From contig JAJPKJ010000073.1 of NCBI GenBank assembly GCA_021323755.1, positions 1-53,463 on the forward strand: a stretch of DNA of 53,463 bases, in the 5' to 3' direction. A model generated the notes under the pieces. That model saw only the letters and a program-made list of their open reading frames with translations. It did not search any database and had not been told where the DNA came from. This DNA comes from Chitinophagales bacterium. Lineage in GTDB: Bacteria; Bacteroidota; Bacteroidia; Chitinophagales; Chitinophagaceae. This document shows, piece after piece, positions 1 through 53,463 of this stretch. A program made the translations under genes and the position numbers. Within the stretch, counting starts at the first letter, position 1, and each line of letters starts with the position of its first letter.

Positions 1-354
1 ACAGCTTCTGTAGAATCAGCAGCTACCATCAAGCCTTTGTATATATCAAATGCCCTCGCGTCTACCGATGTGGGAGACGTCAGTTATGCTGTCCCCACCG
101 TGGGGGTTCAAACGGCTACCTGGGTACCGGGAACATCTGCACACAGCTGGCAAGCAGTAGCCTGCAGTGGCGGAGATATCGGTATAAAAGGAATGATCGT
201 CGCGGCAAAAACAATGACCTTTACTGCCATCGATCTATTTTTAACGCCCAGCCTTATTCAAAAAGCAAAAGCCGAATTCACTGCATCAAAAGGGGATTAC
301 CAATACAAAGCATTACTCGGTGACAGAAAGCCTGCATTAAATTATAGAGATTGA
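1..354 (+). CDS. M20-family amidohydrolase, AbgB-like, C-terminal fragment
   Basis: The reading frame is open from the first base of the window to a TGA at 352-354, so the gene starts upstream and only its last 117 residues are seen. The segment with STDVGDVSYAVPT, then GTSAHSWQ and KGMIVAAKTM, matches the end of the aminobenzoyl-glutamate utilisation B / M20D peptidase family. The TDVGDVS stretch and the later His belong to the metal-site and dimerisation core known from that family. Such enzymes hydrolyse amide bonds of N-acylated amino acids. The exact substrate cannot be told from this piece. It runs in the same direction as the VOC gene 53 bases downstream, which need not be related. Confidence 0.8.
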   Translation, partial: TASVESAATIKPLYISNALASTDVGDVSYAVPTVGVQTATWVPGTSAHSWQAVACSGGDIGIKGMIVAAKTMTFTAIDLFLTPSLIQKAKAEFTASKGDYQYKALLGDRKPALNYRD

Positions 355-407
355 TAGGCATATAGCTGCTGGGAGGCAATCATGAATACTAATAAATAAG
401 CAAAATT

Positions 408-860
408 GTGGCAAAAAATAGGCTACTACGCATGGACAATGTCGGCATCGTTGTTGAATCCCTCGATGAAGCCATCTCTTTTTTTGAGGTGATAGGTCTG
501 AAACTCGAAGGGCGGACCAGGGTCGAAGGAGAATGGGTTGGTAAGATTACCGGGATCGCCTCCCATTGCGCAGAGATCGCGATGATGATCACTCCCGATG
601 GTCACAGCCGTCTCGAGATCTCCCAATTTCTAACGCCTTCTATTATCGCCGATCACCGGACCGCTCCGGTGAACTCACTGGGTTACCTGAGGGTCATGTT
701 TACCGTTGAAGACATTGATGAAATGGTATCCAGGCTCAGCAAACATGGCGCCCAGCTCGTTGGCGAAGTGGTCCAATTCGAAAACTCATATAAGCTATGC
801 TATATCCGCGGAACCGAGGGGCTCCTGATCGGATTAGCGCAGGAACTCGGTCACAAATGA
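408..860 (+). CDS. VOC-fold (glyoxalase/bleomycin-resistance type) protein
   Basis: This 150-residue protein has the two beta-alpha-beta-beta-beta halves expected of the vicinal-oxygen-chelate fold. One half begins at MDNVGIVVESLDEAISFF and the second at LGYLRVMFTVEDIDEMVSRL. Family members are metal-dependent lyases, dioxygenases, isomerases or small-molecule binding resistance proteins. The sequence alone does not give the substrate. I keep the GTG at 408; an ATG at 432 would start exactly at the domain and is a realistic alternative. Length is typical for a single-domain VOC protein. Confidence 0.8.
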   Translation: MAKNRLLRMDNVGIVVESLDEAISFFEVIGLKLEGRTRVEGEWVGKITGIASHCAEIAMMITPDGHSRLEISQFLTPSIIADHRTAPVNSLGYLRVMFTVEDIDEMVSRLSKHGAQLVGEVVQFENSYKLCYIRGTEGLLIGLAQELGHK

Positions 861-1213
861 GCATAGTGCAATTATTTTAGGCCGCCTGCCGCAATTGCCG
901 ATCCAAACTTCACATAATCATTAACGTTAGGCTCTTTAGAAAGCAAAATCGGGAAAAATGGATACTTTACGCGAGATATTATCCATTACTGTGGGCAATA
1001 ATCATTTTCATTCCAAAGGACATTGTAGACTTGGATAAAGTCCATTTTGATTTTATTTGACGGGCAAATTCCACAGGGGTTTATACAAGGGAAATACATA
1101 AAAAGAACTTACCAAAAAAATGTAAACTTAAGTGTAAATGAAGATGTAAATGAATTTCCATAGACCAAGGAAATCCAACAAAAGCCAAAGAATGAAAAAG
1201 CCCGCTGCAGCCG
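861..1213. other. Non-coding stretch before the IS remnant
   Basis: No convincing gene is seen between the VOC gene and the IS-like debris. The stretch becomes AT-rich and is broken by many stops in all frames. Around 1100-1160 there is a short open run reading roughly NVNLSVNEDVNEFP that ends in TAG. It could be debris of a mobile element but I do not recognise it. Confidence 0.5.
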
Positions 1214-1228
1214 GAAAAAACGCTGATG

Positions 1229-1285
1229 TTGACCCACTAATTGCGCTCGAATATGAGCCAGAGATTGCGCACCAAATTGACCCAC
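1229..1285 (+). repeat. Paired short repeats (TTGACCCAC and ATTGCGC, two copies each)
   Basis: TTGACCCAC occurs at 1229-1237 and 1277-1285, and ATTGCGC at 1240-1246 and 1264-1270, so the two units form a mirrored order within 57 bases. It sits directly before the transposase remnant. I read it as debris of insertion-sequence ends, possibly of a second element, but the source element is not identified. Confidence 0.45.
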
Positions 1286-1291
1286 CTCCAG

Positions 1292-1723
1292 ATTGGATCT
1301 TGGAGATCTAAGCCCAACTTCAATATGAATATCATTGATGGCCATAACCGGGAGTCTTTGCGTATTGAAATAGATACTTCACTGCCATTGCTCAGAGTGA
1401 TCTGAGTATTGCAACAAATTGTTGAAACGAGAGGAAAACCCAAATCTATCAGAGTGGATAATGGGACTGAATTTATCAGCGACAAATTGCAACTATGGTG
1501 CGATGATCAACAAATCCATTTGCAATTTATCCACCTAGGAAAACCAGTGCAAAATGCTTTTATTGAAAGAAACAATGGATCGATGAGAAAAGAGTTGCTC
1601 GATGCTTATTTGTTTTTTAGTCTCGCAGAAGTAAGAGAGATGGCTGAGGATTGGAGACATGTTTACAACTTTTCAAGACCACATCCATCGCTCGGTTTTG
1701 TACCACTGACTGAATATAAATAA
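1292..1723 (+). pseudogene. IS3-family transposase (OrfB, integrase core) remnant with an in-frame stop
   Basis: The frame reading FNMNIIDGHNRESLRIEID up to a TGA at 1403-1405 continues in the same frame as VLQQIVETRGKPKSIRVDNGTEF. This is the OrfB core of IS3-family elements. The second catalytic Asp lies in RVDNG and the third catalytic Glu in QNAFIERNNGSMR, followed by the usual C-terminal RPHPSLG. The N-terminal half, OrfA and the left end are missing, and the TGA interrupts what remains, so no active transposase can be made. The ORF from the TTG at 1409 is only the tail. The remnant lies about 200 bases before the HEPN/PIN gene set and marks this as a region of past insertion. Confidence 0.85.
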
Positions 1724-1925
1724 TCAGTTTCCCTAGAATTACTAAAAACTAGAAAACTCTAATTTTGATTGGCACGAAAATAAGGGGAGCTTACAATATT
1801 TCTATTAATATCATTTTGCTAAATGCAAACCCTTAATAAATTTCTGAATAATTGCTCCTTAATTATGAAATGAATTGGTTTAATATAATTTTTATATATC
1901 TTGAAAATACTTTGAACAAATAGAA

Positions 1926-2654
1926 ATGGAAGAAAATAAAAACTCCGATAACGTAAATATTTCATTATTAAGCTCAATTGAAGCACAAAATAATGTACCT
2001 GAATCTAAGGATTTGGAAAAATCAGAAAGAGCCTTTAAATTTTTTAATAGTAGTATTAGGCGGGCGGAGAACTTATTGTCTATAAATATTGATAAGGATG
2101 GAAAGCTTCTAGCAATTCCTGAAAACAAGATTCTTGACTCTTATCGTGCTGTAATAGTTTTGTCCATTTCAGCATTAGATGCTTATGTAAAAACATTTTT
2201 AACAGTTGAAATAAAACAGAGACTTACAGAAAGGAATTTATCCGTAGAATTAAAGGCATATATTAAGGAAGATTTGTATAATAAGGACAAAGATTCTCTT
2301 TATCAAGTTATTTTTGAATCAAATTTTATTGAGATAATAATTGCAAAATTTGATGAAGATTTTGAAAAAAAATCTTTTCAAGGACAAAAATCTATAGACA
2401 AACATATGAAGCTTGCAGGATTTGATCAGATTTTCAAGAAGATTTCAAGGAGTGCTAATATAAGTCCTGATAATCTTCAAAGTGATTTAGAAAGGTTTAC
2501 CAATATGAGACATTCCATTGTACACTGTGGGGACCACGATCTTACTCAAACGGAACCAAAAGAGAATAAAATATCGGTCAAGGATGCAGAGGATTGCATT
2601 AAACTTGTCAAACTTATTTCATCTGAAATTCACAAAATGATACAAACAAGATGA
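1926..2654 (+). CDS. HEPN-domain protein, RiboL-PSP type, probable RNase
   Basis: The protein has 242 residues. The middle helix RAVIVLSISALDAYVKTFL (about 74-92) and the C-terminal NMRHSIVH (193-200) match the layout of RiboL-PSP/LA-1-like HEPN proteins. R195 and H200 form the Rx4H catalytic motif of HEPN ribonucleases. HEPN domains act as metal-independent RNases in toxin-antitoxin, abortive infection and CRISPR effector systems. No second domain is evident; the first 35 residues are polar and probably disordered. The TGA overlaps the ATG of the next gene (ATGA, 2651-2654), which points to translational coupling. Base composition is markedly AT-rich compared with the flanking cph region, a sign of transfer. 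The family call is by motif and helix pattern, and RNase activity is inferred from R/H conservation. Confidence 0.7.
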   Translation: MEENKNSDNVNISLLSSIEAQNNVPESKDLEKSERAFKFFNSSIRRAENLLSINIDKDGKLLAIPENKILDSYRAVIVLSISALDAYVKTFLTVEIKQRLTERNLSVELKAYIKEDLYNKDKDSLYQVIFESNFIEIIIAKFDEDFEKKSFQGQKSIDKHMKLAGFDQIFKKISRSANISPDNLQSDLERFTNMRHSIVHCGDHDLTQTEPKENKISVKDAEDCIKLVKLISSEIHKMIQTR

Positions 2655-2941
2655 AGCAAATAATTATAGTTTTTGAATTTAAGCTTATAAACAATCAAAA
2701 GACAATCCAATTCAAGGATTTGATTAGAAGATATGGTACTTACGCTTTTATCACAAATAACTCTTGTATGATTTGGACAATTGCTGATGTTGTGTCGGTT
2801 AGAAATTTCTTAATGGCAGGGCTTGCATCCGATGATAAGTTGTTTGTTTCTGAAGTGTCTGCGCCTGCCGCTTGGTCACTAAGTCTGGCAAAAGAAGTAT
2901 CTGATTATATAATTAAAAATCTAAAGGAGAAGACTTTGTAA
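2651..2941 (+). CDS. Small SinR/Cas2-like ferredoxin-fold protein
   Basis: This 96-residue protein starts with the strand KQIIIVFEFK, then a helix, then strand YAFITNNSCMIWTI, a helix with VVSVRNFL, and DDKLFVSEVSAPAAW. That beta-alpha-beta-beta-alpha-beta order, with W-x-I before a VRxxL helix and a DDKLFV strand, is the pattern of SinR-family proteins, which are related to Cas2 and VapD-type ferredoxin-like folds. Some relatives are nucleases, others look structural. No clear Asp at the end of strand 1 is seen, so nuclease activity is uncertain here. It overlaps the HEPN gene by 4 bases and is followed 2 bases later by the PIN gene. It could be an antitoxin, adaptor or regulator of the two putative RNases; that is inference. 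Confidence 0.55.
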   Translation: MKQIIIVFEFKLINNQKTIQFKDLIRRYGTYAFITNNSCMIWTIADVVSVRNFLMAGLASDDKLFVSEVSAPAAWSLSLAKEVSDYIIKNLKEKTL

Positions 2942-2943
2942 AT

Positions 2944-4107
2944 TTGAATTTAAAAAAATCTCCGCGATTTAATATGGTTGCTCCAAAAAACAAACCCTTT
3001 CCGCAAAAATTAAAATTGATTTTCATAGACGCTAATATTTATTTGAGGTTTTTCGATACTAATTCCCAAGAATTCAAAAAACTTCTTAAATCAGTGAAAG
3101 AAATAAAGTCATACATTTTTATAACTGACCAAATAAAAAATGAGGTTACAAGAAATAAATTGGATGTTTTTCGTGCATCATTTGCCAATTATACTGGACA
3201 AATTAAAACCTTAAACGTTCAGTTGCCGGAACATTTAAATACTGATACTAATCCAACAATTAAACAGTGGAACAAAAAAACGAAAACATTGAACACACAA
3301 ATTTCTCAACAGCAACAAACATTGCAACACATTACCACACATCTCATTGACAAAATAAGCAATTCTACAGATAAAGTTTCTAAAACTCTTCATAAAATTT
3401 TTGCGAAAGCTCTGCCGCCTACTGAAGAACAAGTGTCTCGTGCCAAGAATCGGAAAGGTTTAGGTAATCCACCGGGGAAAAAAAACGATCCTATCGGTGA
3501 CCAACTGAATTGGGAACAATTACTCGAAGAAACGAAAACAATTAAGCATTTATGGATCATTGCTAACGACAAAGATTATATGTTTCAATTTAAAGAAAAA
3601 TGCTACTTAAATACGTTTTTGCTCGAAGAATTAAAAAAAAATAATCCATCCATTATTGTTGAATGTTACAATACATTGTCTTCTGGATTGAGCTCATTCA
3701 ATAATTCCGAAGCAGTAGCATCCTTGCCCAACGCGACAGAGTTAACGAAAATCAAAAATGAAGAAACTAATATCCCAAAGAAGTACCCATTCAGCAATGA
3801 TATATTTACACTTTCTCCCCGTGGTAGTGGTTACAGTGGGTACAGCGGATACATCGGATCCACTGGCTTCGATATATACGGCATTGCCAACCAGAACAGC
3901 GCTTCTACAGGCTATTCTCCAGAGCCCTACACAATTTATTCTTCAGAATTTCATCCAGGACTTTCAGCAAATTTTTTGCCTACATTCAAAAGTAACTGTC
4001 CCACCTGTGGTAGTCCTCTGATTAATATCTCATCGCAAAACGATGATGGATCATTCTCACCAAAACTTTATTGCGCAATCTGCCAGAAATCTTATGAAAC
4101 AAAATGA
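2944..4107 (+). CDS. PIN-like nuclease (DUF4935 type) with C-terminal zinc ribbon
   Basis: This 387-residue protein carries a PIN-like RNase domain in its first 230 residues: D29 in IFIDANIY, E67 in IKNEVTRNK, D186 in GNPPGKKNDPIGDQLNWE and D209/D211 in WIIANDKDY. This is the acidic set and the GNPPGKK...DxIGD signature of DUF4935 PIN proteins. A Gln/Thr-rich helical insert fills about 105-150. Residues 240-345 are low-complexity, with a Gly-Ser-Tyr repeat at 295-308. The end has CPTC (352-355) and CAIC (377-380), a likely zinc ribbon for nucleic-acid or protein binding. The TTG at 2944 keeps a 2-base gap from the previous gene; the ATG at 2974 is an alternative. Domain architecture is visible; RNA cleavage is inferred from the family. 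Confidence 0.7.
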   Translation: MNLKKSPRFNMVAPKNKPFPQKLKLIFIDANIYLRFFDTNSQEFKKLLKSVKEIKSYIFITDQIKNEVTRNKLDVFRASFANYTGQIKTLNVQLPEHLNTDTNPTIKQWNKKTKTLNTQISQQQQTLQHITTHLIDKISNSTDKVSKTLHKIFAKALPPTEEQVSRAKNRKGLGNPPGKKNDPIGDQLNWEQLLEETKTIKHLWIIANDKDYMFQFKEKCYLNTFLLEELKKNNPSIIVECYNTLSSGLSSFNNSEAVASLPNATELTKIKNEETNIPKKYPFSNDIFTLSPRGSGYSGYSGYIGSTGFDIYGIANQNSASTGYSPEPYTIYSSEFHPGLSANFLPTFKSNCPTCGSPLINISSQNDDGSFSPKLYCAICQKSYETK

Positions 4108-4460
4108 GAACATTGGCCTAAATCAAATAATAATACTTAAAGGCTCAACTGACTTAGGGAAACTTTTGGAGAAAATTTATCGGATTAAATAGTGGAACTA
4201 ATCGCCAAATACCTCCAACTAATTAACCAATATAGTAGGCTGTTGGCTTCAAAAATTAAAAGTCTCCGCTCCTGGACAATATTCCGGCACATAAAAATTT
4301 GGAGCACCCTGCCATGAATGAAATGCAAAAAAACTGTGTTCCTGTCAATCTTACTTCCGTAATTATAATATCACCCACTAATCTCAGTGTTAGCCGCGAC
4401 AAGATTATCTAGATTTTTTGTAACATCGAACTAAACGGTCCCTTCTTGCTTGTCCCCTAA
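4108..4460. other. Non-coding stretch at the end of the accessory island
   Basis: No gene is supported here; all frames are closed at short intervals. The only notable item is TAGGGAAACT at 4155-4164, the reverse complement of a sequence just after the transposase remnant. Composition shifts back towards that of the backbone near the tRNA. Confidence 0.5.
4155..4164 (-). repeat. Possible solo insertion-sequence end
   Basis: TAGGGAAACT here is the exact reverse complement of AGTTTCCCTA at 1726-1735, which lies 3 bases after the stop of the IS3-type transposase, where the right inverted repeat of such an element should be. The two copies bracket the HEPN/SinR/PIN genes. Ten bases is short, so a chance match cannot be excluded. 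Confidence 0.3.
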
Positions 4461-4499
4461 AATAAAAAACTATTGTAAAATGTTGTATTACAATAGTTT
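4461..4499 (-). terminator. Rho-independent terminator of tRNA-Gln
   Basis: A perfect 12-bp inverted repeat (4467-4478 with 4488-4499, 9-base loop) is followed on the minus strand by a T-rich run. It lies 14 bases past the 3' end of the tRNA-Gln gene. Confidence 0.8.
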
Positions 4500-4513
4500 G
4501 CTTGTAATCATCG

Positions 4514-4584
4514 TTGCCCGACGAGGATTCGAACCTCGACAAACAGAACCAAAATCTGTCGTACTACCATTATACTATCGGGCA
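4514..4584 (-). tRNA. tRNA-Gln (anticodon TTG)
   Basis: Read on the minus strand, the 71 bases fold as a cloverleaf. The acceptor stem TGCCCGA pairs with TCGGGCA, the anticodon stem CAGA/TCTG encloses the loop TTTTGGT with anticodon TTG, and the T arm contains GGTTCGAATCC. The 3' CCA is not encoded. tRNA genes are common integration targets, and this one lies next to the AT-rich island. No duplicated tRNA 3' end is seen near 860-1290 by eye. Confidence 0.95.
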
Positions 4585-4669
4585 ATCCTTAAAATGGATT
4601 GCAAAATTAGGATTTGGCGAGCCATGTTCCAAAAGAATCTAAGGAAAGTTTGATAAGTCAAAGCGCTGG

Positions 4670-7342
4670 TTATGCTTTATCGTGCACTAGCTGCTGCCCG
4701 TTGACCGATGGTTGTTGAGCTGATCTTGTATCTTCTTCTTCTTTTAAATTTTTAATGAATTCAAGTGCATCAGGAACGACATCACACATGATGGTGATTA
4801 ATGATCCGGGTATTGCATTTTTATAAGCATGGATGATCGCATCTTTTTCCTTGTGAATGATCGTTAAGGGAATTTCTTTCTGCTTTGTCTCATTTATTCC
4901 TTCAACCAATAAGGATACGATCTCTTCGGCTGTGCGTCCCCGTAAGTTTTTATCCTGACGGATTATTATCTCATCAAAATGTCTTGCGGAGATCCTTCCG
5001 AGTTCCCGAATATCATCATCGCGCCTGTCACCCGTACCGCTGATGATGCCGATCTTCGGAGCGCCATCCATCTTGCTCACAAAATCACAGAGCAGTTCAA
5101 GTCCGGCAGGATTATGCGCAAAGTCAACCAGAAACTGAAAATGTTTGAACTGAAATAAATTCAGTCTCCCCGGAGTCTGCACCGGCGAAGGAATAAAAGT
5201 TTGCAGCGCCAACCGAATGTCCTCTACTTTAATATTTCTAAAAAGATAGGTAGAAAGGACCGAAGGCAATGTGTTCATCACATTATGGATCGCCTTGCCG
5301 CCGAAGGTCAAAGGAATTTCTGATACTTTTTCGATACGGATTTTCCATGTTCCTTTTAAAAGCGATATATATCCATTTTCGTAGACCGCTGCGATACCAC
5401 CATCGCCACAATGTTTTTTTATGCGCGGATTGTTTTCATCCATACTGAACAATGCGATATTACATTCTACATTATCCTTCATTGCATAAACCAGATCATC
5501 ATCAGCATTTAAAATGGCAAAGCCATGTTTATAGACCGTTTCGGGAACAACACTTTTTACTTTCGCCATTTGTTCCAGATTATCAATGCCGCCGAGGCCG
5601 AGATGATCGGCAGTTACGTTGGTGACAACCGCTATATCACAATTTGAAAATGCCAGGCCTGATTTTAATATCCCGCCACGCGCGCATTCCAGCACGGCGA
5701 AATCAACCGTGGGATCCTTCAATACAAACAAAGAACTTAATGGGCCCGTACAATCACCTTTCATCATCATTTGATTTTGAATATATACACCATCGGAGGT
5801 CGTATAACCAACCTTGTATCCTGCCGTTTTCACAATATGCGCCGTTAACCTCGCTGTCGTCGTTTTTCCATTTGTTCCGGTAATGGCGATGATCGGGATC
5901 CTGCCATTTGTCCCTTTTGGATAAAGCATGTCAACAACCGGTTCCGCGACATTTCTGGGCAGCCCTTCTGAGGGTTCAATATGCATGCGGAAACCGGGGG
6001 CTGCATTCACTTCCAGCACGGCGCCGCCATTTTCGGTTATGGGTAACCGTAAGTCCGGTGCCATGATATCGATCCCACAGATATCCAGCCCGATAATCCT
6101 GGCGATTCTTTCTGCCATAAAAATATTCACCGGGTGAACTTCATCCGTTACATCCGTGGAAGTGCCGCCGGTGCTGAGATTGGCTGTCGGTTTTAATAAT
6201 ACCAATTCATTTTTTGCAGGAATTGTTTGCAATGTATATCCTTTATCAACCAGCATCTTTTGGGTGAACTCATCGATTTTTATTTGCGTTAGTACTTTTT
6301 CATGACCATAACCGCGGCGCGGGTCTTTATTTGTTTCATCAACCAGCCATTGAATATCGTGAACCCCGTCTCCAACTACTGATGCCGGTGTTCTCAATGC
6401 CGCGCAAATAAATTTGGAGTTGATCACCAGTACACGAAAATCAAAACCGGTAATGAATTTTTCGCAGATAACACTACGTGAATATTTTTGTGCGGCGGCA
6501 AGCGCGGTCACAGCTTGCTCCCAATTCATGATATTTGTGGTAGCGCCTTTCCCATGGTTACCATCGATCGGCTTTAAGACGATGGGGTAACTGATTCTGT
6601 CAATGGCATCTTTCAACCCTTCTTCATTTCTTATTATCGTGCCGCGGGGTACAGGGATCTCGGCTGCTTCCAGGAGATTTTTTGTTTCCTCTTTATCGCA
6701 GGCGATATCCACAGCAATAGAAGAGGTAGTGCTGGCAATCGTTGCACGAATTCTTTTTTGATTCACGCCATAACCCAATTGCACCAGCGATTGCTTATTC
6801 AGTCGAATAAAGGGAATGCCGCGCTTCACGGCTTCATCAACAATGCAGGCGGTAGATGGACCCAGTCTGGTGTCCTCGCGAATTTCACGCAACTGCTGAA
6901 TATCTTCCTGCAGATCATAATCTATATTATCAGCGAGCGCTTGTGAGATCCTCACGGCAGCGCGAGCAGCATAAACGCCCGCATCTTCTTCCATATAACT
7001 AAACACCACATAATATTCCCCTTCTTTGCCTGTCCCGCGGGTGCGGCCAAAACCTGTGTCCATTCCGGCAAGCGTTTGCAATTCCAGTGCAATATGCTCG
7101 ATAACATGTCCCATCCAGGTTCCTTCCTCTACACGTTGAAAAAAACCACCAGGCTCGCCAACACTGCAACGATGTGCATACATGGAAGGGAATAATTTCT
7201 CCAACCTTTCTCTGAATTCTGCAATGGAATTCGTTGGGCGTTGTTCCATTTCCTCAAGATCGAGTTTCATCTGGATAAGTTTAGGACGGCGAATGCTCCA
7301 ATAATTCGGGCCTTTCAATACTTTGATTTCAATAATCTTCAT
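4670..7342 (-). CDS. cphA: Cyanophycin synthetase
   Basis: CphA builds multi-L-arginyl-poly-L-aspartate by ATP-dependent addition of Asp and Arg in the cytoplasm. The 890 residues show the known three parts: an N-terminal region (about 1-160), an ATP-grasp domain (about 215-475, with LKPIDGNHGKG and EVNAAPGF near 444-451), and a Mur-ligase-like domain from about 480 with the P-loop GTNGKT at 489-494. Length and order match CphA1-type enzymes. A short charged, Gln-rich tail ends the protein. It is divergently transcribed from the PLP-enzyme gene at 7524, and cyanophycinase lies 6.5 kb away on the other strand. Bacteroidota with cyanophycin genes are known but not typical, so this is a real metabolic trait of the strain. 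Confidence 0.95.
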   Translation of the reverse strand: MKIIEIKVLKGPNYWSIRRPKLIQMKLDLEEMEQRPTNSIAEFRERLEKLFPSMYAHRCSVGEPGGFFQRVEEGTWMGHVIEHIALELQTLAGMDTGFGRTRGTGKEGEYYVVFSYMEEDAGVYAARAAVRISQALADNIDYDLQEDIQQLREIREDTRLGPSTACIVDEAVKRGIPFIRLNKQSLVQLGYGVNQKRIRATIASTTSSIAVDIACDKEETKNLLEAAEIPVPRGTIIRNEEGLKDAIDRISYPIVLKPIDGNHGKGATTNIMNWEQAVTALAAAQKYSRSVICEKFITGFDFRVLVINSKFICAALRTPASVVGDGVHDIQWLVDETNKDPRRGYGHEKVLTQIKIDEFTQKMLVDKGYTLQTIPAKNELVLLKPTANLSTGGTSTDVTDEVHPVNIFMAERIARIIGLDICGIDIMAPDLRLPITENGGAVLEVNAAPGFRMHIEPSEGLPRNVAEPVVDMLYPKGTNGRIPIIAITGTNGKTTTARLTAHIVKTAGYKVGYTTSDGVYIQNQMMMKGDCTGPLSSLFVLKDPTVDFAVLECARGGILKSGLAFSNCDIAVVTNVTADHLGLGGIDNLEQMAKVKSVVPETVYKHGFAILNADDDLVYAMKDNVECNIALFSMDENNPRIKKHCGDGGIAAVYENGYISLLKGTWKIRIEKVSEIPLTFGGKAIHNVMNTLPSVLSTYLFRNIKVEDIRLALQTFIPSPVQTPGRLNLFQFKHFQFLVDFAHNPAGLELLCDFVSKMDGAPKIGIISGTGDRRDDDIRELGRISARHFDEIIIRQDKNLRGRTAEEIVSLLVEGINETKQKEIPLTIIHKEKDAIIHAYKNAIPGSLITIMCDVVPDALEFIKNLKEEEDTRSAQQPSVNGQQLVHDKA

Positions 7343-7523
7343 AAAAAATTAGTTGGATAGGTAATTTAGTTTTTTTCTTTTTTGTTACCAACTTTTGTTC
7401 CTGATTCAGCGTCATCACCTCACACGCTTTGCCTGATCTCAACGATGAGCTCTTGGTCTTCTGTTTGCCCGATGCTCATAGCTCACCGCTTATTCTTATA
7501 TTTATTTCTTCAAACCCACTTAC

Positions 7524-8822
7524 ATGAGAGACTATAATCGCCGTTCTTTTCTCAACACATTTGGTACATTATCAGCTTCGGCATTTCTTAGTTCACTGAC
7601 ACAACCTGCATGGAGCCGTAATCTGCAAAAAACAATAATGAGCGCAGAAAACCGGTCCGCGCAAGAGCTCGCGGGCGATGAAGATTTTTGGTATTATGTG
7701 CAGGAATCTTTCACCGTTTCTCCGAATCTTATTTACCTCAACAACGGAGGCGTTTCTCCCTCGCCAAAGATTGTCCAGGATGCGATGAAAAAATATTTTG
7801 ATCTTTCCAATGAAGGTCCGAGTTATTATATGTGGAGAATCCTTGATCAGGGGCGCGAACCACTGCGGCAGAATTTAGCGAAGCTTGCAGGCTGCTCCAA
7901 CGAAGAAATTGCCATGCAAAGAAATGCATCAGAAGCACTGGAGACAGTGATTTTTGGTCTGGACCTAAAAGCAGGAGATGAAGTGGTGCTGACCAAACAG
8001 GATTACCCCAACATGATCAACGCATGGAAACAACGCGAACTGCGCGATGGAATAAAATTGGTCTGGCTGAATTTGGAATTACCCAGTGAAGACAACGATT
8101 ATCTCGCCAATCAATACATCAACGCCTTTAACTCAAAAACAAAGATTGTTCATATTACGCACATCATAAACTGGAACGGACAAATAATGCCGGTGCGAAA
8201 AATTGCCGATGCCGCGCATCAGCGCGGAATTGAAGTGCTCGTTGACGGCGCGCATAGCTTCGCCCATTTTCAATTTACCATTCCTGACCTGGGCTGCGAT
8301 TATTTTGGAACGAGTCTTCACAAATGGCTTGCAGCCTGCATTGGCACCGGTTTGCTTTTTGTAAAGAAAGAAAAAATAAAAAATTTGTATCCCTTGTTTG
8401 CCGGCGGCGAACCCAAAAGTGATAACATACGCAAGTTTGAGAATCTCGGAACAAGACCGTTTTTTATCGAAGAGGCAACGGGAAAGGCCATTGAATTCTT
8501 CGACATGATCGGACCGGAAAGAAAAGAAAAACGATTGTTTTATCTGAAGAATTACTGGATGAGTAAAGTGAAAGATATCCCGAAAGTGAAAATCGGAACA
8601 TCGTTAAAACCAGGATTTAGCTGCGCCATCGGAATCGTTAATGTTGAAGGTAAAAAGCCGGGCGAACTCGATTCATTTTTGTTTGATAAATACAAGATTC
8701 ATGCGGTCGGGATTGAATGGGAAAATATTCACGGAGTGCGTGTGACTCCAAATGTTTATACAACAACAAAAAACCTGGACCTGCTGGTGGAAGCGATTGA
8801 AAAATTTGCAAAACAAGGATAA
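7524..8822 (+). CDS. Tat-exported PLP enzyme, class V aminotransferase / isopenicillin N epimerase-like
   Basis: The protein has 432 residues with an N-terminal twin-arginine signal (NRRSFL at 5-10, then a hydrophobic run to about 25), so it should be exported folded with its cofactor. The class V fold shows NNGGVSPSP near 73-81, the PLP-binding DGAH at 241-244 and the Schiff-base lysine in SLHKWL (K267). Relatives include isopenicillin N epimerases, cysteine desulfurases and kynureninases. The SLHKW context fits the epimerase-like subgroup. A secreted PLP enzyme is unusual; the substrate is unknown. It starts 181 bases from the divergent cphA and is followed 74 bases later by an amino acid permease. 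Confidence 0.8.
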   Translation: MRDYNRRSFLNTFGTLSASAFLSSLTQPAWSRNLQKTIMSAENRSAQELAGDEDFWYYVQESFTVSPNLIYLNNGGVSPSPKIVQDAMKKYFDLSNEGPSYYMWRILDQGREPLRQNLAKLAGCSNEEIAMQRNASEALETVIFGLDLKAGDEVVLTKQDYPNMINAWKQRELRDGIKLVWLNLELPSEDNDYLANQYINAFNSKTKIVHITHIINWNGQIMPVRKIADAAHQRGIEVLVDGAHSFAHFQFTIPDLGCDYFGTSLHKWLAACIGTGLLFVKKEKIKNLYPLFAGGEPKSDNIRKFENLGTRPFFIEEATGKAIEFFDMIGPERKEKRLFYLKNYWMSKVKDIPKVKIGTSLKPGFSCAIGIVNVEGKKPGELDSFLFDKYKIHAVGIEWENIHGVRVTPNVYTTTKNLDLLVEAIEKFAKQG

Positions 8823-8896
8823 AGTACGATATATAAACTACGATTTGTTTACTGCTCGCCGTTTGCTGTTTACTGAAAAATAAATCAATAATCAAT

Positions 8897-10210
8897 TTGT
8901 CTCAGTCTCTCAGTCGAAAAATAACCCTCCTTCAGGCTACGGCCATCAACATGATCGATATGGTGGGTATCGGTCCGTTCGTCGTCTTATACCTGGTCAT
9001 TCAAATCTCAAAAGGGCCCGGTTTTTTGTATGCGTGGTTTGTCGGCGCATTTTTATCTTTTGCTGACGCATTGATATGGAGCGAGCTTGGTGCTGCCTAT
9101 CCATTAGCCGGAGGCAGTTATAATTTTTTGAAAGTGGCATACGGCGAACATAAATGGGGTAAATTATTTTCTTTCTTGTACGTGTGGCAAACCCTGATAC
9201 AGGCCCCGCTGGTAATGGCTTCTGCAGCAATTGGATTTTCGGAATACCTAAGTTTTTTTGTTCCCCTTAGTTCTTTTGAAGAAAAAGCGATTTCCGGAGC
9301 CGTCATCGTTTTTGTGATTATTTTATTATATCGAAAAATTGAACAGATCGGAAAGCTGAGTATTGTTTTGTGGATAGGCATCATCGTTATATTTACCTGG
9401 ATCATTGCCGGTGGCATTGCACACGGAAAGATATTGGAACCACTCAAGCATATTAATGATAACATTGCACTGAACCAACTATTCTTTGTCGCACTGGGAC
9501 AAGCATCCGTAAAGACCATTTATTCTTTTCTCGGATATTATAATGTCTGTCACCTTGGAGGAGAAATAATAAATCCCCAAAAAAATATTCCACGCAGCAT
9601 GCTCATCTCTGTTTTTGGCATCACCATACTTTATCTATTGATGAATATGAGCGTGACCAGCGTAATCCCCTGGCAGGATGCGATGAAAAATAAATTTGTG
9701 GTGAGTGAATTCATCAGAAATATTTCGGGCGGCAAAGCAGCAGGCATTGCAACAGGAGTGATCTTATTTGTAGCTTTCGCCTCTTTATTCTCTTCAACAC
9801 TGGGCTACAGCCGCGTTCCTTATGCTGCTGCAAAAGATGGCGCATTCTTCCCGGAATTTGCCAAACTGCATCCGACAAAAAATTTCCCTTATGTCTCACT
9901 ACTCTTTTTGGGCGCCATTGCTTTCTTGTTCAGTTTATTATTTAAAATGAAATATGCCATTGACGGCATTTTAGCCATGCGAATTTTGCTTCAGTTTGTT
10001 GCGCAGGCAATTGGCGTTGTGCTATTGCGAAAAAAATATGGATCTAAAGATCTTCCTTTCAAAATGTGGCTTTATCCCTTGCCGGTGATCGTTTCCATCA
10101 GCATGTGGATTTGGATTTTCCTTTCTACAGGGTTTGCTTCCATATTTGCATTGGTATTTATTTCTGTAGGAGTCATTATTTTTTATTTCGCAAAGAGGTT
10201 TCGGAACTGA
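8897..10210 (+). CDS. APC-superfamily amino acid permease
   Basis: A 437-residue integral membrane protein with about 12 hydrophobic segments. The first helix contains the glycine-rich MVGIGPF motif, the substrate-binding unwound helix of APC transporters, and LGAAYPLAGGSYNF follows as in helix 2. It should import or exchange amino acids or polyamines across the inner membrane. A TTG at 8897 is the only start that keeps the whole first helix; the next in-frame Met (IDM) would cut into it. Placement between a PLP enzyme and the cyanophycin genes suggests an amino acid substrate, but the sequence does not show which. Confidence 0.85.
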   Translation: MSQSLSRKITLLQATAINMIDMVGIGPFVVLYLVIQISKGPGFLYAWFVGAFLSFADALIWSELGAAYPLAGGSYNFLKVAYGEHKWGKLFSFLYVWQTLIQAPLVMASAAIGFSEYLSFFVPLSSFEEKAISGAVIVFVIILLYRKIEQIGKLSIVLWIGIIVIFTWIIAGGIAHGKILEPLKHINDNIALNQLFFVALGQASVKTIYSFLGYYNVCHLGGEIINPQKNIPRSMLISVFGITILYLLMNMSVTSVIPWQDAMKNKFVVSEFIRNISGGKAAGIATGVILFVAFASLFSSTLGYSRVPYAAAKDGAFFPEFAKLHPTKNFPYVSLLFLGAIAFLFSLLFKMKYAIDGILAMRILLQFVAQAIGVVLLRKKYGSKDLPFKMWLYPLPVIVSISMWIWIFLSTGFASIFALVFISVGVIIFYFAKRFRN

Positions 10211-10283
10211 GGAATTATTTTACCGGTTAAATTAACAGAACAGGATAAATTCGTATTCAAATTCATCAATAAAAAATAGTGTT

Positions 10284-10997
10284 ATGAACGACATCAATAA
10301 TAAAGTTGCCTATATAACCGGAGGCTCCAAAGGAATAGGACTAGGTATTGCTCAGGTCCTGATCAACAATGGGATGAGAGTGGCCATCACCAGCCGCAGT
10401 TTGCAGTCTGCAAAGAAAGCCGCTGAATCATTAAGCAAAGATCCTTCCAGAATACTGGCTCTGGCATCAGACGTCAGTTCCCTCGAATCTGAAATAAGAT
10501 CCGTTGAATCTGTTATCAGTCATTTTGGACAGCTGGATGTGCTTGTGGCTAATGCGGGGGTTGGTCATCTTGCCTCCATTGAAAATCTATCTGCAGCGCA
10601 ATGGAAAGAAACCATGGATACCAATCTTACCGGAGTTTTTAATAGTGTAAAAGCAAGTATTAATGCGCTGAAAGAATCAAAGGGATATATAATTACCATT
10701 GCCAGCCTTGCGGGCGCTAATTTTTTCGCAAATGGTTCTGCGTATAATGCCAGTAAATTCGGATTGGTTGGATTCAGCCAGGCGATCATGCTCGACCTGC
10801 GGCAGTATGGAATTAAGGTCACTACCATTATGCCCGGATCTGTGGCCACCAATTTTAATAATCACACAGTAACGGAGATGGATACCTGGAAAATACAACC
10901 GGAAGATATCGGTCAGATCGTTGCTGATCTCTTAAAAATGCCTCCACGAACATTACCGAGTAAAATAGAAGTGAGACCCTCAATACCGGGAAAATAA
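10284..10997 (+). CDS. Short-chain dehydrogenase/reductase
   Basis: A classical SDR of 237 residues. The nucleotide-binding motif TGGSKGIG is at 12-19, NAG at 90-92, and the catalytic triad is S141, Y154 and K158 (YNASK). The D63 region (ASDV) fits a cofactor-binding loop. The family reduces carbonyls or oxidises alcohols with NAD(P)H; the substrate is not predictable. The C-terminal pattern IQPEDIG and RTLPSKIEVRP is common in 3-oxoacyl-ACP-reductase-like SDRs. It ends 25 bases before a bidirectional terminator. Confidence 0.9.
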   Translation: MNDINNKVAYITGGSKGIGLGIAQVLINNGMRVAITSRSLQSAKKAAESLSKDPSRILALASDVSSLESEIRSVESVISHFGQLDVLVANAGVGHLASIENLSAAQWKETMDTNLTGVFNSVKASINALKESKGYIITIASLAGANFFANGSAYNASKFGLVGFSQAIMLDLRQYGIKVTTIMPGSVATNFNNHTVTEMDTWKIQPEDIGQIVADLLKMPPRTLPSKIEVRPSIPGK

Positions 10998-11021
10998 TTC
11001 AGCAAACAGGGATGAAAATAA

Positions 11022-11054
11022 AAAAGTGAGCCGTATCGACGCTCACTTTTTTTT
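11022..11054. terminator. Bidirectional terminator between convergent genes
   Basis: AAAAGTGAGC (11022-11031) pairs with GCTCACTTTT (11041-11050), with T-runs on both strands. It serves the SDR gene and the convergent lipoprotein gene. Confidence 0.85.
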
Positions 11055-11068
11055 AATGGTTCGGATAA

Positions 11069-11854
11069 TTATTGTTTTGTTATGGTCAATGGTGATATTA
11101 TTATCCCGGAAGTATAATTCCAAATGAAAGTGCATTCAGTATCTGTCACAGTTAATGTGCCCTGATAAATTGCATTATTAAGGGTAAGCGTAAAATTATG
11201 AACACCGTTGGTCAATCCCGCAAGCGATAGCGTGCCTGCTGCCGGTGTAGGGGTGCTTGTAGAATTATTGCATGGCGATTCTGTGACCTCGCCAAATCCA
11301 AAAATATATGTGCCATCCGCACTATCCGTTATCTGCGGAAAGCCGAGTGTTGGATAATAATTCCCATAGGTTTGTAAGGTATGGGCCAATAATACCAGAC
11401 CGGTATCAGAATAGGAAATGGGCGTTAAAAATATTTGGTCATTATTCGCTATAGGAACCTGCTCCAATGCATCACAATGCGCCCATTGTCCGGATGAATC
11501 GTTGTAAATGCTGTCGGTGACAACAACCCCGGAAGAACTGCTGTCGTATGGCACAGGCGCAACTGAATCTGTAAAATAATTTGCGGTAATCGTATATGAG
11601 CCTGCATTTGAAAACAATATCACCGATTTATTTCCAGAAGCATTTACCCAGGTGCCCGCAGAGGAAGGGTTGACCGTCCATTTAACAAATCCGCCCGAAA
11701 CATTTGAAGTAACAACAAGTGGCTGCCCTTTTTTTACGGTAGCATTTGATAAGGTCAAGCCTGATTTACTTGTTGTACTGTTATTTTTGTTGCATGATGC
11801 AATAAAAATGATCATGGTTGAAATCAAAACGCATACACTGATTATCTTTTTCAT
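11069..11854 (-). CDS. Lipoprotein with Ig-like region, function unknown
   Basis: 261 residues starting with a lipoprotein signal: a basic start, a hydrophobic run and the lipobox IASC with C21 as the lipidated residue. Residues 33-110 read like a bacterial Ig-like fold (TVKKGQPLVVTSNVSGGFVKWTV and TITANYF), typical of Bacteroidota surface lipoproteins. The second half has PTPAAGTLSLAGLTNGVHNFTLTL and looks beta-rich. No enzyme motif is seen. It probably sits in the periplasm or on the outer membrane. It stands alone between a terminator and a non-coding stretch. Confidence 0.7.
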   Translation of the reverse strand: MKKIISVCVLISTMIIFIASCNKNNSTTSKSGLTLSNATVKKGQPLVVTSNVSGGFVKWTVNPSSAGTWVNASGNKSVILFSNAGSYTITANYFTDSVAPVPYDSSSSGVVVTDSIYNDSSGQWAHCDALEQVPIANNDQIFLTPISYSDTGLVLLAHTLQTYGNYYPTLGFPQITDSADGTYIFGFGEVTESPCNNSTSTPTPAAGTLSLAGLTNGVHNFTLTLNNAIYQGTLTVTDTECTFIWNYTSGIIISPLTITKQ

Positions 11855-12282
11855 AAAGTTTCTTGTTTCATATTGTTAATCTCTGACATTGATACATCAC
11901 CAAGCGTTGCACCGACTATTGGCAAATTTCAAGAATTTTGAAACAAATAATAATACGTTAACAAAAGAATGGCTTTCTTATTAAGCGATGAGCCGAATTT
12001 CTATTCAGGATTTTCATTTCAATCCGATTGCCGGAATGAGTAGCCAGTATTCGAACTTCAGTTTTATAATTTGAAGAAAATACAAGATATCCGCAATAAA
12101 AATTATTGTATTTTACCATCTGCTTATCGATAACAATTTTAAATATTGTATTAGTGCTATGAAAATTGAATGTGGCAAATTTTAATTTTTGATTTTGAAT
12201 AATTATATTTTTTGTACCAGGATATCTATTGTCATAAATCAGATTGTTGATGACAATTGAACCTGAGCGCTTCATAATTATT
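11855..12282. other. Intergenic stretch with one doubtful small minus-strand ORF
   Basis: No gene is supported with confidence. A minus-strand frame at 11958-12272 (about 104 residues from an internal Met, starting MKRSGSIVIN) is open and polar, but it has no recognisable domain. Its start would be only 10 bases from the divergent start at 12283, leaving no room for promoters. I treat it as unproven. Confidence 0.4.
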
Positions 12283-12666
12283 ATGACAAAACTGATCATT
12301 TGTATTGTTGCTTTTAGTTTGACTACAATTAATGTATGTGGACAAACCACCATTACGGTTGACTCTACAAAAATTTCCAAAGACACTGAAGTGAATTTCT
12401 ACAAAACGAGCATGCGAGGAATTGAAAGCAGCACCAAAGAAATTTTTTATGTAGATGAAAATATGCAAACATTGATCGCATTACAAAATGGACAAGTAAA
12501 ATGGAGAGCTGACATAATTAAGACCTGTGGTACACCATTTGTTGGAAATCCTTCAATCCGCTATCTTAAACTTGAACATGACAAAATATCTGTGGTGTAT
12601 GGAAAGCACGACTTTGCAAGCGTTGACATTACGACTGGCAAAATAACTTGTTTAGGTGCAGATTGA
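12283..12666 (+). CDS. Small secreted protein of unknown function
   Basis: From the ATG at 12283 the product has 127 residues with a clear signal peptide (MTKLIICIVAFSLTTINVCGQ). The remainder is rich in short beta-strands (TEVNFYKTSM, MQTLIALQNGQVKW, DKISVVYGKHDFASVDITTG), perhaps a small beta-sandwich or propeller-like blade. No family is recognised. An upstream extension to 12244 would bury the signal peptide and is not credible. Confidence 0.55.
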   Translation: MTKLIICIVAFSLTTINVCGQTTITVDSTKISKDTEVNFYKTSMRGIESSTKEIFYVDENMQTLIALQNGQVKWRADIIKTCGTPFVGNPSIRYLKLEHDKISVVYGKHDFASVDITTGKITCLGAD

Positions 12667-12785
12667 AATCCCCGGCGCTTTTAGAATATAGGTTGAATGA
12701 TGTGAAGTGTCTGATAGGAAAATAATTTGTTCGATCTTTGACCTTGCTATCCGTGTGACTTTTAAAATCACGCATATTTATCCGA

Positions 12786-13745
12786 ATGAAAAATAAAAAG
12801 CCTAAACGTTTCAGGAAATTTTACCTAATTGTACTGTCGCTTTTCGTTTTGATTAATATCATTGTAATTAATCAAGCATATCATCTCACTCATTTTTATG
12901 AGCATGGTACCGTGAAACCATTGTCAGAGCAAACAGCAGGTTTTTTTGGGAAAATAAAAGTGGCTTTGTTGGGGTTTAAGCTGGAAAAATTAAACGGCGC
13001 TACCCCTGATTCTGCATTTACGCACTTCAAGTTAAAAACAGACGACGAATTGATTTTAGATGCATGGCTTATCCGTGTTCCCAATGCGAAAGGTACCGTT
13101 GCTTTGTTTCATGGACACGGCGGTGAGAAATCATCAAATCTCTCGCAAAGTAATTTTTTTAATGAAATGGGTTACTCGACGCTCTTGGTCGATTTTCGTG
13201 CACACGGCCAAAGTCAGGGCAATACCTGTACGATTGGATACCGCGAAGCTAAAGATGTAAAGGCTGCTTTTGACTATTTAAAGAATAACGGAGAAAGAAC
13301 GATAATCCTTTATGGAATTTCTTTAGGCGCTGCGACCATTACAAAAGCCATTGCCGATTATGATTTAAATCCTCAGAAAATAATCCTGGAAATGCCTTTT
13401 GCTTCTTTACCGGCAACCGTTGAAGGCAAAATGAGAATGGCAGGTTTCCCTTCAGAGCCACTAGGTGGTCTGTTAACCTTTTGGGGAGGAGCTATCAATG
13501 GTTTTTGGGCATTTAACATAGAGCCAAAAGAGTATGTAAAAAAAATTAAATGCTCCGTTCTTTTGCAGTGGGGCAAAAAAGACAAAGGCGTCACCGAAAC
13601 TGAAATCCAAGAAATATATAAAAACATACCCTCTGCAAAAAAATTAGTGGTTTATGAAAAAAGCGGTCATGAAAATCTTTATGAAAATGAACCTGAAAAA
13701 TGGGAAGAAACGATAGAAGATTTTTTGACTGATAAAACAAAATAA
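12786..13745 (+). CDS. Membrane-anchored alpha/beta hydrolase
   Basis: 319 residues. An N-terminal membrane segment (about 10-31) is followed by an alpha/beta hydrolase fold: HGHGG oxyanion region at 109-113, nucleophile elbow GISLG with S179, a late Asp in WGKKDKGVTE and a His in KSGHENLYE. The architecture is like BEM46/YfhR serine hydrolases. It should act as an esterase or peptidase on the periplasmic face; the substrate is unknown. It lies 117 bases upstream of cyanophycinase in the same direction, and could be coincidentally placed. Confidence 0.85.
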   Translation: MKNKKPKRFRKFYLIVLSLFVLINIIVINQAYHLTHFYEHGTVKPLSEQTAGFFGKIKVALLGFKLEKLNGATPDSAFTHFKLKTDDELILDAWLIRVPNAKGTVALFHGHGGEKSSNLSQSNFFNEMGYSTLLVDFRAHGQSQGNTCTIGYREAKDVKAAFDYLKNNGERTIILYGISLGAATITKAIADYDLNPQKIILEMPFASLPATVEGKMRMAGFPSEPLGGLLTFWGGAINGFWAFNIEPKEYVKKIKCSVLLQWGKKDKGVTETEIQEIYKNIPSAKKLVVYEKSGHENLYENEPEKWEETIEDFLTDKTK

Positions 13746-13862
13746 AGTTTGGTGTGATGAAATTCAATAATTCCAATCAGCTGACTTCATAAATAATGCT
13801 CTTAAAACAATTCTTAATAGCTCATTTCCGTTATTTTTGTTTGATACTAAACATTAAATCGC

Positions 13863-14753
13863 ATGTCTTTACCTGTTGGAAAGTTGATTGCTATTGGCGG
13901 TGCGGAAGATAAGGGCTCTGATGAGAATGGGGATGTGCACAGAAGCAATCTCAATTTTTTTGAATTGGGAATCCTGCGCCGGATTGTTGAAGAAGCTGGT
14001 GGTCCGCTTTCACAGATAGAGGTCATTACTACAGCATCGACCATCCCTTACGAAGTGGGCAACAATTACCTCAATGCTTTTGGAAAGATCGGCTGCACCA
14101 ATATCGGCGTGATGCATATCCGCAACCGCGAAGATGCGATGAAAGAAGAATATCTCGAAAGAATACGTGTATGCAATGGTGTTATGTTCAGCGGCGGTAA
14201 CCAGTTACGGCTGAGTGCAACCTTCGGCGGCACCGATTTTTTAAAAACCCTGCATGATCGTTACCGCAGGGAAAGTTTTGTGATCGCGGGGACTTCTGCT
14301 GGTGCCATGGCCATGAGCAACACGATGATCTATGAAGGCAATGCAGCAAGGGCACATTTGAAAGGAGAGGTCAAGATCACGACCGGGTTGGGTTTTATTG
14401 ATACCGTCATCATCGATTCTCATTTTGAAAAACGCGGAAGGTTTAATCGTTTGGCGCAGGCAGTGGCCACAAATCCATCATGCATTGGTATCGGATTAAG
14501 CGAGGACACGGGCATGTTGCTCACCAATGGCAATCGTTTGGAAGCGATTGGCAGCGGTCTTATCATTATCATTGACGGGCATAATATTCTTCATTCCAAT
14601 ATCGCTGATATCCCCGACGGCAATCCCATCAGCATCGAAAACCTGAGGGTGCATTTTTGTGAAAAAGGAAATGGTTATGATATCGCAGAAAGAAAATTTT
14701 TGATGGAAGCCAAAGACGGAGCACTTATTCGCAAACAAGTTGATGTAGAATAG
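13863..14753 (+). CDS. cphB: Cyanophycinase (peptidase family S51)
   Basis: CphB hydrolyses cyanophycin to beta-Asp-Arg dipeptides. The 296-residue protein has GGAED near the start, FSGGNQ (109-114), the nucleophile elbow GTSAGA with S145, and DSHFEKRGR carrying the catalytic His region. These are the marks of cyanophycinase rather than the related dipeptidase E, and the length agrees. No signal peptide is seen, so it should act on intracellular granules. Together with cphA at 4670-7342 it completes synthesis and first-step breakdown; an isoaspartyl dipeptidase for the second step is not in this window. Confidence 0.93.
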   Translation: MSLPVGKLIAIGGAEDKGSDENGDVHRSNLNFFELGILRRIVEEAGGPLSQIEVITTASTIPYEVGNNYLNAFGKIGCTNIGVMHIRNREDAMKEEYLERIRVCNGVMFSGGNQLRLSATFGGTDFLKTLHDRYRRESFVIAGTSAGAMAMSNTMIYEGNAARAHLKGEVKITTGLGFIDTVIIDSHFEKRGRFNRLAQAVATNPSCIGIGLSEDTGMLLTNGNRLEAIGSGLIIIIDGHNILHSNIADIPDGNPISIENLRVHFCEKGNGYDIAERKFLMEAKDGALIRKQVDVE

Positions 14754-14827
14754 GGGAGACCTCAAGCACCAGAATGTGTAAGTTTGCGCAATTGTCATTC
14801 ACCATTCAGCACCGACCATTAACCATT

Positions 14828-16246
14828 ATGCAGCGCAGAAAATTTATTCATCAAAGTTCCTTGGCATCAGCAGGTTTTTTTGTCGCCAGATATCCATTGG
14901 GTTTTTCAAAAGATTTTCCGCTCGTCCGAATCCCTGAATCGCAGCGCAGGTTCAAAAGCCCCGTGATTGAAAAAACAATTGATGAAGTAAAAAACAATAT
15001 CGGCAATAAAGAAATTGCCTGGCTTTTTGAAAACTGTTTCCCCAATACATTAGACACCACTGTTGATTTTGATACTGTGGATGGCAAACCGGATACCTAT
15101 GTCATCACCGGCGATATCGATGCCATGTGGCTTCGCGATAGCAGCGCACAGGTCTTTCCTTATCTGCCATTTTGTAATGCGGATAAGGATCTGCGGCAGT
15201 TGATAAAAGGTGTTATCAATCGCCAGGTGAAATGTATTTTGCTTGATCCATACGCAAATGCTTTTTATAAAGATGCAAGCAAGATCAGTGAATGGAAGAA
15301 AACGGACATTACAGATATGAAAGCCGGTATACATGAACGTAAGTGGGAGATAGACAGTCTGTGTTATCCGATCCGCTTGAGTTATTTCTATTGGAAGATC
15401 ACCAGTGATGTTTCTGTTTTTGATGATGACTGGAAAGAGGCGATGCGATCAGTATTGAAAACCTTCAAAGAGCAGCAAAGATTGGAGAATGAGGGACCTT
15501 ATCACTTTGAAAGAACGACAAGTTGGGCCACCGACGGTGTTCCGCTGGGAGGCTATGGTTATCCCACAAAAAAAGTCGGATTGATTCATTCGATGTTTCG
15601 TCCGAGTGATGATGCGACCATATTTCCATTTTTAATTCCCTCGAATTGTTTTGCGATGGTTGCCCTGAACTATCTCAGCGAGATCGCAAAAGAGGTAATG
15701 AAGAATAATGAGATCTACAAGCAATCGCAAAGTCTATATTATGCGCTTGGAGAGGCGATCAGTAATTATGGGATCATAAATCATCCGCAATATGGAACGA
15801 TGTATGTGTATGAGACAAATGGCCTCGGTAGTCATAATTTAATGGATGATGCCAATGTGCCAAGCTTATTATCTCTTTCCTATTTACATTTTGCGGCGAG
15901 CACAGATCCTGTTTATCGGAATACGCGTCAATTTGTTTTATCAGCAGATAATCCATTTTTCTTTAGCGGCGCCGCTGGTGAAGGAACCGGCGGACCACAT
16001 GCGGGTAAAGATATGATCTGGCCGCTGAGCATTATCATGCGTGGATTAACCAGCATTGATGATAAAGAAATAAAAAGCTGTTTGAGCATGTTGCAGAGAA
16101 CACATGCCGGCACTGGTTTTATGCACGAGAGTTTTTTTAAGGACGACCCCACTAAATTTACGCGCAAATGGTTTGCCTGGGCAAATACCTTGTTTGGAGA
16201 ATTTGTGCTGAAGATCTATAGAGAAAAAAAGCACCTGCTGGGCTGA
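14828..16246 (+). CDS. Glycoside hydrolase family 125, exo-alpha-1,6-mannosidase type, Tat-exported
   Basis: 472 residues from the ATG at 14828, chosen because it puts a twin-arginine signal (QRRKFIHQ) at the very start; the frame is open back to 14774. The mature part shows IDAMWLRDSSAQVFPYLPF and, later, GGPHAGKDMIWPLS, GTGFMHESF and FAWANTLFGEFV, all typical of GH125. Family enzymes remove alpha-1,6-linked mannose from the non-reducing end of glycans using an acid/base pair of Asp and Glu in an (alpha/alpha)6 barrel. It follows cphB by 74 bases, so the two may be cotranscribed although no functional link is evident. Confidence 0.88.
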   Translation: MQRRKFIHQSSLASAGFFVARYPLGFSKDFPLVRIPESQRRFKSPVIEKTIDEVKNNIGNKEIAWLFENCFPNTLDTTVDFDTVDGKPDTYVITGDIDAMWLRDSSAQVFPYLPFCNADKDLRQLIKGVINRQVKCILLDPYANAFYKDASKISEWKKTDITDMKAGIHERKWEIDSLCYPIRLSYFYWKITSDVSVFDDDWKEAMRSVLKTFKEQQRLENEGPYHFERTTSWATDGVPLGGYGYPTKKVGLIHSMFRPSDDATIFPFLIPSNCFAMVALNYLSEIAKEVMKNNEIYKQSQSLYYALGEAISNYGIINHPQYGTMYVYETNGLGSHNLMDDANVPSLLSLSYLHFAASTDPVYRNTRQFVLSADNPFFFSGAAGEGTGGPHAGKDMIWPLSIIMRGLTSIDDKEIKSCLSMLQRTHAGTGFMHESFFKDDPTKFTRKWFAWANTLFGEFVLKIYREKKHLLG

Positions 16247-16343
16247 TCTTATTGCAGATCCCAGGATGAATCGATGGCAGATTTCTCCAGAATGCGATCC
16301 TGCCGGGATCCACTGTATCAAATTTGGCAGCGCATCATTTTTT

Positions 16344-17621
16344 TTAAACTGTTTTCACCAGATAATAATTCTTCTTTCCTTTTTGAACAAGCAGATATTT
16401 GTTGTGGAGTAATAATGAACGATCAACCATCAATTGCAGGTTCTCGATCTTTTTTCTGTTGATGCTGATTCCGCCACCCTGGATTATTTTTCTTGCTTCC
16501 CCCTTGCTTGATAAAATATTTGTCTCTGCGAGAAAACTGATGATGTCGACACCCGCATTTATTTTCTCGGAAGAATAATCGCATTGTACAAGGCCTTCAA
16601 GATTCATCAGATCCTCTTCGCTTAATGATTCGGCGGGAGCAGATTGATTTGCAAAAAGTTTCTCTGTTGTTTTGATCGCATTTAAATATTCTTCTTCACC
16701 ATGTACAAAAACGGTCACGGCTTTTGCCAGCGCCTTCTGTAATTCCCGTGCAGCAAGGTTTTCCTGATGTTTTGCTATTAAGGTATCGATCTCCTCCTTT
16801 TTAAGAAAACTAAAGATCTTTATCCACTTTTGCGCATCTGCATCGCTTGCATTGAGCCAAAATTGAAAGAACTGATAGGGGGATGTTTTTTCTTTATCAA
16901 GCCAGACATTTCCTTTTTCTGTTTTGCCGAATTTTCCTCCGTCTGCTTTGGTGATAAGCGGACAGGTGAACGCGAATGCTTCACCGCCATCTTTTCTTCT
17001 TATCAATTCTGTTCCGGTTGTGATATTTCCCCATTGATCGCTGCCGCCCATCTGCAGTTTGCAATTTTTATTTTTATAGAGCCAATAAAAATCATAACCC
17101 TGCACCAGCTGATAAGTGAATTCCGTGAAGCTCATTCCATTTTCACTCTCCAGTCTTTTTTTGACGCTGTCTTTTGCAGTCATGTAATTCACGGTAATGT
17201 GTTTGCCGACATCACGGATGAAATGAAGAAAGCTCATCTCTTTGAACCAGTCATAGTTGTTGGCAATTTCTGCAGCATTTTTTTTTGAAGGATCGAAATC
17301 AAGATATTTTTCCAATTGTTTTTTTACGCCTGCAAGATTTCTGTTCAGGGTATCCTCGTCCAGTAAATTTCTTTCTTCGCTTTTGCCGCTCGGATCGCCG
17401 ACCATTCCGGTTGCCCCGCCGACAAGCGCGATCGGTTTGTGACCTGCCTTTTGCAAATGCACCAGTAATAAGATAGGAACCAAGCTGCCAATATGCAGAC
17501 TTTCTGCAGTGGGGTCAAAGCCGATATAAGCGGTGGTGATCTCCTTATTTAATTGTTCTTCGGTACCCGGCATAATATCCTGTATCATGCCGCGCCAGCG
17601 TAATTCTTCGATCAGATTCAT
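16344..17621 (-). CDS. tyrS: Tyrosyl-tRNA synthetase
   Basis: Charges tRNA-Tyr with tyrosine. The 425 residues contain the class I signature [13 protein letters not shown], the tyrosine-site YQLVQGYDF, the KMSKS-type loop KFGKT, and a C-terminal S4 RNA-binding domain (about 345-425, with [19 protein letters not shown]). The length matches the bacterial TyrRS of the E. coli-like group. The cognate tRNA-Tyr is at 35795-35877. It is transcribed from the 300-base divergent gap shared with the PorV-like gene. Confidence 0.97.
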
Positions 17622-17921
17622 AACTCGTTGTTCATCAATTTGTGCAAAAATAAAGTATTAGCATGTACTTTGTTAATATGCGCAATATTCTGACTAAAAG
17701 ACCGTTAGAGAAAATTAGCATATGACGTTGAAATAGCAACAAAAATGTGTTTTTTCACGTATTATAAAATGCAAAAAAATATCATAGACATTACCAGAAT
17801 TCTATGATGAAATGAACGCTGTACCGTTTGAAAACAAAAAAGCTTATGTTTAAATTGATGCGGCATGTTCCAAACAAGCGATTCGTTTCATCTGGCAGTT
17901 GAGCGAGTAAATATAAACCGG
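17622..17921. promoter_or_regulatory. Divergent control region of tyrS and the PorV-like gene
   Basis: About 300 bases without a gene. On the minus strand a TATTTTTG box (17645-17652) fits the -7 element used by Bacteroidota and sits about 25 bases from the tyrS start. No tRNA-like leader or T-box is seen, as expected outside the Gram-positives. Confidence 0.35.
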
Positions 17922-19031
17922 ATGAAAAAACTTTACCTCTTTTTAACCCTTACCGGCGTCATGCTGTGCTTTGCTGCATCTGCACAATTCGAAAAATATT
18001 CCAATGAATTTCTCAATATAGGCGCGGGTGCCCGCGGTATGTCGATGGGCAATGCCCAGGTAGCTTCGGTTACTGATGGAACTGCCGGGTATTGGAATCC
18101 TGCGGCGTTGACCTTTGTAAAAGATCAACCGCAACTAAATTTGATGCACTCCGAATATTTTGCAGGCATCGGCAAATACGATTTTGCAAATCTTGTTCTT
18201 CCTTTAAAAGACAATAAAAGAGTTTTAGCGCTTACCTTATTGCGTTTTGCTGTTGACGATATTCCCAATACTGTTTTTCTTGTGCAGCCCGATGGAAGCA
18301 TCAACTTCAGCAATATCACTACTTTTTCTTCTGCTGACTATGCTTTTCTTCTTTCTCTGGCGCAACAAATAAAATCGTCTGGCAGCACCAATATCAGCTT
18401 TGGCATCAATGCAAAGGTAATCCATCGCATTGCCGGGAATTTTGCTTCTGCCTGGGGTTTTGGATTCGATGCCGGCGCCCTGTTCAGCGGAAGTCGCTGG
18501 AAGTTGGGGATCATGGCAAAGGACGTTACCACCACATTCAACGCGTGGAGTTATAGTATCGACGAGCAGATGCGTGAAGTGTTCTATGTGACCAATAACG
18601 ATATACCGATCAAATCGACAGAATTAACTGCGCCGCAATTGGTGCTGGGGGGTTCCTATAATTTCAAACTGAGTAAGAAACTTAATTTATTGGCAGAAGC
18701 AGACCTGGACATCACTTTTGACGGACCAAGAAATGAAGTAGTGAGTTCCAACCCCGTGAGTATCGATCCCAGGATTGGTTTGGAATTATCTTACAACAAT
18801 GTTTTTTTTGTGCGCGCCGGTATGGATAATTTTCAAAAAGTGCTTGACGACAAGGACACGACAAATCAAAAAAAGATATGGATCTATCAGCCAAGTGTCG
18901 GCGCAGGATTTAAGATCGGAGACGTGCAAATCGATTATGCGTTCACGAACCTGGCCAATCAATCAAATCCATTGTATACACATGTGTTTTCATTGAAAGT
19001 TGATCTGAGGAGCAGAACAATTAAAAAATAA
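17922..19031 (+). CDS. PorV/PorQ-family outer-membrane beta-barrel protein
   Basis: From the ATG at 17922, chosen for the signal peptide MKKLYLFLTLTG...SAQ, the product has 369 residues. The mature start EFLNIGAGARGMSMGNAQVA with GYWNPAALT is the hallmark of the PorV family of 14-strand barrels. In type IX secretion PorV works as a shuttle bringing cargo from the translocon to the PorU sortase. The next gene, 32 bases on, is a PorU-like C25 protease, so the pair may act together. This arrangement resembles what databases call PorV2/PorU2, paralogues of the main system, but paralogy cannot be judged from this window. Confidence 0.82.
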   Translation: MKKLYLFLTLTGVMLCFAASAQFEKYSNEFLNIGAGARGMSMGNAQVASVTDGTAGYWNPAALTFVKDQPQLNLMHSEYFAGIGKYDFANLVLPLKDNKRVLALTLLRFAVDDIPNTVFLVQPDGSINFSNITTFSSADYAFLLSLAQQIKSSGSTNISFGINAKVIHRIAGNFASAWGFGFDAGALFSGSRWKLGIMAKDVTTTFNAWSYSIDEQMREVFYVTNNDIPIKSTELTAPQLVLGGSYNFKLSKKLNLLAEADLDITFDGPRNEVVSSNPVSIDPRIGLELSYNNVFFVRAGMDNFQKVLDDKDTTNQKKIWIYQPSVGAGFKIGDVQIDYAFTNLANQSNPLYTHVFSLKVDLRSRTIKK

Positions 19032-19063
19032 TCGTTTACCCTTTGGAACGAAGCCAAAATATT

Positions 19064-22000
19064 ATGAAGAAAATTTTTACCATATTATTGTTACTTGCTG
19101 CCTTCGTTGTCGAGGCGCAACCTTACAACAATGAGTGGATAGATTTCAGCAAGCAATATTTTAAATTTAAAGTTGCGACAAACGGAGTCTACAGAATTCC
19201 TGAATCCGTATTATCGGGTGCGGGACTGGCAAATGTGCAGGCACAGTCCTTTCAATTATTCAGGAACGGGCAGGAAGTTCCTATTTACACGTCTGTGGCA
19301 AGCGGACTGATGGGACCTACAGACTATATCGAGTTTTGGGGACAAATGAACGATGGAAAGCCGGACAAAGCTTTGTACAGAAGTCCAACATCCCAGCATA
19401 CAACACAATGGAGTTTAGAGACAGATACAGCAGTTTATTTTTTAACTGTCAATACCACCGTTACACCATTTCATTATTTAAATGCGACCAATGATACCAC
19501 CGGAAATGTATTGCCGGTAGAACCTTATCTGATGTACACGGCAGGGGTTTATAATAAATACCAGATAAATCCTGGTTATGCAGCGGATGTAGGGGAATAT
19601 GTTTATTCGTCCTCCTATGATATTGGTGAATTCTGGGCTGGTGGTAATATCAACGGCACCTCCTCTGTTACTGATAATACATTGACCAACCTCAATGTGT
19701 ATCCGGGTGGTCCCAACGCTTCACTGAAATTCGGACTTGTTGGAGATGCATCCAATTTGAGGACCGTGCAGGCAAGCATAAATAATTTTGTACTGGTGGA
19801 TACGGAAATGGATAATTTCAGTGATCTGCTTACTACAGAAAATGTTCCGCTCAGTAATCTTTCTTCCGGTAATGCCAGTGTTCAGTTTCAAAATAATTGC
19901 ACCAATCCGAATGACTGGATAGTCAGTTCTTTTTTCGAGCTTACCTACCCGCGGTTTTTTAATTTCAACGGTGCAGCAAATTTTCCTTTCCAGTTACCAG
20001 GGAGAGGAACCGGATATCTTTTAAAGATCACCGGGTTCAATTCTGCCAGCACTCCGGTATTGTATGATATGACGACAGGCGCCAGATATGCAGCAATTGT
20101 TGCTGCAGGTAATATATTTTATTTCGAATTGCCAGCATCTGCTTCCACGAGAAATTTTGTGATGGTGAGCGAAGATGCCTCGAACATCAGTACGGTTACC
20201 TCGCTGACCCCAAAAACATTTGTGAACTTCGCCAACAGCGCAAACCAGGGCAATTATATTATTATCAGCAATCCATTGCTATATACAGGCGCGAACGGTA
20301 ACCCGATCGTTGAATACAAAAATTATAGAAGTTCAGCAGCCGGCGGAGGATTCAGTGCGACGGTTGTGGACATCAACGAGCTGCTGGATCAATTTTCATT
20401 TGGCATAAAATTTCATCCTTCGTCTATAAAGAACTTTTTGAATTATGCCAGAAATACTTTTGCAGTAAAACCTCAATTTGTTTTCTTGATTGGTCACGGC
20501 GTAACTTATGATGAGTGCAGGGGTAATGAAAATAGTCCCCTTCTTCAACAGCTCGAACTCGTACCTACTTTTGGTTATCCCGCATCTGATAATAAACTGA
20601 GTTCCCTGGATGCTGTTCAGACAATGCCATTGACGCCCATCGGGAGACTATCTGCCATAAGTGGCATCGAGGTTGAAACATATCTTGCAAAAGTTCAGGA
20701 ATATGAGCTGCTTCAGCAAACTTCTCCAAATACCATTGCAGGCAGAGCCTGGATGAAAAATGTGGTGCATGTGACCGGTGCCAGTGATCCTTATCTTGGC
20801 GCTGTATTGTGTAATTACATGGCCAGCTATCAGCAGATTATTCAGGATACTTTATTCGGCGCCACCGTTTCCACTTTTTGTAACGGTAACGTTCAGGTGA
20901 GCAATTTTTCAAACACACAGCTGGCAAATCTATTTTCCAGCGGGATCAGTATACTCAATTATTTTGGGCACTCTTCCGCATCCACATTACAAGATAATCT
21001 TGACGATCCCGCAAACTATGCTACTTCGCAGGGGAAATATCCTGCATTCTATGTGAATGGATGTAATGCCGGAGATTTTTTCATTTTTGACCAGGGAAGG
21101 ATCCTGGGGGGAAGCAAGACCTTATCAGAAACATGGGTGTTGGCAAAAGAGAAAGGCGCAATAGCCTTTGTAGCGAGCACGCATTTTGGAATCGTAAATT
21201 ACCTCAACATTCTTTTAAATGGTTTATATAATTATATCGGCATAACCGATTATGGAAAATCAATGGGTAAGATCCAGGCAGACGCAGTGCAGAATCTTAT
21301 TAATGTAGCGCCAACAGATTATTACGCAAGGCTGCACGCAGAAGAGATGACACTCCATGGTGATCCTGCATTAAAACTGAATCAGGAGCTCTTGCCGGAT
21401 TATGATGTAGAATCTGCGCAGGTCTCTGTTTCGCCTGCCTTTGTTTCTGTCTCCAATAATAGTTTCACGGTTAATGCCACGATATATAATCTGGGGAAAG
21501 CGGTTTCGGATTCTATTATTGTTACGATCACGCGCACCTATCCTGACGGAAGCAAGGCCGTAGTTTACAATAAAAAAATCGCCGGCATTCTTTATAATGA
21601 TTCCATACAGGTTGTATTGCCGATCGTGGCTACCAGGGACAAGGGACAAAATGCCATCACCGTTTCCGTTAATATTCCCAATGTGGTTCCTGAGATCACT
21701 TATCAAAATAATTCCGCGACAACCAATGTATTCATTTATCAGGATGAAGCTACTCCGATCTATCCTTACAATTATGCAATTGTAAGCAATTCAACACAGA
21801 AGTTGTATGCTTCTACCGCAAATCCATTTGCGCTTTCAACACAATACGTGATGGAGATCGATACCACCGAGGCGTTTAATTCTCCATTACTGATCTCAAA
21901 ATTCCTGACGCAGGTTGGTGGCGTGCTGGAATTCGATCCAGGAATCTCCTATCATGACAGTACCGTTTATTACTGGAGAGTTTCCATAGTTCCGGCTCAG

Positions 22001-24118
22001 GGCGGTCAATACCTTTGGAATGAATTTTCTTTTATCTATATCAACGCCAGTGTTCCCGGATTTAATCAATCACATTATTATCAGCACCTGCAATCTGTAG
22101 GAGACAGTATTTCTTTATTAACAGATCGTCAATGGCATTTCGGAACCCAGATCAATAACCTGTACATACGACAAACGATGTATGGTTATGGTGGTAACGA
22201 AGCACAGGATTTTTCTGTGACGGTAAATAACAACATGAGTATTGAAAGTGCCTGTCTTGGTCAGTCTCTTGTATTTAATGTATTCAATCCGATCACCTTT
22301 CAACCCTGGAGCAATGTTGATGCCAATGGAAACAGTCTGTATCTGTACGGCAGTGCCAGCGCAAGTTGTGGTGGCGGCAGACAAAACAATTTTGAGTTTT
22401 CATATATGACACCGGCGAGCAGAAAGACCATCATGAATTTTATGGATTCCATTCCCGCCGGATACTGGGTCGTTGTAAGAAGTTTTGACTATGATTACAA
22501 CAATTCTTTTTCAAGTACATGGGAAGGTGATACCACGTTATACGGTTCTAACAATTCTTTATATAGTAGATTATTGCAGGCAGGGTTTACACAAATTGAT
22601 TCAATCAATCAACCCAGGGCATGGGCGCTTGTGTATAAAAAAGGAGATCCGAGTTTTGTTCCCCAGCAGGCATTTACCGCCAGTATTTACGACAGGATAG
22701 TAGTGTCAGCCAATTGCCCGTCCCCGGATCTGTTGGGTTATGTGGTGTCTCCAAAATTCGGGCCGGCCAAAGCATGGAAGCAGGTTCATTGGCGCGGATA
22801 TAGCCTTGAAAGCCCTTCCACAGACTCAGTCGGTCTGCAGGTCATCGGCATTGATACTTTAGGAAACGCAAATCCGCTTTATAATCTGAATCTCGCAAAC
22901 CAGGATTTTGATATTTCTGCGATCAGCGCAGTTCAATACCCTTATGTACAATTAAAACTCACGGCTATTGACTCGGTGCATGCCACACCTTATCAATTGC
23001 AATATTGGCGTCTTAATTACGATCCTGTTCCGGAAGGAGCGATCGCGCCTAATCTATTTTTTGTATCCAAGGATACCGTCAGCCAGGGACAACAATTTCA
23101 ATTTGGAATTGCCTTTAAAAATGTCAGCATCACGGCATTTGACAGCATGACGGTAAGCATGTCCATTATTGATCACAATAATGTCACCCATGTCATCCCA
23201 TTGCCAAAAAGAAAACCACTGATAAGCGGGGATACCTTAATGATCACCTATACGATCGACACAAAAGCTTATCCGGGATTGAATACGATCTATCTGAATG
23301 TCAATCCGCACACACAACCCGAAGAATATTTCTTCAATAATTTTGTGTATAGGAATTTCTATGTGCGATCGGAAAATTCAAATCCTTTGCTCGATGTGAC
23401 ATTCGATGGCGTACATATCCTCAACCAGGATATCGTTTCCGCAAAACCGCATATTCTCATCAAGTTAAAAGATCAGTCTCAATATTTATTATTAACGGAT
23501 ACTTCCGAGGTGAACGTACAGCTGCGATACCCGGATGGATCACTGCATGCCTTCAATTACGGGACAGATACGCTGCGATTTACACCGGCAGCGAGCAGCG
23601 CTGATAATACGGCAACAGTCGATTTCACGCCAGCATTCACCAAACAATACAATCCCCAGGGGGATGTTTATGAATTGATCGTTACGGGTAAGAATGCTTA
23701 TGGTAACCCGGCAGGCGCCATACAATTTGAAGTCGCCTTCACCATCATCACCAAGCCCATGATCTCGAACATGCTCAATTATCCAAATCCATTCACCACA
23801 TCAACAGCATTTGTATTCACGATAACCGGAAGCCAGGTGCCGCAGAATATCAAGATTGAAATTTTGACCATAACGGGTAAGGTTGTACGTGAAATCACCG
23901 AAGATGAATTGGGTCCATTGCATATCGGAAGGAATATCACCGAATTCAAATGGAATGGAACCGACGGCTATGGACAACGCTTGGCAAATGGCGTTTACAT
24001 CTATCGTGTGGTGACGAACCTAAATGGTAAATCGCTTGATAAATACACGGCTACAGGGGATAATACTGCCCAATATTTTGTAAATGGATACGGTAAAATG
24101 TATCTGATGGGTAAATAA
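19064..24118 (+). CDS. PorU-like type IX secretion sortase (C25 gingipain-type peptidase)
   Basis: 1684 residues from the ATG at 19064, which gives the signal peptide MKKIFTILLLLAAFVVEAQ. The peptidase core holds the C25 dyad: His in YFGHSS (H636) and Cys in NGCNAG (C667), with VFLIGHG before them. C-terminal to it are several beta-sandwich stretches and a final region with NYPNPFTTSTAFVF and GQRLANGVYIYRV, like a type A sorting/FlgD-like domain. PorU cleaves the C-terminal signal of type IX cargo and attaches A-LPS on the cell surface. The size is larger than the roughly 1150-residue classic PorU, so this looks like the long PorU2-like form. It follows the PorV-like gene as in sortase pairs. 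Confidence 0.82.
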   Translation: MKKIFTILLLLAAFVVEAQPYNNEWIDFSKQYFKFKVATNGVYRIPESVLSGAGLANVQAQSFQLFRNGQEVPIYTSVASGLMGPTDYIEFWGQMNDGKPDKALYRSPTSQHTTQWSLETDTAVYFLTVNTTVTPFHYLNATNDTTGNVLPVEPYLMYTAGVYNKYQINPGYAADVGEYVYSSSYDIGEFWAGGNINGTSSVTDNTLTNLNVYPGGPNASLKFGLVGDASNLRTVQASINNFVLVDTEMDNFSDLLTTENVPLSNLSSGNASVQFQNNCTNPNDWIVSSFFELTYPRFFNFNGAANFPFQLPGRGTGYLLKITGFNSASTPVLYDMTTGARYAAIVAAGNIFYFELPASASTRNFVMVSEDASNISTVTSLTPKTFVNFANSANQGNYIIISNPLLYTGANGNPIVEYKNYRSSAAGGGFSATVVDINELLDQFSFGIKFHPSSIKNFLNYARNTFAVKPQFVFLIGHGVTYDECRGNENSPLLQQLELVPTFGYPASDNKLSSLDAVQTMPLTPIGRLSAISGIEVETYLAKVQEYELLQQTSPNTIAGRAWMKNVVHVTGASDPYLGAVLCNYMASYQQIIQDTLFGATVSTFCNGNVQVSNFSNTQLANLFSSGISILNYFGHSSASTLQDNLDDPANYATSQGKYPAFYVNGCNAGDFFIFDQGRILGGSKTLSETWVLAKEKGAIAFVASTHFGIVNYLNILLNGLYNYIGITDYGKSMGKIQADAVQNLINVAPTDYYARLHAEEMTLHGDPALKLNQELLPDYDVESAQVSVSPAFVSVSNNSFTVNATIYNLGKAVSDSIIVTITRTYPDGSKAVVYNKKIAGILYNDSIQVVLPIVATRDKGQNAITVSVNIPNVVPEITYQNNSATTNVFIYQDEATPIYPYNYAIVSNSTQKLYASTANPFALSTQYVMEIDTTEAFNSPLLISKFLTQVGGVLEFDPGISYHDSTVYYWRVSIVPAQGGQYLWNEFSFIYINASVPGFNQSHYYQHLQSVGDSISLLTDRQWHFGTQINNLYIRQTMYGYGGNEAQDFSVTVNNNMSIESACLGQSLVFNVFNPITFQPWSNVDANGNSLYLYGSASASCGGGRQNNFEFSYMTPASRKTIMNFMDSIPAGYWVVVRSFDYDYNNSFSSTWEGDTTLYGSNNSLYSRLLQAGFTQIDSINQPRAWALVYKKGDPSFVPQQAFTASIYDRIVVSANCPSPDLLGYVVSPKFGPAKAWKQVHWRGYSLESPSTDSVGLQVIGIDTLGNANPLYNLNLANQDFDISAISAVQYPYVQLKLTAIDSVHATPYQLQYWRLNYDPVPEGAIAPNLFFVSKDTVSQGQQFQFGIAFKNVSITAFDSMTVSMSIIDHNNVTHVIPLPKRKPLISGDTLMITYTIDTKAYPGLNTIYLNVNPHTQPEEYFFNNFVYRNFYVRSENSNPLLDVTFDGVHILNQDIVSAKPHILIKLKDQSQYLLLTDTSEVNVQLRYPDGSLHAFNYGTDTLRFTPAASSADNTATVDFTPAFTKQYNPQGDVYELIVTGKNAYGNPAGAIQFEVAFTIITKPMISNMLNYPNPFTTSTAFVFTITGSQVPQNIKIEILTITGKVVREITEDELGPLHIGRNITEFKWNGTDGYGQRLANGVYIYRVVTNLNGKSLDKYTATGDNTAQYFVNGYGKMYLMGK

Positions 24119-24156
24119 ATTTTAAACACGTTATTTTTGTTGTCGCATACCATGTA

Positions 24157-25311
24157 ATGACCAACAATAATAAGAAAGCTGAAAAGAAAATAGTAAAGTA
24201 TGTCAGAAAATTGCTGTACATACTTTATTTTTTTGGGTTCGTTTTCATTGCCCTGGAAATATTTCTGCGTCTTTACAATCCCTTTCATTTTCGATTGAAA
24301 GGCGATAGGATCATTTTACCGGTAGATCAAAAAACCACGATCTATAATTCGATCAATCCCAAACTCGATTCAATCATTGTCAATACAAGAAATGCACTGG
24401 GATTCCGCGGTCCTGATAAACCGCTAAATTTTGAAGATCATCTTTCCATTATCACTGTTGGCGGGAGCACCACTGAATGTAAATTTCTAAATGACAATAA
24501 GACCTGGCCTTTTTTACTGGGTGTAGCGCTAGGCCATGGCTTCAAGAATATCTGGCTCAACAATGCGGGGCTCGATGGACATTCTACATTTGGGCACCAG
24601 GTCTTGCTGAATGATTATATCATTAGACTGCATCCCAAAATAGTCACCTTCTTAGTGGGAATAAATGATGTCGAAAGCGATCAGCCTTCCTTTCATGATA
24701 AATTAAATACCAAAGGAGCTTATCCGGATCTCAAACATTTTATTGCAGAAAACAGTGAAGTGATCAACCTGGTAATTAATTTTTCACGCGGATGGCGCGC
24801 GCAAAAATTAAATAACACCACGCAAAAATTGCTCGTGCTGAAAAAAGACAACGATATTGTATTGCCGGATTCTGTTTACCAGCAAAGATTGAATGATCAA
24901 AATAAATATCTGCCCAATTATCAAAAAAGAATTGAGCAGTTAATGGACACTTGCATTAAACATGGCATTGAACCGGTATTGATCACGCAACCCAATTTAT
25001 TTGGCATTGGCACTGACAGTGCATCTGGTGTTAACCTTGAAACATTTAAAGTCGAACCGGGGCTGAGCGGAAGATTATTATGGAAGATCCTGGAAGAATA
25101 TAATGATGTTACCAGGAAAGTTTGTGCACAAAAAAATATACCCCTCATCGATCTCGCTCACCTGATGCCCAAGAACAGTATTTATTTTTATGATGCTTCG
25201 CATTTTACCAATGCAGGCGCGCAAAAAGTGGCCGATATCATCGCTCAGCAATTGAAGAATATTTTGGAAAAAGATTTTCCATCTTATTCGTTGAACGCAT
25301 CACCACAATAA
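24157..25311 (+). CDS. SGNH/GDSL-type hydrolase, membrane anchored
   Basis: 384 residues. A membrane segment near 25-43 precedes an SGNH domain with GGSTTE (nucleophile Ser, block I), VGINDVESDQ (block III Asn) and DASHFTNAG (catalytic Asp and His). Such enzymes remove or transfer acyl groups on glycans or lipids at the cell surface. It opens a co-directional cluster with a carbamoyltransferase, DUF5989 and SxtJ-like genes, where SGNH proteins are frequent partners. A TATTTTTG box lies at 24132-24139, just upstream. The acceptor is unknown. Confidence 0.8.
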   Translation: MTNNNKKAEKKIVKYVRKLLYILYFFGFVFIALEIFLRLYNPFHFRLKGDRIILPVDQKTTIYNSINPKLDSIIVNTRNALGFRGPDKPLNFEDHLSIITVGGSTTECKFLNDNKTWPFLLGVALGHGFKNIWLNNAGLDGHSTFGHQVLLNDYIIRLHPKIVTFLVGINDVESDQPSFHDKLNTKGAYPDLKHFIAENSEVINLVINFSRGWRAQKLNNTTQKLLVLKKDNDIVLPDSVYQQRLNDQNKYLPNYQKRIEQLMDTCIKHGIEPVLITQPNLFGIGTDSASGVNLETFKVEPGLSGRLLWKILEEYNDVTRKVCAQKNIPLIDLAHLMPKNSIYFYDASHFTNAGAQKVADIIAQQLKNILEKDFPSYSLNASPQ

Positions 25312-25342
25312 ATTTCACGGGAAAAGATTTAATTTCGGCTTA

Positions 25343-27163
25343 ATGACAATTCTTGGCATCTCTGCATTTTATCATGATTCTGCTGCAGCTATAATCCGGG
25401 ATGGAGAAATAATTGCCGCAGCGCAGGAAGAAAGGTTTAGCGGGAAAAAAAATGATCCCTCATTCCCTGAAAATGCGATCCGGTTTTGTCTTGAATTTGC
25501 AGCATGTTCCATAAATGATCTGGATGCCATCGCATTTTATGATAAACCTTTATTGAAATTCGAACGCTTGCTGGAAACATATTATGCGTTCGCCCCAAAA
25601 GGCCTGCTCTCTTTTTTAACGGCGATGCCGGTCTGGATCAAAGAAAAATTATTTCTAAAAAAGATCATTTACGATGCATTAAAGAAGATCGGAAAATTCG
25701 ACAGAAAAAAAACGCTCTTGCTTTTCCCGGAGCATCATTTATCACATGCCGCAAGCGCATTCTTTCCATCTTCATTTGATAAAGCTGCGATCTTAACCAT
25801 TGATGGGGTCGGGGAGTGGTCAACCGCTTCCATTAGTTCAGGAGAAAAAAATGGAATCACCGTTTTAAAGGAATTACACTTCCCCCATTCGGTGGGCCTG
25901 CTGTATTCTGCATTTACTTATTATTGCGGATTTGAGGTCAATGCCGGTGAATATAAACTAATGGGACTAGCGCCTTATGGAAATATTAATGGCGAAGAGA
26001 CAAAAAGAATGATGCATATCATTAAAAACGAATTAACGGAAATAAAAAAAGATGGCTCGGTTTTTTTAAATCAAAAATATTTTAGCTACGCGACAGGTTT
26101 GCGAATGGTTAATGATCATCAATGGGAAAAACTTTTCGGCATTACGAGAAGAAAACCGGGCGATATGATCACACCATCGCATTGTAATCTCGCCCTGGCG
26201 ATCCAAGAGGTGACCGAAGAAATCGTCATTAATATGGCTATGGAGGCAAAGCGAATCACCGGCGCTGATTTTCTTTGCCTCGCAGGCGGCGTTGCGTTGA
26301 ATTGCGTGGCCAATGGAAAACTGCACGACTTAAAATTGTTTAAAGACATTTTTATTCAACCGGCGGCAGGTGACGCAGGAGGCTCACTGGGAGCGGCTTT
26401 GGCGACCTATTATATTTATTTTTCCAAAGAAAGGGAAATGGGAGACGAGCCTGATAAAATGAAAGGAAGCTTTTTGGGGACAGGATTTTTTGATGCGGAC
26501 ATTTCTTCCTTAATAAAAAAAAATAATGCTGGGCATACCTATTATCAAAACGAAAATGAGTTATTAGAAAAAGTGGCATCGTTGATCGCAGTGGGGAATG
26601 TTGTTGGCTGGCACCAGGGAAGAATGGAATTCGGTCCGCGGGCATTGGGTGCAAGAAGTATCTTGGCAGACGCGCGAAACCCCGAAATGCAAAAAAAGCT
26701 AAACTTGAAAATCAAATTCAGAGAAGGTTTCCGGCCCTTTGCACCCGTTGTTTTGGCGGAAGATGTCGGAGAATATTTTGAATTCTCGGGATCATCCCCA
26801 TATATGCTCCTGGTTCAAAAAATAAAAAAGGAGCGCTGTATTTCCAAACCGGCAGATTATGAATCCTGGACGATGGAGGAGAAATTAAATTTTGTTCGCA
26901 GCGATATTCCGGCAGTTACCCATATTGATTATTCAGCGCGCCTGCAGACCGTGGATCGCCATACCAATTTGCGATTATGGAATTTGCTGCAGGCTTTCAA
27001 AAGAATTACCGGTTGTGCTGTTTTAGTGAACACCAGTTTTAATGTGCGCGATGAACCGATAGTAAATACGCCAGAAGATGCTTATCGTTGTTTCCAAAAA
27101 ACAGATATGGATTTTTTGGTGATGGGAAATTATCTTTTTCAAAAGCTGGCGCAGGACAAATAA
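25343..27163 (+). CDS. Carbamoyltransferase (NodU/CmcH/SxtI family)
   Basis: 606 residues. The N-terminal half begins ILGISAFYHDSAAA and has FPEHHLSHAASAFFPSSFD, the His-rich adenylation/kae1-like site; the C-terminal half has EFGPRALGARSILADAR and NTSFNVRDEPIV, typical of the YrdC-like and carbamoyl transfer parts. The family uses carbamoyl phosphate and ATP to carbamoylate hydroxyl groups on sugars, antibiotics or toxins. In saxitoxin clusters its homologue SxtI is followed by small SxtJ and SxtK proteins; the same set follows here, in the order carbamoyltransferase, DUF5989, SxtJ-like. The acceptor is probably a surface glycan or small secreted metabolite; that is inference. Confidence 0.9.
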   Translation: MTILGISAFYHDSAAAIIRDGEIIAAAQEERFSGKKNDPSFPENAIRFCLEFAACSINDLDAIAFYDKPLLKFERLLETYYAFAPKGLLSFLTAMPVWIKEKLFLKKIIYDALKKIGKFDRKKTLLLFPEHHLSHAASAFFPSSFDKAAILTIDGVGEWSTASISSGEKNGITVLKELHFPHSVGLLYSAFTYYCGFEVNAGEYKLMGLAPYGNINGEETKRMMHIIKNELTEIKKDGSVFLNQKYFSYATGLRMVNDHQWEKLFGITRRKPGDMITPSHCNLALAIQEVTEEIVINMAMEAKRITGADFLCLAGGVALNCVANGKLHDLKLFKDIFIQPAAGDAGGSLGAALATYYIYFSKEREMGDEPDKMKGSFLGTGFFDADISSLIKKNNAGHTYYQNENELLEKVASLIAVGNVVGWHQGRMEFGPRALGARSILADARNPEMQKKLNLKIKFREGFRPFAPVVLAEDVGEYFEFSGSSPYMLLVQKIKKERCISKPADYESWTMEEKLNFVRSDIPAVTHIDYSARLQTVDRHTNLRLWNLLQAFKRITGCAVLVNTSFNVRDEPIVNTPEDAYRCFQKTDMDFLVMGNYLFQKLAQDK

Positions 27164-27202
27164 AGTATCTTGCAGTTGAAATTATCAAGTTTTGAAACCC
27201 GT

Positions 27203-27352
27203 ATGGAATTTTTAAAAGATCTCTGGAATTTTCTGAAAGAAAGAAAGAAATGGTGGCTTGCACCATTGATCGTTGTCTTATTGATAATCGGGTTGCTGAT
27301 CGTGTTTGCGGGAAGTTCTGCGATTGCTCCATTCATTTACACTTTATTTTGA
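27203..27352 (+). CDS. DUF5989 (SxtK-like) small membrane protein
   Basis: A 49-residue protein starting MEFLKDLWNFLKERKKWW followed by one membrane helix and the end SAIAPFIYTLF. This is the full DUF5989 pattern. I start at the ATG at 27203 because the family has this exact beginning. It lies 39 bases after the carbamoyltransferase and 6 bases before the SxtJ-like gene. Its function is not known; the constant company of carbamoyltransferases suggests a membrane partner. Confidence 0.85.
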   Translation: MEFLKDLWNFLKERKKWWLAPLIVVLLIIGLLIVFAGSSAIAPFIYTLF

Positions 27353-27358
27353 TAACGG

Positions 27359-27715
27359 ATGAAAAGAAAACATGTTGAAACCATCATCGTGATCTGTGTT
27401 TTTCTATTGCTGCTGGGTCGTATCAGCAGGTCATGGAATGATGTATATCTCTCCGGACTTATTGCCTTGCTGGGCTTTTCATGGAAATGGTTCAGAGAAA
27501 AATTATATTTCTGGTGGATGAAGCTTGCCGAGATCCTGGGATTTATTTCCGGAAAAATATTGCTGACCATTGTTTTTGTCCTGATCGTGATCCCAACTGC
27601 TTTTTTTGCAAAAAGAAGAAAGCGGATCAATATGAAGTTGGAAGGAGGAAAAGAAACCTATTTTATTGAACGCGATCACGAATACACAAAGAAAGACTTT
27701 GAGCATCCCTGGTGA
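27359..27715 (+). CDS. SxtJ-like membrane protein
   Basis: 118 residues with two membrane helices (about 9-40 and 58-80) separated by FSWKWFREKLYFWWMKLAEILG, a basic and aromatic loop typical of SxtJ proteins, and a charged tail. It is the usual companion of carbamoyltransferase and DUF5989. The role is unknown, perhaps anchoring the carbamoylation machinery at the inner membrane. The stop codon overlaps an alternative GTG start of the next gene. Confidence 0.8.
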   Translation: MKRKHVETIIVICVFLLLLGRISRSWNDVYLSGLIALLGFSWKWFREKLYFWWMKLAEILGFISGKILLTIVFVLIVIPTAFFAKRRKRINMKLEGGKETYFIERDHEYTKKDFEHPW

Positions 27716-27753
27716 GATCATCTTACCATAATTTTGATAATGCAAATCTGAAA

Positions 27754-29244
27754 ATGAAAAAACCCTGGATACAAGTATTGTTTTTTTGCGGACTTTCATT
27801 TCTATTTTATTTTGTAACCATCAATCGCGGATTTGTTTGTGACGATTATATCGTGTTGAAGAGAGTTGTTGTGGACAAGACACTTTGGATCCCGGATTTT
27901 TTTCGGCCACTTTCAGACATCGCCATTTATTTTAATTATTTACTCGGCGGATTCAATGCCAAAGGATATTATGTATTCAATATTTTAATTCACGGCATTA
28001 ACAGCTTTTTACTTTTTCGGTTTTGCCTGCAATGGAAATGGACGGAAAATATGGCCAGACAACAGCTATTTGCATTTGTAGCTGGTCTACTTTTTTTGAC
28101 CTATCCCTTTCATAATGAATCCGTGGTCTGGATGCTTGGTCGCGCATCCTTGCTGGCAGCGACTTTCGGGATACTGGCCTTGGTAATCCTGGTGAGCGGG
28201 ATTGCTCAGCCCCTCAGAATATTTTTGGTTTGTTTGTGCTGGTTCATTGGCTTGGCATCCTACGAATCAATATTTTTTTTACCGGTGATGGTTCTCCTGA
28301 TCAATGATGATAAGCGTCGGGGGATCATCAAAAGAAATGGTTACTGGATCCTTGCATTGACTGCAACATTTGTATTGCATCTTGCTGTACGCATCTACAT
28401 GACAGGTGGTTTTTTTGGAACCTATGGCAGGTCGTTCTTCACACAAAAAATAATTCATTATTCGGTCAATATTTTTAAAGTCACCGGTCGATTTTTTCTT
28501 CCTCCTGTTCAAAACGCAGATCTATTGATCCTGTTATTTGCGTTGGTGGTAGCGCTGATCATCATTGCGCTGATCTTCTTTTTTAAAAAGATCAGGCTTG
28601 CTGACCCGCGGAGGATATTTTTTTTGAAATTGCTTGGTTTGATTTTGATCACTGCGGTGATCCCTGTTCTTTTTTCTGTGAGCACCAAGACTTCCGAGAG
28701 CGACAGGTTCCTTTATTTTCCCTCCTTTTTTCTTTGTTCAGCGATCGCTTTCCTGTTGGTGAATTTATTGGAAAACAAATTTGTCTTTTTCGCGGTGACA
28801 TCAATTTTGATCGTCTATAATATTTTCTTTTTGGAAAAAAATAATTTCAATTGGATAAAAGCATCAGACACTAGTCATGATATTCTGACCCAGGTTGCGG
28901 CAAACCAGGATGGGAAAAATATTTTTATCATCAACCTTCCCGATGAATCAGATGGCGCCTTTATTTTCAGAACCGGATTTGATGAGGCCCTGCAGATAAA
29001 TGGAATGAACAGGGAGCGGGTGAAGATTGTTAATCACCTGATGCGGGATGAAATGTTGCCACTGCCGGAGATCATCGTTCCCCAAAGAACAGATGACCGG
29101 ATCTTTATTTCGCCCATGGTCAATATTACCATAAGCAGGAATGACTCATTGACTTTAACTGCCGGTGATCGCCTGTATGAGGCTAATGCCAAAGAAAGTG
29201 TAATATTATACTGGAATAAACAGCAAATGAAATTGTTGCGGTAA
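27754..29244 (+). CDS. Polytopic membrane protein, glycosyltransferase-like
   Basis: About 496 residues from the ATG at 27754 (the frame is open to a GTG at 27712 that overlaps the previous stop). It has roughly ten hydrophobic helices in its first 370 residues and a soluble C-terminal part. FVCDDYIVLKR after the first helix puts an acidic pair in the loop where GT39/GT-C fold enzymes keep their catalytic Asp, and FRPLSDIAIYFNY follows. It is probably a GT-C type enzyme transferring sugar from a lipid carrier. No precise family is recognised. Confidence 0.6.
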   Translation: MKKPWIQVLFFCGLSFLFYFVTINRGFVCDDYIVLKRVVVDKTLWIPDFFRPLSDIAIYFNYLLGGFNAKGYYVFNILIHGINSFLLFRFCLQWKWTENMARQQLFAFVAGLLFLTYPFHNESVVWMLGRASLLAATFGILALVILVSGIAQPLRIFLVCLCWFIGLASYESIFFLPVMVLLINDDKRRGIIKRNGYWILALTATFVLHLAVRIYMTGGFFGTYGRSFFTQKIIHYSVNIFKVTGRFFLPPVQNADLLILLFALVVALIIIALIFFFKKIRLADPRRIFFLKLLGLILITAVIPVLFSVSTKTSESDRFLYFPSFFLCSAIAFLLVNLLENKFVFFAVTSILIVYNIFFLEKNNFNWIKASDTSHDILTQVAANQDGKNIFIINLPDESDGAFIFRTGFDEALQINGMNRERVKIVNHLMRDEMLPLPEIIVPQRTDDRIFISPMVNITISRNDSLTLTAGDRLYEANAKESVILYWNKQQMKLLR

Positions 29245-29261
29245 TAGAAATTTGAAACTGA

Positions 29262-30485
29262 ATGTACAAAGCTGAAACTTATATAAGCCGGGGACTTACT
29301 TTTTTAAATAATCAGTTCTTCCCCGGCAATAAGAAACTATCCACCCTGATGATCTATGCAACGGATTTGTGCGATTCGGCGTGTAAACATTGTCTGATCT
29401 GGGCAAAACGCCCGGTAAATTTTCTCTCCTTCGACAAGATCGTGGAGATAATGAAGAGCAAATGCATTACCAAGACAACCAATATTGGTCTGGAAGGCGG
29501 CGAATTCATGCTGCATCCGGATGCCGAAAAGATAATGGAATGGTTTTATCATAATCATCCGAATTATGACCTGCTCTCCAATTGTCTTAAACCAGAGGGT
29601 TTGATCGAAGCCGTGAAAAAATTCCCTCCAAAAAGATTATTGGTATCATTGGACGGTACCGCCGAAACATATTTGTACATGCGGGGCAAACCAGGCTATG
29701 ACAGCGTGATAAAAGTCATCGAAGACCTAAAAGATATTGTACCGATCTCGGTGATGTTCACCCTGTCGCCTTACAATAATTTCGCAGACATGCAGCATGT
29801 GGCGGAAGTCTGCAAGAAATATGGGATAGATATGCGTGTGGGTATCTATAATGATATTGCTTTTTTTGATACGATCGATAAAGCGCATGAAACGGAGATC
29901 GGCAGTCACAAAAATGAAGAGCCTTTGCAGTTTGGTGACGTAAAACAACTGGTGAAAGAAGGTGTCTTTGAAAAGACAAAGGCCTTGAAAGAATCTGAGA
30001 TCAGCGGCGATATTTCTCTGCCCAAACATGATCTTTTTAAGCAGTATAAGAATTTCACCCCCGAGATCCCTTCCATCATCAAAGAATTCAAAGAGAACTA
30101 CGACTTCTTGGTTTTGTATAACGAGTGGCGGCAAAATGATCTGAAGATGCGATGCTACAGTATATTGGACAGCCTGGTGATATTACCCAATGGCGATGTT
30201 CCGATCTGTCAAAACCTGGATCTTAAAATTGGGAATGTCTTCCGGAAAAATCTTGACGAGATCTTTAATAGCAAAGAAACACAGGAACTGCAAAAAAACT
30301 ATGTACACAATTGCAATCAATGCTGGCTTAACTTTCACCGGAAATATGATGTGATCCTGTATCGCAGTTTTGAAAAATTCTTCGGGAAAAATATTACTTC
30401 CAAAATGTTCGGATATTACCAGTGGGAAAAAGATGCCCGCGTCACTTACAAACAATATTTTGAGAACATCGAACTCAAAAAATAA
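29262..30485 (+). CDS. Radical SAM/SPASM-domain protein
   Basis: 407 residues. CDSACKHC (C37, C41, C44) is the CX3CX2C site of the SAM-binding 4Fe-4S cluster. The C-terminal part has CYSILDSLVILPNGDVPICQ and later NCNQCW, the cysteines of a SPASM auxiliary cluster. Such enzymes start radical chemistry on peptides, sugars or small molecules. There is no obvious precursor peptide gene next to it. It is 17 bases downstream of the GT-like gene and closes the carbamoyltransferase cluster, so it may modify the same product. Confidence 0.88.
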   Translation: MYKAETYISRGLTFLNNQFFPGNKKLSTLMIYATDLCDSACKHCLIWAKRPVNFLSFDKIVEIMKSKCITKTTNIGLEGGEFMLHPDAEKIMEWFYHNHPNYDLLSNCLKPEGLIEAVKKFPPKRLLVSLDGTAETYLYMRGKPGYDSVIKVIEDLKDIVPISVMFTLSPYNNFADMQHVAEVCKKYGIDMRVGIYNDIAFFDTIDKAHETEIGSHKNEEPLQFGDVKQLVKEGVFEKTKALKESEISGDISLPKHDLFKQYKNFTPEIPSIIKEFKENYDFLVLYNEWRQNDLKMRCYSILDSLVILPNGDVPICQNLDLKIGNVFRKNLDEIFNSKETQELQKNYVHNCNQCWLNFHRKYDVILYRSFEKFFGKNITSKMFGYYQWEKDARVTYKQYFENIELKK

Positions 30486-30491
30486 CCCTGC

Positions 30492-31532
30492 TTATTTCGC
30501 GGACTTGATCTGGTCAAGAACAGCATATGTATTGAGCAGGCTGTTCAAATGAGTGAACTCGTCTTTTTTATTTTCTTCCGTGCTGGCTACAAAATGCTCT
30601 ATCTCTCCATAGAATCCCTGTACAAAAAGATTATTGTTATTCAGGATCGGAGAAAAACCGCTGTTGTCGAAATAAATATTTTGCGTGATCGGTTTATGAA
30701 ATATTTTTTCAACCGGAATATTCAGCAGGGTCTGCGTTTTTTTTATGCCGGTCAATCTATTGGGATAATGGCATTGAAAAATTTCTTTTTCAGTATTGAT
30801 CTCCAAAAATTCAGCAGCCGATGACCATGTATAGTTGGTTGATAATTCCAGCGCACCCATGATCTTATGGTTATGCAACAGATGGATGAAATAGGTCGCA
30901 TTATCGCCCGCCTTTATTTTGGTGATCTGTGATACCACCGCATTCCCAAATAATTGAACGACGTTATCAATGGGATGGATGAATAATTCATAGGCAAGGT
31001 CGCCATCAGGATATGCCCCGGTGAGGTATCGGTAATGGTAGTGTTGCGTTTGTAATTTTTGATCAACCAATGATCGATTAATGACCGAAAAACGTCTTTG
31101 CAGTCCGGTCATGCAAATATTATTTGCCTGGATTTTGATCAGGTCTTTTAGCTCTTCTAAAGAAAAACAAATTGGCTTTTCTACAAAAACATTTTTATTG
31201 GCCTGTAAACATTTTTTGGTAAGCTCATAATGCGAGGAAGCTTGCGTGCAAATAAAAACGCCTTTTATCTCCTCATCATTTAAAATGGAATTCATGTCAT
31301 CTGTTCCGCTGCAGCCAATAAAACCAGCAGCCATGGCGACTGCATTTTTTTTATTCCTGGTGCAGATATATTTTAATGGAACGTTGAGATATTTTATGCA
31401 TGGATACAGGTTAGCGATGCTGTGTGAGCCGGCACCTATAAAAGCATATTTATACTGGTAACTGACTATTTTATTTAAATAGGATTGTTTGCGCAAGGAT
31501 TTGTATTTATTGATAAAGTATTTTGAGATCAT
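30492..31532 (-). CDS. Gfo/Idh/MocA-family oxidoreductase
   Basis: 346 residues. A Rossmann start AFIGAGSHSIANLYP and the later VFVEKPICFSLEEL (with the EKP motif) identify the family, which oxidises or reduces sugars with NAD(P). The C-terminal half is the mixed alpha/beta dimer domain. Family members are common in the synthesis of unusual sugars for surface glycans. It lies 17 bases after riboflavin synthase on the same strand and converges with the radical SAM gene. The substrate is unknown. Confidence 0.82.
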   Translation of the reverse strand: MISKYFINKYKSLRKQSYLNKIVSYQYKYAFIGAGSHSIANLYPCIKYLNVPLKYICTRNKKNAVAMAAGFIGCSGTDDMNSILNDEEIKGVFICTQASSHYELTKKCLQANKNVFVEKPICFSLEELKDLIKIQANNICMTGLQRRFSVINRSLVDQKLQTQHYHYRYLTGAYPDGDLAYELFIHPIDNVVQLFGNAVVSQITKIKAGDNATYFIHLLHNHKIMGALELSTNYTWSSAAEFLEINTEKEIFQCHYPNRLTGIKKTQTLLNIPVEKIFHKPITQNIYFDNSGFSPILNNNNLFVQGFYGEIEHFVASTEENKKDEFTHLNSLLNTYAVLDQIKSAK

Positions 31533-31549
31533 AGATTCAAATGCTTTGA

Positions 31550-32137
31550 CTATTTCAGTTCCAGGAAACGGGAAATGTATTTGCCGATCATATCAAATTC
31601 AAGATTCACTTTGTCACCGGGCAAAACGTTTTTGATATTGGTGTGTTCAAATGTGTACGGAATAATGGCGACGCTGAACGATCTTTTCTTCACATTAAAA
31701 AGGGTGAGGCTGATCCCATTGAGACTTACGGATCCTTTTTCTATCACCAGGTGACTGAATTTTTTGGGGAAATCAAAACTGAATTCCCAACTGCCATGGG
31801 TTTCTTTTCTATCCTTACAGATCGCCGTTGCGTCGGCATGGCCCTGTACCAGATGACCATCCAACCGCCCGTTCATGGGTAAACAGCGCTCCAGGTTGAC
31901 GTATTCGCCTGGTTTCCATTGGTCAAGATTGGTTTTTTTTAGGGTTTCCTGGATGGCGGTCACCCGGTGCTGATTGTCCCTTATTTCTTCAATGGTAAGG
32001 CAGACTCCGCTATGGGAAAGGCTTTGATCGACTTTTAGGTCCTTTGAAATGGTGGATTCTATCCAGAAGGTCTTATTCTCATTGTCGACCAACACCTCTT
32101 TTATCAAGCCCATATCTTCAATAATACCGGTAAACAT
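31550..32137 (-). CDS. ribE: Riboflavin synthase alpha chain
   Basis: Catalyses the dismutation of two 6,7-dimethyl-8-ribityllumazines to riboflavin. The 195 residues begin MFTGIIEDMG and contain two related lumazine-binding barrels, with the repeats VCLTIEEI (first) and ISLTLFNV (second) and GHADAT between them. Length and order match the family. No FMN riboswitch is recognisable in the short gap to rpsU. Confidence 0.95.
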   Translation of the reverse strand: MFTGIIEDMGLIKEVLVDNENKTFWIESTISKDLKVDQSLSHSGVCLTIEEIRDNQHRVTAIQETLKKTNLDQWKPGEYVNLERCLPMNGRLDGHLVQGHADATAICKDRKETHGSWEFSFDFPKKFSHLVIEKGSVSLNGISLTLFNVKKRSFSVAIIPYTFEHTNIKNVLPGDKVNLEFDMIGKYISRFLELK

Positions 32138-32186
32138 GCTTAAAATTGAGTTTAAAATTCCATTTTCTAATTTCGGATTTTCGTTT

Positions 32187-32194
32187 TAACTTTG
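32187..32194 (+). promoter_or_regulatory. Probable -7 promoter box of rpsU
   Basis: TAACTTTG agrees with the Bacteroidota TAnnTTTG element and lies 31 bases before the rpsU start. A good -33 TTG at the usual distance is not seen. Confidence 0.5.
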
Positions 32195-32224
32195 CGGCTC
32201 CTTATTAAAACAAAGGATTAATTT

Positions 32225-32419
32225 ATGTTGATTATTGATTCAAAAGACTGCGAAAATATTGATAAAGCGCTTAAAAAGTATAAGAAAAAATTTGAGAAAG
32301 CAAAAGTGCTTATCCAATTAAGAGAGCGCCAGTCTTATACAAAACCTTCTGTAAAACGCAGGGGAGAGGTTTTGAAGGCTGTTTATCGCCAGCAAATTGC
32401 CAGTGGCAAAATTGATTAA
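32225..32419 (+). CDS. rpsU: Ribosomal protein bS21
   Basis: 64 residues, rich in lysine and arginine, with KFEKAKVLIQLRERQSYTKPS and VKRRGEVLKAVYRQ, typical of bS21 of Bacteroidota. It binds the 30S platform near the 3' end of 16S rRNA and affects initiation. It heads the conserved rpsU - xer - hpf - tRNA - tuf block and has its own terminator. Confidence 0.95.
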   Translation: MLIIDSKDCENIDKALKKYKKKFEKAKVLIQLRERQSYTKPSVKRRGEVLKAVYRQQIASGKID

Positions 32420-32448
32420 GACCAATTCTTCCAGATATATATTTTAAG

Positions 32449-32475
32449 AGCTGCATTTACTGCAGCTTTTTCTTT
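32449..32475 (+). terminator. Terminator after rpsU
   Basis: AGCTGCA (32449-32455) pairs with TGCAGCT (32461-32467), followed by a T-rich run. Confidence 0.75.
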
Positions 32476-32513
32476 TTAATAATAGGCAGGCGAGCAAATT
32501 AATTTCGATAATT

Positions 32514-33428
32514 TTGGCAGAACATAACCCGTTAATTTTGAATCCTGCTGTTCAACCCTTTATTGATTACCTGAAATTTGAAAAAAGATACTCCCAGCAT
32601 ACCGTTCGCGGATACGAGGACGATCTTAATCAATTCTTCCAGTTCCTGCAGAATGATTTTGGAGAACTCTCTTTAAAACAGATCAATTCCTCTTTTATCA
32701 GAAGCTGGCTTGCGTCTTTGAAGAATAATGATCTTTCTTCAAAATCCATCAACAGAAAAATTTCGGTTTTGAAATCTTTTTTTAAATATCAATTGCGAAC
32801 AGGGGTTCTGGACATCACTCCGGTCTTGAATATTGTTTTACCAAAAAATAAAAGGCGATTACCCGTTTTTGTTGAACAAAAAGACATCAGCACTTTGTTT
32901 TCGCAAATTGAATTTGGAGATGATTGGAGAGGACAAACCGATAGATTATTATTATCCATTTTTTATAATACGGGAATGCGCCTCAGTGAATTGGTGAATT
33001 TGCGTGAAAGTCATATTGATCTTATCAGCAACACCATAAAAGTTTTGGGAAAAGGAAATAAAGAAAGAATAATCCCGATCAGCACAGAACTAAAGAACGC
33101 CGTAAAAGAGTATCTTCAGAATAAGAGAAAGGAACTGGAGAGTTTTGACCATGTTTATTTGCTGGTTAACGGAAAGGGGAAAAAACTTTATGCTAAATAT
33201 GTTTATCTCGCCGTAAAAAAATATTTGCTTAGCGTTACCACCATTGATAAAAAAAGCCCGCATGTACTTCGCCACACTTTTGCCACACATCTTACCAATA
33301 ACGGAGCTGATCTGAATTCTGTGAAGGAATTGCTTGGGCATTCAAGTTTGGCAGCAACGCAGATCTATACACACAATACCATTGAGAAATTAAAAGACGT
33401 TTATAAAAAAGCTCACCCCAAAGCCTAA
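32514..33428 (+). CDS. Tyrosine recombinase, XerC/XerD type
   Basis: 304 residues. The N-terminal SAM-like core-binding domain (about 12-100) is followed by the catalytic domain with R156 (NTGMRLSEL), K180, H250 and R253 (HVLRHTFATHL), H276 (LGHSS) and the nucleophile Y285 (QIYTH). All catalytic residues are present. In the conserved place between rpsU and hpf this is the housekeeping recombinase that resolves chromosome dimers at dif. Whether it is XerC or XerD is not decided by eye. The TTG start at 32514 is used because no ATG precedes the first domain. Confidence 0.9.
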   Translation: MAEHNPLILNPAVQPFIDYLKFEKRYSQHTVRGYEDDLNQFFQFLQNDFGELSLKQINSSFIRSWLASLKNNDLSSKSINRKISVLKSFFKYQLRTGVLDITPVLNIVLPKNKRRLPVFVEQKDISTLFSQIEFGDDWRGQTDRLLLSIFYNTGMRLSELVNLRESHIDLISNTIKVLGKGNKERIIPISTELKNAVKEYLQNKRKELESFDHVYLLVNGKGKKLYAKYVYLAVKKYLLSVTTIDKKSPHVLRHTFATHLTNNGADLNSVKELLGHSSLAATQIYTHNTIEKLKDVYKKAHPKA

Positions 33429-33432
33429 AGGA

Positions 33433-35022
33433 ATGTTCCATAAACGCAGCGAATATTTTTTTGCAGGTATTCCAATGATATTATGTTCTTTCCTGTTCAT
33501 GATCCCGCTTGCATATTTGCTTTGTTCCATAATGATGTTGTGGCTTATATCCACGCATAGCTGGAATAATATCCTGGATTGGTACAGTGAGCACTGGCCA
33601 AATGCCGTCGACAGGGAGACGATAGCACAAAAATGTTTTACCCCTGCGTGGTACCAGTGGATAACAGCACATCATTTGTTATTGATGGTACTGGTATCAT
33701 TTGTATTGCTGGTTTATATTTTCTACGCAAAAAAAATATGGACCTTTTTCACGGCGCTCTTACAGGAAATAAAAAGGTCACTGCGTTTCATGGTCAGGAC
33801 TTTTACAGACTGCGGTTTTAGGGAGAGGATATTCATCCTCATTCTCTTTGGTTGCATCATTGGTTACCGGGTATATTTTTTTCTTTCCTATCCTCCGCTG
33901 AACGATGAATCCTTTTCTTATCTGTATTTCGCCAGACAGGGATTTTTTTTATCTGCAGTAAGTTATCCCACAACCAACAATCATGTCCTCTACAATTTGG
34001 TTTGTTCTTTAATAAACCGGCTTCCTTTTTTTACTCCCATGCTGGTCATGCGACTGCCAAGTATGATCGGCGACCTTTTTCTTTTTTGGGCCGTCTTCTG
34101 TCTGTTCAAACGTTTTGGAAATTTTCAACGCGCATTTGCAGTCGTCGCGGGAACCGCATTTTGTTTTATGCTTTCATTCTATGCCACACAGGGTCGCGGC
34201 TACCAGTGGCAGGAGGTCTGTACGCTGGTTTCTGTCATTGCTTGCTGGAGCTATTTTCTTTCAAACGGGCTGCGGCAGCAATTCGGGTATCCATTATTCA
34301 TTTGTTCGTCCATTTTAGGTTTTTACATCAATCCCACTTTCGCCTATCAATTCTTTGCATTATTGCTGATGGCATTTTTTGTGCTGTTCAAAAGAAAGGA
34401 CTATCAGCATATCCTCATTTTTGCAAGAGCTGTTCTGATCATATTTGCAATGGTGCTATTGCTTTACCTGCCTTTGATAATTGCCAGCAGCTGGGATGCC
34501 TTCATGCATAATGAATATGTGAGCGGCGGAAAGGACTGGACGGAATTCTTCAACAGCTTTTCCTATTTTCAATATGGTATGAATTATGTTTTTAACCTAA
34601 GCCGGGCTGGTATCTTTATCGGCTTCGGGCTGATCATTGCTTCGCTCTTTTTATATTTCACCGATCGCCTGAAAGGAAATTTTTATGATTTGTCTGCGAT
34701 CTACTTTATTGCTACAGTCCTGTCATTTCTAATTTTGACATTGTACAAAAAAGTTTATCCTTACGAACGGCTTTTCTGTTCCTGGGCTTTATTTTTGAAC
34801 ATTGCTTTTATCAATGTTTGCATGGATCTTTTTAAAAAATATTTTTTCAGAAAGGCGACCTTGCTGATCTCTTTATTCCTTGTTTTGAAAATTACGCTGT
34901 CCCTGCGTTTATTGTACTGGGACAGATATTATATCCGCAATCAGAATGCCGTAAAAACCTATAATACGCTATTGAAAGATATCGAGCATCTACCGGACAT
35001 CGGTCCCGGCAGCCTCAAATAA
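33433..35022 (+). CDS. Polytopic membrane protein, GT39/ArnT-like
   Basis: 529 residues with about 11 membrane helices. PLNDESFSYLYFARQG after an early helix has the acidic loop typical of PMT/ArnT-type GT-C glycosyltransferases, and SYPTTNNHVLYNL follows, as in many bacterial members. It probably transfers a sugar from a polyprenyl carrier to a lipid or protein outside the inner membrane. It begins 4 bases after the recombinase stop but is not part of the usual rpsU-xer-hpf order, so it is likely an insertion in the block. Confidence 0.65.
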   Translation: MFHKRSEYFFAGIPMILCSFLFMIPLAYLLCSIMMLWLISTHSWNNILDWYSEHWPNAVDRETIAQKCFTPAWYQWITAHHLLLMVLVSFVLLVYIFYAKKIWTFFTALLQEIKRSLRFMVRTFTDCGFRERIFILILFGCIIGYRVYFFLSYPPLNDESFSYLYFARQGFFLSAVSYPTTNNHVLYNLVCSLINRLPFFTPMLVMRLPSMIGDLFLFWAVFCLFKRFGNFQRAFAVVAGTAFCFMLSFYATQGRGYQWQEVCTLVSVIACWSYFLSNGLRQQFGYPLFICSSILGFYINPTFAYQFFALLLMAFFVLFKRKDYQHILIFARAVLIIFAMVLLLYLPLIIASSWDAFMHNEYVSGGKDWTEFFNSFSYFQYGMNYVFNLSRAGIFIGFGLIIASLFLYFTDRLKGNFYDLSAIYFIATVLSFLILTLYKKVYPYERLFCSWALFLNIAFINVCMDLFKKYFFRKATLLISLFLVLKITLSLRLLYWDRYYIRNQNAVKTYNTLLKDIEHLPDIGPGSLK

Positions 35023-35171
35023 TGACGATAAAAAAAATACCTGTAGCAGGGAATGGTAGGGCATAATTTATTTGGAATAACGCGCCGGAATTATTATCTT
35101 CATTACCTCAGAATTTGATCGGGCGCAGTTTAGTTCTTTAATTTATTTTTTTGTTTAAAACGAGATAGAAT

Positions 35172-35471
35172 ATGAAGGTTAACATTCATGCCGTGCATTT
35201 TAATGCAGATGTTAAATTGAAAAATTATGTGGTTAAAAAAATAAATAAACTAAATACTTTTCAGGATGGAATAATTACGATAGACGTTTTTTTGAAACTG
35301 GATAATGTAGCTCATGCTATAAAAGATAAGGTTGCAGAAATCAGTGTACATATTCCGCATCACCGTTTTTTTGCAAAGCACAGCTGTAAATCTTTTGAGG
35401 AATCTTTTGATTGCGCATTTGAATCGCTGGTGATACAAATGAAGCGAAACAAAGAGAAAAAAATTGCATAA
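35172..35471 (+). CDS. hpf: Ribosome hibernation-promoting factor, HPF/RaiA family
   Basis: 99 residues of the short form. The beta-alpha-beta-beta-beta-alpha fold is visible: KVNIHAVHFNADVKLKNYV, then IDVFLKLDN, VAEISVHIPHH, and FEESFDCAFESLVIQMKRNK. It binds the 30S decoding region and puts ribosomes to rest in stationary phase. It is followed by a terminator 15 bases on and then by the tRNA-tuf operon. Confidence 0.9.
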   Translation: MKVNIHAVHFNADVKLKNYVVKKINKLNTFQDGIITIDVFLKLDNVAHAIKDKVAEISVHIPHHRFFAKHSCKSFEESFDCAFESLVIQMKRNKEKKIA

Positions 35472-35485
35472 CCCCCGAATCTCTC

Positions 35486-35517
35486 AAGGTCTTCATCAAT
35501 TGAAGACCTTATTTTTT
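35486..35517 (+). terminator. Terminator after hpf
   Basis: AAGGTCTTCA (35486-35495) pairs perfectly with TGAAGACCTT (35501-35510), followed by ATTTTTT. Confidence 0.88.
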
Positions 35518-35578
35518 AGGTTTAATTCGCCCACATTATGTTACCCACACTGCGGTGGGAAAAAAAACTACACAAAAT

Positions 35579-35608
35579 TTTTGAATTTAACAAATTCGCT
35601 TACCTTTG
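35579..35608 (+). promoter_or_regulatory. Promoter of the tRNA-tuf operon
   Basis: TTTTG at 35579-35583 and TACCTTTG at 35601-35608 match the Bacteroidota -33 and -7 elements with a 17-base gap. The first tRNA begins about 108 bases downstream. Confidence 0.65.
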
Positions 35609-35715
35609 CCTTCCTCAAAAATTGAGTGATAATGTGTGTTTTGTAAAGTTCTTTGTGGATAAGAAATCATCAGTTGCCAGAAAAATTTGCTGGCATAGGC
35701 ATGAATTTAAAAAAT

Positions 35716-35788
35716 GCCACTTTAGCTCAGCTGGTAGAGCAACTGATTTGTAATCAGTAGGTCGTTGGTTCGATTCCGACAAGTGGCT
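35716..35788 (+). tRNA. tRNA-Thr (anticodon TGT)
   Basis: Acceptor GCCACTT pairs with AAGTGGC; the D arm has AGCTCAGCTGGTAGAGC; the anticodon loop TTTGTAA holds TGT; the T loop is GGTTCGATTCC. 73 bases, first of four clustered tRNA genes before tuf. Confidence 0.96.
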
Positions 35789-35794
35789 CTGATT

Positions 35795-35877
35795 GGGCAA
35801 GTAGCCAAGTGGCCAACGGCAACAGACTGTAAATCTGTCCTCTTCGGAGTTCGGTGGTTCGAATCCATCCTTGCCCA
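35795..35877 (+). tRNA. tRNA-Tyr (anticodon GTA)
   Basis: Acceptor GGGCAAG pairs with CTTGCCC. The anticodon stem CAGA/TCTG surrounds CTGTAAA with GTA. A long variable arm (CCTCTTCGGAGTTCGG region) marks it as class II tRNA-Tyr. It begins 6 bases after tRNA-Thr. Confidence 0.95.
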
Positions 35878-35994
35878 CTGATCAATGGATAGCGCAATGA
35901 GCAAAGGTGAAAATTTGCGAATTGTAGGGATATAAGATTGTAAAGTTCTTTTCATTTTCGGATTTGCTGATTTTCACAAGGCAAATTCAGATTT

Positions 35995-36067
35995 GCGGAA
36001 GTAGCTCAGTTGGTAGAGCGACAGCCTTCCAAGCTGTAGGTCGCGGGTTCGAACCTCGTCTTCCGCT
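35995..36067 (+). tRNA. tRNA-Gly (anticodon TCC)
   Basis: Acceptor GCGGAAG pairs with CTTCCGC. The anticodon arm ACAGC/GCTGT encloses CTTCCAA with TCC. 73 bases. Confidence 0.96.
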
Positions 36068-36145
36068 CTCTTTAGTTTGTAGTTTCTGGTTTGTGGTTAG
36101 ATATCGCAATTGCAAACTGCCCGCTAAAGACCACTAACTGAGTAC

Positions 36146-36217
<72 letters not shown>

Positions 36218-36419
36218 CTTTTTTAATTGATAATGGTGAATTACTGATTAAAATTGCGCTTAACGTTAATGGGTATTCGAGATTGTCGGGCAGATTTGTT
36301 AAAGTTGGAGGGGGAGAGGCAACACAAAGAAGGATCAACTGTTGATCAAACAAAATAAACTATGCTCCATTGGTGAGTTAGTGAATAATTTAAAAATTAC
36401 AATTTAAAACAGAATAACG

Positions 36420-37606
36420 ATGTCAAAAGAGACCTTCAAGAGGGACAAACCTCACGTGAATGTTGGAACTATCGGTCACATTGACCATGGTAAAACAACT
36501 TTAACTGCAGCTATTACCACTATTCTTTCCAAGAAAGGGTTGGCTACAGCTAAAAAATATGATGAAATTGATGCCGCTCCTGAAGAGAAAGAGCGTGGTA
36601 TCACCATTAACACTGCTCACGTCGAATATCAAACAGCGAACAGGCACTACGCGCACGTAGACTGCCCTGGCCACGCCGATTACGTAAAAAATATGATCAC
36701 AGGTGCTGCCCAGATGGACGGAGCAATACTGGTTGTTGCTGCTACCGATGGTCCGATGCCTCAAACAAAAGAACACATCTTGCTGGCTCGCCAGGTTGGC
36801 GTTCCCCGCATGGTGGTGTTTATGAATAAGGTCGATCTGGTTGATGATCCTGAATTATTGGAACTTGTTGAATGGAGATCCGCGAATTACTGACTTTCTA
36901 CGGATTCGACGGAGACAATACCCCGATCATTAAAGGCTCAGCAACGGGTGCTTTGGCAGGCGACGAAAAATGGATTAGCGCGATCGATGAATTGATGGCA
37001 GCTGTGGACAGCTATATTCCATTACCTCCTCGTCCGGTTGATCAGCCATTCCTGATGTCTGTGGAAGATGTATTTTCTATCACCGGTCGCGGAACGGTAG
37101 CAACTGGCCGTATCGAAAGAGGTCGCATCAAAGTGGGCGAAGGAATTGAAATTGTCGGATTGATGGAAGCTCCTTTGACATCCACTGTTACTGGTGTTGA
37201 GATGTTCCGCAAATTGCTGGATGAAGGTGAAGCTGGAGATAATGCAGGACTTTTACTCCGCGGTATTGAAAAAACACAGATCCGTCGCGGTATGGTTCTT
37301 TGCAAACCAGGTTCGATCACTCCACACACTGAATTCAAAGGTGAAGTTTATGTATTGAGCAAAGAAGAAGGTGGACGTCATACTCCATTCTTCAATAAAT
37401 ATCGTCCTCAATTCTATTTCCGTACAACGGATGTTACCGGGGAAGTTGAGTTGCCGGCAGGAACTGAAATGGTGATGCCTGGTGATAATACATCACTTTC
37501 TGTAAAATTGATCCAGCCGATCGCGATGGAAAAAGGGTTGAAATTCGCTATTCGTGAAGGCGGTCGTACGGTAGGTGCGGGACAGGTTACGGAGATCATT
37601 AAATAA
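36420..37606 (+). pseudogene. tuf: Elongation factor Tu with a one-base frameshift
   Basis: EF-Tu carries aminoacyl-tRNA to the ribosome as a GTPase. The first frame (36420-36893) gives a normal start, the G1 site GHIDHGKT (19-26), DCPGH and NKVD, then leaves the family sequence after ELLELVE and stops after WRSANY. The second frame (36872-37606) resumes exactly with [18 protein letters not shown] and continues to the normal end. Around 36870-36874 the sequence is GTTGAATGGAG where GTTGAAATGGAG is expected, so one A of an AAA run is missing. With it restored the protein would have about 395 residues, the usual size. All other positions look conserved, so a read or assembly error, or a very recent mutation, is more likely than an old pseudogene. 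Confidence 0.93.
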
Positions 37607-37682
37607 TAAAGCTGCGAGCAACGAGCTTTTAGCTCTGAGCCGTACCGGCTTTGCAAAAGATTATTATCTTTGCAACATAGTT

Positions 37683-37715
37683 CTAAAAGCTGTCTCGCCT
37701 TGCGGGATAGCTTTT
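37683..37715 (+). terminator. Long hairpin between tuf and tRNA-Trp
   Basis: TAAAAGCTGTCTCGC (37683-37697) pairs over 15 positions, two of them G-T wobbles, with GCGGGATAGCTTTTA (37701-37715), with a CTT loop. Only a weak T-rich stretch follows. It may be the tuf terminator or a processing site before tRNA-Trp. A TATCTTTG box at 37665-37672 lies just ahead and could start a transcript through the hairpin. Confidence 0.6.
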
Positions 37716-37724
37716 AGCTTTCTT

Positions 37725-37795
37725 ACGGGCATAGTTCAAAGGTAGAATAGAGGTCTCCAAAACCTTAGATCAGGGTTCGAATCCTTGTGCCCGTG
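37725..37795 (+). tRNA. tRNA-Trp (anticodon CCA)
   Basis: Acceptor ACGGGCA pairs with TGCCCGT. The anticodon stem AGGT/ACCT encloses the loop CTCCAAA with CCA. 71 bases, in the usual place between tuf and secE. Confidence 0.95.
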
Positions 37796-37823
37796 CTGAT
37801 TTTTTACATTTTATATTAATCGT

Positions 37824-38021
37824 ATGAACAAAGTCGCAACATATTTCAGAGAGTCTTACAAAGAATTATTAGAGAAAGTGACCTGGCCAAATTGGAGCCA
37901 GCTCCAGCAATCCACGGTGATCGTATTAGTGGCTACCCTGGTGATCACCCTGATCGTTTGGATGATGGACCTGGTGGCTAGTGGTGTCTTGAAATTTATT
38001 TATTCATTCTTTTCTAAATAA
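37824..38021 (+). CDS. secE: Preprotein translocase subunit SecE
   Basis: 65 residues. The amphipathic start with SYKELLEKVTWPNWSQL is the conserved SecE motif and a single membrane helix follows (about 31-58). It clamps the SecY channel. nusG begins 2 bases after its stop. Confidence 0.95.
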   Translation: MNKVATYFRESYKELLEKVTWPNWSQLQQSTVIVLVATLVITLIVWMMDLVASGVLKFIYSFFSK

Positions 38022-38023
38022 TA

Positions 38024-38590
38024 ATGGAAACAGCAAATCAAACAGAAACCAAATGGTATGTGCTGCGTGTTGTAAGTGGCAAGGAGCGCAAAGTGAAAGA
38101 ATACCTTGATAAAGAAGTTACCCGTGGTGGCTGGGGAGAAGTCGTCAAACAGGTTTTTCTTCCGGTAGAAAAGGTTTACAAAGTTCAGAACGGCAAAAAG
38201 GTAATGCGCGAAAGAAATTATTATCCGGGCTATGTGATGATCGAGGTGAAGGACGGGAAATTAAGCGATGACTTGCGCGATGCAGTAAAAAATACAACCA
38301 ATGTCATTCATTTTTTGGGCAAGGAAAATCCCATTGCTCTGCGTAAAGCAGAAGTAAACAAGATGCTTGGCAAAATGGATGAAATGGCTGAAAGCGGAGG
38401 AGGTATGAGTATGAGCGAGCCATTCATCATCGGCGAAACGATCAAGATCATTGAAGGACCTTTCAACGACTTTAATGGTATCATTGAAGAGGTCAACGAC
38501 GAAAAGAAGAAACTGAAAGTAACAGTTAAGATCTTTGGTCGTTCGACGCCGGTTGAATTAAATTACATGCAAGTAGAAAAAATAGCTTAA
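38024..38590 (+). CDS. nusG: Transcription antitermination factor NusG
   Basis: 188 residues. The N-terminal NGN domain opens with KWYVLRVVSGKERKVKEYL and contains NYYPGYVMIEV; the C-terminal KOW domain has IIEGPFNDFNGIIEEVN. It links RNA polymerase to Rho and ribosomes. In most bacteria rplK follows directly; here a terminator and 5.5 kb of other genes come first. Confidence 0.96.
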   Translation: METANQTETKWYVLRVVSGKERKVKEYLDKEVTRGGWGEVVKQVFLPVEKVYKVQNGKKVMRERNYYPGYVMIEVKDGKLSDDLRDAVKNTTNVIHFLGKENPIALRKAEVNKMLGKMDEMAESGGGMSMSEPFIIGETIKIIEGPFNDFNGIIEEVNDEKKKLKVTVKIFGRSTPVELNYMQVEKIA

Positions 38591-38612
38591 CTTTAATTTT
38601 AGATAAAAACAT

Positions 38613-38646
38613 AAAGGCTACCCTATGAACAGAGTAGCCTTTTTTA
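38613..38646 (+). terminator. Terminator after nusG
   Basis: AAAGGCTAC (38613-38621) pairs with GTAGCCTTT (38634-38642), followed by a T-run. It ends the secE-nusG transcript and fits the break in the usual operon. Confidence 0.85.
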
Positions 38647-38670
38647 TTCTCCAAACCACAAAAGCTTTTT

Positions 38671-39567
38671 ATGCGGATAGCCTTCATCATCATGGCTCAT
38701 AAGAATCCGTCGCAAATGGAAAGACTGATAAAAAGACTCAGTCATCCTCAATTTGATCTATTTATTCACCTCGACCTGAAAACGGATATAGAAGAATATT
38801 ATCCGCTTGCAAAGATCCCCGGCGTTCGTTTCATCAAGAACAGGATCAAAGTTTCCTGGGGCTCGTTCTCCTTGACCGAGGCGGTTCTTTCCTCCATGAA
38901 AGAAATCATCTCCAATGAACAACGCTATGATTTTATTACCCTGATCAGTGGTCAGGATTATATGCTAAAGACAGCCCAGGAGATCTATTGTTATTTTGAT
39001 AAACGCAAGGGGAAAAATTTTCTGTATCTGGAATCGCTGGTGTCTCCCTGGTGGATCCATGGGATGAAACGGATCCAGAAATATGATATGGTCAATTTTT
39101 CGTTTCCGGGGAAATATAAAGTGCAGTTGCTTGCCAATTTTTTTTTACCGGCAAAAAGATTTCCCCTACGCTATGTTCTTTATGGCGGGCCGAGGGCAGC
39201 CTGGTTTACCATTACCCCCCAATGTGCGCAATTCCTCATCCATTTTATAAATGAAAATCGCAGGGTAAAGAATTTCTTTTACTACACCTGGGGAGCTGAT
39301 GAATTTATTTTTCCAACGATCATCATGAATTCCGAATTCAAAAAATCAGTCGTGATCGATAATGATTTTTTGTACGTCGATTGGTCGCAGGGCGGAAGCA
39401 ATCCGAAAATTTTGACCTCCGATGATTTCGAGGCCCTGGATAAATCCTGTTGCTATTTTGCCAGAAAATTCGATAGCGAAGTCGACGCAAATATTTTCGA
39501 TCTGCTGGATAAATCAACCGAGCATCATGTTCCGGCAAAATATAAAAGCGAATCTCACGCCGTATAA
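38671..39567 (+). CDS. GT14 'Branch' type glycosyltransferase
   Basis: 298 residues. IAFIIMAHKNPSQMERLIKRL and DLFIHLDLKTD, then FIKNRIKVSWGSFSLTEAVL and FITLISGQDYML, match the core-2/I-branching beta-1,6-N-acetylglucosaminyltransferase family (GT14). YYTWGADEFIFPTI carries the conserved acidic residues of the C-terminal part. In bacteria such enzymes probably decorate surface polysaccharides; donor and acceptor are unknown. It is the first gene of the segment inserted between nusG and rplK. Confidence 0.85.
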   Translation: MRIAFIIMAHKNPSQMERLIKRLSHPQFDLFIHLDLKTDIEEYYPLAKIPGVRFIKNRIKVSWGSFSLTEAVLSSMKEIISNEQRYDFITLISGQDYMLKTAQEIYCYFDKRKGKNFLYLESLVSPWWIHGMKRIQKYDMVNFSFPGKYKVQLLANFFLPAKRFPLRYVLYGGPRAAWFTITPQCAQFLIHFINENRRVKNFFYYTWGADEFIFPTIIMNSEFKKSVVIDNDFLYVDWSQGGSNPKILTSDDFEALDKSCCYFARKFDSEVDANIFDLLDKSTEHHVPAKYKSESHAV

Positions 39568-39608
39568 TTTAAAAAAGAAAAATTACGCAGATCCTGTATA
39601 AAAAATAA

Positions 39609-39629
39609 AAACCCTTTTTTAAAGGGTTT
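39609..39629. terminator. Bidirectional terminator between the GT14 and histone-like genes
   Basis: AAACCCTTT pairs with AAAGGGTTT across a TTT loop, with A- and T-rich sequence on both sides. Confidence 0.75.
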
Positions 39630-39657
39630 AAAATTTTTTATGCAACTGCAATATCAC

Positions 39658-39999
39658 TTAATTACTGCTTCCTGCGTCAGCCATTGGTTCTGCCGGAGCG
39701 GGTGCTTCAACAACAGGAGGTGGCGGAGGGGGAACCGCTGCAGGTTTTGGGGCAACCTTTTTGGGAGCTGCTTTTTTAGGAGCCGCTTTTTTTGCAGGTG
39801 CTTTTTTCACTGCTTTTTTAGGAGCTGCCTTTTTTGCAGGTGCTTTTTTTACAGCTTTCTTGGGAGCCGCTTTTTTCTTTGCAGGTTTTTTCGCAACTTT
39901 TTTAGGTGCAGCTTTTTTCGCTGCTTTTTTCTTTGCAGGTTTTTTCGCAACTTTTTTAGGAGCTGCTTTTTTCGCTGCTTTTTTCTTTGACTTTGCCAT
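39658..39999 (-). CDS. Histone H1-like Lys/Ala/Pro-rich protein
   Basis: 113 residues made of repeats such as KKAAPKKVAKKPAK and KKAPAKKAAPKKA over the first 80 residues, then a proline run (PPPPPPVVEAPAPAEP) and an acidic end. The composition is like eukaryotic H1 tails and the Hc1/AlgP-type bacterial DNA-binding proteins. It probably coats or condenses DNA without a folded core. Plus-strand frames over it are shadows of the repeats. The repeats make length variation between strains likely. Confidence 0.82.
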   Translation of the reverse strand: MAKSKKKAAKKAAPKKVAKKPAKKKAAKKAAPKKVAKKPAKKKAAPKKAVKKAPAKKAAPKKAVKKAPAKKAAPKKAAPKKVAPKPAAVPPPPPPVVEAPAPAEPMADAGSSN

Positions 40000-40352
40000 A
40001 GTTATTAATGTTTGCTTTAAGTAAAAGGAAGCGATTAGAATTTTGAATACGGAAATTTAACTAATTTAAAATTATAAATAAAAATCTTGCTTATTTTTTT
40101 ATCGTTTTTTTTTAATTGGAAAAATGAAAAATAAATTCTTTGCATTGATGATCTCCACTCTTTGTGTAGCTTTCCGGCCAGCGTAGTACAAACGCGAGCC
40201 GACAAAAAAATAATCGCAGAGAGAAGTCCGGATGCTTATCCTGATCATCTTTCCCATTTCCATCGCCATTAATGAATTTTGATTGGGATCTATCGGATGA
40301 AAGGCAAGCAGAAACTATTCTGGCAGCTTGCTTTGCTGTCTGGAAAATCAGG
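40000..40352. other. Gap with possible debris of a small secreted-protein gene
   Basis: No intact gene is seen. The plus-strand debris at 40124-40272 is listed separately. A minus-strand frame over 40112-40432 overlaps the end of the DUF4249 gene and has no family features. Confidence 0.45.
40124..40272 (+). pseudogene. Possible broken gene for a short secreted protein
   Basis: The ATG at 40124 starts MKNKFFALMISTLCVAF, a good signal-peptide shape, but the frame closes at a TAG (40184-40186). One frame over, SFPASVVQTRADKKIIAE continues to a TAA at 40270-40272, which would be a sensible cleavage region and mature start. A one-base change near 40170 could have broken it. This is a reading by eye with no family match. 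Confidence 0.25.
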
Positions 40353-41468
40353 TTAATAAAAATCAATGATCTCGGCGTTTTCCCAGCCCGGTGGAAAAGC
40401 ATTATCATCAAGGGTGTTGGGGATTGAGCCATGGCAATCCCCGCCTCCCGGACCTGCAGGTGATGGTATGAATTGCGCGGCCGTGCTTTCTATATAGTAT
40501 AAAGGAATGGAATGGGGAATGATGATGATTTTTTTTGTCATCACATCGGAGACCTCGAAATATCCTAAGGCGACATCATTGCTATCGGATAGATTATGGA
40601 TATTTCCTACCAATGAGGATGGTAAGGGATCCAATATACTTCCTGTCCTGTTGGTTTGCTGCAGGTACTGCTGCCAAAATACATAAATGTCTTTATTCAA
40701 AGACAATTGCTGCACTTCTATATAATGCTTGCCCACCCAATAAACGGGAGAATAAAAAACAGGTTGTATAATTTCTTGTCCATTTATATACTGATCCGAT
40801 AATACATTTAAAGTATTGTAACCCTGATACTGCAGGCAAAGGGCACCGCAAGCATTTTGAAACGGATCGGTGGGAGGAGGGCTTCCGAATGCACAAGGAT
40901 TGCCCCAGGCTTTGCGTGGCACCCATCCCAGACTCATCCACCGGTAAAAATTTTGTGTGTTGCCGGGATCATGAGCATTTACAGATATTATTAATTGCGT
41001 CGGGCGTGTATCATAATCATAGGTGCTGTCATATACTATGCTGATACTATCGATGGCGGGAACAGGATCTATTTTTTCCGGAGTGGAAACATAGGTCTTG
41101 CCATTGGAGAGACGAATATTAAGTGTATAAATGCTGCCCACCTTCCCAACGAAACTGATATCGGTGCTTTGATAGGTTCCCGGAGAGATCAGGGTGCACA
41201 GACTGGAATCACCGGCATCATCTTTAATAAAGACAGTGGCATCATTGATAAAATTCTGGTTTGAGTCTACCCTGCTGCTTGCATTGGTCAATTGTCCGGT
41301 ATAACTTAATTTGACCGTATAGGGGGTGGAGTCCGTGGTCAATAATCCTTCTACAACAAGCCTCGGCGTTGACTCCCGGATAGGTGGTTGTATTCTTCTG
41401 ACGCACGAAAAAGCAAAGAGTAAAAATAAAAATGCAAGTAAAAACTTTATCCCTGGTTTATGAGTCAT
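40353..41468 (-). CDS. DUF4249 lipoprotein
   Basis: 371 residues with a lipoprotein signal ending in the lipobox FAFSC (C22). The start of the mature protein, RLVVEGLLTTDSTPYTVKLSYT, is the opening strand pattern of DUF4249, followed by YTLNIRLSNGKTYVSTPEKI. DUF4249 proteins are encoded directly after TonB-dependent receptors in Bacteroidota and probably sit on the outer membrane as their partners. The receptor gene ends its reading 113 bases upstream on the same strand. The cargo is unknown. Confidence 0.85.
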   Translation of the reverse strand: MTHKPGIKFLLAFLFLLFAFSCVRRIQPPIRESTPRLVVEGLLTTDSTPYTVKLSYTGQLTNASSRVDSNQNFINDATVFIKDDAGDSSLCTLISPGTYQSTDISFVGKVGSIYTLNIRLSNGKTYVSTPEKIDPVPAIDSISIVYDSTYDYDTRPTQLIISVNAHDPGNTQNFYRWMSLGWVPRKAWGNPCAFGSPPPTDPFQNACGALCLQYQGYNTLNVLSDQYINGQEIIQPVFYSPVYWVGKHYIEVQQLSLNKDIYVFWQQYLQQTNRTGSILDPLPSSLVGNIHNLSDSNDVALGYFEVSDVMTKKIIIIPHSIPLYYIESTAAQFIPSPAGPGGGDCHGSIPNTLDDNAFPPGWENAEIIDFY

Positions 41469-41581
41469 TTGTATAAAAAATTAAAATTGAAAGGCCTCTT
41501 TATTTCCCCGCCCTGATTGTTGAAATGAACAATGCACATCCATAATTATCATTTACTGATAAAAACGTATATCTGTTACTG

Positions 41582-43942
41582 TTAGAAAAAATAATATAAA
41601 GTAAAAGAAGGCACAATTGTTCCCAACACGGAAAGTTCATAGGAATTCAAACCACTTTCATCACGCTGAAAATAGATTGAATATGGATTTTTTCTGGCAT
41701 ATACATTATAGATCGAAAAATTGATTATCGTGTATTTTCTCTGCTCCGGAAATCTGCGCGAATCGCGCGAAAAAGAAATATCCAACCTGTTGTAATCCGG
41801 CAAGCGGTCTTCATTTCTCAAGGAATAATTTGTCACTACCGTATTATTGATGACGTAGGTTCCGTCCGGATAAGTTGCCGGTCTGCCGCTGACATAAACA
41901 AAATTGCAGTTGAGATTCCAACCATCTCCTAATTTAATTCCTCCGGTGATACTGAGATTGGAAGGACGGTCGAAATTGGAAGGATAATAGGCGCCTCCGT
42001 TTACCTGTTCGGTGGCAAAGGATGTCAGGTCAGCGATATAAGACCTTGACCAGGTATAAGCAATTTGCCCGGTCACTTTTCCCTTTGTCTTTCGCACATT
42101 GAATTCAAGTCCATAAGATTTTCCATTTGCTTCAAGCAGATCTGCATCAATGTATGTGTTCATGGAGAGGCTAGCGCCATTTTTATAATCGACCAGATTG
42201 CGGGATTTTTTATAAAAGCCTTCAATAGAAGTTTCAAAAATGTCATTGCTGAAGTTTCTGAAGATCCCGGCAGCAAACTGATCTCCCCGCGCCGGCTTGA
42301 CCTGCGGGTCACTGAGTTTCCAATAATCAACGGGAGTGATGGCAATCGTATTTGAGATGAGCTGAAGATATTGGTAGGTGCGATCATAACTTAATTTGAG
42401 AGAAGTTTGATCGTCAAATCCAATCTTTAACAGCAATCGGGGTTCCCATCCACTATAGGACTGAATTGTTTTTCCTTTTGGATAATTAATACTGTCGGTA
42501 ATTGTTTCGGGTGATTCAGGCTGCCCCGCCGCATAATTATAGATGGTGTGGCCACCACGATACAAAAAAGTCGAATGCCTTATTCCGGCTTCGATGGAAA
42601 ACAGGGAGCTGATCTCATACCTGTCGAGCAGGTAGCCGGCAATTTCATCCCCGTATTCTTTTTGCAAACCAATGTTATTGATTTTTGAATTCGCCGCGGA
42701 TGGATTTAGTTCCCCCGGATCTACGGTATACTTAATGAAATCTCCTCCAAATTCGACATAATTATTATCGGTGGACTGAAAGGCAAAGTTTGCTTTTGCC
42801 TGCTGATGTTGAATGGTGTTTCGTAACCGGAATTGATAGTTTGGCTCAATGCCATTGATGTCGGAAATATAGAAGCTATAATTTGCATTAAGATTGAAAA
42901 CTAATTTCTTGCTTAATTCCGATCTCCAGTTCAATGTGGCAATATTTGTCTGCCATCCATAGGTTGTGTCGCCGGGAAATTTGAAATAATCATAACTCCG
43001 GTAAAGTGATAACGATACGCGATTCTTACTGTTGATCTTGTAATTTAATTTTCCCGTCAGGTCATAAAAAAAAGCATTGCTGCTGCCCACAGAACCGGGA
43101 AAGAAACTCATCATGAATCGGGGATAGGCAATGCGACCCCCGGCAAGAAAAGTAAGTTTATCATTCAGGGGTCCATCCACAAAAATATGAGCGCTTATCG
43201 GACCCATGCCCGTGTTGTATCGGGTTTTTTGTTCATTACCGGGCTTTATATTTATTGCCGCCAGGGAAGACAACCTTCCTCCGTATGAAGCAGGAATGGT
43301 GCCTTTATACAAGGTGAAATTCTGAACGGCATCTGTGCTGATCACTGAATAAAAACCGAGCAGATGCGAGGTATTAAAGAGCGGAGCGCCATCAAGCAAC
43401 ACCAGGTTTTGATCTACATTACCACCACGGACATTAAAACCACTTGCTCCTTCTCCGACCGTGCTGACACCACTTTGCAAGGTGAGCGCCTTGATAAGAT
43501 CTGCTTCCCCAAAGACCATCGGGGTCTTTCTCAATTGAGCGACGTTTATATTGATCACGCTCATTTTTGCCTCGGCGATATTGGCGTCCTTCCTTCTGGA
43601 TTCCACCACAATTTCGGGCAACTCGGCCGGCGGGCGCTTCTTTAATTCAATATGGACATTGTTCTCATCAAAAAGATATACTGTTTTTGTCGTGGTCTGA
43701 TAACCGGCAGAACTGCAAATAAGCTCGTATCTGTCAACGGGTAAGAGAATGCTGAATTTGCCATCCTCATTGGTTACTGTTCCTTTTTTGGACAATTGAA
43801 AGCTTATTGTTGCGCCGGAAATCGCTTCCTTTGTGTCGAAGTCGTGGACCTCACCTTTCAATTCTATCTGCTGCGCAAATGCAAGAGCGGGAAAGCCTAT
43901 CCAAAGAAGAAAAAGGTATTTTTTGAGAAAAAACAATGGCAA
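41582..43942 (-). CDS. TonB-dependent receptor with carboxypeptidase-regulatory-like domain
   Basis: 786 residues. A signal peptide is followed by a CarboxypepD_reg-like domain (about 25-105, ELKGEVHDFDTKEAISGATI), a plug domain (about 125-230, with VGEGASGFNVRGGNVDQNLVLLDG), and a 22-strand beta-barrel ending in an aromatic residue (FTLYYFF). It should import a bulky ligand through the outer membrane with energy from TonB-ExbBD. It forms a pair with the DUF4249 lipoprotein, as in many SusCD-like sets. The substrate is not evident. Confidence 0.93.
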   Translation of the reverse strand: MPLFFLKKYLFLLWIGFPALAFAQQIELKGEVHDFDTKEAISGATISFQLSKKGTVTNEDGKFSILLPVDRYELICSSAGYQTTTKTVYLFDENNVHIELKKRPPAELPEIVVESRRKDANIAEAKMSVININVAQLRKTPMVFGEADLIKALTLQSGVSTVGEGASGFNVRGGNVDQNLVLLDGAPLFNTSHLLGFYSVISTDAVQNFTLYKGTIPASYGGRLSSLAAINIKPGNEQKTRYNTGMGPISAHIFVDGPLNDKLTFLAGGRIAYPRFMMSFFPGSVGSSNAFFYDLTGKLNYKINSKNRVSLSLYRSYDYFKFPGDTTYGWQTNIATLNWRSELSKKLVFNLNANYSFYISDINGIEPNYQFRLRNTIQHQQAKANFAFQSTDNNYVEFGGDFIKYTVDPGELNPSAANSKINNIGLQKEYGDEIAGYLLDRYEISSLFSIEAGIRHSTFLYRGGHTIYNYAAGQPESPETITDSINYPKGKTIQSYSGWEPRLLLKIGFDDQTSLKLSYDRTYQYLQLISNTIAITPVDYWKLSDPQVKPARGDQFAAGIFRNFSNDIFETSIEGFYKKSRNLVDYKNGASLSMNTYIDADLLEANGKSYGLEFNVRKTKGKVTGQIAYTWSRSYIADLTSFATEQVNGGAYYPSNFDRPSNLSITGGIKLGDGWNLNCNFVYVSGRPATYPDGTYVINNTVVTNYSLRNEDRLPDYNRLDISFSRDSRRFPEQRKYTIINFSIYNVYARKNPYSIYFQRDESGLNSYELSVLGTIVPSFTLYYFF

Positions 43943-44059
43943 GTAATGGTTTAAAATGAAGAATAGATAAATCTAAAGACAGCGCATTAAGATTTAAAGA
44001 TGCTTTAAAATCTTCAAAAAAAACAATTGTAATTAAATATTTATTCTAAAGATTTCTAT

Positions 44060-44067
44060 TACCTTTG
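44060..44067 (+). promoter_or_regulatory. Probable -7 promoter box of rplK-rplA-rplJ-rplL
   Basis: TACCTTTG fits TAnnTTTG and lies 86 bases before rplK. It gives the ribosomal genes a promoter of their own after the break from nusG. The -33 element is not clear. Confidence 0.5.
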
Positions 44068-44109
44068 CAACCCCAAAGAAATAGTTCTTTTTTTCGACTG
44101 AATTTGGGA

Positions 44110-44128
44110 GTTCCGCTTAACGCGGAAC
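44110..44128 (+). promoter_or_regulatory. Hairpin in the rplK leader
   Basis: GTTCCGC (44110-44116) pairs with GCGGAAC (44122-44128) across the loop TTAAC, 24 bases before the rplK start. The L11-L1 leader of bacteria commonly carries an L1-binding structure; this is a candidate, not proven. Confidence 0.4.
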
Positions 44129-44152
44129 GCTATCACCAAAAAATGAAGCAAC

Positions 44153-44596
44153 ATGGCAAAAGAAATCTCAGGTTTTGTTAAGTTGCAGGTTAAAGGCGGT
44201 CAAGCCAATCCTGCACCACCCATCGGACCTGCATTAGGTTCAAAGGGTATCAATATTATGGAGTTCTGCAAGCAGTTCAATGCAAGAACGCAGGACAAAA
44301 TGGGAAAAGTTCTCCCTGTCCTGATCACTGTTTTCAGCGACAAATCTTTCACTTTTATCATCAAGACCCCACCGGCTGCCGTTCAGTTAATGGAAGCAGC
44401 GAAGGTGCAAAGCGGGTCGAAAGAATCCAATCGCAACAAAGTAGGAAAAGTTTCATGGGCGCAGGTCGAAGAGATCGCAAAAGATAAAATGCCCGATCTG
44501 AATTGCTTTACTGTGGAAAGCGCCATGCGCATGGTAGCAGGTACTGCACGCAGTATGGGTATTACGGTTGATGGAAAAGCTCCATGGGCAAATTAA
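44153..44596 (+). CDS. rplK: Ribosomal protein uL11
   Basis: 147 residues. [20 protein letters not shown] is the invariant N-terminal stretch and the C-terminal domain has [15 protein letters not shown]. It binds the GTPase-associated centre of 23S rRNA. It heads the rplK-rplA pair, with rplA 22 bases on. Confidence 0.97.
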
Positions 44597-44618
44597 TTCT
44601 AACTTAAATTTTTCCGAA

Positions 44619-45311
44619 ATGGCAATCACTAAAAAAAGAAAGATAGCAACTGCAAAAGTTGATAATAATAAAGCGTACACACTTCGTGAAGCATCTTCAT
44701 TGGTAAAAGAAGTGAACACCACAAAATTTGACGCATCTGTGGATCTGCATGTTCGACTTGGCGTTGATCCTAAAAAAGCGGATCAGTCCATTCGTGGCAC
44801 GGTAAGTCTTCCGCACGGAACAGGTAAAACAAAAAAAGTATTGGTTCTTTGCACACCGGATAAAGAAGGGGAAGCAAAAGCTGCCGGCGCTGATTTTGTT
44901 GGTCTGGATGAATTCATCCAAAAGATCGAAGGCGGCTGGGTTGATATTGATGTGATCATCGCCACTCCCTCGGTTATGCCTAAGATCGGTAAGCTGGGTA
45001 AAGTATTGGGACCAAGAAACCTGATGCCCAACCCCAAGACCGGCACCGTCACCAATGATGTTGCCGCAGCGATCAATGAAGTAAAAGGTGGAAAGATCGC
45101 TTTCAAGATCGATAAAGCAGGGATCATTCATGCATCGATCGGAAGGGTGAGCTTTGCTCCCGACAAGATCGTAGAGAACAGCCAGGAACTGATCAACGCA
45201 ATCATAAAAGCAAAGCCGGCAAGTGCAAAAGGCACATATCTGAAAAGTGTTTTTATGGCAAGCAGCATGAGCCCTGGAATTTCCATTGATACAAAAACAT
45301 TTGTTCATTAA
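44619..45311 (+). CDS. rplA: Ribosomal protein uL1
   Basis: 230 residues from the ATG at 44619. An earlier ATG at 44568 lies inside rplK and would add an unlikely tail. [20 protein letters not shown] and [20 protein letters not shown] are family marks. L1 forms the mobile stalk at the E site and can repress its own operon by binding the leader. Confidence 0.97.
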
Positions 45312-45320
45312 TAAATAAAG

Positions 45321-45340
45321 AATCTGCGCTTATGCAGATT
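45321..45340 (+). promoter_or_regulatory. Hairpin in the rplJ leader
   Basis: AATCTGC (45321-45327) pairs with GCAGATT (45334-45340). No T-run follows, so it is not a classical terminator. It may be part of an L10-(L7/L12) autoregulatory leader. Confidence 0.35.
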
Positions 45341-45359
45341 CCGAACAAAAAAAAGTTTT

Positions 45360-45893
45360 ATGACCAAAGATCAAAAAAACGAAGTGATTGAAGTGTTGAA
45401 AGATAAATTCTCTCAATACAATAACTTTTATGTTACCAACACAGAATCTTTAACTGTGGAACAGGTTGGTAAACTTCGACGCATTTGCTTCAGTAAGAAA
45501 GTGGAAATGAGGGTAGCCAAGAATACACTCATCAAAAAAGCTTTGGAAAGTTTAAACGGTGATAAATATGCCAATGTCTATGAATCGTTGAATGGCGTTA
45601 CCGCTTTATTATTTTCAGAGAGTGCTAAAGATCCGGCGTTGATCCTGACGACTTTCCGCAAGGATTCCAATCAGGATAAACCTGTGCTGAAAGCAGCTTT
45701 CATTGATGGCGATGTTTTTGCCGGTGATGATCAGTTGAAAGTACTGACCACATTGAAGAGCAAACAGGACCTCATCGGAGAGATCATTGGATTGTTACAA
45801 TCGCCAGCAAAAAATGTGATCAGTGCCCTGAATGCTGGAAACAAACTGGCAGGATTGATAAAGGCCCTGGAAGAAAGAGCCGCGGCAAATTAA
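45360..45893 (+). CDS. rplJ: Ribosomal protein uL10
   Basis: 177 residues. The N-terminal KLRRICFSKKVEMRVAKNTLIKKAL is the rRNA-binding part and the C-terminal helix (LAGLIKALEERAA) anchors L7/L12 dimers. Size and order fit the family. Confidence 0.96.
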   Translation: MTKDQKNEVIEVLKDKFSQYNNFYVTNTESLTVEQVGKLRRICFSKKVEMRVAKNTLIKKALESLNGDKYANVYESLNGVTALLFSESAKDPALILTTFRKDSNQDKPVLKAAFIDGDVFAGDDQLKVLTTLKSKQDLIGEIIGLLQSPAKNVISALNAGNKLAGLIKALEERAAAN

Positions 45894-46026
45894 TTGAACA
45901 GAATAAAAATATTCAATTGCCCGTGTTTTTTTTAAATTAGGCAATTGTCGAATTTTCGCATTAAAACAATTTTTTTAAACTATCCGCCGGAGTCAAAAAC
46001 TGTGAAGGCGGGAAAAATTAACAAAC

Positions 46027-46407
46027 ATGGCAGACCTAAAATCATTCGCAGAACAGTTAGTAGGATTAACTGTAAAAGAAGTAAACGAATTAGCTAAAAT
46101 CTTAAAAGAAGAATACGGCATTGAACCGGCTGCTGCTGCAGTGGCTGTTGCTGCTGGTCCGGCTGCTGGTGCTGGCGCTCCTGCTGCTGAAGAAAAAACG
46201 GCTTTTAACGTAATTTTGAAAAGCGGCGGCGCAAACAAACTTAATGTGGTTAAGATCGTAAAAGATCTGACTGGTTTAGGTTTGAAAGAAGCTAAGGACC
46301 TGGTTGACGGCGCTCCAAAACCGATCAAAGAAGGTATCAGCAAAGCTGATGCTGAAGGAATCCTGGCTAAATTGAAAGAAGCTGGCGCTGACGTTGAAAT
46401 TCAATAA
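46027..46407 (+). CDS. rplL: Ribosomal protein bL12 (L7/L12)
   Basis: 126 residues. A helical N-terminal dimer domain, an Ala/Gly/Pro hinge ([20 protein letters not shown]) and the C-terminal GTPase-contacting domain with [20 protein letters not shown] and [21 protein letters not shown] are all seen. It follows rplJ by 133 bases that contain a possible hairpin (CAATTGCC with GGCAATTG, about 45914-45947). Confidence 0.96.
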
Positions 46408-46434
46408 GAATTGGCTTTTTCCTGAATACATTGA

Positions 46435-46457
46435 CCCCGCGTTTCGCGGGGTTTTTT
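46435..46457 (+). terminator. Terminator after rplL
   Basis: CCCCGCG (46435-46441) pairs with CGCGGGG (46445-46451), followed by six T. Confidence 0.9.
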
Positions 46458-46486
46458 CGGTTTCCACAGATGGGTAATAAGTTTTA

Positions 46487-46516
46487 TTGTTAATTGATCA
46501 TTATTACCTAACTTTG
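46487..46516 (+). promoter_or_regulatory. Promoter of rpoB
   Basis: TTG at 46487-46489 and TAACTTTG at 46509-46516 with a 19-base spacer match the Bacteroidota -33/-7 pattern very well. It lies right after the rplL terminator and gives rpoB a leader of about 160 bases. Confidence 0.75.
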
Positions 46517-46596
46517 CAGTCCGTTTTTTGTAAGTGCGCATTACAAAAACTTCAATCACTTAATGACTAAAAAAGCTTGACTATTACTGAATAATC

Positions 46597-46630
46597 AACC
46601 GGGTACTAAAAGTTCCCTGGCTTTTTTTTG
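46597..46630 (+). promoter_or_regulatory. Possible attenuator in the rpoB leader
   Basis: An imperfect stem of about CCGGGTAC with GTTCCCTGG (46599-46620) is directly followed by a run of T at 46622-46629, 55 bases before the rpoB start. This is the form of an intrinsic terminator inside a leader. Stem stability is modest. Confidence 0.45.
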
Positions 46631-46684
46631 TATAGATTGAAAGACGATCATTAGTTCGAATAAATTAAACCGGTCTTAATCAAT

Positions 46685-49600
46685 ATGTCTTCAACAAAAT
46701 TACACCACAGGATCAATTTCGGTAAAATCAAACATCTTGCCGAAACTCCTGATCTACTCGAAGTACAGATTCAATCATTCAAAGAATTTTTCCAGTTGGA
46801 AACAACGCCCGACAAACGCAATATCGAAGGTTTGTTCAGGGTGTTCAAAGAAAATTTTCCGATCACGGATACGCGAAATATTTTCATGCTGGAGTTTCTT
46901 GATTATTTCATTGACCCGCCTCGTTACACCATTGAAGAATGTATGGAACGTGGATTGACTTACGCTGTTCCGCTCAAAGCAAAATTGCGTTTGAGTTGTA
47001 ACGATGAAGAACACGTGGATTTTCAAACCATCGTTCAGGATGTATTCCTGGGCAATATTCCTTATATGACCCCGCGCGGGACATTCGTGATCAACGGCGC
47101 TGAACGCGTGGTTGTTTCGCAATTGCATCGTTCCCCCGGTGTGTTCTTCGGTCAATCCATCCATCCAAACGGAACAAAAATCTATTCTGCACGCGTCATT
47201 CCTTTCAAAGGAGCGTGGATGGAATTTGCCACAGACATTAACAATGTAATGTTTGCCTATATTGATCGCAAGAAAAAATTCCCGGTAACAACATTACTTC
47301 GTTCCATCGGCTACGAAACGGATAAAGATATTCTTGAGTTGTTTGGTATGGCAGATGAAGTGAAAGTGGATAAAAAAACATTACAAAAATATATCGGAAG
47401 AAAATTAGCAGCTCGTGTCTTAAGAACATGGGTTGAAGATTTTGTTGACGAAGATACCGGCGAAGTGGTTTCTATTGAACGCAACGAAGTGGTGCTTGAA
47501 CGCGATACCATCTTAGATGAAGAAGCGATCAGCATGGTTGTTGAAATGGATATAAAAAGTATTTTCATTCAACGCGAAGATGTCGGGGGTGATTATGCGA
47601 TCATCTACAACACGCTCAATAAAGACACTTCCAATTCTGAATTGGAAGCCGTTCAACATATCTATCGCCAATTGCGCGGCGCTGATGCTCCGGATAACGA
47701 AACAGCACGCGGCATCATTGACAAATTATTCTTCAGCGATAAAAGATATGATCTTGGTGAAGTTGGTCGCTATAAGATCAATCGCAAATTAGGATTGAAC
47801 CAACCCCTGGATCAGAAAACACTGACCAAAGAAGATATGATCGAGATCATTAAGTATTTGGTTCGTTTGACAAATGCAAAAGCAGAAATTGATGATATCG
47901 ATCATTTAAGTAATCGTCGCGTTCGTACTGTGGGTGAACAATTGTATGCCCAGTTTGGTGTTGGTCTTGCCCGTATGGCAAGAACGATCCGTGAAAGAAT
48001 GAATGTTCGCGATAATGAAGTATTCACTCCCGTTGACCTGATCAACGCCAGAACATTGTCTTCTGTCATCAACTCATTCTTCGGTACTTCCCAATTGTCT
48101 CAATTCCTGGATCAGACAAATCCATTGAGTGAGATAACACATAAGCGTCGTATCTCTGCACTCGGACCCGGTGGTTTAAGCCGTGAGCGTGCAGGTTTTG
48201 AAGTACGTGACGTGCATTATTCTCACTACGGCCGTTTGTGTACAATTGAAACACCGGAAGGACCCAATATCGGTTTGATCTCTACACTTTGTGTTCATGC
48301 AAAAATCAATGAAATGGGTTTCATCGAAACTCCATATCATAAAGTGCATGATGGAAAGGTCGATTTGAAAAGATTGACTTACCTCAGTGCAGAAGAAGAA
48401 GACATTGCAAAGATCGCCCAGGCAAATGTGCCGCTTGACGATAAAGGCAATTTCAAAGAAGAAAAGATCACTTCCCGTCAGACCGGTGACTTCCCGATCC
48501 TTGACAAGAACGAAGTGGAATATATGGATGTTGCGCCCAACCAGATCGTTGGATTGAGTGCATCCTTGATTCCATTTCTTGAACATGATGATGCCAACCG
48601 TGCCTTGATGGGTTCAAACATGCAACGCCAGGCTGTTCCTTTGATCCGCCCAGAAATGCCGATCGTAGGGACCGGACTTGAAGCGAAAGCTGCACGCGAT
48701 GCGCGTATTCAGATTCACTCTGAAGGTGAAGGCGTAATTGAATTTGTTGACGCCAATGAAATTCATGTTCGTTACGACAGAAACGAAACTCAAAAATTGG
48801 TAAGCTTTGAAGAAGATCTGAAGATCTACAAGCTCACTAAATTCATAAAAACAAACCAGGAGACCTGCATTAATCTTAAACCTGCAGTAAAAAAAGGACA
48901 GCATGTTAAAGAAGGGGATTTCCTGACCGAAGGCTATGCGGTGCAAGCGGGTGAGATGGCACTGGGTCGCAATCTTAAAGTGGCGTTCATGCCATGGAAA
49001 GGTTACAACTTTGAAGATGCGATCGTGATCAGTGAAAAAGTTGTCCGTGAAGACCTGTTCACTTCAGTGCATATTTCTGAATACGAATTAGAAGTGCGCG
49101 ATACAAAACTGGGTGAAGAAGAATTGACTCCGGATATTCCAAACGTTTCTGAGGAAGCGACAAAAGATCTGGATGAGAACGGGATCATTCGTGTTGGTGC
49201 GCAAATAAAAGAAGGCGATATTTTGATTGGAAAGATCACCCCAAAAGGAGAGAGCGATCCAACACCGGAAGAAAAATTATTGCGCGCGATATTCGGTGAT
49301 AAAGCCGGCGATGCTAAAGACGCCTCTTTAAAAGCACCGAGTGGAACGGAAGGTGTCGTGATCAGCAAGAAATTATTTCAACGCGCGAAAAAAGATAAGA
49401 ATGCAAAAGTGCGTGAAAAGACAGTTCTTGATAAAATAGAAAAAATTCATGAAAAGAATGTTTCTGATTTGATGGAAGTGTTGATCAGCAAATTGCAGGT
49501 ATTATTAAAAGATCATACTTCAGCTGGTGTTAACAATAATTTCGGCGAAGTACTGATCGGCAAAGGCGCTAAGTTCACTGCAAAAAACCTGACCGGTATT

Positions 49601-50488
49601 GATTACCTCAATGTCAATCCCCTGGGATGGACAGGTGATGCAAAAACGGATGAACTTATCAATGTCCTGCTGCATAACTACAGCATCAAATACAACGAGG
49701 AACTAGGTAGATACAAGAGAGAAAAATTCAACATTTCCATCGGGGATGAATTACCTGCTGGTGTGTTGAAACTGGCAAAAGTTTATCTGGCCGTAAAACG
49801 TAAGTTGAAAGTGGGAGATAAGATGGCTGGTCGTCATGGTAACAAAGGTATCGTAGCCAAGATCGTTCGTGCAGAAGACATGCCTTTCCTTGAGGATGGA
49901 ACTCCGGTAGACGTTGTATTGAACCCGCTTGGTGTGCCTTCACGTATGAACCTCGGCCAGATCTATGAAACAGTTCTTGGCTGGGCTGGTGAAAAATTAG
50001 GGTTGAAATTTGCAACGCCGATTTTTGACGGAGCTTCCGTGGAAGAAATTGCAGAACACATCGAAAGAGCCGGATTGCCAAGTTTCGGTCATACCTACTT
50101 ATATGATGGTGAAACCGGTGATCGCTTTGACCAAAAAGCGACCGTAGGTATCATCTATATCATCAAGTTGCACCATATGGTCGATGATAAAATGCACGCA
50201 AGAAGTATCGGACCTTACAGTTTGATCACGCAGCAACCGCTCGGTGGTAAGGCTCAGTTTGGAGGACAGCGTTTTGGTGAAATGGAAGTTTGGGCGCTTG
50301 AAGCTTATGGCGCATCAAATATTTTGCAGGAATTGCTGACCTTAAAATCTGATGATATCATCGGTCGTGCAAAAACTTACGAATCTATCGTGAAGGGAGA
50401 TAATATCCCACGCGCAGGCGTTCCGGAATCATTCAATGTGTTGGTGCATGAATTAAGAGGTCTGGGATTGGATTTGAAGTTTGATTAA
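46685..50488 (+). CDS. rpoB: RNA polymerase beta subunit
   Basis: 1267 residues, the usual size in Bacteroidota. The rifampicin region reads [34 protein letters not shown]-like in order, with wild-type residues at the commonly mutated Gln, Asp, His and Ser places as far as seen. The catalytic-face motifs [15 protein letters not shown] and the C-terminal [24 protein letters not shown] are intact. It has its own promoter and leader. It ends 30 bases before a strong terminator and is not followed by rpoC, which is unusual. Confidence 0.98.
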
Positions 50489-50517
50489 TTGACTCCGCTA
50501 ACTGATGAATAATATAT

Positions 50518-50547
50518 AAGTCACGCTTTTGGGCGTGACTTTTTTTT
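50518..50547 (+). terminator. Strong terminator directly after rpoB
   Basis: AAGTCACGC (50518-50526) pairs with GCGTGACTT (50533-50541), followed by eight T. It is a textbook intrinsic terminator and ends the rpoB transcript where rpoC would be expected. Confidence 0.92.
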
Positions 50548-50583
50548 GCTGCATCGCACCGCATTTTAAATGCAATTCATCCT

Positions 50584-50973
50584 TCAGGATTTTTTCGTCA
50601 CGCCTATAAAAATAAGTAGCCAGCCGGCAATAAAAAAAGTGCCGCCAAAAGGGGTGATGATGCCGATCTTGTCAAATCCCGTTATATCATAAATGCGCAG
50701 GACGGTGAGGGCATATAAAGAACCAGAAAATAAAATGATGCCCGCGATAAAACAAATACCTGACCACCGCATGAGTTTGTTTGGAAATTTCTCAAACAGA
50801 ATTGCCGTGAACAATAATGCAAATGTGTGATAGAACTGGTAACGCACCCCGGTATCAAAAACGCTTACCGCATCTGCGGGAAGTGTTTCTTTTAATTTAT
50901 GTGCAGCAAACGCTCCCAATAGAACGCACAAGCAGCCTGATATCGCCGCGACGTTTAAAAAAATCTTATTCAT
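50584..50973 (-). CDS. DUF423 small membrane protein
   Basis: 129 residues from the ATG at 50973. Four hydrophobic helices and the motifs GAFAAHKLK and VRYQFYHTFALL are characteristic of the DUF423 (YgdD-like) family of inner-membrane proteins. The function is unknown. The start lies inside the last codons of aroK (8-base overlap), suggesting coupled translation. A TTG at 50988 is a weaker alternative. Confidence 0.88.
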   Translation of the reverse strand: MNKIFLNVAAISGCLCVLLGAFAAHKLKETLPADAVSVFDTGVRYQFYHTFALLFTAILFEKFPNKLMRWSGICFIAGIILFSGSLYALTVLRIYDITGFDKIGIITPFGGTFFIAGWLLIFIGVTKKS

Positions 50974-51472
50974 TATGTAATAGTTCAATGATTGAATTCA
51001 AGGTGGCAGTCTCTTCGTTTATAATAAAATCGGCTTGTTCATAGTACATTTTTCTTTCTCCTAATTTCCGGATAATATAGGTTTTCAATTCAGCGTCACC
51101 GATGGCTTTTATCAACGGCCTTGTTGCACGTTCTTTAAACAATCTTTCTTTTAAAATATTTATGGAAGTGTTGAGCCAGATGACGATCCCATTATCTTTC
51201 ATGAATTCAATATTATTAAAAAAGCAGGGAGTCCCGCCGCCGCAGGAAAGAATGAATTTGTTATGATCGTTCACAATTTCTTCGAGTACTTCTTTTTCTT
51301 TATAGCGAAAAAATCCTTCCCCTTTTTCTGCAAAGATCTTCGAGATGGATTTATTCTCCGTTTCTGTTATCACGGAATCAAGATCAAAAAATGGCAAAGC
51401 CAATTTCTCACCGATCAATTTACCCCAGTGAGTCTTACCCGAACCCATAAAGCCGATCAGAAAAATTTTCAT
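50966..51472 (-). CDS. aroK: Shikimate kinase
   Basis: 168 residues. The P-loop GFMGSGKTHWGK, the DLDS metal and shikimate site, the GEGFFRYKE motif with its Arg, and ILSCGGGTPCF are all present. It phosphorylates shikimate with ATP on the route to chorismate. It follows the acyl-CoA dehydrogenase by 12 bases and overlaps DUF423. Confidence 0.95.
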   Translation of the reverse strand: MKIFLIGFMGSGKTHWGKLIGEKLALPFFDLDSVITETENKSISKIFAEKGEGFFRYKEKEVLEEIVNDHNKFILSCGGGTPCFFNNIEFMKDNGIVIWLNTSINILKERLFKERATRPLIKAIGDAELKTYIIRKLGERKMYYEQADFIINEETATLNSIIELLHNE

Positions 51473-51484
51473 TTGATATTCAAA

Positions 51485-52672
51485 TTATTTAAATGCATTC
51501 AATCCGGTGATATCCATGCCCGTTATTAACAGGTGAACATCATGTGTTCCTTCATAAGTGATCACACTTTCGATATTCATCATATGCCGCATGATGGAAT
51601 ATTCACCGGTGATACCCATGCCACCCAAGATCTGCCGGGCATCACGGGCAATATTGGCGGCTACTTCACAGCCGTTTCGCTTTGCCATCGAAACCTGGGC
51701 CGGAGTAGCTCTCCCTTCATTCATCAATGAACCCAGACGCCAATTCAATAATTGCGCTTTGGTGATCTCGGTGATCATCTCCGCTAATTTTTTTTGCTGC
51801 AACTGAAATCCACCGATCGGCCGGTCAAACTGAATTCTTTCTTTGCTATAGTGCAATGCGGTATCATAACAATCCATCGCTGCGCCGATCGACCCCCAGG
51901 CAATACCGTAGCGTGCTTTTGTTAAACAACTCAGGGGACCTTTCAGTCCTTTTACTTTTGGTAAAATATTTTCTTTAGGAACTTTTACATTGTCAAAAAC
52001 CAGCTCGCCTGTTGCAGAAGCGCGTAAACTCCATTTGCCATGAGTTGTTGGTGTAGTGAAACCTTCCATTCCTCTTTCCACGATCAATCCCTGAATTTCA
52101 CCGTTTTCATTTTTTGCCCAAACGACAGCCACCTGTGAATAAGGCGCATTACTGATCCACATTTTAGAGCCGTTCAAAATCACATACCCATCACCGTTAT
52201 CTTTGAAATTAGAGAGCATGCTTGATGGATCACTTCCATGATTGGGTTCCGTCAGTCCAAAACATCCGAGCCATTCCCCGCTGGCTAACCGGGGAAGATA
52301 TTTTTTTCGTTGTTCCTCACTTCCGTATTCATAAATCGGGAACATCACCAGCGAGCCCTGCACAGAGGCGGTAGAGCGCACGCCACTATCGCCGCGCTCC
52401 AGTTCCTGCATCATTAATCCGTAGCTGATATAATCCAATCCGCCGCCGCCATATTGTTCAGGGATAGTCGGCCCGAAACAACCCAGATCACCGAGTTGCT
52501 TCACAATTTGCTGCGGGAATGCTGCGCGCTGCGCATAATCTTCTATTATGGGCGAAATTTCTTTTTTTACATAATTCCTTACCGATTCGCGAATGAGTTT
52601 GTGTTCTTCTGTCAATAATTCATCTACCAAAAAATAATCCGGACTTTGAAAATTATCTGTTTTTGCAGCCAT
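51485..52672 (-). CDS. Acyl-CoA dehydrogenase, glutaryl-CoA dehydrogenase-like
   Basis: 395 residues from the ATG at 52672; the open frame back to 52750 adds only a Cys/Pro-rich stretch that is not part of the family. Visible marks are GCFGLTEPNHGSDP (FAD and substrate region), NGSKMWISNAP, and the C-terminal VITYEGTHDVHLLITG holding the catalytic Glu in YEGT. The last motif and length resemble glutaryl-CoA dehydrogenases, which oxidise and decarboxylate glutaryl-CoA in lysine and tryptophan breakdown. A plain short-chain acyl-CoA dehydrogenase is the alternative. Confidence 0.88.
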   Translation of the reverse strand: MAAKTDNFQSPDYFLVDELLTEEHKLIRESVRNYVKKEISPIIEDYAQRAAFPQQIVKQLGDLGCFGPTIPEQYGGGGLDYISYGLMMQELERGDSGVRSTASVQGSLVMFPIYEYGSEEQRKKYLPRLASGEWLGCFGLTEPNHGSDPSSMLSNFKDNGDGYVILNGSKMWISNAPYSQVAVVWAKNENGEIQGLIVERGMEGFTTPTTHGKWSLRASATGELVFDNVKVPKENILPKVKGLKGPLSCLTKARYGIAWGSIGAAMDCYDTALHYSKERIQFDRPIGGFQLQQKKLAEMITEITKAQLLNWRLGSLMNEGRATPAQVSMAKRNGCEVAANIARDARQILGGMGITGEYSIMRHMMNIESVITYEGTHDVHLLITGMDITGLNAFK

Positions 52673-52774
52673 GACAAGCGTTTTTAAATTGCCACTAAAG
52701 TAAGGAAAAAAAGATGGAAGACAGCGGTGACAGGATTCCGGATGGAGCAACAGGACATTAGCAGACCAATGCTC

Positions 52775-53463
52775 TCATTTTAACTTTATTTTCCAGGCAA
52801 GGTCAATGCTTATCAAATGTTCGTAGATGAAACGGGATGAATTTGAAAACTGATATATGGTTGGGCGGTATATGAGCCCAATATGAAAATTTTTCTTTAC
52901 TGCATAGTATGATTGGATAATAAAGCCCGCAGCATTGCTCGTCTTTGAAATGGTTGGATTGCTTTGCGGGTCGGCATGCATGACCGACCAATTGTTTCGT
53001 GAAAAATGCAGACCGTAGCCTACAATAATATTTTTTATTTTATGATTATTTGAAATCCCCAGATATGAAGAGCTCATTATTTCATGATCCCCAAAATAAT
53101 CAACACCAACAGGTACCGGTAATAAAAGATCAGTGGCAGCGCCTGCTGTAATATTGATGAATTGCTTGCTGCTGTAATAGTGATCAAGCCCAAGGGATGC
53201 GCCAAAAAAACCGCTATTGATTTTATATTTTTTTTCTTTGTCTGGCCTTAACAGAAAATTATTAAAGTATGGCACCGAAATCTGTAAGAGCCATTTTCCC
53301 TTGTTACTTCGCGGATCATAATGAAAATATTTTTGTAAAATATCCCTTGGGTTAATATAGATTTTATCAGGATATCCATATCGTTTTGGGTTTTTTTTGT
53401 CAATGAAAAACCCAGGCAAAAACCAGGGATAAACATTCAGCCAATATGCGAAAGAGTTTGTTG
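52775..53463 (-). CDS. Outer-membrane beta-barrel-like protein, C-terminal part
   Basis: The frame is open to the window edge, so the start lies beyond 53463; 228 residues are seen. Alternating hydrophobic strands (GKWLLQISVPYF, SGFFGASLGLDHYY, NFHIGLIYRPTIYQF, LISIDLAWKIKL) suggest a beta-barrel. It recalls PorP/SprF-like or other outer-membrane barrel proteins of Bacteroidota, but no signature decides it. It lies 102 bases upstream of the acyl-CoA dehydrogenase on the same strand. Confidence 0.5.
   Translation of the reverse strand, partial: TNSFAYWLNVYPWFLPGFFIDKKNPKRYGYPDKIYINPRDILQKYFHYDPRSNKGKWLLQISVPYFNNFLLRPDKEKKYKINSGFFGASLGLDHYYSSKQFINITAGAATDLLLPVPVGVDYFGDHEIMSSSYLGISNNHKIKNIIVGYGLHFSRNNWSVMHADPQSNPTISKTSNAAGFIIQSYYAVKKNFHIGLIYRPTIYQFSNSSRFIYEHLISIDLAWKIKLK

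Follow-up and report, generated by a model that had tools for sequence, protein, structure and literature searches.

The families RiboL-PSP-HEPN, AbiF/AbiD and PD-T4-5 are implicated in abortive infection (PMC3710099, PMC9519451). According to the passages concerned, HEPN proteins from the vicinity of AbiF/AbiD take part in abortive infection, and Ribo L-PSP-HEPN, a distant relative of AbiF/AbiD, is classed as active (PMC3710099); PD-T4-5, which was found by experiment and is related to AbiF/D, gives abortive defence (PMC9519451). PIN RNases have been validated in defence in the systems DS-3 and DS-5, one of them without an antitoxin (PMC13092281). Among proteins with a Cas2 fold, BPSL1038 is a nuclease of a Cas2/VapD sub-family (PMC10491678), and Cas2-like proteins have been noted next to mobile-element genes and, accompanied by HEPN, in the cassettes of integrons (PMC3506569, PMC3710099). 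Neither a HEPN–Cas2-like operon nor a PIN gene in third place is named in the passages of the latter two papers on stand-alone Cas2-like proteins.

Here we describe a cassette from a Chitinophagales bacterium (Chitinophagaceae) in which these three kinds of gene stand in tandem. The window, the whole stretch of DNA that was analysed, is 53,463 nucleotides long (assembly GCA_021323755.1, contig JAJPKJ010000073.1, positions 1 to 53,463). Neither the HEPN–Cas2-like coupling nor its extension by PIN was found as a named system in searches of open-licence PMC papers, in line with an earlier, sequence-only reading of this DNA to which an operon of HEPN, PIN and Cas2-like genes was not familiar under any name. 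The effector families are known and the new element is the HEPN–Cas2-like coupling; its novelty is limited because Cas2-like proteins have already been proposed as mobile-element toxins and noted beside HEPN in integrons.

Organization and origin of the cassette

The cassette and its borders comprise the following features.

1409..1723, + strand: transposase fragment (integrase core), 104 aa in frame, Pfam rve_3 at E 2e-20; upstream border of the cassette
1926-2654, + strand: HEPN gene (gene 1), 242 aa, HEPN_RiboL-PSP with R195-x4-H200; predicted metal-independent endoRNase
2651-2654, + strand: ATGA stop/start overlap of genes 1 and 2, from which translational coupling is likely
2651-2941, + strand: Cas2/VapD-fold ('SinR-like') gene (gene 2), 96 aa, Glu9 in place of the Cas2 Asp
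2944-4107, + strand: PIN nuclease gene (gene 3), 387 aa, uncertain TTG start, with D29/E67/D186/D209/D211
3997..4083, + strand: zinc-ribbon-like tail of the PIN protein, CxxC...CxxC (CPTC, CAIC)
4513..4584, - strand: tRNA-Gln(ttg), downstream of the cassette (ARAGORN; Rfam RF00005 at 4514-4584)

The three + strand genes are joined by a 4-base overlap and a 2-base gap (AT, 2942-2943), and coordinates, overlap and gap were all found as the sequence-only reading had given them. Promoter-like sites occurred at chance level (13 found against 13.1 expected), the match inside the Cas2-like gene at 2885-2913 being likewise of chance level, and no terminator-like site was found for the cassette.

Flanked by the transposase fragment and the tRNA-Gln gene, the cassette differs in composition from the rest of the window: the G+C contents of genes 1, 2 and 3 (29.9, 33.0 and 34.5%) lie below that of every one of the 30 other listed ORFs of the window used for comparison (mean 42.1%, sd 2.5, minimum 36.4). 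This AT-rich cassette has probably been acquired. A search for attachment repeats around it gave only short or low-identity repeats. In a check for an empty site across 12 genomes of the genus, the tRNA-flanking gene matched in five, of which one was the window genome and the other four gave weak, partial matches, and no empty site could be read.

The HEPN and PIN proteins

Gene 1 resembles the RiboL-PSP-HEPN/AbiF-AbiD/PD-T4-5 group in encoding a HEPN protein with an Rx4H motif, over the cut-off of Pfam HEPN_RiboL-PSP (PF18735; E 1.8e-9, 38.2 bits, cut-off 28.4), and the motif residues are R195 and H200, as first proposed. Both are invariant in 5/5 and 9/9 rows of two HEPN alignments that include the window protein, three of the nine rows being near-identical viral copies. 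The structure model is all-helical (pLDDT 81.8) and places the motif in helix 181-201; a Foldseek comparison of this model with solved structures gave no match at E <= 0.001, which is no evidence against a HEPN fold. Endoribonuclease activity is predicted from the HEPN family. The gene is coupled to a Cas2-like gene, whereas published Ribo L-PSP-HEPN proteins appear, in the passage describing them, in an L-PSP fusion and a ParB operon (PMC3710099). No PADLOC family matched gene 1 at E 10, whereas the HEPN protein of a Klebsiella plasmid described below (pC51_006, L049) matches PD-T4-5 (E 3.7e-16).

Gene 3 matches Pfam PIN_12 (E 2e-14, 54.8 bits, cut-off 32) and PIN_8 (E 1.1e-12, 48.8 bits, cut-off 26.1). 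The acidic residues D29, E67, D186 and D209, on which the PIN assignment had originally been based, are present and are joined by D211, and all five are kept in 4/4 rows of the PIN alignment. The zinc ribbon that had also been proposed stands in part: the CPTC...CAIC tail is there, and a PIN relative in a second genome (G292, below) has a similar one (CPVC...CSIC), but zinc-ribbon profiles match only below their cut-offs. Upstream of the TTG start by 14 bases lies a GGAG (2926-2929), and an in-frame ATG is found at 2974. Against PADLOC, gene 3 gave PbeC (E 2.2e-4, residues 41-156), DpdD (0.01) and ZorA (0.069), and no part of the cassette convincingly matched any anti-phage system named there. 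By its description the cassette may be likened to the DefensePredictor systems DS-5 and DS-3, in which the PIN RNase is needed for defence (PMC13092281); the second partner in DS-5, which is not a simple antitoxin, is DUF5830/AcrIF4-like according to the same account.

A small protein with a Cas2 fold

No family in Pfam or NCBIfam matched gene 2, nor did any PADLOC family at E 10; phrog_1090 matches it at E 4.8e-5. Its AlphaFold2 model (pLDDT 84.9) has the Cas2 topology, with Cas2 and BPSL1038 as the best solved-structure matches. The middle protein had been called SinR/Cas2-like from its strand pattern: the model bears out the Cas2 fold, and 'SinR' is a label carried by some phage and plasmid records. 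It differs from Cas2, VapD and BPSL1038 in its sequence (9-12% identity to these structural matches), in having Glu9 for Asp, and in its neighbours, HEPN and PIN. CRISPR Cas2 proper was considered and rejected, gene 2 having no Pfam match and the adjacent genes being HEPN and PIN; two of its relatives scored 16.1 and 16.2 bits against Pfam CRISPR_Cas2, below the 23.8 cut-off.

At the catalytic-Asp position, the end of strand 1, 12 of 14 aligned rows have Asp, and Glu is found in the window protein and in that of locus L012. All 16 relatives in a further alignment (A6) have Asp, but these were fetched by a pattern containing YDL. Glu9 makes Cas2-type catalysis by gene 2 doubtful.

Recurrence of the pair and of the three-gene order

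The HEPN–Cas2-like pair is found again in G292, a genome of another genus in the same family, where the HEPN protein is 41% and the Cas2-like protein 36% identical to those of the window and the genes share the same order and the same ATGA (locus L010). Since pair and ATGA recur in a second genus, the pairing is more than chance. In place of PIN, L010 has a gene for a 352-aa protein 225 bases after the Cas2-like gene, which could be assigned to no family by Pfam, PADLOC or NCBIfam or by sequence search against the PDB. An assignment of this protein to SIR2, suggested by GAGAS and GYGAPDTD stretches, had no library or PDB sequence support and was rejected. The PIN relative of G292 (44% identical over residues 22-275) lies at a locus separate from the pair, among genes that we read as mobile-element genes. 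A viral contig, IMGVR_UViG_3300031657_000561 (L108), encodes a HEPN protein 64% identical over residues 31-242 (61% in the nine-row alignment); the contig stops precisely at the ATGA that closes this HEPN gene, as expected if a Cas2-like gene came next.

HEPN matches at E <= 0.001 occur in 4/296 phylum genomes and in 5/394 family genomes (two of the latter strong), and a three-row profile matched 2/260 order genomes; the strong matches of the phylum, family and order scans came each time only from the window genome and G292. No relative was obtained with the window HEPN in plasmid and phage records, or with HEPN profile A1 and the HEPN of L063 in viral contigs. The wider Pfam HEPN_RiboL-PSP matches 34/296 phylum genomes, 20 of them over the cut-off. 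When the stretches examined around 30 such loci were searched in six frames, a Cas2-like gene was present in two, one in the window genome and one in G292; with 28/30 loci lacking one, pairing with a Cas2-like gene is no general trait of HEPN_RiboL-PSP. At L016, L063 and viral L119 the HEPN gene comes directly after, and overlaps, a ParA-like gene.

An analogous order, AbiF/D-type HEPN, Cas2-like and PIN_8, is present on two plasmids from enterobacteria, Rahnella pHW114B (L048) and Klebsiella pC51_006 (L049). PIN follows the Cas2-like gene directly, with a 28-base overlap in the former and a 12-base gap in the latter. Between the HEPN gene (220 aa) and the Cas2-like gene there are 90 bases in pHW114B and 114 in pC51_006. 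Both HEPN proteins stay below the cut-offs in their matches to Abi_2 (E 2.6e-4 in pHW114B, 7.3e-5 in pC51_006) and to HEPN_RiboL-PSP (E 0.0092 and 0.0038, respectively). The order HEPN, Cas2-like, PIN occurs with two different HEPN subfamilies. Relatives of the plasmid HEPN were found in 764 plasmid records. The stretches examined in four further records (57-88% identical) had no Cas2-like or PIN match in any of the four, so the plasmid HEPN may be a separate unit.

A single conserved HEPN–Cas2-like–PIN trio was not borne out, the identical trio occurring in no other genome searched; on the recurrence that the sequence-only reading had made its test the outcome is divided, with the pair conserved in G292 and an analogous order on the two plasmids.

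Genes next to Cas2-like relatives

With the G292 protein or alignment A4 as query, relatives of the Cas2-like protein were found in 85 plasmid and 53 phage records and at 17 genome-scan and 61 viral-scan loci. The window protein as query gave one plasmid record (E 0.09) and no phage record, and Cas2-like profile A2 gave no relative in viral contigs. The plasmid and phage records examined, 11/85 and 4/53, were hand-picked and are not a random sample. Our census of neighbours covered 83 loci, of which 26 were chromosomal or plasmid, 53 lay in viral contigs and 4 in phage records, and counted ORFs of >= 60 aa on the same strand within 100 bases of the first Cas2-like match per locus. Nine duplicate loci were excluded, L051 entered by its second copy, and 14 loci whose Cas2-like gene lay under longer ORFs were missed (three plasmid, three genome-scan, eight viral). 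A six-frame recheck, from which the PIN and HEPN counts are taken, located the Cas2-like gene in 61/61 viral and 17/17 genome-scan loci; it gave no HEPN or PIN profile match in any of them.

Nine of the 26 loci on chromosomes or plasmids, that of the window among them, had a defence-type neighbour. It is HEPN or PIN in L001, L010, L048 and L049, a caspase in L011, a type I specificity subunit in L061, a TIR protein in L070, an NsnB-like AAA ATPase in L074 and type III Res in L080. Seventeen loci had no such neighbour: L012 has an LmuB-like ATPase 157 bases from the Cas2-like gene, L078 has Drt8- and UG17-like reverse transcriptases flanking it with other genes between, and in the remaining 15 no defence-type gene was recognised. 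In the viral contigs, 38/53 Cas2-like genes had no same-strand neighbour within 100 bases. The association with defence genes is a pattern and not a rate, as the plasmid and phage loci were hand-picked and set beside no matched control set.

Proposed function and alternative readings

Several lines of evidence suggest that the cassette may be an anti-phage module, of abortive-infection or toxin-antitoxin-like type and probably acquired, in which HEPN would be the effector, the Cas2-like protein would control it and PIN would be an RNase added on; we give this reading about even credence. Its core would be the translationally coupled HEPN–Cas2-like pair, in which the HEPN RNase would act as effector and the Cas2-fold protein, probably a dimer, would either restrain it or license it once infection is sensed. 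PIN would be a further RNase module, usually found apart, which was appended and is here probably co-transcribed. Once activated, either RNase or the two together would cleave tRNA, rRNA or mRNA, and translation would stop.

This reading draws on the kept catalytic residues, the recurrence of the pair, the ATGA at the end of the viral HEPN gene, the unusual G+C, the adjoining transposase fragment and tRNA gene, the defence-type neighbours, the order on the plasmids and the published roles of HEPN and PIN in defence. Against it stand the near-empty PADLOC result, the rarity of the HEPN protein, a pairing that is not general, PIN genes that lie mostly elsewhere, the 17/26 Cas2-like loci without a defence-type neighbour, the viral copies that mostly have no close neighbours, the failure of the window's Cas2-like protein to find a phage record, its Glu9, and the chance-level promoter-like sites with no terminator-like site. 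We infer the defence or toxin role from families and context; the control role of the Cas2-like protein is the weakest step, PIN may work with the pair, and the label 'RNA-targeting' is carried over from other HEPN and PIN proteins. The domain calls made originally hold. The two-nuclease defence or toxin module read from them is supported in part, and the idea of a conserved system of all three genes likewise finds only partial support.

The cassette could instead be two independent modules side by side, HEPN–Cas2-like and PIN, with PIN adding nothing to the pair; we regard this as a serious possibility, somewhat short of probable. G292 carries its PIN relative at a different locus from the pair, which there lacks PIN. 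Likewise 22/24 PIN loci outside the window had no Cas2-like gene in a six-frame search of the stretches examined (L004, L005, L006, L048, L049, L086-L089, L091-L102, L181-L183), the two that had one being L048 and L049, and a HEPN profile, which is narrow, matched in 0/24. A joint unit is favoured by the two-base gap between the Cas2-like and PIN genes in the window, although a chance-level promoter-like match lies inside gene 2, and by the direct succession of Cas2-like and PIN genes on pHW114B and pC51_006. This is the strongest rival, and it is compatible with a defence role for each module.

We are more doubtful that the pair is an addiction (stability) module of a mobile element, made up of a HEPN toxin and a Cas2-like antitoxin and selected because it keeps the element in place. 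Such a module could look like this one, an overlapping gene pair with a small partner in an AT-rich stretch beside a tRNA gene and a transposase fragment, and relatives of gene 2 do sit on the small plasmids pHW114B and pC51_006. Homologues of Cas2 with resolvase or Mob genes nearby have themselves been proposed, in the passage on them, as addiction toxins (PMC3506569). The structural matches of gene 2 include GhoS (2llz; TMq 0.56, rank 28); the likeness to the GhoST type V toxin-antitoxin system is one of structure. GhoS is a Cas2-fold antitoxin whose target is the mRNA of a membrane toxin, which it cuts. Against this reading, the HEPN gene leads here, whereas the antitoxin is usually the first gene of a classical toxin-antitoxin pair. 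Moreover, 38/53 viral Cas2-like genes have no close same-strand neighbour, which one would not expect if the protein were a dedicated antitoxin.

It is improbable that the Cas2-like protein is itself the nuclease, in the manner of VapD or BPSL1038, with HEPN or PIN as partner or regulator. The fold match to Cas2 and BPSL1038 would fit, and Cas2-like proteins are counted among toxin RNases in the passage on these effectors (PMC3710099), but the key Asp found in 12/14 rows is Glu9 in the window. Decaying remains without present function, which the rarity of the cassette in relatives and the adjoining transposase fragment might suggest, are very improbable given three intact ORFs with the catalytic residues of HEPN and PIN kept.

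Implications

Beyond the anti-phage reading of this one cassette, the neighbourhoods of its relatives raise a speculative idea that we think unlikely: the Cas2-fold protein might be a portable control or sensing subunit of defence that serves exchangeable killers and stands alone in phages, the window being a two-effector version. If this were true, the exchangeable killers would include HEPN, PIN, TIR, caspase, AAA ATPases, restriction enzymes and perhaps reverse transcriptases, and the lone phage copies would perhaps be a counter-component that occupies the control site.

HEPN and PIN proteins are very common RNA-cutting effectors in conflict systems, but only for a few families is it understood what keeps them inactive. 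The coupling of HEPN to a Cas2-fold protein, together with a Cas2-like family found beside unrelated effectors, points to a possible common controller. Such a controller would bear on why relatives of Cas2 exist outside CRISPR.

Neighbourhoods of the Cas2-like gene and the plasmid PIN proteins

Among the comparison loci, genes for the small Cas2-like proteins are found beside several other gene types. Type III restriction Mod and Res genes flank one in L080 (2430-7949), where a 209-aa gene separates Mod from the Cas2-like gene, which overlaps the preceding gene by 4 bases and is followed 6 bases on by the start of Res. Drt8-like and UG17-like reverse transcriptase genes lie on either side of another (L078:1594-6925), which overlaps a 264-aa gene. 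A run of four genes in a genome from the window's family (L011:3241-5701), two for TIR proteins, one for a caspase and one Cas2-like, makes up a Thoeris-like neighbourhood. Two Cas2-like genes occur per stretch in three loci:

L121:3986-4817, viral contig
L051:3616-4255, plasmid
L057:1146-6254, plasmid

The two plasmid PIN proteins carry long repeats at their C-terminal end (pC51_006, L049:3155-4879; pHW114B, L048:4051-5929); on pHW114B the annotation splits the PIN gene into two overlapping pieces in different frames.

Gene beside the window tRNA-Gln

A large gene adjoins the tRNA-Gln:

window 4670-7342, - strand, candidate cyanophycin synthetase by the look of its sequence

The C-terminal part of its product is poorly conserved within the genus.

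Possible pairing of HEPN genes with ParA-like ATPase genes

In three separate loci a RiboL-PSP-type HEPN gene directly follows, and overlaps, a ParA-like ATPase gene:

L016:483-2115
L063:492-2118
L119:2956-4597, viral

The 2013 HEPN survey (PMC3710099) names ParB as an operon partner of this HEPN family. ParA-like ATPase with RiboL-PSP-type HEPN is possibly a second HEPN pairing.
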